From positions 1 to 34,011 of the forward strand of contig JAOAAJ010000120.1 of NCBI GenBank assembly GCA_026418935.1: a DNA stretch of 34,011 bases, written 5' to 3'. This document shows positions 1 to 34,011 of this stretch, piece by piece (the stretch's first letter is position 1; the number at the start of each line of letters is the position of its first letter). The notes below the pieces were generated by a model. The model was given only the letters and a program-made list of their open reading frames with translations, was not told the DNA's origin and searched no databases. This stretch comes from Caloramator sp. (GTDB lineage Bacteria > Bacillota > Clostridia > Clostridiales > Caloramatoraceae). The position numbers and the translations under genes were made by a program.

Positions 1-19
1 AGATGTGTATAAGAGACAG
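1..19. other. Nextera/Tn5 mosaic-end adapter remnant (assembly artefact)
   Basis: The first 19 bases read AGATGTGTATAAGAGACAG, exactly the Tn5 transposase mosaic end used in Nextera libraries. Genuine glmM coding sequence begins right after it, in frame from base 22. This is untrimmed adapter at a contig end, not genomic DNA. Confidence 0.97.
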
Positions 20-1254
20 CTCATAAGCCTACTATAATTGTTGGTAAGGATACAAGAATATCAGGTGATATGCTTGAAAGTGCACTTGTTGCAGGAATAA
101 TGTCAGTTGGTGCACATGCTATATGTGTTGGTGTTGTTCCAACTCCAGCAGTTGCATATCTTACAAGAAAGCTTGGTGCTGATGCAGGGGTTGTAATTTC
201 AGCGTCCCACAATCCAGTTGAATATAATGGAATAAAGTTCTTTAACAAAGATGGATATAAACTACCAGATGAAGTTGAAGATAAAATAGAAGAGATTATA
301 AATAACGGCCTTGTAGATGTACCTTCACCAACAGGAGAAGACTTAGGTGTAAGGGAACACAGAGAAGATGCAGTTGATTTATATATAGAATTTTTAAAGG
401 AAGTAGCGGGCACAAGATTAGATGGAATGAAGATTGCACTTGATTGTGCAGAAGGAGCATCCTACTATATAGCACCTAAGGTGTTTAAGGAACTTGGAGC
501 TGATGTTTTTGTAATACATAACAATCCAGATGGAAAAAATATTAATAAAAATTGTGGCTCAACTCATATGAATGAACTAAAAGATTTTACAGTTAAAATG
601 GGATGCGATTTAGGACTTGCCTTTGATGGAGATGCAGATAGATGTCTTGCGGTAGATGAAAAGGGCAATATCATAAATGGGGACTTTATAATGACAGTAA
701 TAGCAAGTGAAATGAAAAAGCAAGGAAAACTTGAAAAGGATACTCTTGTTGTTACTGTAATGAGCAATATGGGACTTGATATTGCTTGCAAAAGGGAAGG
801 TATAAATACAGTAAAGACTAAAGTTGGAGATAGATATGTTTTAGAAGAAATGATAAAGGGCGGTTATAAAATAGGAGGAGAACAGTCAGGACATATAATC
901 TTCCTTGACCACAACACAACAGGAGATGGTCTAATTACTGCACTTAAGGTTGCAACAACTCTTAAAAATAGTGGTAAGAAGATGTCAGAACTTGCTTCAA
1001 TTATGAAGGAGCTTCCACAGGTATTAGTAAATGCAAAGGTGACAAATGAAAAGAAATATGCATATACTGAAGATGAGGTTATAGTTTCAGAAATTGAAAA
1101 GTTAGAAAAGATTTTAGAAGGAAAAGGAAGAGTTTTAATTAGACCATCAGGAACAGAGCCACTTGTTAGAGTTATGCTTGAGGGAGAAAACCAAGAGGAA
1201 ATAGATATGCTTGCAAAGAACTTAGCAAAGCTTATTGAGGATAGAAGTAAATAA
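20..1254 (+). CDS. glmM: Phosphoglucosamine mutase GlmM (5' truncated)
   Basis: GlmM interconverts glucosamine-6-P and glucosamine-1-P, a cytoplasmic step towards UDP-GlcNAc and peptidoglycan. All four phosphohexomutase signatures are visible: the phosphoserine loop SASHNP (Ser codon 205-207), the metal loop DGDADR (625-642), the sugar-binding GGEQSGH, and the phosphate-binding RPSGTEP near the C-terminus. Homology starts at the adapter junction ([18 protein letters not shown]), ahead of the first in-frame Met at base 70, so that Met is internal. The family is about 448 residues and about 410 are present, so roughly the first 35-40 are missing. glmS follows after a terminator and a ribozyme. 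The intact motifs serve as a reference for the degenerate mutase domain at 16429-18873. Confidence 0.95.
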
Positions 1255-1288
1255 TTTTTAATAATTTATTAACTTAATAAAAAGATAT

Positions 1289-1316
1289 TTTACTTATTTA
1301 ATAAATTATGTATAAT
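1289..1316 (+). promoter_or_regulatory. Putative sigma-A promoter for the glmS transcript
   Basis: TTTACT (1289-1294), a 16-nt spacer and a perfect TATAAT (1311-1316). The predicted start near 1323 coincides with the foot of the hairpin at 1323-1348. A weaker alternative is TTGAAA (1348-1353), 17 nt, TAATAA (1371-1376). Confidence 0.5.
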
Positions 1317-1322
1317 GTAAGT

Positions 1323-1349
1323 AAAACTGCCTCTTACGAGGCAGTTTTT
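1323..1349 (+). terminator. Rho-independent terminator-like hairpin after glmM
   Basis: A perfect 11-bp stem (1323-1333 with 1338-1348), a TTAC loop and a short T run. It suits glmM termination. If the TATAAT just upstream is used, the same hairpin would instead be the extreme 5' end of the glmS mRNA. Confidence 0.7.
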
Positions 1350-1400
1350 GAAATCTTTAAGGGAGGTGAGTAATAAAAATAAAAAGTATTTTTTAAATAA

Positions 1401-1540
1401 TTTAAAGCGCCGGGACTTACCAATGGTAAGTTGACGAGGACAGGGTTTATCGAGCTATCGGCGGATGCCCTGCGGCTGACCACCGAAAGCGGCCAGACAA
1501 AACCTAAAAGCAATTTTAGGGACAAAGGGGCCAGGTCAAT
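1401..1540 (+). ncRNA. glmS self-cleaving ribozyme/riboswitch
   Basis: The sequence matches the glmS ribozyme core: AGCGCC at the cleavage site, GTTGACGAGGA, TATCGAG, CGGCGGATGCCC and GACAAAGG in order. The scissile bond should lie between A1406 and G1407. P2 pairs 1415-1421 with 1425-1431. P4 pairs 1503-1509 with 1514-1520 and is capped by a GCAA tetraloop. In characterised members, glucosamine-6-P acts as cofactor for self-cleavage, which destabilises the mRNA and lowers GlmS. It lies 27 nt upstream of the glmS start. Confidence 0.96.
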
Positions 1541-1567
1541 AAAAAACAAAATGGAAGGAGACTTAAT

Positions 1568-3397
1568 ATGTGTGGAATAGTAGGATATATAGGTAAAAGA
1601 CAGGCGGCGCCACTCTTAGTAGAGTGTTTATCAAAACTTGAATATAGAGGATATGACTCAGCAGGAGTTGCTATAATAAATGAAAAGGGAATAAATATTG
1701 AAAAGTGTAAGGGAAGATTAAAGAACCTTGAAGATAAATTAAATCAAAACCCAATTGACGGTACTATGGGTATAGGACACACAAGATGGGCAACACATGG
1801 AGAACCATCAGATGTAAACTCACATCCACATTATAATAAGGAAATGACAATAAGCGTAGTTCACAATGGGATAATTGAAAACTACCTTGAGCCTAGAGAA
1901 GGGCTTCAAACTTTAGGATATGAATTTAAATCAGAAACAGATACTGAAGTTGTGCCACACCTTATAGACTACTTCTATGAAGGAGATATTGTAAAGGCTG
2001 TAATGAAGGCCCTTGATAAAATAGAGGGTTCCTATGCACTTGGAGTGGTATGTAGCCACGAACCAGAAAAGATGGTAGCAGTTAGAAAGGACAGCCCACT
2101 TATAGTAGGCCTTGGAGAGGGAGAAAACTTTATAGCTTCAGATATTCCAGCAATACTTGCATATACAAGAGACGTATATTTATTAAACGATAAGGAAATA
2201 GTTGTTTTAACAAGAGATAAGGTTGAAATAATGACTAAAGAAGGTCTACCAATTAATAAGGAAATATTCCATGTTACTTGGGATGCTGCAGCTGCTGAAA
2301 AGGGTGGATATGAGCACTTTATGATAAAGGAAATCCACGAACAACCAAAGGCAATAAGAGATACTCTAACAAGAAGAATAGTTGCAGATTCAGACGATAT
2401 AGTTCTTGATGATATCAAGCTTACAGCAGAAGACCTAAAGAATATAGACAAGATTTATATTGTTGCTTGTGGTACAGCATACCACGCAGGTCTTGTTGGA
2501 AAGTATGTTATAGAAAAGCTTGCAAGAATTCCTGTTGAAGTTGATATTGCTTCAGAGTTTAGATATAGAGACCCAATTATAAATGAAAGAACTCTAATGA
2601 TGGTAATATCACAATCTGGTGAAACAGCAGATACACTTGCAGCACTAAGAGAAGCTAAAAACAGAGGAGCAAGGGTAATAGCAATAACAAACGTTGTAGG
2701 AAGTTCAGTTGCAAGAGAAGCAGATGACATACTATATACTTGGGCAGGACCAGAAATTGTAGTTGCTTCAACAAAGGCTTATGTAACTCAGCTAATTGCA
2801 ATTTATATAGTTGCACTATACCTTGCAAGACTAAATGGAAAGATGTCAGTTGAAGAATATAGAGAAATAAGAGATGAACTATTAAAGCTTCCAGAAAAGG
2901 CAGAAGAAGTATTAAAGAGAAAGGAAGAAATACAAAAGTTTGCTGCAAAGAACTATAACCACAAGGATATATTCTATCTTGGACGTGGACTTGATTTTGC
3001 AGTAGCACTTGAAGGTGCACTTAAGATAAAGGAAATATCATATATACATGCAGAGGCTTATGCTGCAGGTGAATTAAAGCATGGACCAATAGCTCTAATT
3101 GATAAGGGAGTTCCAGTAATAGCACTTGCAACACAAGAAGATTTATATGATAAGATGGTAAGCAATATTAAGGAAGTTGTTACAAGAGGAGCAAAGGTTT
3201 TAGGAATTGCATTTGATGGACATGAGGATATTTTAAAGGTAGTAGACCAAGCAGTATATGTTCCAAAAACACTTCCACTACTTGCACCTGTTTTATCAGT
3301 AATACCACTACAACTTCTATCATACTATGCAGCAGTAGAAAGAGGTTGTGACGTAGATAAGCCAAGAAACTTAGCAAAATCAGTTACAGTTGAATAA
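1568..3397 (+). CDS. glmS: Glutamine-fructose-6-phosphate aminotransferase (isomerizing)
   Basis: GlmS converts fructose-6-P and glutamine to glucosamine-6-P and glutamate, the committed step of amino-sugar synthesis. The N-terminus MCGIVGYIG exposes the Cys nucleophile of a class II glutaminase domain (about residues 1-230) after Met removal. Two SIS domains follow, with CGTAYHAG, SQSGETADT and the C-terminal DKPRNLAKSVTVE signature. At 609 residues it is full length. The start follows GGAAGGAG at 1553-1560 with good spacing. It is preceded by its ribozyme, which implies feedback by glucosamine-6-P, and followed by a strong terminator. Together with upstream glmM it covers two consecutive reactions. 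Confidence 0.98.
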   Translation: MCGIVGYIGKRQAAPLLVECLSKLEYRGYDSAGVAIINEKGINIEKCKGRLKNLEDKLNQNPIDGTMGIGHTRWATHGEPSDVNSHPHYNKEMTISVVHNGIIENYLEPREGLQTLGYEFKSETDTEVVPHLIDYFYEGDIVKAVMKALDKIEGSYALGVVCSHEPEKMVAVRKDSPLIVGLGEGENFIASDIPAILAYTRDVYLLNDKEIVVLTRDKVEIMTKEGLPINKEIFHVTWDAAAAEKGGYEHFMIKEIHEQPKAIRDTLTRRIVADSDDIVLDDIKLTAEDLKNIDKIYIVACGTAYHAGLVGKYVIEKLARIPVEVDIASEFRYRDPIINERTLMMVISQSGETADTLAALREAKNRGARVIAITNVVGSSVAREADDILYTWAGPEIVVASTKAYVTQLIAIYIVALYLARLNGKMSVEEYREIRDELLKLPEKAEEVLKRKEEIQKFAAKNYNHKDIFYLGRGLDFAVALEGALKIKEISYIHAEAYAAGELKHGPIALIDKGVPVIALATQEDLYDKMVSNIKEVVTRGAKVLGIAFDGHEDILKVVDQAVYVPKTLPLLAPVLSVIPLQLLSYYAAVERGCDVDKPRNLAKSVTVE

Positions 3398-3403
3398 TGA
3401 AAC

Positions 3404-3442
3404 AAAGCTCCACTTTGGTTAAACCAAGGTGGAGCTTTTTTA
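3404..3442 (+). terminator. Rho-independent terminator of glmS
   Basis: A 17-bp stem with one G-U pair (3404-3420 with 3422-3438) is followed by a T run. It ends the glmS unit. Confidence 0.92.
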
Positions 3443-3515
3443 GTAGCAGCCATATGACTTAGAAAAAAGTATTATTACACTATATATATTTTAGTAATTT
3501 CTACAAAAATAGGTA

Positions 3516-3546
3516 TTGACTATTACCTTAGGGGTTAGTTTATGAT
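3516..3546 (+). promoter_or_regulatory. MerR-type promoter with 19-bp spacer
   Basis: TTGACT (3516-3521) and TATGAT (3541-3546) are 19 bp apart. That long spacer is the hallmark of promoters untwisted by MerR-family activators. The spacer holds CCTTAGGGGTTAG, an imperfect dyad like other MerR operators. A MerR gene remnant starts 20 bp downstream, so this was probably its autoregulated promoter. Confidence 0.65.
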
Positions 3547-3566
3547 ATATTATGGAGGTGGTAGTT

Positions 3567-3731
3567 ATGTATATAAAGGAAGTTTGTAAAGAATGTAAAT
3601 TGACTAAAAAAGCAATAGAGTATTATGAACAACAAGGGCTAATTGCTCCTATAATTGAGGATAATGGTTATAGGAACTATACAGATGATGATATATTATT
3701 TTTAAAAGAAGTTGGGAGTTTAAAAAATTAG
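3567..3731 (+). pseudogene. MerR-family regulator remnant (DNA-binding domain only)
   Basis: A 54-codon frame behind a GGAGGTGG site encodes a MerR winged-helix domain: MYIKEVCKE, then KLTKKAIEYYEQQGLI and NGYRNYTDDDI. Known MerR proteins need at least another dimerisation helix and usually an effector domain (110-280 residues), all missing here. The frame breaks at an A6 run (3722-3727). Adding one A gives SLKKLGLI, the usual MerR continuation, but a TAA follows within a few codons, so the gene is broken twice. Nothing further is recognisable before the next gene at 3781. It sits directly under a MerR-type promoter. A functional 54-residue DNA-binding fragment is possible but unlikely. Confidence 0.75.
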
Positions 3732-3780
3732 GTTTAATTTAAAGTGATTTTGTAGCTATATCACATTTAGGAGGGATACG

Positions 3781-4467
3781 ATGACTAATCTATTAGGAAC
3801 CTTTGTAAATGCGATTGCAATTATTGTTGGAAGCCTTATGGGAATTTATATAAAAAGGGGAATCCCTGAAAAAATAAAAGAAACTGTTATGAATGGACTT
3901 GCACTTTGTGTATTATATATAGGTTTTTCAGGTACACTAAAAGGAGACAATCCACTCTTAATTATTTTAAGTATTGTTATAGGTGGAGTGGTTGGAGAAT
4001 TTATTGATATTGATAGAGCAATAATAGGACTTGGAGATAAAATAGAAAGCAAATTCAAGGAGAAGGAAAATAGAATTTCTCAAGGTTTTGTTACATCAAG
4101 CCTACTATTCTGTGTAGGTTCTATGGCTATTGTTGGTTCTTTAGAAAGTGGTCTGTCAGGTAATCATCAAATGCTCTATGCTAAATCTATATTGGATGGT
4201 ATAAGTTCAATTATATTTTCTTCAACATTAGGAATTGGAGTTATGTTTTCATCTGTTGCAGTATTTGTATACCAAGGTTTAATAACAATTTGTGCATCCT
4301 TCTTAAAGGGTATATTATTGGAATCAGTTATTTTGAACATGACATCAGTTGGAAGTTTGCTTATAATAGGTTTGGGGTTAAATATGCTAAATGTTACTAA
4401 GATAAAAGTTGCAAATCTCTTACCAGCAGTTTTTATACCTGTAATATACCAACTATTCTTAAGATAA
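3781..4467 (+). CDS. DUF554 family integral membrane protein (YdfK/YqgA-like)
   Basis: A 228-residue hydrophobic protein opening with [21 protein letters not shown], the DUF554 N-terminus. About six to seven membrane segments alternate with short loops, with a central charged stretch ([13 protein letters not shown]). The family is widespread in Firmicutes and E. coli (YqgA); its function is not established and transport is only a guess. The start follows AGGAGGG at proper spacing. It lies downstream of the MerR remnant and its promoter, and 16 bp upstream of proS, so it may be read from the MerR-type promoter and share a transcript with proS. Confidence 0.85.
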
Positions 4468-4483
4468 AAAAGAGGAGGTAAAG

Positions 4484-6184
4484 ATGAGAGTAAGTAAGTT
4501 GTTTATGCCAACATTAAGGGAAGTACCATCAGAAGCAGAAATAGTAAGCCACCAATTGATGTTAAGAGCAGCTCTTATGCGAAAATTAGCATCAGGTGTG
4601 TACAATTTTTTACCTTTAGGTTTGAGAGTATTAAGAAAAATTGAAGAGATAGTAAGACAAGAGATGAATAGAGAAGGGGCACAGGAGATATTGTGTTCTG
4701 CTCTTTTACCATCAGAATTATGGAAAGAGTCTAAAAGATGGGATGTTTTTGGACCCGAGATGTTTAAGTTAAAGGATAGGAATGATAGAGAGTTTTGTCT
4801 TGGACCAACACACGAGGAGATTTTTACGGATATTATAAGAAATGAGATTAAATCCTACAAAGATATGCCTTTAAACCTTTATCAAATACAAACAAAATAT
4901 AGAGACGAGAGAAGACCAAGATTTGGTGTAATGAGAAGTAGAGAATTTATAATGAAGGATGCATATAGTTTTGATACAACTTGGGAGGGACTTGATGAGT
5001 CTTTTAATAAAATGCATAGGGCATATAATAGAATTTTTAGAAGATGTGGACTTGATTTTAAGGCAGTTGAAGCGGATACAGGTGCAATGGGTGGAACAGG
5101 TTCAATGGAGTTTATGGTAAAGTCAGATATTGGGGAAGCAGAAGTAGTGTTTTGTACTTCCTGTGATTATGCAGCAAATATAGAAAAGGCACCAACCTTT
5201 GATGTAGAATTAGAAATAAATGAAGAATATAAAGATGTTAAAAAGGTTAAAACTCCTAATTCAAGAACAATAGATGAACTGACAAAATTTTTTGATACAA
5301 CACCTGATAAATTTGCTAAGACACTAATCTATAGAGCAGATGATAAGGTTGTTGCTGTTATGGTTAGAGGAGATAGAGATGTAAATGAAACTAAGGTTAT
5401 AAACCATTTAAAATGTATTAATTTAGAAATGGCAGATGAAGAAATAGTAAAAGAAACTACTGGTGCTAATGTTGGATTTGCAGGACCAATTGGAATTAAA
5501 GTTGATGAGCTATTAGTAGATTATGAAGTTAAAAATGCTAAAAACTTAATTGTAGGAGCAAATGAAACTGATTACCATATCGTAAATGTAAACTTTGGTA
5601 GAGACTTTGAAGGAACTGTTGGAGATTTTAGAAATATAACAAATGAGGATAGATGCCCAAAATGTGGAGGAAAGATTACTATTAATAGAGGAATAGAAGT
5701 TGGACATATATTTAAGCTTGGAACTAAATATTCAGAGAAAATGAAGGCTACTTTTATTGATGAAAAGGGAGAAGAAAGGCCTATAATTATGGGATGCTAT
5801 GGAATAGGAATAAATAGAACAATGGCAGCAGTTATAGAACAGAATCACGATGAAAAGGGCATAATATGGCCAGTAGAAATAGCACCATATCAAGTTATAG
5901 TTGTTCCTGTTGTTATGAAGGATGAGGAGCAGGTTAAAGCGGCAGAAAATATATATAATAAACTACAAGACATTGGAATTGAAGTATTAATAGATGATAG
6001 AGATGAAAGAGCAGGCGTAAAATTCAATGATGCTGACCTAATAGGTATTCCAATTAGAATAACAGTAGGGAAGAAGATAAAGGACGGTATAGTTGAATTT
6101 AAATTGAGAAGTTCATCCGAAGTTATAGAAATTAAAGAGGATGAAGTAGTTGCCAAAGTAAAAGAAGCACTTAAAATGAGTTAA
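4484..6184 (+). CDS. proS: Prolyl-tRNA synthetase, bacterial type
   Basis: Charges tRNA-Pro. At 566 residues it is a full-length bacterial-type ProRS with an inserted editing (INS) domain between class II motifs 2 and 3. The N-terminus [19 protein letters not shown] is typical. Motif 2 includes [20 protein letters not shown], motif 3 includes [14 protein letters not shown], and the INS domain spans roughly residues 225-400. Two Cys pairs (CTSC after motif 2, CPKC after the INS domain) flank the insert. The C-terminal anticodon-binding domain contains [18 protein letters not shown]. The start follows GAGGAGG. No T-box leader is visible, although such leaders are common on Firmicute synthetase genes. 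A strong hairpin ends the gene. Confidence 0.97.
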
Positions 6185-6189
6185 ATTTA

Positions 6190-6236
6190 AACGCCTTAAT
6201 TTTAGGTTAAAGGTTCCTAAAATTAAGGCGTTTTTT
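6190..6236. terminator. Bidirectional terminator between proS and the PHP gene
   Basis: A perfect 16-bp stem (6191-6206 with 6216-6231) is followed by T6 on the plus strand and preceded by A-rich sequence that gives a U tract on the minus strand. The minus-strand PHP stop codon (6235-6237) abuts it. Confidence 0.9.
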
Positions 6237-7002
6237 AAATATAATTAGGTTGTCTATTTTTAAAATAAACTATGTTTAAATTGGCTCTATTTGAAAGTTC
6301 TACTGCTATATCAAAGTTTGCCCCTATTGAGTCTATATTATGAGCATCTGAACCAATAGTAACATATTTTCCTCCAAGCTCTTTAAATCTCTTTAATATG
6401 TCAAGCATATTAAGTGCGACTATTTTGTTCTCAAGCCTTCTTGTATTTATTTCTACAGCCTTTTCACGCTGTGCAATAATTTTTAAAATCTCATCTATTA
6501 TCTCTTTAAAATCATTATAGTATAGTTCAGTATCTTCATATTTTGCATATCTTGTTACATAGTTTATATGTCCTAAACTATCTATAAAATCACATTCTCT
6601 AATGCATTTATACATAAAATTTAAATAATGAAGATATGATTCGGCTTTTTCTCTGTTTTCGTAAAAGCTTGGTTGAAAAATATCAACTCCATCAACAACG
6701 TGTATTGAGCCTATTACATAATCAAAGGGAAAGTTTTTAACAAGTTCTTTATTTTCATAAATGCAATCATCTCTAAGACCAAGTTCTATTCCTATTAAAA
6801 AGTCCTCTGAACGATATTTTTCATATTCTATAAAATACTTTTCACAGTCAAATATAAAACTACCTTCTATAGGATATTTAATATCCATATGGTCTGTTAC
6901 AATAAGTCCCATTCCTTTTTCCTTTGCTTTTTTTATTGCATCTTCAATTTGCATTTTAGAATCAGTTGAAAAAGTTGAGTGTATATGACAATCAAAAATC
7001 AT
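6235..7002 (-). CDS. PHP-domain phosphoesterase, histidinol-phosphatase (HisJ/HisK) family
   Basis: The 255-residue protein is a single PHP domain with the metal-binding motifs in order: DCHIHSTFSTDS, TDHMD, GIELGL, GSIHVVDG, SLGHINYVTRY, EINTRR and GSDAHN. These build the trinuclear metal centre of HisJ-type histidinol-phosphate phosphatases, and the length fits. No his genes are nearby, so the substrate could be histidinol phosphate or another phosphomonoester; the family assignment is firm, the substrate is not. The start follows a GGGGGT site. A promoter-like pair lies 43-71 bp upstream. It converges on proS and shares its terminator. Confidence 0.85.
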   Translation of the reverse strand: MIFDCHIHSTFSTDSKMQIEDAIKKAKEKGMGLIVTDHMDIKYPIEGSFIFDCEKYFIEYEKYRSEDFLIGIELGLRDDCIYENKELVKNFPFDYVIGSIHVVDGVDIFQPSFYENREKAESYLHYLNFMYKCIRECDFIDSLGHINYVTRYAKYEDTELYYNDFKEIIDEILKIIAQREKAVEINTRRLENKIVALNMLDILKRFKELGGKYVTIGSDAHNIDSIGANFDIAVELSNRANLNIVYFKNRQPNYI

Positions 7003-7044
7003 TTCTTTTACCCCCTATTAAGTGTTACAAACAATTATAATTAT

Positions 7045-7073
7045 ATCATAATTAAATACAATTTTAATATCAA
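7045..7073 (-). promoter_or_regulatory. Putative promoter of the PHP gene
   Basis: On the minus strand: TTGATA (7068-7073), 17 nt, TATGAT (7045-7050), in a very AT-rich intergenic stretch. Confidence 0.5.
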
Positions 7074-7146
7074 AGCTAAACAAAGATAAATATAACTTAA
7101 CATTATTTTATTAATTTGAGTAAAACTAATGTAGGTTGGTTTTATG

Positions 7147-7177
7147 ATAAAAAAGATGAGGATACATAATCCTCACC
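7147..7177 (-). terminator. Terminator of the deoxynucleoside kinase gene
   Basis: Minus strand: stem of 7157-7163 with 7169-7175 followed by a U6 tract (7149-7154). It lies directly after the kinase stop codon at 7179. Confidence 0.8.
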
Positions 7178-7178
7178 T

Positions 7179-7772
7179 TTATTTTAAATTTTCCTTTATT
7201 AGGTTTATAATATATTCTCTATCCTTTAAATTGTTTTCAAAATCAAGGTTGTCCACATTAATTTTAAGAATAGGTGAAATTGAGTATTGCTCAAAATACT
7301 CCTGATAGTGTTTATTTAATCTTTCCCAATAGGCTCTTTCAACAACTTTTTCGTATTCTCTTCCTCTTTGATATATTCTTCTAATCGCCTCATCTACTGA
7401 TACCTCTAAATAGACCATAAGCTTTGGAGGATGGCAATGTTCAAGCATATTTTCAAAAAGTTCTATGTATAGTTCAAACTCTTCCTTTGACATCTCTCCA
7501 CTTTCCATTAGCATCTTTGCGAATATAACATCACCATATATGCTTCTATCCATAACTGCATTTTCAATAAGACTTGCTTCCTTTATGTGTTTGAATCTTT
7601 TGTTTAAAAAGAAAATTTGAAGAGGGAAACTATATCTATGTCTATCATAATAGAACTTTTCAAGAATTGGATTATTATATACTGGTTCTTCAAAAGGAAT
7701 AAATCCTTCAGATTTCAATATATTCATCAAAGTGGTTTTTCCTGCACCTACAACTCCATCGATAACTAACAT
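7179..7772 (-). CDS. Deoxynucleoside kinase (dGK/dAK-dCK family)
   Basis: Phosphorylates deoxynucleosides for purine and pyrimidine salvage in the cytoplasm. The protein opens with MLVIDGVVGAGKTT, whose P-loop lies where the family has it. The DRS motif (DRSIYGD), the acidic EEP near the substrate site and the Arg-rich lid (RIYQRGREYE) are present. Two starts compete. This Met has AGGAGG 10 nt upstream and gives the usual N-terminus. An in-frame ATG 51 bp earlier (7823) has GGGGAG at 6 nt and would add 17 residues. The shorter form (197 residues) is preferred. Bacillus usually has an adjacent pair of such kinases; only one is here, so nucleoside specificity cannot be read. Confidence 0.88.
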   Translation of the reverse strand: MLVIDGVVGAGKTTLMNILKSEGFIPFEEPVYNNPILEKFYYDRHRYSFPLQIFFLNKRFKHIKEASLIENAVMDRSIYGDVIFAKMLMESGEMSKEEFELYIELFENMLEHCHPPKLMVYLEVSVDEAIRRIYQRGREYEKVVERAYWERLNKHYQEYFEQYSISPILKINVDNLDFENNLKDREYIINLIKENLK

Positions 7773-7858
7773 ATTCCAAAATCCTCCTTTGTCTATCTTG
7801 CTGAGGGCTTGTTGATAAAACATATTATTCTCCCCTTTAAATTTAGTCAGTCTTTAAT

Positions 7859-7888
7859 AGTATAATTTAAACACTATATAAATTTCAA
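7859..7888 (-). promoter_or_regulatory. Putative promoter of the deoxynucleoside kinase gene
   Basis: Minus strand: TTGAAA (7883-7888), 18 nt, TATACT (7859-7864). It lies between the terminator of the glucan synthase and the kinase, so the kinase can be expressed independently. Confidence 0.5.
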
Positions 7889-7902
7889 GGGGTAGAATTT
7901 TA

Positions 7903-7930
7903 CAAAAAATTAAGGGGCATTTGCCCCTTA
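7903..7930 (-). terminator. Terminator of the glucan synthase operon
   Basis: Minus strand: perfect 9-bp GC-rich stem (7922-7930 with 7911-7919), a 2-nt gap within the loop, then U6. The gene's stop codon (7928-7930) forms the base of the 5' arm. Confidence 0.88.
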
Positions 7931-10900
7931 CATAAATACTACTATTTTATGTTCCTTTTTATCATCAAGTAGAGGAATGTAACTAAAGTCTAAAACCTTT
8001 CCGTCAAGTTCAATTCTTTCAATACCTGTACATTTTCCATTATTGTTTACAACTTTTATGTTATAGATAGTTTCGTTATAGGTGTAGGATATTTCATATT
8101 CTTTCCAGGATTTAGGTATGCAAGGATTTATTATAATTCTGTCCTGCAGTTTATTAAATCCTAATATACCCTCAAGACCTACTTTATACATCCAGCCAGA
8201 GGAACCAGTATACCAAGTCCAACCACCACGACCAACGTGTGGTTCAACTGCATACACATCGGCAGCCATAACATAGGGTTCTACTTTATACTTTGAACAT
8301 TCAAGTTGAGTTGTTGTGTGGTTTATTGGGTTAATCATATCAAATAGTTTAAATGCTTTATCGCCTAAACCTAATTTTGCATAGGCAAGTATAACCCAAG
8401 TGGCGGCGTGAGTGTATTGACCTCCATTTTCACGAACTCCAGGAACATAACCTTTAATATAGCCTGGATTTAAATCGCTTTTATCAAAGGCTGGTGTAAA
8501 TAGTTTTATTAAAGCGTCATCGTAGGAAACAAGGTATTTTTCAACCGCATCCATTGCCTTAAGTGCTCTTTCTTTATCTCCAGCATCTGAAATTAAAGAC
8601 CAAGACTGTGCAAGTGAGTCAATCTTACATTCTTGGTTAATGCTTGAGCCAAGAGGAGTTCCGTCATCAAAATATGCACGTCTGTACCATTCACCATCCC
8701 AAGCGTTTTCTTCAATGGCATTCAATATTTTTTGCATCTGTTCTTTATATTTTATAGCTCTATCTTTATCATTTAGCTTTTCACAAATAGGTATAAACCT
8801 ATTTAGTATATCAATTAAAAACCACCCCAGCCAAACGCTTTCGCCTTTTCCTTTGTTTCCTACTGTATTCATTCCATCGTTCCAGTCTCCACATCCCATA
8901 AGAGGTATTCCATGTTCACCATATCTCAGGCCACGTTCAATTGCCTTAATACAGTGTTCATATACACTTCCCTTTATTTCTGATGTTCTTGGGATGCCGT
9001 ATCTTTCATCAGTTTTTTCATCAAGTGGTTCATCCTCTAAATAGTTTACTTCAATATTTAGAATATCGTAATCTCCTGTTTTGTAGATGTATTCTGCTGT
9101 TACATAAGGAAGCCATAATAAATCATCCGAGAATTTAGTTCTTATTCCTTTATCGTGACTTCCTGGATGCCACCAGTGTTGAACATCACCTTCTACAAAT
9201 TGATGTGCACAGTGAAGGAGTATTTGTGTTTTTGCTATTTCAGGCTTTATATTTATGAAGCTTAAGACATCCTGTAGCTGGTCTCTAAATCCATATGCAC
9301 CACCAGATTGATAGAAGGCAGACCTTGCCCATATTCTGCAACATAATGTCTGATATAGTAGCCAAGTATTCATTAAAATGTTAAATGTTTTACTTGGGGT
9401 AGTAACTTTAATACTATCAAGTAGTTTATGCCACATAGATACTGCCTCATTGAATTTTTGCCTACATACATTAATATTTTTGTACTTATTAACTATATTG
9501 TTCAAATCTTCAAAGTTTAGGCAGTTACCTAACATCAAACATATTTCTTTTTCTTCGTTTTGTTCTATTTCTAAATTTAATTGAATAACTGAACAAGGAT
9601 TTAATCCAGCACCTACAGTTTTACTTAAGGCTTCAAAATTCAGACCTTCTGGGCAATCAAGTTTATTTTCATCCTTGACAAATTCATTTAAGTTACCAGT
9701 GTAGCTTGCTATTTTTTCGGAGGATGAAATAAACATAAGCCTATTTGGAAAGTCTGTGTTGTAGCTATTTTTAAATATAAATGAGTTAAGTTCATCATTA
9801 AATTGACTAACAATAAATTGATTGGTTAGATAATTAGTTACTCCCATCACTGGTCTTACATAGTAGAAGATAGATAGTTTTCTTCTGGCGTTACTTGTGT
9901 TTTTTAAATTTAGTAGAGATATCTTAATCATATCATCCTTTGGAACAAAACAGTTTAGTTCACCAATTAATCCATTATATTGATGTTTATACCTAACATA
10001 TCCTGTTCCATAGGTTATTACATATTCAGTTTGGTGTCTTATTGGTTTTGGAGTTACAGTAAAGAAATCTCCTGTTTCATCATCTCGTATAAATATAGTT
10101 TCATATATTGGGTCAATAATAGGGTCATTACTCCAAGGAGTTAATTTGTTTTCACGACTGTTTTCAGCAAAGGTATAACCTCCACCAGATTCGGTTGAGA
10201 TAAAACCAAATCTATTATTTGCCACAACGTTTATCCAAGGCATAGGGGTATAGGTATTGTCATTTAATTTTATTACATATTCACGTCCATCTGTGTTAAA
10301 TCCACCATATCCGTTGAATATCTGTAGTGGTTCATTGTAAATAGGTAATTCTTTAAATTCATAAACCCTATTTGTTTTATTTAGGTTTACTAAATTTAGA
10401 GATTTTTCTTCTAAATTTAGCTGCTTTTGTATGCTACCTAAATCTGCATCTATGCAAATTCTTGCAACTGAATATAATAGGTCTATATCTTCCTTTGGCA
10501 TAGAATTTATGCTTCTTATAAATATTCCACCAAATTTATCAAGCTGGTCTAAATTGTTGTTATACCTTATTAAATCTCTTATTTGTGATTGTAGAGGTTG
10601 TAGATACCCACCTTCCTCATTAACTAAAATTACAAGGTCGGTTAGAAGACCTCTAACTCTAAAATATTCGTGGCATTTTACCAGTGTTTCAACAATGTCA
10701 ATATAGTCACCTTTGCTTATTTTTACAAGCATTATGGGCAAATCTCCAGATATTCCATAAGCCCAAAGCGAAGATTGACCTTTTTGGTTGGCTTTGATAT
10801 TTTCTTCATATCTTCTTCTAATTTCTGTTACAAAAAGAATATGATTCAATATTTCAGAGAAAGTTTCCTTTTCATTTAATGTTAGGGATAAATATTTATC

Positions 10901-13900
10901 CTCCATTTGTGCTCTAAGGTATGCAGAGCTAAAGCTTCTGTCTATATTGTAGAATTCAGAATACTTTTGGCATAGCTCAATACATTGTTCTTTGCTATCG
11001 GCAATTCCTGTTATATATGCAAGTGTAACAGATGAATTTGGTTTTAGAATAATTCTTTTTCTAATGCTGAATATTGGGTCTAATACAGCACCAGTTGTAT
11101 TAGAAAGAGGCATATTTAATGCTTTAGGATTTAAAAGAGTGTTGCCTCTTCCAACAAATTTAGAACGGTCGGTTTCAATTTCAACATTTTCAGAGAATTC
11201 ACCTGTACATAAAGTATGGAATGCCCAAACTGTCTTTTTACCATGTTCTCTTGGTCTTCTTGAAGCAATAATACTATTATATTGTTCTAAAAATTCGGTT
11301 CGAATAAATAAGTTGTTAAAGGTTGGGTGAGCGATATCTGCCATCAAACTTGATAGTGTAATTTCCATATAACTTGTTACTTCTATTGTTTTTTCATAGT
11401 CAGATAGGTTGCTAATAATAATTTTTTCAACTTGGCAGTTATCCTCCGAACTAATACATACTTCTGTTGAAGTTTCAATATCTTTATCTGTCCTTAGTAT
11501 TTTTACTTTGTCATCATTAAAAACAACTTCATATTTATCAGGAATTTTTGATGTAGGTTCAATAGTATTTGACCAAACAGTATTTTCGTTTACATCTCTT
11601 ATGTAAACAAACAATCCATATTTTTTGTTTGTTAAGCTGTCTCTCCATCTATTTATAAATATATCTTTATATTTTAAGAAGTTACAGCCATAGTCACTAA
11701 TCATAGCAGAAAAATCGCCATTTGTGATCAGGTGACATTTAGGAATTAGGCTATCTGGTATACCAAGTTTCTTTGTAAAATCAACGTGTATAAATTGTGG
11801 TTTTTCAAGTGGTTTTATATCTTCTTTAATATTTTTAGTAATTATTGTTCTAACAGGTATTTTTTCTTGTAGCAAAAATTCACCAGAAATTACTTTAGGA
11901 TTAGAGTGGAATCTTTCGATTAAAATATTTTTGTTTAAATAGTTGTTTATTGATGTAAGTATCATACCTTGGTGGTGAGCCATAAAGCTTTGAACTATAC
12001 CATAGTTTGAAGTTTTATTTGTTCTATCAGGTGTAAAGTCTATTGCTTCGTATAATCCATATTTACCTAAAAGATTATATTTTATTAGTTCCTTAATATT
12101 TTCTATGGCAACGCGTGGTTTAAAGGGGAGAGCAAGTATAGTAGAATAGGGGGATATAACCATATCTTTAGATAAACCACGCTTTAGGCCAAGTGCGGGT
12201 ACACCAAAGGCTTTGTATTGGAAGTTAAGCAGTATGTCAAAACCATAAAAGCCAGACTCTGAAGTTCCCCAAGGCACTTTTCTATCCCTACCATAATTTA
12301 TTTGAGCTCTAATTACTGTTTTGTATGTTTCGTCAATTAAGCTGTTTGTATAGTTTTTCATAATTATGGCAGGCATAAAATATTCAAACATAGTTCCAGT
12401 CCAAGAAACAAGACTTAGATATCCCTCGATTTCTGTAAGGGATCTTCCAAGTTTAAACCAGTGGCTGACAGGTACCTCGCGATTAATTACAGCAAGATAA
12501 CTTGCTATTCTTGCTTCTGATGCAAGTAAGTCATAGTAGGAATTAGTTAGTCTATTATTGTCTGCATCAAATCCTATAGAGAATAGGCCACGTTTTTTAT
12601 CAAATAAAGGTGAAAATTTTGTATTAGCAACAAACTGGTTTAATCTATCTCTTAGACTATATAAAGAATTAATTAAAGAATTTATGTCCTTTGTACATAG
12701 GTTCAGCTCTTCATCAAGTAGTTTAAGAATTTCATATTCTATATTACTAATTTTGTTTTTTAATTCTGATATTTCTTGAGAAATATCTTTATATAGTGTA
12801 GGTAATTCAATTAATTTTGCTGTTTTTATACCCTCAATAAGGTTTAACAATTTCTTATATTCTTCTTTATGATTTAAAAATTCAAGCTTATTTGTATTTA
12901 TCAAACTTGGGTAGATTTTAATATAATCAATGAAATCCTTAATAGAACTTGATATATTTTTATCGTTAATACTGTTATTTAGTTTGTTTAATAGAGTAAA
13001 GACATCTAAATCCTTTGAAATTTCATTACTGTATTCATAGTAATTTAGTATGTCCTCAAGACCGTTATTAAAATTGTAGGACAGAGGATTTTTATTTAAA
13101 AATTCATCTATTGAAGTTGATGCAACCATAAGGTAGGCAACAAGATTTCCACTATCTACTGTTGAAATATATTTAGGGTGAAGTACCTGTAGTGTTCTTG
13201 TATCGTACCAGTTATATAGATGTCCATTCCACTTGTCAAGTTTTTCTAAAGTGGACATTGTTTTATCGAGCATATAAACAAACTTTTTAAGTGAGATATA
13301 TCCAAGGTCAACAGCACTGCACATAGAAAGAACTAAAAAACCAATATTTGTTGGAGATGTTCTATGTGCTATTTTAGTTGTAGGAACTTCTTGAATGTTA
13401 TCAACAGGTAAGTAGTTATTTTCTTCATTAAATATATCCTCATAGAATTTCCAAGTTTTTATTGCTATCTTCCTTATTAGCTTGATATCTTCTTCGGGTG
13501 CTTGATAAATAGGTTTAATATCGGGTTGACTTATTCTGTAAGCAACTATAGGAGAAGATAGCCACAGTAACACAAATGGTAGTGATAAAATTAGGTTATT
13601 AGTATCAACAAATAGACTTAATATAGTAATTAAACTCAAACAAATAGCAGAAGGGTACATTGCTTTAGTATAACTTTCTAAAGTGTTTTTGGTATTTTTC
13701 TCAACATCAGCAGCTGTTACCCATTCAAGAAGATTCTTATGTGATACAAATACTCTATAAATTGTTTTTAATATGGCGTCAATAGATATATAAGCAACAT
13801 AAGGTAAAAAGATAATTGTTAAGACAGATTGACATAATATGTTTTTAAACCCATATATAATATTGTTGTTTAATCTTCTGTTGATGTTTTTATAGTACTT

Positions 13901-16429
13901 AAGTTTAATATAATCAAAGAAATTAAATAAAACAGGAAGAAATATATCAAATAGTGTAAGAAGAATGAAATAAATTGATTTTAGACCAAACAAATATAAA
14001 GATAATATAATAATTAAGCTATAATTAATGGGTAGAAGACTTCTTCTTAAATTATCAAATATCTTCCATTTTGAAACTGAGTTAATAGGATTTAAAACTT
14101 TTTCTCCATAGGCATTTTTGATGAACCTATTTAGCCAAAGTATTGTTTGCCAATCTCCTCTTATCCATCTATGCATTCTTAATACATATGAATTATACTT
14201 TTGAGGGAATCCATCAATAAGCTCTATATCCGTTGCAAGTCCTACTCTTAGGTAGCTTCCTTCTATTAGGTCGTGACTTAACAATGTATTATCTGGAATT
14301 GCTGTATCCAGTGTATCCAAGAAGGAATCTACATCATAAATACCTTTTCCTGTAAATATACCTTCCTTAAACAAATCCATATAAACATCTGAAATTGCAC
14401 CACTGTAGGTATCTATACCTCCTTCAGAGGCATAGATGCGAGTAAATTTAGATTTAATACTACTTTCTATATCAATTCCTATGCGTGGCTGAATTAAGCC
14501 ATAGCCATCAATAACAACCTTTTTTTCGTGATCAACTAAAGCCCTATTAAGAGGATGAGATATTGTGCCAATGAGTTTTTGGGCAGAGTTAATTGGAAGT
14601 TTTGTATCTGCATCAAGAGTTATAACATATTTTGCATCCATTATTTTTTCAATATCACCAGCTACAACATTAAAGGTTGTATCGTTAAAACCTCTAATTA
14701 GCCTATTAAATTCACAAATTGCACCTCTTTTTCTCTCATATCCCATATACCTATTTTGTGATGAATTAAATATTCTTTTTCTGCATAGAAAAAGAAATTT
14801 ATTATCTTGATATTTTTCATTAAGATTATTTATTAATTTAACAGCAGTATCAATTATTTCATTATCTGTATCTTCAACTTCTTTTTCACTGTCCTTTAAA
14901 TCCCCAAGAAGTACAAAATATATGTTTTCACCATTATTAGATACATAGGTAATTTCAAGATTTTTAATTAACTCCTTAACTCTCTTAACACTTGGTATAA
15001 GGGTTGGTACTATTACTACTGTCTTACAGTCGTCTGGTACGCCCTCTGAATAATCAAGTTTTGGTAGAAAACTTGCTTCAACATTATTTAGAATATATCT
15101 GTTTATAATGTTTATAGAGAGATTTAATGCTATTGGTAATGTTATTAAGAGTGTTAATATTAAATTTAAGTTTTCTAAGCCTATTGGTGAGTTGTTATAT
15201 GCAAATTTTAAGTAAAAAATAACTATTAATATTGATAAAGAAAAGATAGGGAGCACATAGGAGGTAAAACCTATTTTGGTTATTTTCTTTGATACTCCTA
15301 ATCTTTTTAGTAGCTCTTCTATACCTTCATCAATTAAATAGTAACCTATGTGCTTATGTTTAACAGTATCTTTCTCGGTTTCACAACACTCAAGTGCAGT
15401 TTTTGCAACAAATGTTTCTGATAGGTTGTATTTTTTAGAAATATGCATTACCTTTTTACGGTAATAACTTCTGGTTTCAAAATCCTGTTTAGCATAGAAT
15501 CCAGATGGATCTTGCCTTAATATTCTTTCAACATAGGAGAGCTCTTCAAATAAATCTTCAAAGTTAAGTGCTATTACAAACCTTAGGCTGCTAATTGCAT
15601 TGCCAATTGACATTTGTAATTTTGCCTGTTCCTGATGTTCGTGATGTATAACATCATCAACTGTAATGTCGTACTCAAATAATTTGTCGTTTATAACCTC
15701 CATTATTGATTCATTAGATTTATTTGATTTTTTCAAGTAAATTAAAACTCTTTCTAAAAAGTGGTAGTCAATACTTTGCATATTTTCAAGGTGTTCAGAA
15801 ACTATTTTAGCCATTTCTTCATTATTTAAATTGTTAAATTGATAAACTTTGTCCCAAGTGTTTTGAATAGTATAAAGTTTAATGCATAAGGAAGAAATAT
15901 ATTCAATTAAAGACAGCTTTAACATTGGTTCAAGGCACCACAGCTCCTGCATAGTCAGTGGTGCAACCCTTTGATAAGATTCAATAAAGGATGTTAAATT
16001 TTCCTTGTCTAATCTTCCATCAGTATGGCTTATAAGTTCATAACAAACTGCAAATATTCTTGGGAGACCTTTAAATATACTGTTTTTTAAATACAACAGT
16101 TGTTTAAAAAAGTTCCTATCTAATTGGTGAGTTAATATCTTGTATTGTTCTTCTATTATATAATAGTTGTCTAAAAGCCATTCAGAAGCAGAACAAATAG
16201 GAAGATTGCTACTTGATTTTTCATAAAAGTATTTATATACATCAGTTATATTTTTAAAATTGTTATTTAATCTTGTTAAAAGAATATCATTTTGATTTGT
16301 AGTAATTTTATGCTCTTTTGCAATATCGGTTGCATGTCTATTAAGTTCGTCTAAGGATAAGATTCCTCCTTTAGTGGATAGTGGTTGAGTTTTGTCAAGA
16401 TACAAAGCCACACTATCGCTCCTTTCCAT
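7928..16429 (-). CDS. ndvB: Cyclic beta-1,2-glucan synthase (GT84-GH94, NdvB/ChvB/Cgs type)
   Basis: A giant membrane enzyme of 2,833 residues, the same size class as ChvB/Cgs (about 2,820-2,870). Known members use UDP-glucose to build a beta-1,2-glucan, cyclise it and trim its length. N-terminal helices run to about residue 380, two membrane helices occupy about 385-445, and the GT84 domain has VVIVPTLIPS, LDADTKLP (DxD near 606) and HRWIRGDWQ (near 755). Membrane helices follow at about 800-965. A glycoamylase-like domain covers about 1020-1490 (WTGTMFEYFMP, ESGFYGFD, AHHQGM). Beta-sandwich regions precede a GH94 barrel with RDQLQDVL and the catalytic-acid motif GDWNDGMN (near 2516). Its ATG shares one base with the upstream stop (TAATG), and GAAAGGAG precedes it. 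The frame is intact. Product ring size or linearity cannot be inferred. Confidence 0.92.
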   Translation of the reverse strand: MERSDSVALYLDKTQPLSTKGGILSLDELNRHATDIAKEHKITTNQNDILLTRLNNNFKNITDVYKYFYEKSSSNLPICSASEWLLDNYYIIEEQYKILTHQLDRNFFKQLLYLKNSIFKGLPRIFAVCYELISHTDGRLDKENLTSFIESYQRVAPLTMQELWCLEPMLKLSLIEYISSLCIKLYTIQNTWDKVYQFNNLNNEEMAKIVSEHLENMQSIDYHFLERVLIYLKKSNKSNESIMEVINDKLFEYDITVDDVIHHEHQEQAKLQMSIGNAISSLRFVIALNFEDLFEELSYVERILRQDPSGFYAKQDFETRSYYRKKVMHISKKYNLSETFVAKTALECCETEKDTVKHKHIGYYLIDEGIEELLKRLGVSKKITKIGFTSYVLPIFSLSILIVIFYLKFAYNNSPIGLENLNLILTLLITLPIALNLSINIINRYILNNVEASFLPKLDYSEGVPDDCKTVVIVPTLIPSVKRVKELIKNLEITYVSNNGENIYFVLLGDLKDSEKEVEDTDNEIIDTAVKLINNLNEKYQDNKFLFLCRKRIFNSSQNRYMGYERKRGAICEFNRLIRGFNDTTFNVVAGDIEKIMDAKYVITLDADTKLPINSAQKLIGTISHPLNRALVDHEKKVVIDGYGLIQPRIGIDIESSIKSKFTRIYASEGGIDTYSGAISDVYMDLFKEGIFTGKGIYDVDSFLDTLDTAIPDNTLLSHDLIEGSYLRVGLATDIELIDGFPQKYNSYVLRMHRWIRGDWQTILWLNRFIKNAYGEKVLNPINSVSKWKIFDNLRRSLLPINYSLIIILSLYLFGLKSIYFILLTLFDIFLPVLFNFFDYIKLKYYKNINRRLNNNIIYGFKNILCQSVLTIIFLPYVAYISIDAILKTIYRVFVSHKNLLEWVTAADVEKNTKNTLESYTKAMYPSAICLSLITILSLFVDTNNLILSLPFVLLWLSSPIVAYRISQPDIKPIYQAPEEDIKLIRKIAIKTWKFYEDIFNEENNYLPVDNIQEVPTTKIAHRTSPTNIGFLVLSMCSAVDLGYISLKKFVYMLDKTMSTLEKLDKWNGHLYNWYDTRTLQVLHPKYISTVDSGNLVAYLMVASTSIDEFLNKNPLSYNFNNGLEDILNYYEYSNEISKDLDVFTLLNKLNNSINDKNISSSIKDFIDYIKIYPSLINTNKLEFLNHKEEYKKLLNLIEGIKTAKLIELPTLYKDISQEISELKNKISNIEYEILKLLDEELNLCTKDINSLINSLYSLRDRLNQFVANTKFSPLFDKKRGLFSIGFDADNNRLTNSYYDLLASEARIASYLAVINREVPVSHWFKLGRSLTEIEGYLSLVSWTGTMFEYFMPAIIMKNYTNSLIDETYKTVIRAQINYGRDRKVPWGTSESGFYGFDILLNFQYKAFGVPALGLKRGLSKDMVISPYSTILALPFKPRVAIENIKELIKYNLLGKYGLYEAIDFTPDRTNKTSNYGIVQSFMAHHQGMILTSINNYLNKNILIERFHSNPKVISGEFLLQEKIPVRTIITKNIKEDIKPLEKPQFIHVDFTKKLGIPDSLIPKCHLITNGDFSAMISDYGCNFLKYKDIFINRWRDSLTNKKYGLFVYIRDVNENTVWSNTIEPTSKIPDKYEVVFNDDKVKILRTDKDIETSTEVCISSEDNCQVEKIIISNLSDYEKTIEVTSYMEITLSSLMADIAHPTFNNLFIRTEFLEQYNSIIASRRPREHGKKTVWAFHTLCTGEFSENVEIETDRSKFVGRGNTLLNPKALNMPLSNTTGAVLDPIFSIRKRIILKPNSSVTLAYITGIADSKEQCIELCQKYSEFYNIDRSFSSAYLRAQMEDKYLSLTLNEKETFSEILNHILFVTEIRRRYEENIKANQKGQSSLWAYGISGDLPIMLVKISKGDYIDIVETLVKCHEYFRVRGLLTDLVILVNEEGGYLQPLQSQIRDLIRYNNNLDQLDKFGGIFIRSINSMPKEDIDLLYSVARICIDADLGSIQKQLNLEEKSLNLVNLNKTNRVYEFKELPIYNEPLQIFNGYGGFNTDGREYVIKLNDNTYTPMPWINVVANNRFGFISTESGGGYTFAENSRENKLTPWSNDPIIDPIYETIFIRDDETGDFFTVTPKPIRHQTEYVITYGTGYVRYKHQYNGLIGELNCFVPKDDMIKISLLNLKNTSNARRKLSIFYYVRPVMGVTNYLTNQFIVSQFNDELNSFIFKNSYNTDFPNRLMFISSSEKIASYTGNLNEFVKDENKLDCPEGLNFEALSKTVGAGLNPCSVIQLNLEIEQNEEKEICLMLGNCLNFEDLNNIVNKYKNINVCRQKFNEAVSMWHKLLDSIKVTTPSKTFNILMNTWLLYQTLCCRIWARSAFYQSGGAYGFRDQLQDVLSFINIKPEIAKTQILLHCAHQFVEGDVQHWWHPGSHDKGIRTKFSDDLLWLPYVTAEYIYKTGDYDILNIEVNYLEDEPLDEKTDERYGIPRTSEIKGSVYEHCIKAIERGLRYGEHGIPLMGCGDWNDGMNTVGNKGKGESVWLGWFLIDILNRFIPICEKLNDKDRAIKYKEQMQKILNAIEENAWDGEWYRRAYFDDGTPLGSSINQECKIDSLAQSWSLISDAGDKERALKAMDAVEKYLVSYDDALIKLFTPAFDKSDLNPGYIKGYVPGVRENGGQYTHAATWVILAYAKLGLGDKAFKLFDMINPINHTTTQLECSKYKVEPYVMAADVYAVEPHVGRGGWTWYTGSSGWMYKVGLEGILGFNKLQDRIIINPCIPKSWKEYEISYTYNETIYNIKVVNNNGKCTGIERIELDGKVLDFSYIPLLDDKKEHKIVVFM

Positions 16430-18873
16430 TATGGATTTTTGAGCATTCTGTTCAATTTATTAATTACATCTTGTGATATATCATCAGCAAATTCTTGATT
16501 GTAACCTTCAATGTAAATTTTAAGTATTGGTTTATGGTCATCAGGAAGAATTATTGCATAACCTTTATCAGAAATTAGTTTTACACCTTCGTAAAGTTCC
16601 AAGTTTTCTTGTTTGTTTTGTTCAATTATCTGTCTTATAATTCTTCCTCTATCAGAAAATGCACATTTAAGTTCGTGCTGTTTAGTATAGAATTTTGGTA
16701 GTGTATCAACTGCTTCACTTAAAGAAACATTATTCTCTATTAAAAATGATGCAATATAAGCAGTGGATAAAATAGCATCAAAGTTTAATATATATTGAAC
16801 ATTTAAATAAAGATTATCTGTTTTACTTAACAATTGGTTTAATAGTTCAGCATTATTTGATTTTACTCTTGAAACTTTAACATTATATTGATTAGCAATA
16901 TTATCAACAGCAAAGGATGTTGTATATGGAACGATTAAATCCTTTTCACCTGATTTTATTGCTATTAAGTAGGACAATAGTTTATAAATATCTTGCTTTA
17001 TCACTCTTCCATTTTCATCAAATAGTATAAAGTTTTCACAACTATTATTTATTATTACTCCAAACAAAAAGCCTGATTTAACCTGCTCTGAAAAGAACTT
17101 TACATACCCATCTATATTTGCAAATTTATTTATATTATAATCAACAGATACCTTACATCCGATTGATTCTAATAAAAGGGAAGTAATAAGAGCACCTCTT
17201 TCATCTAAAGATGAAATTAGTATTCTTGGGGATTTTACTTTTATTTTTTCTATTCCTAAAATGTTATTTAAACTATTTTGTATATACAACTCATAAAAGT
17301 TTTTTATATTTATGATACTTCCGATGTTGTATGAACTGCATCTTTGAAAATCCTCGCGTATAAATATTTGGTCTATTTTCTTTTCTGTCTTTCTATCAAT
17401 ATTTGCTCCATATTCATTAATAAACTGTATATTTATTAGATTATCAGTATTTTTAGATGATATATAAATTCCTGCACTGCCTTTATAGAATCTAACGGCA
17501 TATCTTAGTACGTTTAATGGTTCATGTTCTAAATCTAAAACTTTATATCCTGATGCTATAATTCCAGCAACAATAGATTGTTTTATTGCAACTGATGAAC
17601 GGGAACCATTTGTACAAATGAGTATTGGCAACTGTTTTTTACAAGTTGAAGCATAGGCAGAACCAATTAAAGATGCAGTTTCTGGTGTGATCTCTATATT
17701 AAATTCACCTTCTATACCGTTTTCAGTAAATTTTATTCTTTGTGGTTTTGTTCCCCAGATTATATTTCTATTTACTATAGAGGAAGAGGGAATTAGTTTT
17801 TCGGGCCATATCTTTACACCAGGTTTAATTGTTGAATTTTTTTCGATAAGTGTATCTTTTCCTACAACTGTTGCTTCGTATATATGTACGGAATCCTGTA
17901 TTTTAGTAGAATCACAAATTATACTTCCTCTACATTCAACAGACTTTCCAAGCCTAACATTGTTCCATAGAATAGATCTTTTTAATGATGAAAAGGCATC
18001 AATATAACAATTATTTCCTATTATTGTATAGGATTCAATTTTGCATCCTTCAGATATATGGGTATTGTCACCAATTATACAGGGACCTCTAAATAAAACA
18101 TTTTCAGGGATAAATGTGTTTTGACCAACGTATACCCCTTCTCTAATTTTTGTAAATTTATTAGAATAAAAGTTTTCAATAACATCAAAGTTTGTTTGTC
18201 TATAGGAGTTTATATCTCCAATATCACACCAATATTCATTAGTTATGTATCCATACATAGGAACGTTATCCTTTAAAAGCCTTGGGAAAAGGTCTTTACT
18301 AAAATCAAAATTATCCCCTTTCTTATAGTAGTTAAATACTTCAGGTTCGAGTATATAAATACCAGTATTTACAGTGTCACTAAAAACTTCTCCCCAAGAG
18401 GGCTTTTCTAAGAATCTAACTATTTTACCTTCTTCATCCGTTATAACTATTCCATATTCAATTGGAATGCTTTGTTTTTTAAGTATAAGTGTCGCCTTTG
18501 AATTTTTTGATTTGTGATATTCAACTGCTTTAGTTAAATCAATGTTTGTGTATGCGTCTCCACTTATTACAATAAATGTTCCATCTAAAAAGTTATCAGC
18601 ATTTAAAACACTTCCACCAGTACCAAGTGGAGTTTCTTCTATAAAATATTGAAGATTAACTCCAAACTTTGAACCATCTTGAAAATAATCAACTATGATG
18701 TTAGGCATATAGTATAATGTAGCTGCAATTTCAGTTATATTATGTTTTTTGAGAAGATATATAATATGCTCCATAACAGGTGTATTAGCAATAGGTACCA
18801 TTGGTTTTGGTATATGACAAGTTAGTGGTCTAAGTCTTGTTCCTTCACCACCAGCCATTATCACAGCTTTCAT
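16429..18873 (-). CDS. Sugar-phosphate nucleotidyltransferase with left-handed beta-helix and degenerate phosphohexomutase domain
   Basis: Three-part protein of about 814 residues. Residues 1-235 are a nucleotidyltransferase: [18 protein letters not shown], the KPM lysine, GTGGSV, SGDAYTN, EKPSWGE. Residues about 245-370 are hexapeptide repeats. The rest aligns with phosphomannomutase/phosphoglucomutase but every active-site motif is altered: ISSKNTDN for TASHNP (near 472), NNSCEN for DGDADR (near 610), no GGExSGH, and ILPDDHKP for RPSGTEP (near 777). The front end probably makes an NDP-sugar, GDP-mannose or NDP-glucose; the mutase part is probably non-catalytic. An in-frame GTG (18882) overlaps the GAGGTG ribosome site, so the ATG at 18873 is the start. 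Coupling to the glucan synthase suggests a role in glucan supply or control. Confidence 0.87.
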
Positions 18874-18922
18874 TAAAGTCACCTCGCAGTTTTTGTAAAA
18901 TAATGTCTATATATTAGTTTTT

Positions 18923-18960
18923 AAATTAAAGGGGTAAATTATGCATTACCCCTTTAATTT
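18923..18960 (-). terminator. Inverted repeat, probable terminator of the YdcZ-type gene
   Basis: Perfect 15-bp stem (18923-18937 with 18946-18960) and an 8-nt loop. The gene's stop codon (18946-18948) is in the 5' arm of the minus-strand transcript. The U tract is poor (TTTAATTT within the stem), so termination strength is uncertain. Confidence 0.55.
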
Positions 18961-19389
18961 AAAAATTATAATCCCTGCTACCATTAGAATAACTCCAATT
19001 ATTTTTGTGTAGTGAAAGGGTACTTTGTCTGTTCCAAATAGCCCGAAAAAGTCTATTGCAGCAGCGGTTATAAGCTGAGCTATTAGTATAGTTGAAATTG
19101 AATAGGTAGGGCTAAGTTCAGAAATACCTCTCATTACAAAGTAGATAATAAGAACTCCAATAACTCCACCAAGTAGGTAGAGTTTATTTACCTGAGTAAT
19201 TTTTTTAAAGTCTCCATTACCTACAATAAGTAGAATTACAAGAGTAAAAATAAAACCAGTTATTTGTACTACGATGTTTGTTTCCCAAAGTCCTATTTTT
19301 TCGCTACAGCGTGTATTAAATACACCCTGTATACTCATAAGAAAACCTGCTAAAATTGAAAAAACTATACCAAGTAAATTGTTTTGCAT
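18946..19389 (-). CDS. YdcZ-type (DUF606) DMT-superfamily membrane transporter
   Basis: A 147-residue protein that is almost wholly membrane-embedded, with five predicted helices. It has the DUF606 features FSILAGFLMSIQGVFNTR in helix 1, a conserved RGISELSPTYS region, and ILIAQLITAAAIDFFGLFG before the last helix. Members are half-size DMT proteins that probably act as dimers; substrates are largely unknown and none can be inferred. The start follows GAGGTGAC at good spacing. It diverges from the VanX-type gene, and the intervening 69 bp must hold both promoters. Confidence 0.88.
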   Translation of the reverse strand: MQNNLLGIVFSILAGFLMSIQGVFNTRCSEKIGLWETNIVVQITGFIFTLVILLIVGNGDFKKITQVNKLYLLGGVIGVLIIYFVMRGISELSPTYSISTILIAQLITAAAIDFFGLFGTDKVPFHYTKIIGVILMVAGIIIFKLKG

Positions 19390-19411
19390 AATGTCACCTC
19401 GAAATATATTA

Positions 19412-19440
19412 TTCCCAAAGATTTGTAATTTATTTATAAT
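19412..19440 (+). promoter_or_regulatory. Putative promoter of the VanX-type gene
   Basis: TTCCCA (19412-19417), 17 nt, TATAAT (19435-19440), 18 bp before the start codon, with AGAGGTG as the ribosome site. Confidence 0.5.
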
Positions 19441-19458
19441 TAATAAAGAGGTGATTTT

Positions 19459-19992
19459 ATGAGAAGTGATTTTGATTTGGTAGATGTAGCAAAATTAACC
19501 GATAAAATAATATTTGATATTAGGTATTCAACTGAAAGAAATTTTTTTGAAAGAAGGTTTTATATAGATGACAGATGTTTGTTAAGATATGGTACTGCTA
19601 AGAAGTTAATTAAAGCCAATGAGTATTTAATAAAATTAGGTTTTAAACTTAAGGTTTGGGATGCGTACAGACCATTATCGGTTCAAAATATAATGTGGGA
19701 AGTTATAAAAAATGAAGATTTTATTGCTCCTCCTTGGAGAGGTTCAATTCACAATAGAGGTGCTGCAGTTGATGTAACTTTGGTGGATTTAAATGATAAA
19801 GAAGTTGAAATGCCATCGGATTTTGATGATTTTTCCGAAAAAGCAAACATATATTATAATAGCTGTTCTGTAGAAGCAATAAAAAATAGAGAACTTTTAG
19901 CAGAGGCAATGACAAGGAATGGTTTTAGAAGAATAGAGAGTGAATGGTGGCACTTTTATGACGAGGAATTTAGTAAATACGAGATTTTATAA
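19459..19992 (+). CDS. D-alanyl-D-alanine dipeptidase, VanX family (peptidase M15D)
   Basis: A zinc dipeptidase that cleaves D-Ala-D-Ala. The 177 residues contain the full signature: the active-site Arg in WDAYRPLSVQ, SIHNRGAAVDVTL (SxHxxGxAxD with the His and Asp zinc ligands), and EWWHF (catalytic Glu and third zinc ligand). No signal peptide is seen, so it should be cytoplasmic. VanX enzymes are about 200 residues, so this is a compact member. There is no vanH, vanA ligase or vanRS nearby, so a role in dipeptide recycling or stationary-phase turnover is more likely than glycopeptide resistance. Confidence 0.92.
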   Translation: MRSDFDLVDVAKLTDKIIFDIRYSTERNFFERRFYIDDRCLLRYGTAKKLIKANEYLIKLGFKLKVWDAYRPLSVQNIMWEVIKNEDFIAPPWRGSIHNRGAAVDVTLVDLNDKEVEMPSDFDDFSEKANIYYNSCSVEAIKNRELLAEAMTRNGFRRIESEWWHFYDEEFSKYEIL

Positions 19993-20042
19993 GAAATAGA
20001 GTATGTAGCATTGAAAAAGTTGTTAAATCCTAATAGTGGAAT

Positions 20043-20077
20043 TTAAAAAAAAGAAAAGGAGAGTTGAACTCTCCTTT
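20043..20077 (-). terminator. Terminator of the zinc-ribbon gene
   Basis: Minus strand: an 11-bp arm pair (20067-20077 with 20055-20065) followed by a T-rich tail of about 12 nt. The stem overlaps two bases of the zinc-ribbon stop codon. Confidence 0.88.
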
Positions 20078-20240
20078 ATCTTCTTTCGAAGCTTCTTTTT
20101 TGTTGTTTCCTTGCTCTTCTGCAGTCAGGACATCTCTTTGGTTCGTTTTCAAAGCCTTTTTCTGCATAGAATTTTTGTTCACCTTCTGTGAAAACGAACT
20201 CCTTGCCACAGTCTTGGCAAATAAGTGTCTTATCAGCCAT
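20076..20240 (-). CDS. Small zinc-ribbon protein (zf-trcl type)
   Basis: A 54-residue protein starting MADKTLICQDCGKEF and ending in a basic tail (RRARKQQKRSFERR). Two CxxC pairs, CQDC and CPDC, are about 26 residues apart around an EGEQKFYAEKGF segment, which matches the short zf-trcl zinc-ribbon family. That fold and the Arg/Lys-rich C-terminus suggest nucleic-acid or ribosome binding, but the family has no firm function. AGGAGGTG precedes the ATG at ideal spacing, a consensus promoter and a structured roughly 97-nt leader lie upstream, and a strong terminator follows, so this is a genuine monocistronic gene. Confidence 0.9.
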   Translation of the reverse strand: MADKTLICQDCGKEFVFTEGEQKFYAEKGFENEPKRCPDCRRARKQQKRSFERR

Positions 20241-20265
20241 TGAACACACCTCCTATAAATGATAG

Positions 20266-20329
20266 GATTTAACGACTCAAAGACACAACCCTACCGATTT
20301 ATAGGGCAGTGGGTCTTGATGGTTAAATC
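20266..20329 (-). ncRNA. Structured 5' leader of the zinc-ribbon gene (unrecognised class)
   Basis: On the minus strand three nested helices form one extended hairpin: P1 8 bp (20322-20329 with 20266-20273), P2 5 bp (20313-20317 with 20280-20284) and P3 5 bp (20302-20306 with 20289-20293), separated by asymmetric internal loops and capped by an 8-nt loop. It starts about 8 nt after the predicted transcription start and ends 25 nt before the start codon. No riboswitch or ribosomal-protein leader class that I know fits. A cis-regulatory element is an inference from structure and position only. Confidence 0.5.
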
Positions 20330-20343
20330 TTCTTTCTTAGATA

Positions 20344-20372
20344 ATTATAACATTTATAATTATATTTGACAA
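20344..20372 (-). promoter_or_regulatory. Consensus promoter of the zinc-ribbon gene
   Basis: Minus strand: TTGTCA (20367-20372), 17 nt, TATAAT (20344-20349). Its -35 box overlaps the divergent plus-strand -35 box by five bases. Confidence 0.75.
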
Positions 20373-20393
20373 TAATATTATGTTTCGTATATT
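20366..20393 (+). promoter_or_regulatory. Promoter of the Nudix gene
   Basis: Perfect TTGACA (20366-20371), 16 nt, TATATT (20388-20393), about 50 nt before the Nudix start. It shares its -35 region with the minus-strand promoter of the zinc-ribbon gene. Confidence 0.65.
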
Positions 20394-20447
20394 TTAAAAT
20401 TATACATAAAATTTTTAAAATTTATATGTATAAGGGGAGTAAGTAAA

Positions 20448-21047
20448 ATGAATTTAGATTTTATAAAGAATATATTTAGACAAAGGGAAGTAAAGATAAT
20501 GGGACAAGAGGAAGAATATAAAAGATATTCTGTTGTTATTCCAATAGTGTATGATGATGAATACAAAATATTATTTGAGGTTAGATCCCATAAATTAAAA
20601 TTTCAGCCTGGAGATATTTCATTGCCAGGTGGGAAGATAGAAAAAGGAGAAACACCAAAAGAGGCGGCCTTAAGGGAATTCAAGGAGGAGATTGGAATTG
20701 ATAATGATAGCTTTGAGTTTATAGGTCAGTTTGATACATTAGTTACATATCACGGTAAGATAATTTATGTATTTGTTGTATTTATAAAAGAATTTAATTT
20801 TAAATTATCAACTGACGAGGTGGATGAAATTTTTTTAGTTCCAATATCATTTTTTAAAGAAAATATTCCTGACATGTACTATGCAACAATTAGTGCAAGT
20901 TTTGAAAAGGAAAATAAATATGAAAGGATGAATCAAAGGCTTTTAGCTTCTAAAAGCCCAATCTATTTTTATGAATATAAAGGTAGAGTAATATGGGGAA
21001 TAACTGCCAAAATTATTTACAATTTTATCAAAGAAATATTCACATAG
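20448..21047 (+). CDS. Nudix hydrolase, CoA pyrophosphatase-like
   Basis: A 199-residue Nudix protein. The Nudix box GX5EX7REUXEEXGU reads GGKIEKGETPKEAALREFKEEIGI with all metal-binding Glu residues. Just before it, VRSHKLKFQPGDISLPGG resembles the CoA-pyrophosphatase signature (RS..L..H.GQ.SFPGG), although the usual His and Gln are Gln and Asp here. That makes cleavage of CoA or a related nucleotide diphosphate likely but not certain. The start follows GGGGAG; a second Met at residue 18 is also possible, since the Nudix fold begins after it. It has its own promoter divergent from the zinc-ribbon gene. Confidence 0.85.
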   Translation: MNLDFIKNIFRQREVKIMGQEEEYKRYSVVIPIVYDDEYKILFEVRSHKLKFQPGDISLPGGKIEKGETPKEAALREFKEEIGIDNDSFEFIGQFDTLVTYHGKIIYVFVVFIKEFNFKLSTDEVDEIFLVPISFFKENIPDMYYATISASFEKENKYERMNQRLLASKSPIYFYEYKGRVIWGITAKIIYNFIKEIFT

Positions 21048-21134
21048 ATAACACTAAAGAGAAAATAAAAAAGAACAAAAACTAAGTGTTAGTTAGTGGA
21101 GATTGATGTATAATAAAGAGAGGGGGTGGTAATT

Positions 21135-22280
21135 TTGAAAATACTTATTAAATCTGGTTTTATTTATTCAATTGAAAAAGAACCATTTAAGGGAGATATT
21201 TTGATTGAAGACGGTAAGATTGTAAATATTGCTCAAACTATTGAGGATAAAGAAGCACAAGTTGTGGATGCAGAGGGAAAGTTTATACTTCCTGGATTTA
21301 TAGATGCCCACAGTCATATAGGATTGTTTGAAGAAGGAGTTGGAGGTGGATATCAAGACGGTAATGAGGCAACAAACCCTTTAACTCCTGAAGTAAGGGC
21401 AATAGATGCCTTCAATCCAGATGATGTTGCGATAAAGAGAGCTCTTGATGGTGGGGTAACTACTGTTATGATTCTTCCTGGTAGTGCTAATGCTATTGGA
21501 GGTCAAGGGGCTATTTTAAAGTTAAAAGGGAATATTGTAGATAAAATGATTTTAAAGGAACCTGCAGGTCTTAAAATGGCACTTGGAGAAAACCCAAAGA
21601 GAGTATATAGTGGTAAAAATCAAACTCCATCAACAAGACTTGGTACAGCGGCATTGATTAGAGGATATTTTATGAAGGTACAGGATTATATGAATAAAAA
21701 GAAACAGTGTGAAAGGGAAAACAAAGAGTTTGTTGATAGAGATATTAAATTAGAAATAGGTGAAAGGGTATTAAAGGGTGAAATACCTGCAAGAATACAC
21801 TGCCACAGGAAGGACGATATATTAACAGCAATAAGAATTGCTAAAGAGTTTGGTTTTAAACTTGTTTTAGAACACGCTACAGAAGGATATAAAATTGCTG
21901 ATTATATAAAGGAAAACGATATTCCATTAGTTATTGGACCACTATTTGGTTTTAGAACAAAATTAGAATTAAAGGACAAAACCTACGAGGCAGTTAAGAT
22001 ATTGAGTGATAAGGGTATATTAACTTCTATAATGTGCGACCATCCAGTTATTCCTTTAGAGCATGCAAATATACACGCAGGAGTAGCTTTAAAATATGGT
22101 GCGGATGAGAAAAAAGTATTAGAGATGCTTACTATAAATCCAGCAAGGATTTTGGGAATTGATGATAGAGTGGGAAGTTTAAAGATTGGTAAAGATGCAG
22201 ATATTGTAATTTGGAGCCATCATCCCTTTGATTTAAGAGCAAAGGTTGAAGGGGTTTATATTGATGGCGAGAGATGTTAA
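21135..22280 (+). CDS. Metal-dependent amidohydrolase (imidazolonepropionase/dihydroorotase-like)
   Basis: A TIM-barrel amidohydrolase of about 381 residues. The first metal motif is DAHSHIG, followed by ARIHCHRKDD and LEHATEG with the barrel His residues, and MCDHPVIPL with the late catalytic Asp. The C-terminal GSLKIGKDADIVIW belongs to the composite beta domain. Other conserved segments are GVTTVMILPGSAN and GGQGAILK. The substrate is unknown; no histidine-degradation genes are near. A GTG at 21126 sits inside the ribosome site AGGGGGTGG, so the TTG at 21135, 6-7 nt downstream, is the likely start (MKILIKSGF). TATAAT at 21109-21114 may be its -10 box, with no good -35. A terminator follows at once. 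Confidence 0.85.
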   Translation: MKILIKSGFIYSIEKEPFKGDILIEDGKIVNIAQTIEDKEAQVVDAEGKFILPGFIDAHSHIGLFEEGVGGGYQDGNEATNPLTPEVRAIDAFNPDDVAIKRALDGGVTTVMILPGSANAIGGQGAILKLKGNIVDKMILKEPAGLKMALGENPKRVYSGKNQTPSTRLGTAALIRGYFMKVQDYMNKKKQCERENKEFVDRDIKLEIGERVLKGEIPARIHCHRKDDILTAIRIAKEFGFKLVLEHATEGYKIADYIKENDIPLVIGPLFGFRTKLELKDKTYEAVKILSDKGILTSIMCDHPVIPLEHANIHAGVALKYGADEKKVLEMLTINPARILGIDDRVGSLKIGKDADIVIWSHHPFDLRAKVEGVYIDGERC

Positions 22281-22307
22281 GTCTTCTACTTGGTAGAAGA
22301 CTTTTTA
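22279..22307 (+). terminator. Rho-independent terminator of the amidohydrolase gene
   Basis: Perfect 11-bp stem (22279-22289 with 22293-22303), a TTG loop and a T run. It overlaps the last two bases of the stop codon. Confidence 0.88.
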
Positions 22308-22314
22308 TGTTGAA

Positions 22315-22343
22315 TTGAGAATTTATGTTCTTTGTGCTATAAT
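22315..22343 (+). promoter_or_regulatory. Promoter of the pterin/folate operon
   Basis: TTGAGA (22315-22320), 17 nt, TATAAT (22338-22343) preceded by TGC, an extended -10. It is the best promoter in the window by eye and lies 31 bp before the first gene of the operon. Confidence 0.8.
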
Positions 22344-22374
22344 CTTGATAAAATCTTAAGAATGGAGTGAAGTT

Positions 22375-22728
22375 ATGATTCTTATAAAGGAATTTGAATT
22401 TGATGCAGCTCATAATCTTATACATTATCACGGTAAATGTGAAAGACTGCACGGGCATACATATAAACTTGTTGTAAAGTTAGAGGGAGAGCCAGACAGT
22501 GAAGGAATGGTTTTTGATTTTGTTGAATTAAAGAAGATAGTTAAAGAAAGAGTTATTGATAAGTTTGATCATGCATATTTAAATGAAATAATAGAACAGC
22601 CAACTGCTGAAAATATTGCTATATATGTTTGGGATGAATTATACGACGTATTAAAAAGGGATAACTGCAGATTATATGAAGTAGAGGTTTGGGAGACAAA
22701 GACGAGTGGAATAGTTTATAGGAGGTAA
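22375..22728 (+). CDS. queD: 6-pyruvoyltetrahydropterin synthase family protein (QueD-like, probable PTPS-III)
   Basis: A 117-residue T-fold enzyme with the zinc ligands FDAAH (His13) and RLHGHTY (His26, His28). The catalytic segment is KCERLHGH: Cys22 is where QueD has its Cys, and Glu23 stands next to it. PTPS proteins with Glu replacing or accompanying the Cys (PTPS-III) make 6-hydroxymethyldihydropterin directly from dihydroneopterin triphosphate and can replace FolB. The gene begins an operon with folE2, folP and folK, has no folB partner, and no other queuosine gene is near. A folate role is therefore inferred; ordinary QueD activity for queuosine remains possible. folE2 starts 3 bp after the stop. 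Confidence 0.9.
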   Translation: MILIKEFEFDAAHNLIHYHGKCERLHGHTYKLVVKLEGEPDSEGMVFDFVELKKIVKERVIDKFDHAYLNEIIEQPTAENIAIYVWDELYDVLKRDNCRLYEVEVWETKTSGIVYRR

Positions 22729-22731
22729 TAT

Positions 22732-23502
22732 ATGAAGGACGTACAAAATGAAAGAGATTTTAGAAATATACCTTTAAAGCACGTTGGAATAAATAATTTA
22801 AAGTGGCCTGTTGTTGTAAAGGATAAGAAGAATGGCACTCAAAATACAATAGCAAAGGTGTCAATATCTGTTGATTTGCCTCATTTTCAAAGAGGAACTC
22901 ATATGAGCAGGTTTGTAGAGGTTATAAAGGAACTAAAATCAGTTTCACCAAAGGATATTGAAGCAATGTTAAGTGATTTAAAGGAAAAACTTGAGGCACA
23001 GGTTGCACACTGTAGAATGGAGTTTGATTATTTTATATCAAAACCATCACCAGTAACACAGATAGAATCTCCCTATGATGTTCAGTGTGCCTTTGAGGCT
23101 ACTAAAAACCACAACTTTGATTTTATATTGGAAGTTAAGGTGCCAGTAACAACATTATGTCCTTGTTCAAAGGAGATTAGTGAATTTGGAGCACATAACC
23201 AAAGGGCGACGGTTGATATTAAAATAAAAACAGATAAGATGATATGGATTGAGGATATAGTAAAGGTAGCAGAAGAGAGTGCAAGTACGCCAGTATTTTC
23301 ACTTTTAAAGAGAAAAGATGAAAAATGGGTTACAGAAAAGGCATATTTAAATCCAAGATTTGTTGAAGATGTCGCAAGGGAAGTTGCTATAAGACTTGAG
23401 AAAAACGAAGATATTAAATGGTATAGTGTGTGTGTTGAAAGTATAGAGAGTATACACAATCACAATGCCTTTGCTTATACAGAAAAGGGGATGATGGAAT
23501 GA
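22732..23502 (+). CDS. folE2: GTP cyclohydrolase I, FolE2 type
   Basis: Converts GTP to dihydroneopterin triphosphate, the first step of folate and of queuosine synthesis. The 256 residues match FolE2, not FolE: an early PLKHVGI segment, QRGTHMSRF, and the metal-binding and catalytic signature CPCSKEISEFGAHNQR (first Cys at residue 143). FolE2 is the metal-flexible isozyme, often used when zinc is scarce, but no zinc-dependent control site is visible here. The frame starts 3 bp after the PTPS gene, with GGAGG in its last codons, and ends in an ATGA overlap with folP, so translation is probably coupled. Confidence 0.97.
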   Translation: MKDVQNERDFRNIPLKHVGINNLKWPVVVKDKKNGTQNTIAKVSISVDLPHFQRGTHMSRFVEVIKELKSVSPKDIEAMLSDLKEKLEAQVAHCRMEFDYFISKPSPVTQIESPYDVQCAFEATKNHNFDFILEVKVPVTTLCPCSKEISEFGAHNQRATVDIKIKTDKMIWIEDIVKVAEESASTPVFSLLKRKDEKWVTEKAYLNPRFVEDVAREVAIRLEKNEDIKWYSVCVESIESIHNHNAFAYTEKGMME

Positions 23503-24335
23503 GATATATAACCTTAAAGGATGGAACACGATATAATTTTGATAGAATGAAGGTTATGGGAATACTTAATGCAACTCCAGATTCATTTTATTCAAACTCA
23601 AGGGTAAGTGGTGTAGAAGAAGGAATAAAACGAGCACTTGAGATGATAAAAAATGGAGTAGATATAATAGATGTTGGAGGAGAATCAACAAGACCAGGTT
23701 CTGAACCAGTTGGATTAGATGAAGAGTTAAATAGGGTAATACCTGTAATTGAAGGGATAAGACGAGAAAATAAAAATATACTAATTTCAGTTGATACATA
23801 TAGAGCAGAAACTGCAAAGAAGGCAATTGAGGCTGGAGCTGATATTATAAATGACATAAGTGGAATGACATTTGATAAGGATATGGTAAAGGTTGTTAAG
23901 GAGTATAATGTTCCTATAATAATAATGCATATAAAGGGAACACCTAAAAATATGCAGCAAAATCCACAATATGTAAATGTACTAAAAGAGGTAAAGGAAT
24001 ATTTTATAGAAAGAATAGAATATGCAAAGGAAAATGGAATTTTAAAGGATAAGATTATTATTGACCCTGGCATAGGATTTGGTAAAACCTATGAGCATAA
24101 TATTGAGCTTATAAAAAATATTGATTATTTTAATGATTTAGAAGTTCCTATACTTCTTGCGGTGTCAAGAAAATCAAGTATTGGAATTGCACTTGGAAAT
24201 GTACCGCCTGAAGAAAGACTTGAGGGAACTCTTGCTGTTACCTGCTATGCAAGTATGAAAAATGTTGATATTATAAGAGTTCACGACGTATTGGAGAATA
24301 AAAGAGCACTTATGATGATGGAGGCATTAAAATGA
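23499..24335 (+). CDS. folP: Dihydropteroate synthase
   Basis: Joins 6-hydroxymethyldihydropterin diphosphate to p-aminobenzoate, the step blocked by sulfonamides. The 278-residue TIM barrel has MGILNATPDSFY, DVGGESTRPGS, the pterin-pocket IIDPGIGFGKT, SRKSSIG and the C-terminal RVHDV. The start ATG overlaps the folE2 stop by four bases (ATGA), and its own stop overlaps folK the same way. It comes third in an operon that supplies its pterin substrate. Confidence 0.97.
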   Translation: MRYITLKDGTRYNFDRMKVMGILNATPDSFYSNSRVSGVEEGIKRALEMIKNGVDIIDVGGESTRPGSEPVGLDEELNRVIPVIEGIRRENKNILISVDTYRAETAKKAIEAGADIINDISGMTFDKDMVKVVKEYNVPIIIMHIKGTPKNMQQNPQYVNVLKEVKEYFIERIEYAKENGILKDKIIIDPGIGFGKTYEHNIELIKNIDYFNDLEVPILLAVSRKSSIGIALGNVPPEERLEGTLAVTCYASMKNVDIIRVHDVLENKRALMMMEALK

Positions 24336-24802
24336 ATAGAGTATTTATTGCCTTTGGAAGTAATATAGGGGATAGGTATGAAACAGTAAAAAGAGCCTTT
24401 GAGCTTATTGAAGAGAATGGGATGAAGATAATTAAAAAATCAAATATATATGAAACAGAACCCTATGGTTATAAAAACCAGCCTCCATTTATAAACGGAG
24501 TTATTTTAGTTGAAACAGAACTTACTTGTAGAGAAGTTTTAGAAAGATTGCTACAAATAGAAAAACAGCTTGGAAGAGAAAGAATAATAAGATGGGGACC
24601 AAGGACAATTGATTTAGACATTATATTCTATAATTGTGAAATATATAACGAAGAGGATTTAAAGGTTCCACATCCAGATATGCAAAATAGAGAGTTTGTG
24701 TTAAAACCCCTATGTGATATTGAACCTGATTTTGTTCATCCTATTTTAAATAAAAGTGTTAAAGAAATATATGTGTTACTAAATGAAATGAGTAGAAGCT
24801 AA
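24332..24802 (+). CDS. folK: 2-amino-4-hydroxy-6-hydroxymethyldihydropteridine pyrophosphokinase (HPPK)
   Basis: Transfers pyrophosphate from ATP to 6-hydroxymethyldihydropterin, giving the FolP substrate. The 156 residues show the family order: IAFGSNIGDR at the N-terminus, YETEPYGYKNQPPFINGV, LQIEKQLGRER, the catalytic WGPRTIDLDIIFY with two metal-binding Asp, and VPHPDMQNREFVLKPL. The ATG overlaps the folP stop (ATGA). A terminator whose stem overlaps the stop codon ends the operon. With FolE2 and PTPS-III it gives a complete GTP-to-dihydropteroate route without FolB, except for the p-aminobenzoate supply. Confidence 0.97.
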   Translation: MNRVFIAFGSNIGDRYETVKRAFELIEENGMKIIKKSNIYETEPYGYKNQPPFINGVILVETELTCREVLERLLQIEKQLGRERIIRWGPRTIDLDIIFYNCEIYNEEDLKVPHPDMQNREFVLKPLCDIEPDFVHPILNKSVKEIYVLLNEMSRS

Positions 24803-24832
24803 ACATCACGTTTTATGCGTGATGTTTTTTTA
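24801..24832 (+). terminator. Terminator of the folate operon
   Basis: A 10-bp stem (24801-24810 with 24818-24827), a 7-nt loop and a continuous T run. The folK stop (24800-24802) lies in the 5' arm. The rest of the gap to the next gene is AT-rich, with no clear promoter. Confidence 0.9.
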
Positions 24833-24958
24833 TTGTCATATTTCTTAATTAAATATAGGATTTTTTTAATATTTTATTAATAATCCAAAAAACTATTTAT
24901 TAAAGATTCTAAAAGTATTATAGTATTTTTTGTGCAAAAAAATTATGGAGTGATATTT

Positions 24959-26827
24959 ATGACAAGAAAAGTTTTATTTAAAGAATTTGATATTTTATTG
25001 TTCATATTAGTTATTTTTTCTAAGCTTGTAATATTCAATTATGCATTGAAGTTGATTGACCTACAAAAGCTTTATCTAATTATAGGATGTTTTGGTTCTT
25101 CTTTGATTATTGCATCAATTTTTAGCTTTGTTAGACAAAATAAAAGAGTAAAGGGGTTAATAGTAGCTGATTTTATCATAAGTTTGATATTACTAACTGA
25201 TGTTGTATATAACAGATACTTTTGTGATGTTACTTCAGTTGCATTAATAAAGCAGGCAAGACTGGCTGCTGAGGTAAAAGATAGCGTAACTTCACTTATT
25301 AAGTTTAATGATTTATTGTTCTTTGTTGATATAGTTCTATTTATTATTTTATATATAAAAAATAAAGATAAATTAGATAATATAAAACCAAGATTTACTT
25401 TAAGAACTATAAAGTTTACATCAATATTTTTATTAGGACTTATTTTTTCAATAACAAGTGTTAAAGCACTTGAAAAGGAGCAACCAGGTATAACAAAAAC
25501 AATGTATGATAAAAAATATATTGTTAAAAGGATTGGAAGTGTTAACTTTCATGCAGTTGATTTCTATAGATATATAACTTCAAATGTATTAAAGAAGGGT
25601 AATATATCACAACAGGAGATAGATGAAATTAATAAGTGGATTGATGACAAAAATTTATCAAAAGAAATAAAATATTATGGAAGTATGAAGGGCAAAAACT
25701 TAATAGTAGTTCAGCTTGAAGCATTTCAAGGATTTTTACTTAATAAAAAAATCGAAGGACAGGAAATAACACCAAATTTAAATAGCCTTGCAAAGGAAAG
25801 TTTAGTCTTTGATAGTTGTTTTTATCAGACAGCCTTTGGAGGTACATCAGATGCAGAGTTTTTAATGAATAATTCGCTCTTACCAATTAGAGAAGGTGCA
25901 GTGTATTATCAGTATGCTGGAAATCATTATGAAGCATTACCTAAAAAATTAAAGGAAATAGGATATTATACAGCTGTTATGCATGCAAATAGGCCAGGAT
26001 TTTGGAATAGAGTTAATATGTATAACAGTTTAGGGTTTGATAGATATGAAAATGAAAACAATTTTAACATAGACGACATTCAAGGGCTTGGACTTAGTGA
26101 TAAATCCTTTTTTAAGCAGGCTGTGTCAAAGATGAAGGAGTATGATAAACCATTTTATACATTTTTAATTTCTCTTTCAAGCCATTATCCATATAGGGAT
26201 TCACAAAACAAATTAAACAATATAATAAATACAGGTGAGTTTGAAGGTACAATAATTGGGGATTATATAAAATCTGCAAAGTATACCGATGAAGCATTAG
26301 GTGAGTTTATTGATATGCTAAAGAGGGAAGGACTTTGGGATAATTCAGTAGTTGTATTCTATGGAGACCATTATGCAATTCCTTATGATAGAAAGGATAT
26401 TATGGGAAAACTACTTTATGGTAGAGAAGATATTTCTGCATTTGAGTGGCAGGAGGCACAAAAGATTGTTGCAATGATTCACTTTCCAAAAGGAGAGATA
26501 AAGGGACATATTAAAGAGGTTACAGGACAATACGATTTTTATCCAACTTTAGCAAATTTGTTTGGAATAGATGCTAAATATACATTTGGTAGAGATGTAT
26601 TAAATACAAAGCAAGGATTTGTTGTATTGAGAAATGGAACTTGGATGACAGATGATGTAGCTTATTTAAATTTTGTTGATAAGGTTATTGATAGAAGGAC
26701 AGGAAAAGAATTAAATAAGAATGATTATATAGATAATTTTGAGAAGGCATATAGGATACTTAAGTATTCGGATAGTATAATAGAATATGATTTAATATCT
26801 AAATTAAAAAGTAAGGCAGAGAATTAA
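24959..26827 (+). CDS. ltaS: Lipoteichoic acid synthase / phosphoglycerol transferase (LtaS family)
   Basis: A polytopic enzyme of about 622 residues that polymerises glycerol-phosphate from phosphatidylglycerol on the outer face of the membrane. Five N-terminal helices occupy about residues 9-172; the last ends in ITSVKALEKE, a possible signal-peptidase site. The extracellular sulfatase-fold domain has the Thr nucleophile in QTAFGGTSDAEF (Thr about 296), LSSHYPY and the metal site FYGDHYAIPYD (about 467-477). An in-frame GTG at 24932 lacks a ribosome site; the ATG at 24959 has GGAGTGAT 6 nt upstream. Glycolipid primase or related phosphoglycerol transferase activity cannot be excluded. The stop overlaps the convergent amine oxidase gene by four bases. 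Confidence 0.9.
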   Translation: MTRKVLFKEFDILLFILVIFSKLVIFNYALKLIDLQKLYLIIGCFGSSLIIASIFSFVRQNKRVKGLIVADFIISLILLTDVVYNRYFCDVTSVALIKQARLAAEVKDSVTSLIKFNDLLFFVDIVLFIILYIKNKDKLDNIKPRFTLRTIKFTSIFLLGLIFSITSVKALEKEQPGITKTMYDKKYIVKRIGSVNFHAVDFYRYITSNVLKKGNISQQEIDEINKWIDDKNLSKEIKYYGSMKGKNLIVVQLEAFQGFLLNKKIEGQEITPNLNSLAKESLVFDSCFYQTAFGGTSDAEFLMNNSLLPIREGAVYYQYAGNHYEALPKKLKEIGYYTAVMHANRPGFWNRVNMYNSLGFDRYENENNFNIDDIQGLGLSDKSFFKQAVSKMKEYDKPFYTFLISLSSHYPYRDSQNKLNNIINTGEFEGTIIGDYIKSAKYTDEALGEFIDMLKREGLWDNSVVVFYGDHYAIPYDRKDIMGKLLYGREDISAFEWQEAQKIVAMIHFPKGEIKGHIKEVTGQYDFYPTLANLFGIDAKYTFGRDVLNTKQGFVVLRNGTWMTDDVAYLNFVDKVIDRRTGKELNKNDYIDNFEKAYRILKYSDSIIEYDLISKLKSKAEN

Positions 26828-26840
26828 TCTCTCTGCCTTA
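26812..26840. terminator. Shared hairpin at the LtaS/amine oxidase convergence
   Basis: Perfect 11-bp stem (26812-26822 with 26830-26840); the 7-nt loop holds the stop codons of both convergent genes (26824-26827). A U tract (TTTTTAATTT) follows on the minus strand, so it should end the amine oxidase transcript. The plus side lacks a T run. Confidence 0.65.
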
Positions 26841-28500
26841 TTGATTTAGCAATATTGTTGGCACATATCATTGCAGACTGATAGGACCCCTGTTGCCATC
26901 CGTGCTTTGTTGAAACGTGTTCGCCTGCAAAGAATACTCTATTGTTCATTTCAGGTAGAGTAGCTTCATAGAGGAATAATTCCTTTTGACCAGGTGTAAG
27001 GAGGGATACTCCACCCCAAATAAATGGTATGTTTGACCAGAGAATTGTAGAGTAATCAATAGTGTTTTCTTCTATATAATTTTCAGGGAGTTTGTGAATT
27101 GTTTCGATACAGTTTGAGACTTCCTTAATTTTTAATAAATCTGGCTGACTACCTAAACGTATAGCATTTTGATTCCAATTATATGATGCAAGAAGGACTC
27201 CTGGTGTTTTATAGGATGTATTTTCAATTAGACTATATTCAAATAATTTATTTGGTACAGCTTCCATATGGTCAGAAGCATAGAAGGTAGAGATTGTAAT
27301 TAAATCTGTCAATGTTGTTCCAAAGATTGGGTTATTCTTATCCTTTTCCCAAAAGCGTTCTTTAAGATATAAAAATGTTTTATGACCTATTTCATAATTT
27401 AGTTCATTTATCGCCTGCATCTTTAGAGCAGAAAAATTAGGAATTATTTTAACTCTTCTTAAGCTGGAGAAGGGTATGCAGCATACCACATAATCAAATT
27501 CTTTATAGTAAACATTTTTATCGTTTAAGTCTGCTACTTCAAGTATAATTTTATCTCTATATGGGGATTTTATTATTGAATTTACTAAATGACCAAACTT
27601 AAACTGTACTTTACCAGGACCGTCTGAAGAAGTAAGATGGTTATAAAAGGCAAGAGGTAGGTTAATCATTCCACCTTCTATGGTGTAGTTATATGCAAAA
27701 TCTACTGTGTAAAGTTCGCCCAATATTTCATATAAGCTTATATGAAGTAAATCTGCCTCAAGAGTAGAAATATAGCTAATCATTGATATGGCATCCTGTG
27801 ACAGGTTTGTATTTTCGTATGCCTGTCTTAAAGATAAATTTTGGATTTCTCTTATTTTATGTGAATAATTTTGTTTAATTTTAATAAGCTCTGTTTTTTC
27901 ATTTGATGTGAGACTATAAAAATACTTGTTATACATTTGTGAGATTAATTTGTTTGGAGGAAGTTTTTTCTCAAGTTTAGAAAGTTTAAATTTAGGATAT
28001 ATGTTTTCCATTATGCTTTTTCCACTTGGATCATTAGTGGCGTGACCTTCACGTATACAAAAGAGAGAAGAGTAACTTTTACTTATAAAGGGACGTGTTT
28101 TTAACTTGAATTTTTTTACATAATTCCAAACAGTTTCGTGAGAAATGCCTATACGCATTGCACCAAGTTCAGCAAGCTGATTTGAATCTTTATCGAAATA
28201 GTGTGTTTTTATTCTCCCCCCTATCCGTTTAGAAGCCTCAAAGATTGTAATATCACAGCCTATTTTGTTTAACTCATAGCTTGCACAAAGTCCTGCAGAG
28301 CCTGCACCAATAACTGCAACTTTGATGCCTTTACCTTGAAGTTTAGAACATATTGTTTCAATATCTTCTGGGGGGGACATAAGTTTTATTATATCATCAA
28401 AATCATTTAATCTATTGTCAAGCTTTAGTAAAAATTTTAGTATTTTATACCTTTCTTCGTCAGTAGGATTGAAGGAATGAAGAGGTATAGTTTGTTGCAT
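26824..28500 (-). CDS. Flavin-dependent amine / L-amino-acid oxidase
   Basis: A 558-residue flavoprotein of the monoamine oxidase/L-amino-acid oxidase family, expected to oxidise amines or amino acids to imines with release of peroxide. The dinucleotide-binding fold starts after a roughly 55-residue helical lead: VAVIGAGSAGLCASYEL, then FEASKRIGGRIKTHYF and LGAMRIG. The C-terminal FAD motif is FFAGEHVSTKHGWQQGSYQSA. No signal peptide is seen. Similar Bacillus proteins exist (YobN group), but the substrate is unknown. AAAGGTGG precedes the ATG. It stands alone, divergent from the YtcJ-like gene and convergent with the LtaS gene. Confidence 0.87.
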   Translation of the reverse strand: MQQTIPLHSFNPTDEERYKILKFLLKLDNRLNDFDDIIKLMSPPEDIETICSKLQGKGIKVAVIGAGSAGLCASYELNKIGCDITIFEASKRIGGRIKTHYFDKDSNQLAELGAMRIGISHETVWNYVKKFKLKTRPFISKSYSSLFCIREGHATNDPSGKSIMENIYPKFKLSKLEKKLPPNKLISQMYNKYFYSLTSNEKTELIKIKQNYSHKIREIQNLSLRQAYENTNLSQDAISMISYISTLEADLLHISLYEILGELYTVDFAYNYTIEGGMINLPLAFYNHLTSSDGPGKVQFKFGHLVNSIIKSPYRDKIILEVADLNDKNVYYKEFDYVVCCIPFSSLRRVKIIPNFSALKMQAINELNYEIGHKTFLYLKERFWEKDKNNPIFGTTLTDLITISTFYASDHMEAVPNKLFEYSLIENTSYKTPGVLLASYNWNQNAIRLGSQPDLLKIKEVSNCIETIHKLPENYIEENTIDYSTILWSNIPFIWGGVSLLTPGQKELFLYEATLPEMNNRVFFAGEHVSTKHGWQQGSYQSAMICANNIAKSIRQRD

Positions 28501-28571
28501 AAATTACCACCTTTAATGCTTTTAATAATTTATATGAATAAATTAAAAATAAAATGTTAAATAAATTTAAG

Positions 28572-28599
28572 TTGAAAGGAAGTAATGTTTTGTTATAGA
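28572..28599 (+). promoter_or_regulatory. Putative promoter of the YtcJ-like amidohydrolase gene
   Basis: TTGAAA (28572-28577), 16 nt, TATAGA (28594-28599), 25 bp before the start codon. Confidence 0.45.
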
Positions 28600-28624
28600 A
28601 CTATATAGGTAAGGGGGAGTGAGT

Positions 28625-30214
28625 ATGTCTGGAGTATTATTTACAAACGCCAAAATATATACAATGGATGGAAATGATAATATATTCTCCTCTATGTATA
28701 TAGAAGATGGTAAGATAGTTGAACTATCAAATAAAAACTTAATAGATAAATACACAAACTGCGATGTTATAGATTTAAATGGTAGAGCAGTTTTTCCTGG
28801 CTTTATAGAGAGCCATATGCACCTTATAGAGGCTGCAAGAAGTATGGTTGAGATGGATTTTAAAAATGTTAAGAATAGAGATGATTTTGAACACGCATTA
28901 TACTCATTTAGCAAGACAAAGGAACCAAATGCTTGGATAATGGGTTCGGGATGGAGTGAAATTGTCTTTGGAGGAGTTATGCCCCATAGATTTGATATTG
29001 ATAAAGTTGTTAGTGACAAGTCTGTATGTTTAATAAGGCAGGATGGACACTCCCTGATACTTAATACCAAAGCATTAGAAATACTAAACTTAAAGAGCAA
29101 TGAATTAGCTATTAATTCAGAAACAGCAGTAAAGGATGAGTTTGGTCTAACAGGACTTTTTTATGAAAACTGGGTATTTGAGATAATAGGCAGAATAATG
29201 GATATGATACCAGATATCTATTATGAAATAGCTCTATTAAGGGTGGATAGTGAACTTATAAAAAATGGAGTTACTCTGGTAAATGATATTATGACTCAGT
29301 ATCCGAGGTACTATAATACCTTTAAAAGACTTCAAAATGAAGGAAAGATTAAAGTTAGAATTATTGCGGGAAGCCTTGGTAATTCAAAGGAATATAATGA
29401 ATTTATTACGCTTTCGGAAACAAAGAAGCTTAAAAAAGGTCCTGTAAAATATTTTGTTGATGGAAGCTTTGGTTCAAGGACTGCACTTTTAACTGAACCC
29501 TATGAGGATGACCCCAATAATTATGGATGCCAAAATTTAAGTGATGAAGAAATATATGCTATAATAGAAAATTCATTAAAAAATAGCATACCAATAGCTG
29601 TCCATATTATTGGAGATTTAGCTATGAAAAAGTTTTTAGATATATATGAAAGGGTATATGAAATTTACCCAAATAAAGAGGTTAGAAATAGGATTGAACA
29701 TATCCAAATAATAAAGGAAGAAGATATAGAAAGATTTAAAAGACTAAATCTTATTGCATCCTTTCAGCCTATATTTAATCTTGAGAGCAATTTAACATTA
29801 ACAAGGCTTGGGTTTAGAAGAATAAAGGATACCTATAGATATAAAACATTTATTGAAAGAGGTATAACTACTATATTTAATAGTGATACACCCTTTGGTG
29901 CAGAATATATGCAAAAAAAGGATGGGACATTTTTTAAAGGTTTTGAGCCGATGCTTGGTATATACTGTTCAGTAAATAAATTAAACCTTAATATTGAAGA
30001 AAGAGTAACTGTAAAACAGGCAGTTGAATGTTATACTAAAAATCCAGCCTATGCAAATTATATGGAGAATGTATATGGAACTTTAGAGGAAGGAAAGTTT
30101 GCTGATTTTGTAGTTTTAGAAGAGGATATTTTTAATATTGATACATTAAAGATTAAGGATGTTGAAGTTTATATGACTGTAATAGATGGTGAAGTAGTAT
30201 ATAAAAAGGTATAG
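28625..30214 (+). CDS. YtcJ-like amidohydrolase (amidohydrolase family 3)
   Basis: About 529 residues of the YtcJ/Amidohydro_3 family. Features in order: an N-terminal beta segment (VLFTNAKIYTMDGNDN), the first metal motif GFIESHMHL, GSGWSE, RQDGHSLILNTKAL, DGSFGSRTALL, AVHIIGDLA, RIEHIQI, the late NSDTPFGAEYM, and GTLEEGKFADFVVL closing the composite domain. Family members hydrolyse diverse amides and esters; the substrate here is unknown. A GTG at 28619 overlaps the ribosome site GGGGGAG, so the ATG at 28625 is preferred. It is unrelated at subfamily level to the other amidohydrolase at 21135. A bidirectional terminator follows. Confidence 0.88.
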   Translation: MSGVLFTNAKIYTMDGNDNIFSSMYIEDGKIVELSNKNLIDKYTNCDVIDLNGRAVFPGFIESHMHLIEAARSMVEMDFKNVKNRDDFEHALYSFSKTKEPNAWIMGSGWSEIVFGGVMPHRFDIDKVVSDKSVCLIRQDGHSLILNTKALEILNLKSNELAINSETAVKDEFGLTGLFYENWVFEIIGRIMDMIPDIYYEIALLRVDSELIKNGVTLVNDIMTQYPRYYNTFKRLQNEGKIKVRIIAGSLGNSKEYNEFITLSETKKLKKGPVKYFVDGSFGSRTALLTEPYEDDPNNYGCQNLSDEEIYAIIENSLKNSIPIAVHIIGDLAMKKFLDIYERVYEIYPNKEVRNRIEHIQIIKEEDIERFKRLNLIASFQPIFNLESNLTLTRLGFRRIKDTYRYKTFIERGITTIFNSDTPFGAEYMQKKDGTFFKGFEPMLGIYCSVNKLNLNIEERVTVKQAVECYTKNPAYANYMENVYGTLEEGKFADFVVLEEDIFNIDTLKIKDVEVYMTVIDGEVVYKKV

Positions 30215-30238
30215 TGAAAAATCACTATACCTTTTTTC
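30204..30238. terminator. Bidirectional terminator between YtcJ-like gene and tyrS
   Basis: A 14-bp stem (30204-30217 with 30222-30235), an AAAA loop, T6 on the plus strand and U5 on the minus strand. The amidohydrolase stop (30212-30214) is in the 5' arm, and the tyrS stop (30243-30245) lies just beyond. Confidence 0.9.
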
Positions 30239-30242
30239 AATT

Positions 30243-31460
30243 TTATACAAGTACAACTCTATAGAAGGTCTTCTTTCCTTTTCTAACAAGCATTTCTCCA
30301 TCTTTGAATAGGGATTCATCTATTATAAAATCCATATCTGAAACCTTTTCATTATTTATATATAGTCCACCTTGTTGAATAAGTCTTCTTCCTTCACTTT
30401 TTGAAGGAATAGCCTTTATTTCTACTAACACATCAATAACCTTTTGACCAAGTAGGTTGGCTGGCATCTCAAAGGTTGGAGCATTGCTTAAATCTCCACC
30501 AGATTCAAATAGTGCAATTGCAGCTTGCTCTGCTTTTTTTGCTTCTTCTTCACCGTGAACAAGCTTTGTAACTTCATATGCAAGAACCTTCTTTGCCTCA
30601 TTTATTTCTTTATCCTTAAGTGAACCTAATCTTCTTACTTCATCCATAGGAAGGAAAGTTAATAGAGCAAGACATTTTTCAACGTCTGCATCGTTTACGT
30701 TTCTCCAGTATTGGTAGAATTCAAATGGAGTTGTTTTATTTGCATCAAGCCATAATGCTCCCTTTTCTGTTTTACCCATCTTCTTTCCTTCACTGTTTGT
30801 TAAAAGTTTAAATGTTAATCCATAAGCTGGTTTACCTTCTTTTCTTCTGATAAGATCTGCACCAGCAAGTATGTTGGACCATTGGTCATTTCCACCAAGT
30901 TCCATTACACAACCATATCTCTTATGTAATTCTAAGAAATCATATGCCTGCATCAACATATAGTTGAATTCAAGGAATGATAGTCCCTTTTCCATTCTAA
31001 GTTTAAAGCACTCTGCAGTAAGCATTTTATTTACTGAGAAATGTACTCCTACATCTCTTAAAAATTCTATGTAGTTTAAATTCCAAAGCCAATCTGCGTT
31101 ATTTACCATTATTGCTTTTCCATCAGAAAAATCTATAAACCTTTCCATTTGTTTCTTTAAACATTCTGAATTGTATTGTATTTCTTCCTTGGTTAGCATT
31201 TTTCTCATATCAGTTTTTCCACTTGGGTCACCAATCATAGCAGTACCGCCACCAATTAATGCAATTGGTCTATGTCCTGCCTTTTGCATATGGGCCATAG
31301 CCATTAATGCTATAAAATGTCCTACATGAAGACTGTCTGCTGTAGGGTCAAAACCAATATAGAATGTTATGTTTTCTTTTTCTAACAATTCCTTTATTTC
31401 ATCTTCGTGGGTAAGCTGTTCAATAAAGCCACGTTCCATTAGCACATCAAAAGCTGACAT
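30243..31460 (-). CDS. tyrS: Tyrosyl-tRNA synthetase
   Basis: Charges tRNA-Tyr. The 405-residue class I enzyme has the HIGH equivalent HVGH in [16 protein letters not shown], the tyrosine-pocket segments YMLMQAYDF and [11 protein letters not shown], and the KMSKS equivalent in [18 protein letters not shown]-terminal S4 domain ([16 protein letters not shown]) binds the tRNA. AGGAGGG stands before the ATG. The 68-bp upstream gap holds a promoter but is far too short for a T-box leader, which often controls tyrS in Firmicutes. Confidence 0.97.
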
Positions 31461-31493
31461 TATTAAAACCCTCCTTAAAATAAGCTTGCATAT

Positions 31494-31522
31494 ATTTTAC
31501 CAAAGTAAAAGTATAATTTCAA
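31494..31522 (-). promoter_or_regulatory. Promoter of tyrS
   Basis: Minus strand: TTGAAA (31517-31522), 17 nt, TAAAAT (31494-31499). Transcription would start about 27 nt before the tyrS ATG. Confidence 0.6.
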
Positions 31523-31528
31523 ATAAAT

Positions 31529-32686
31529 TTAAAAATCTGCATACATATTGTCAACGTGTATAATTATTTCATAGTTAGGAAGTATTTTGTGCAAATCATT
31601 TATTATTTCGTGGGCTTTTTTACTTATATCCTTTTGTTTAATCTCATTTGAAAACACTACATCAAATATTATATTTTTTTTATGTTTTCCATCAACTAAT
31701 CTAATATCATGAACATCAAGAACGTATTTATATTTAGAAAGCATATCCTTTATTTTGAATCGTATTATTTCCAGTTCTTCATTATCAAGAACAACAGGAT
31801 CCATATGAAGTATTAGAACTATGTTTAATTTTTTAGACACCTCATTTTCAATTTTATCAATTAATTCGTGTGCTTCTAATATATCAGTTTTATAGTCAAT
31901 CTCTGCGTGAAGGGAGGCTATTGTCTTTTGTGCACCATAGGTATGAATAATGAGGTCGTGAACTCCAATAATACCTTCATAGGATTTTACGCTTTCAACT
32001 ATTTCTTTTATAAGTTTAGGGTCTGCTGCTTCACCAAGAAGTGGACTTATAGTTTCCTTAATCAGGTTGTAGCCGGCATAAAGTATAAAAAGTGAAACTA
32101 ATAATCCAATATATCCATCAATTGATATATTAAAAAATCTTGAAATTAATATACTTATTAAAACAGTAGAAGTTATTATTACATCACTAAAACTATCAAA
32201 GGATGTTGCACTTATTGCTCCAGATGATGATACCTGTGATAGTATTCTGTTAAAATAGCCAAGCCAAAGTTTTATAATTATAGATACAGCAAGAACTATT
32301 ATAGTATATATATTGAAGGTAAGTGGAGTTGGAAGTAATATTTTTTCAAAGGATGATTTTAAAAACTCAAATCCAACTAAAAGCACAAGTATTGAAACTA
32401 TAAGTCCTGCAATATATTCACCTCTACCGTGGCCAAAGGGATGCTCTTTGTCGGCAGGTTTGTCTGCAATCATAAAACCTATAATTGTTACAACTGAAGA
32501 ACCAACGTCTGATAGATTGTTAAAGGCATCTGCTGTGATTGCGATACTTCCAGTTATTGTACCAAATATGAATTTAAATATAAAAAGTAGTATGTTAACA
32601 AAAATACCTACACCACCAGATAGATAACCTACATATTTTCTATCTGTTTTATTTTTTAAATATGCTTTAATAAACCATCTTGTCAT
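31529..32686 (-). CDS. Cation diffusion facilitator (CDF) metal exporter
   Basis: A 385-residue CDF-family proton/metal antiporter of the cytoplasmic membrane. Six helices fill about the first 210 residues, followed by a cytoplasmic metal-sensing domain. The metal site in helix 2 reads ADAFNNLSD (Asn/Asp) and in helix 5 SFDSFSD (Asp/Asp). An Asn-Asp/Asp-Asp set, without the His of zinc exporters, is reported for manganese-type CDFs, so Mn or Fe export is plausible but inferred. The loop DKEHPFGHGRGEYIAGL is conserved. The C-terminal part (from about 290) extends beyond minimal CDFs of about 300 residues and looks like a second ferredoxin-like domain. GAGGGAGA precedes the ATG. Confidence 0.9.
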   Translation of the reverse strand: MTRWFIKAYLKNKTDRKYVGYLSGGVGIFVNILLFIFKFIFGTITGSIAITADAFNNLSDVGSSVVTIIGFMIADKPADKEHPFGHGRGEYIAGLIVSILVLLVGFEFLKSSFEKILLPTPLTFNIYTIIVLAVSIIIKLWLGYFNRILSQVSSSGAISATSFDSFSDVIITSTVLISILISRFFNISIDGYIGLLVSLFILYAGYNLIKETISPLLGEAADPKLIKEIVESVKSYEGIIGVHDLIIHTYGAQKTIASLHAEIDYKTDILEAHELIDKIENEVSKKLNIVLILHMDPVVLDNEELEIIRFKIKDMLSKYKYVLDVHDIRLVDGKHKKNIIFDVVFSNEIKQKDISKKAHEIINDLHKILPNYEIIIHVDNMYADF

Positions 32687-32837
32687 ATTTATCAGTCTCC
32701 CTCTATAGATTTATAGATATATTTTAACCTAAAACTACAAAAATTAGAATTGATGTTTCAAAAAATTACCACGAATTTTAATCAAGTATTGGGTAAAAAT
32801 ATTAATGTGTAAAAAAACATAAATGGAGGTATGAAGT

Positions 32838-33032
32838 ATGTTAAAAAAGAATGCAAGACAAAATGTAGAAGAAAGTGTACAAAATCTACAAAACACTCTA
32901 AATAGCTTAAGACAGGCAGCTACAACTGTAGAAAATCAAAATACTAAGGCTCAAATAGAGCAACAAATTCAAAGCCTTCAAAATACTTTAAATGCTTGTC
33001 AAAACATAGCAAATACTCTAAGACAGCAATAA
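32838..33032 (+). CDS. Small Gln/Asn-rich helical protein with internal duplication (unknown)
   Basis: A 64-residue protein, not assigned to a family. It is predicted to be all alpha-helix, very rich in Gln and Asn, with one Cys (residue 54) and no signal peptide. LQNTLN occurs at residues 17-22 and again at 47-52; the surrounding segments align at a 30-residue offset, suggesting a two-helix antiparallel hairpin from an old duplication (the DNA copies differ at third codon positions). GGAGGT precedes the ATG, an out-of-frame ATG lies between, and a palindromic hairpin follows the stop. It resembles small Firmicute DUF1657-like proteins in size and layout only. Confidence 0.75.
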   Translation: MLKKNARQNVEESVQNLQNTLNSLRQAATTVENQNTKAQIEQQIQSLQNTLNACQNIANTLRQQ

Positions 33033-33034
33033 CT

Positions 33035-33060
33035 AAGAGGGGTTAACCCCTCTTAATTTA
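33035..33060 (+). terminator. Palindromic hairpin after the small helical gene
   Basis: A perfect 20-nt palindrome (33035-33054): 8-bp GC-rich stem, TTAA loop. The T tract is weak (TTAATTTA). Confidence 0.6.
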
Positions 33061-33139
33061 TTGCAGAAAATTAATAAAAATACAATTGAAATGCATAAAA
33101 ATTTATGATAGTATGTATTCAATAATTTAATAAAAAAAT

Positions 33140-33318
33140 AACAAACCTTGTGTAGAGGTGCCTATGTCAAGAGTACTAAAGAGGAGCCTGGCAGGTTATG
33201 ATACTTTTGGAAAGGGGTCTTAGGCCGAAGGAAATGGTTGCCAAACTATTTGCCTGGCTGTTTGCATAATATGCACTCAGCTGTCACCAAAGGGTGGAGA
33301 GCTACAAAGGTTTTGTTT
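33140..33318 (+). ncRNA. Lysine riboswitch (L box) aptamer
   Basis: Conserved L-box segments appear in order: GTAGAGGTGCC, AAGAGTA, AAAGGGGTCTTAGGCCGAAGG, TTGCCTGGCTG, TATGCACTCAGCTGTCACC and GGTGGAGAGCTAC. The P1 strands are 33140-33151 and 33305-33318 (core AAACCTT with AAGGTTT). Lysine binding should stabilise P1 and cause termination ahead of the aspartokinase gene, the known logic for lysC in Firmicutes. Confidence 0.95.
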
Positions 33319-33327
33319 GGGTATGCC

Positions 33328-33368
33328 AAAAAGCAGCTTGAACAAACCTTGCTGCTTTTATTTTTTTA
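33328..33368 (+). terminator. Lysine-riboswitch intrinsic terminator (expression platform)
   Basis: Stem 33329-33337 with 33351-33359, a 13-nt loop and a T run. The loop carries AACAAACCTT, a copy of the P1 5' strand. When lysine is absent, the freed P1 3' strand can pair with this loop and disrupt the terminator. Confidence 0.88.
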
Positions 33369-33384
33369 TAAAGGAGGAGTGGGA

Positions 33385-34011
33385 ATGGCAATTGTTGTAC
33401 AAAAATATGGTGGAAGTTCAGTCTCTACGACTGAAAAAATAAAAAAGGTTGCTAAAAGCATAATTCAAAAGAAAAACAATGGAAATAAAGTAGTTGCAGT
33501 AATATCAGCTATGGGTGATACAACGGATGATTTAATAGAGCTTGCTAAGGGTGTTTCAAATACTCCAGATAAAAGGGAGTTAGATGCTCTCCTTGCAACA
33601 GGGGAGATGATATCAAGTTCACTATTAGCAATGGCTATAAAGGATTTAGGTTATGATGCAATATCCTTTAATGCATTTCAAATTCAACTAAAGACAAATG
33701 GTGTATATGGTAAATCATTAATTGAGGATATAAATATAACTCCAATAAAAAATGCTTTGGATGCAGGTAAAATTGTTGTTGTAGCAGGATTTCAAGGTAT
33801 TTCAGAGGAAGGTGATATTACAACTTTAGGGCGTGGAGGTTCCGATACAACGGCTGTAGCTCTTGCTGTTAAATTAGAGGCAGAATGTGAGATATACACA
33901 GATGTTGATGGTATATATAGTGTTGATCCACGTCTTTATAGGGATACAAAGAAGATTGAAAATATAAGTTATGAAGAGATGCTTGAACTTTCAAGCCTTG
34001 GAGCTCAGGTT
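33385..34011 (+). CDS. lysC: Aspartokinase, lysine-regulated (3' truncated by window end)
   Basis: Phosphorylates aspartate, the entry to the lysine, diaminopimelate, threonine and methionine pathway. The 209 codons present open with MAIVVQKYGGSSVSTTEKI, whose KYGGSS is the nucleotide-binding signature, then VAVISAMGDTTDDLI, TGEMISSSLLA, GFQGISEEGDITTLGRGGSDTTA and YTDVDGIYSVDPR. About half of a roughly 400-residue enzyme is visible; the C-terminal ACT domains, which decide feedback class, lie outside. AAGGAGGAG precedes the ATG just after the riboswitch terminator, so expression should fall when lysine is plentiful. Confidence 0.96.
   Translation, partial: MAIVVQKYGGSSVSTTEKIKKVAKSIIQKKNNGNKVVAVISAMGDTTDDLIELAKGVSNTPDKRELDALLATGEMISSSLLAMAIKDLGYDAISFNAFQIQLKTNGVYGKSLIEDINITPIKNALDAGKIVVVAGFQGISEEGDITTLGRGGSDTTAVALAVKLEAECEIYTDVDGIYSVDPRLYRDTKKIENISYEEMLELSSLGAQV

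Follow-up and report, generated by a model that had tools for sequence, protein, structure and literature searches.

In this study, we found that a fusion protein encoded in a 34,011-nucleotide window of Caloramator-like DNA carries a phosphohexomutase (PHM) domain that has lost all of its catalytic loops, and that this degenerate state is shared by every aligned relative (86/86, of which 81 belong to Bacillota and the other 5 to Actinomycetota and Campylobacterota). The loss goes together with a fixed replacement motif and purifying selection, and the attached nucleotidyltransferase is catalytically complete. We therefore read the protein, with a probability of about one half, as a pyrophosphorylase dedicated to glucan synthesis that makes NDP-glucose, probably UDP-glucose, and in which the dead mutase domain would serve as an internal module for allostery or assembly.

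The window spans one entire contig with a GC content of 31%, and the nearest relative of the fusion protein is found in Caloramator proteoclasticus DSM 10124 (92% identical). The features are listed in Table 1. The reading frame of the fusion is open, with 0 stops, and a GlmM gene in the same window is intact, both as originally described. Pfam matches were obtained for NTP_transferase (7e-53), hexapeptide/LbH repeats and PGM_PMM_I (7e-19), and none for PGM_PMM_III or PGM_PMM_IV; a family profile matched PHM structures along the whole domain (E 4e-89). The PGM_PMM_I match and the whole-length structure matches make the PHM homology certain and confine the difference to the catalytic loops. The original prediction had placed the domain at 16429-17700, where it does lie, but its true extent runs slightly past 17700.

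Table 1. Features of the fusion gene and its surroundings (positions in the window)
Feature	Start	End	Strand	Residues	Remarks
Intact GlmM, in-window reference	70	1254	+		Open from 13, ATG at 70, stop at 1254; 5' part beyond contig edge
Glucan synthase gene	7928	16429	-		
TAATG	16427	16431	-		Fusion stop overlapping glucan synthase start
Fusion CDS	16429	18882	-	817 aa	GTG start; nucleotidyltransferase + LbH + degenerate PHM; ORF list, Pfam
Nucleotidyltransferase domain	18178	18873	-	4-235	Catalytic residues invariant across family
Left-handed beta-helix (LbH, hexapeptide) domain	17758	18159	-	~242-375	
Degenerate PHM domain	16432	17736	-	383-817	All four sub-domains retained
Former phosphoserine loop	17440	17463	-	474-481	ISSKNTDN where (T/S)ASHNP expected
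Former metal loop	17032	17049	-	612-617	NNSCEN where DGDADR expected
Deleted sugar loop (GGExSGH) site	16801	16827	-	around 686-694	
Former phosphate loop	16528	16551	-	778-785	ILPDDHKP where RPSGTEP expected

The claim that all four active-site motifs are missing was confirmed, and the strings quoted for it are present and in register. The reference GlmM has every motif (SASHNP at 199-216, DGDADR at 625-642, GGEQSGH at 874-894 and RPSGTEP at 1141-1161). A fifth PHM hallmark, the Arg of the N-terminal G-[IV]-R-G, is also gone; it is E391 here and S, T, K or other residues in relatives. A misalignment of the loops was ruled out in two ways. The profile alignment to 9du5, 1wqa and 2f7l gave the same registers, and a live fusion in G446, another genome of the phylum (C1:915112-917562; L169:3113-5563), showed every motif. 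The latter protein has a nucleotidyltransferase followed by a PHM domain in an 817-aa frame, as in the window, although it is a ManC-type/PMM fusion with another type of nucleotidyltransferase, and it keeps TASHNP, DGDFDR, GGEMSAH and RLSNTEP. The alignment can thus tell live from dead fusions.

We next scored 81 full-length Bacillota homologues position by position against GlmM. The (T/S)ASHNP loop was found in none of them as a whole: the catalytic Ser was present in 21/81, the His in 1/81 and the Pro in 0/81, and the region showed no conservation at all. For DGDxDR, the three Asp residues were kept in 43/81, 8/81 and 16/81, respectively. GGE(x)SGH was absent by deletion in 81/81, and R, S and T of the phosphate loop R(x)S(x)T(x)P were each found in 0/81. 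The latter loop is replaced by an acidic LPDxEEP motif (P 80/81, D 78/81, E/D 74/81 and P 80/81). In the same sequences, P780, D781, P785, G440, G445, R460, Y533 and G766 were conserved at 96-100%, and R460, W775 and K/R745-G746-x-x-x-R750 are conserved residues peculiar to this family. The fixed LPDxEEP and the family-specific residues speak for constraint rather than decay.

The loops were also missing in 5/5 relatives encoded in plasmid records of Streptomyces, Nonomuraea and Sulfuricurvum, aligned over 97-99% of their length, which rules out a loss restricted to Bacillota; Cyanobacteria and other phyla were sampled through plasmid records only. The full-length fusion occurs in relatives of the same genus and family and more widely in the phylum. 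The original prediction was thus right about the loss but understated it by assigning it to a single protein, since the comparison of the altered loops among homologues showed it to be common to all those aligned. Judged from these alignments, the loop loss is old, or has spread along with the gene, and is not a local event. Among the members aligned, a dead mutase half occurs across many Bacillota families as well as in Actinomycetota and Campylobacterota.

The fold of the domain was examined by structure prediction. AlphaFold2 with 48 homologues gave a pLDDT of 89.8 for the whole protein, with a pTM of 0.57 that leaves the placement of the domains relative to each other uncertain; residues 381-817 modelled alone gave a pLDDT of 93.7 and a pTM of 0.90. 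In structural comparisons, which included Foldseek, the top match of this predicted model was 9du5 of Thermococcus kodakarensis (Z 38.8, 417/437 residues), followed by 1wqa of Pyrococcus horikoshii (Z 38.2, 424 residues). The model has the four-domain PHM fold, as the original prediction had supposed. These archaeal-type PMM/PGM proteins are the closest to the C domain in both fold and sequence (24-25% identity) but, unlike it, keep their catalytic loops.

In a comparison of the window gene with that of C. proteoclasticus, dN/dS was 0.066 in the C domain and 0.025 in the nucleotidyltransferase. The domain is thus retained under purifying selection, in line with the earlier proposal, and neutral drift or frameshifts confined to the PHM part were not seen in homologues. 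One copy in G004 contains a stop, but this genome is a single contig of 74% completeness. Purifying selection together with conservation across the phylum rules out local pseudogene decay. As the degenerate state is found in every aligned homologue and is kept by selection, these results indicate that the dead domain does something useful. A domain retained passively, simply because the protein would unfold without it, would be consistent with the two catalytic-loop sites that are free to vary and with the faster evolution of the C domain relative to the nucleotidyltransferase. This explanation is very unlikely in view of the strong positive fingerprint (P780, D781, P785, R460 and others) and the existence of homologous nucleotidyltransferase-LbH proteins that have no such domain.

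The nucleotidyltransferase half showed the opposite pattern to the PHM half. G11-x-G-x-R16-x-R18-P-x-T, K26, G108-D109, E159-K160-P and D220 were conserved in 80-81/81 sequences and T21 in 78/81, so that all signature residues of a catalytically complete nucleotidyltransferase are found in 78-81/81. The closest solved relative of residues 4-319 was 8x7s, the tlr0611 protein (E 7.5e-65, 37% identity over 326-332 columns), which has no PHM domain. It is named UTP-glucose-1-phosphate uridylyltransferase, a name that in itself is no proof of UTP/Glc-1-P specificity here. The top model matches were mannose-1-phosphate guanylyltransferase and archaeal GlmU-like proteins, all far under their cut-offs. 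The gene context suggests a glucose nucleotide as the predicted product.

This context was surveyed at 61 loci. A GT4 glycosyltransferase of ~430 residues lies directly upstream on the same strand in 41/61; it is glycogen-synthase-like, with glgA_Coryne as the best NCBIfam match (under the cut-off), and GH57 branching enzyme, DUF4912 and CBM53 proteins are often nearby. A cyclic glucan synthase lies downstream in 14/61 loci. Either one was found at 55/61 loci and both together at 0/61. The connection to glucan synthase that had been proposed for the window is borne out by these 14 loci and by the TAATG overlap. In a quick, incompletely resolved tree, the sequences linked to cyclic glucan synthase were nested in the GT4-linked ones, and one GT4-linked member fell among the cyclic-glucan group. 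The PHM fingerprint was the same in both contexts. This persistence and the nesting indicate that the fingerprint is tied to the enzyme and not to one partner. The gene context gives good support to the predicted role of the protein as supplier of NDP-glucose to glucan synthases and ties the family to glucan synthesis.

Because the fingerprint is identical whichever synthase adjoins, we prefer an allosteric or assembly module intrinsic to the pyrophosphorylase. The protein may have arisen when the enzymes for two successive steps of the pathway, from Glc-6-P to Glc-1-P and on to NDP-Glc, were fused, after which the mutase half would have become catalytically silent and been kept as a structural and allosteric module. 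Such a module might set the assembly or activity of the pyrophosphorylase, by analogy with the dead paralogous subunits of other sugar-nucleotide pyrophosphorylases. Pyrophosphorylases are the usual control points in such pathways. In GMPPA/GMPPB and in the AGPase regulatory subunits, a non-catalytic homologous part controls a sugar-nucleotide pyrophosphorylase. These proteins share the N-terminal fold with the fusion according to structure matches, but regulation there falls to a dead pyrophosphorylase subunit, whereas in the fusion it would fall to a dead mutase domain. The family offers a conserved candidate pseudoenzyme surface, made up of LPDxEEP, R460 and the K/R-G-x-x-x-R helix. In known cyclic glucan synthases, UDP-glucose is the donor, and the GH94 domain adjusts the length of the chain by phosphorolysis (PMC11842490, PMC2995898). 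It follows from GH94 chemistry that phosphorolysis in the cyclic glucan synthase would release Glc-1-P, which the pyrophosphorylase could re-use without a mutase step.

The dead domain may instead be a scaffold that docks the pyrophosphorylase on the cyclic glucan synthase or the GT4 enzyme for local delivery of NDP-glucose, as the original prediction had also considered. The direct adjacency at 55/61 loci and the start-stop overlap in the window are compatible with docking, but a substrate supplier would show adjacency equally. At 4 loci, a solo nucleotidyltransferase without the PHM domain adjoins other, 25%-similar glycosyltransferases or none, which also fits a docking role. Against docking, the fingerprint is identical with both partner types, which are unrelated to each other, and it is kept at 4 Clostridium-group loci (L115, L121, L123 and L124) that have no adjoining glucan synthase. 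We thus regard docking as a possible but doubtful function. For the same reason, the more specific idea of a partner for the glucan synthase holds as far as the close gene link is concerned, but a module belonging to the nucleotidyltransferase itself is more likely than a partner of this particular synthase, since the fingerprint does not change where the neighbor is an unrelated GT4 (41 loci).

We consider it unlikely that the domain is a ligand sensor whose former cleft would bind sugar phosphates, nucleotide sugars or cyclic dinucleotides and thereby tune the pyrophosphorylase. The four-domain fold that forms the cleft is retained, and the CdaA-GlmM complexes (7olh, 9g69) indicate that a PHM fold can join cyclic-dinucleotide control. 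PGM5/aciculin, a vertebrate PGM paralogue reported to have no enzyme activity, is an example of a PHM fold in non-catalytic use (PMC5570346), and herring PGM5 was crystallised with Glc-1-P (6y8y); however, it is a separate protein of an unrelated lineage with no fused pyrophosphorylase. Against a sensor, the domain is nearest to archaeal-type PMM/PGM and not to GlmM: TIGR03990 gave 153 bits, above the 54.8 bits of TIGR01455 (cut-off 447.55) yet under its own cut-off of 439. The acidic phosphate loop, the deletion of the sugar loop and the unconserved phosphoserine region also mean that the classical sugar-phosphate site is gone, which weakens the earlier suggestion of a sugar-phosphate sensor at the old site; a ligand might still be sensed at a newly formed one.

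Since phosphoserine, complete metal, sugar and phosphate loops are all lacking, the loss of classical mutase chemistry is as certain as a conclusion from sequence can be. No catalytically complete phosphomannomutase was found among the aligned members of the family, and these, judged by their residues, cannot be the two-in-one enzymes that the domain make-up implies. Streptomyces SCO1388 is one of the fusions named bifunctional mannose-1-phosphate guanylyltransferase/phosphomannomutase, which have the same architecture and length class as the protein studied here, and was described from its domains as apparently bifunctional, GMP and ManB (Howlett et al. 2018, PMC5982138). The mutase loops are absent from the Streptomyces and Nonomuraea relatives aligned, which do not include SCO1388. 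A literature search that left out most subscription journals returned no report of an inactive or degenerate phosphomannomutase domain; the description of SCO1388 was the nearest statement. The domain annotation and this description speak for a mutase of unorthodox chemistry in a truly bifunctional protein, but with every catalytic loop missing, a same-length live fusion keeping all four and separate intact mutases in complete genomes, we consider it extremely improbable. Pathway models that draw phosphomannomutase or phosphoglucomutase activity from such genes are likely wrong.

Other PHM genes and UDP-glucose sources were then compared among the genomes. Among 23 tested genomes, 22 were >90% complete; all of these had other PHM genes, with at least 2 besides the fusion in 21 of the 22. 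In C. proteoclasticus, a pgm gene with intact motifs adjoins galU. These findings rule out, for complete relatives, that the cell depends on this domain for mutase activity. The point does not extend to the window's own draft (96% complete), in which GlmM was the only PHM found besides the fusion, its N-terminal end lying apparently on another contig (C35). A canonical GalU was not found in this draft. GalU was detected over the cut-off in 12/15 relatives, which rules out the fusion as the sole source of UDP-glucose for most of them.

A recurring gene group was found in Bacillota loci L065-L104, in which the pseudo-mutase fusion gene is accompanied by genes for a GT4 glycogen-synthase-like protein, a GH57 branching enzyme, a DUF4912 protein and a CBM53 protein. 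This group may represent an alpha-glucan pathway so far undescribed. On a Streptomyces plasmid, a STAS-domain gene is followed by the fusion gene, and treS and a maltotransferase-domain gene lie less than 8 kb from the latter on the opposite strand; these neighbours are a further hint of alpha-glucan metabolism.

At locus L109 in genome G007, the fusion gene has a cyclic glucan synthase downstream that appears as two frames of 580 and 2318 aa, owing to either a frameshift or a sequencing error. Genome G446, which carries the dead-domain fusion, also encodes a ManC-type nucleotidyltransferase-PMM fusion that is truly bifunctional and retains every motif. The 3.5-kb contig L062 is assigned to a Melioribacter MAG but was probably mis-binned; the protein it encodes shares 72% identity with the Caloramator one.

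Coordinates of the loci and window features discussed
Feature	Location
Example of the GT4/fusion/GH57/DUF4912/CBM53 group	L090:4435-11277
Streptomyces plasmid locus	L131:1-10505
True ManC-type fusion, G446	L169:3113-5563
GlmM, truncated by the contig edge	window 1-1254
PTPS and FolE2 (GCHY-1) genes, consecutive	window 22375-23502

The N-terminus absent from the window GlmM may be a 65-residue frame (L127) on contig C35 of the same draft genome; this frame matches the start of PGM_PMM_I. After the window PTPS and FolE2 genes, two short frames follow on the same strand.

Follow-up and report, generated by a model that had tools for sequence, protein, structure and literature searches.

A Cys-Glu PTPS-family enzyme as the probable replacement of FolB in a folate operon of Caloramator

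Enzymes of the PTPS family that stand in for FolB are known from malaria parasites and from many bacteria. Their signature, that of PTPS-III, is ExxHGH, while QueD carries CxxxHGH, and proteins with CExxHGH have been described as PTPS-I/III hybrids able to act in both pathways; Clostridium botulinum is listed in the same source among the examples with more than one PTPS (PMC5041015). For the Plasmodium enzyme, the glutamate is reported to be required for the formation of 6-hydroxymethyldihydropterin from dihydroneopterin triphosphate, a compound that the E38C variant no longer makes, forming the conventional product instead (PMC2229834). Neither PTPS-III as a substitute for FolB nor the CExxHGH motif is new to the literature (PMC5041015, PMC2229834, PMC3223725).

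Here we describe a folate operon in a stretch of 34,011 nucleotides from Caloramator sp. (contig JAOAAJ010000120.1; “the window”) in which, judging from sequence and gene context, FolB is very probably replaced by a PTPS-type enzyme. Our literature search listed no publication dealing specifically with this operon in the lineage; the family may already be covered by Pribat 2009 and Phillips 2012, reportedly the original work on bacterial PTPS-III and PTPS-I/III. With FolB replacement as such established, we offer a modest correction concerning what the hybrid motif implies.

Organization of the operon and the proposed pathway

In the ORF list of the window, PTPS, folE2, folP and folK are consecutive on the forward strand between positions 22375 and 24802 (Table 1). 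The tight packing and the lack of a folB gene claimed in a preliminary description of the operon are both borne out: PTPS and folE2 are separated by 3 bp (22729-22731), and the remaining junctions are 4-bp ATGA overlaps (folE2/folP at 23499, folP/folK at 24332). All four proteins score above the Pfam cut-offs, and FolE2, FolP and FolK also exceed the NCBIfam equivalog cut-offs. The PTPS protein matches PF01242 with 135.5 bits (cut-off 22.4) and passes the QueD equivalog TIGR03367 (106.3 bits, cut-off 89.25), with no PTPS-III model among its matches. Its active site had been read correctly, with Cys22 and Glu23 preceding HGH and His26 and His28 in place.

Table 1. Features of the folate operon and its flanks (positions in the window)
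Feature	Position	Strand	Remarks
Terminator-like hairpin, amidohydrolase side	22279..22303	+	3' of the upstream amidohydrolase gene; divides it from the folate operon
Promoter-like site TTGAGA-N17-TATAAT	22315..22343	+	11/12 consensus; TG before second hexamer
PTPS-family (COG0720) enzyme, proposed FolB replacement	22375..22728	+	117 aa; PF01242 1.2e-39; motif C22-E23-R-L-H26-G-H28 (CExxHGH)
folE2, GTP cyclohydrolase IB, predicted to make dihydroneopterin triphosphate	22732..23502	+	PF02649 4.6e-93; NF010200 284 bits (cut-off 215)
folP, dihydropteroate synthase	23499..24335	+	PF00809 1.2e-86; TIGR01496 339 bits (cut-off 162.6)
folK, hydroxymethyldihydropterin pyrophosphokinase	24332..24802	+	PF01288 1.2e-42; TIGR01498 154.6 bits (cut-off 54.1)
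Intrinsic-terminator-like hairpin with T run, operon end	24801..24827	+	terminator scan

The promoter-like site is the best of 20 in the scan; since 14.4 would be expected by chance, weight can be given to nothing but its quality and its position. Terminator-like sites numbered four against 0.8 expected. Taken with the flanking hairpins, the promoter-like site points to the four genes being a unit of their own, the scan being a match to consensus only. Riboswitch control of the operon was considered and rejected: no riboswitch, THF-type or other, was found nearby at the Rfam gathering threshold, and a relaxed-threshold search over 22100-24900 gave chance-level matches only. Elsewhere in the window, a glmS ribozyme (1395-1544) and a lysine riboswitch (33145-33312) score well above the Rfam gathering score.

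We consider it highly probable that the four genes are transcribed together and lead from GTP to dihydropteroate without FolB, by way of the Cys-Glu PTPS. FolE2 would convert GTP to 7,8-dihydroneopterin triphosphate, whose side chain the PTPS, a putative zinc enzyme in which His13, His26 and His28 probably bind the metal, would cleave directly to give 6-hydroxymethyl-7,8-dihydropterin, Glu23 diverting catalysis from the product of classic PTPS enzymes; FolK would then pyrophosphorylate this compound and FolP would couple the FolK product to p-aminobenzoate. By analogy with Plasmodium, such a route should need neither FolB nor a separate triphosphatase, and it is from the work on PTPS-III in Plasmodium and bacteria that we infer the PTPS reaction and the part played by Glu23. 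This would be one more lineage with FolB replaced by a PTPS, and its upper folate pathway would be non-canonical at both steps (FolE2, PTPS). The non-FolE cyclohydrolase had been put forward as a second unusual isozyme; FolE2 is indeed the only GTP cyclohydrolase I found, with no match to the FolE profile PF01227 in the source genome or any of the 17 genomes of its family, but as roughly one in three bacterial genomes lacks folE and has folE2 in its stead (PMC1971073), the use of folE2 here is not a rarity.

Folate and queuosine paralogues in the source genome and its family

The assembly of the source genome (G000, in which the window is contig 86) totals 2.01 Mb over 134 contigs, with 96.4% completeness and 0.7% contamination. 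A folB gene outside the operon, a queC and a second queD were among the genes that the preliminary description proposed to look for. The PF02152 profile, positive in 10 of 14 known genomes used as a control, detected no FolB in the whole source genome, nor in any of the 17 genomes of the family sample, of which 12 reach 90% completeness or more with no more than 5% contamination. A second queD is likewise absent from the source genome, where the PTPS of the operon is the sole COG0720 protein, and a search for queC gave no true QueC but one weak match (22.5 bits, positions 3-67 of 210). This lies inside a 271-aa ORF which, by reading, we take to be LarE-like, the next ORF being presumably LarB-like; it was rejected as a QueC on the strength of the partial, weak match, the LarE-like appearance and the LarB-like ORF downstream.

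The source genome does encode the tRNA-guanine transglycosylase Tgt (L047). Its presence, with neither QueC nor a QueD-type PTPS found, suggests salvage, and that the source species obtains its queuosine in this way is a plausible guess. Unlike the source genome, its genus mates G012 and G013 have both queC and queD. Comparison with the 3408-base queCDE locus of a genus mate (L024) yielded nothing equivalent in the source genome, a single 45-base match being obtained; this fits gene loss, while an assembly gap is also possible as the cause of the absent queD, given the contig number and completeness of the assembly.

The PTPS proteins of the family were collected by a Pfam search with no bias towards the Cys-Glu pair, and their motifs were then read. 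CExxHGH was found in 15 of the 17 genomes (all except G004 and G016), in proteins of 117 aa in most intact copies, and the pair is therefore not a matter of chance. In all 15 loci the gene is followed downstream by folE2 and folP, folK falling beyond the stretches examined. A second, longer paralogue with CxxxHGH and no Glu (open frames of 145-163 residues) is present in 12 genomes and, broken by stops, in G015; these are exactly the 13 genomes in which QueC was detected (E<1e-20), G000, G011, G014 and G016 giving no QueC at that threshold. Three genomes have the Cys-Glu PTPS without the CxxxHGH paralogue, and none of the three has queC; the assemblies of G014 (64% complete) and G011 (82%) are poor, so that their absences count weakly. 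In L024, the CxxxHGH gene sits between queC and a gene that we named queE by reading. Because the Cys-Glu protein keeps with the folate genes and the CxxxHGH protein with queC, the former is, by sequence and neighbourhood, assigned as the folate paralogue and the latter as QueD. Cys22 is retained in all 15 Cys-Glu copies, whether an intact separate QueD accompanies them (11 genomes), a broken one (G015) or no queC at all (three genomes). Decay was considered for the broken queD and queC of G015, where sequencing errors are likelier because its Cys-Glu PTPS is cut short and its folP and amidohydrolase genes are in pieces. In G016 (94% complete), PTPS, FolB, FolE and a strong QueC were all without a match.

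Distribution and meaning of the Cys-Glu motif

For the wider distribution, relatives were taken from named loci using the seeds IKEFEFD and GKCE[RK]LHG, the second of which means that Cys-Glu was partly selected for. The best 80 of 480 belong, by title, to Clostridia, Tissierellia, Negativicutes, Synergistota, Thermotogota and a few others, and Thermobrachium celere DSM 8682, whose PTPS is 95% identical, is the nearest named relative among them on the basis of this protein. According to ORF comparison in these best 80, folE2 neighbours the PTPS in 73, folP in 39 and folK in 37, counts that are lowered by contig ends and distant homologues. QueC adjoins PTPS in two of the best 80, both from Caloramator with a separate QueD. 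In an alignment of 95 Cys-Glu rows, a sample partly chosen for this pair and excluding one protein (L142, see below), H13, C22, E23, H26, H28, D65, H66 and E79 are invariant, and E107 is kept in 94 rows with one gap. A tree of 61 of 125 rows (every fifth Cys-Glu row from named loci and all others) requires two changes for the Cys-Glu state, giving one large group and the single L142; its long-branch joins should be viewed with caution, and its depth is not relied on.

In the class sample of 98 genomes, PTPS matches are present in 23, FolB in 26 and QueC in 16, and 15 of 16 QueD genes lie near queC. CExxHGH occurs in only two of the 98, the source genome and G106, too few for an anti-correlation with FolB to be examined. 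The G106 protein (L142) has the motif CENLHGH and groups in the tree with QueD-type proteins; its gene lies 23 bases from queC, and the genome also has FolB. The motif is therefore insufficient to claim FolB replacement. The preliminary description had taken a Glu accompanying the Cys as a mark of FolB-replacing PTPS-III enzymes; ExxHGH, the absence of FolB and the folate operon agree with this here, but as a general marker the pair fails on G106, and the weight for FolB replacement rests on the operon context and the absence of FolB, not on Cys-Glu alone. Two further observations were made in the class sample: G029, G060 and G108 combine QueC with a CSNIHGH protein and gave no match for FolB, and four genomes (L150, L152, L156, L157) contain PTPS-family ORFs of 207-218 residues that read GEAQYLHGH and have no Cys at the usual place.

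As the motif is exactly the published CExxHGH (PMC5041015), the protein could be a true PTPS-I/III hybrid, one enzyme serving folate through Glu23 and queuosine through Cys22. That it passes the TIGR03367 cut-off and that Cys22 is invariant would agree with this, but all 13 queC-bearing genomes of the family own a separate CxxxHGH paralogue (one of them broken), located between queC and queE in L024. The Cys-Glu protein is thus not the QueD of a queC genome, since every queC-bearing family member has a separate paralogue and the source genome has no QueC apart from the weak match covering about 65 of 210 positions in the presumed LarE-like ORF. With relatives keeping a separate QueD and the source genome without queC, the hybrid motif is not evidence of a double role, and we regard such a role as unlikely. 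An ordinary QueD with an incidental Glu, FolB being replaced by some other unrecognised enzyme, would also pass the TIGR03367 cut-off and would resemble the Cys-Glu protein of the FolB-bearing G106, and a FolB substitute of a different fold, the transaldolase-like FolB2, has been proposed in other bacteria (PMC1971073). Against this, folE2 and folP accompany the gene in all 15 family loci, it persists in three family genomes without queC, and relatives have a different gene in the queuosine cluster: CxxxHGH is present in our protein, the queC/queE neighbourhood is not, and it is the L024 paralogue that lies beside queC and queE. We find this explanation very improbable.

The remaining alternative concerns the substrate, which could be dihydroneopterin monophosphate supplied by a nearby Nudix hydrolase, a possibility raised for some archaeal PTPS-III relatives; the monophosphate is mentioned for archaea in PMC5041015. 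A Nudix gene lies two genes upstream of PTPS (20448-21047 in the window) with the amidohydrolase gene between them, likewise in L004, L051 and L052, and adjoins PTPS in L005, L007, L008, L012, L053 and L056 (certain species being represented twice), overlapping it in some. Several relatives, however, have no Nudix match adjoining PTPS, and the protein scores best with a CoA pyrophosphatase model (80 bits, below the cut-off of 134) and reaches 25.8 bits with the dihydroneopterin triphosphate diphosphatase model (cut-off 103), and we consider this supply route very improbable. We tentatively suggest, as a possibility short of even probability, that CExxHGH here is a folate-only active site in which Cys22 and Glu23 both take part in the FolB-type cleavage, with no queuosine relic or capacity. 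If so, the label “PTPS-I/III hybrid” would be wrong for many clostridial, negativicute and synergistete enzymes. The finding of the pair in a folate-linked enzyme beside a separate QueD, and also in a QueD-like protein from a FolB-bearing genome, calls for caution in assigning function from motifs only.

Comparison with known systems

The FolE2 protein corresponds to GTP cyclohydrolase IB (COG1469), exceeding the PF02649 and NF010200 cut-offs, with no notable difference. With QueD (PTPS-I; structures 4NTK, 4NTM and 3QN0, homologue 2OBA), the PTPS shares the His triad, the Cys of CxxxHGH (mutated in 4NTK) and the Asp-His pair. Its best PDB sequence matches are 2oba (1.2e-21) and 4ntm (5.1e-19); both chains read CGRLHGH and, in contrast to the Caloramator protein, have no Glu after the Cys. 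The PTPS of Plasmodium falciparum is alike in family, in having a Glu three residues ahead of the HGH motif's first His and in a genome with no recognised dihydroneopterin aldolase; it has lost the Cys (FRETLH), whereas Cys22 is retained here beside Glu23.

The protein resembles the bacterial PTPS-III and PTPS-I/III enzymes (COG0720) in the CExxHGH motif, the COG0720 gene within a folate cluster and the FolB-less genome. In keeping with PTPS-III, the protein is a member of PF01242, carries ExxHGH (E23-R-L-H-G-H) and is encoded in a cluster of folate genes without folB. It differs from bacterial PTPS-I/III in that the family's Cys-Glu enzyme coexists with a separate QueD, or stays where queC is absent, so that a hybrid role is not needed in the family. 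Although its motif is that described for the PTPS-I/III hybrid, we favour reading the protein of this clade as an enzyme dedicated to folate.
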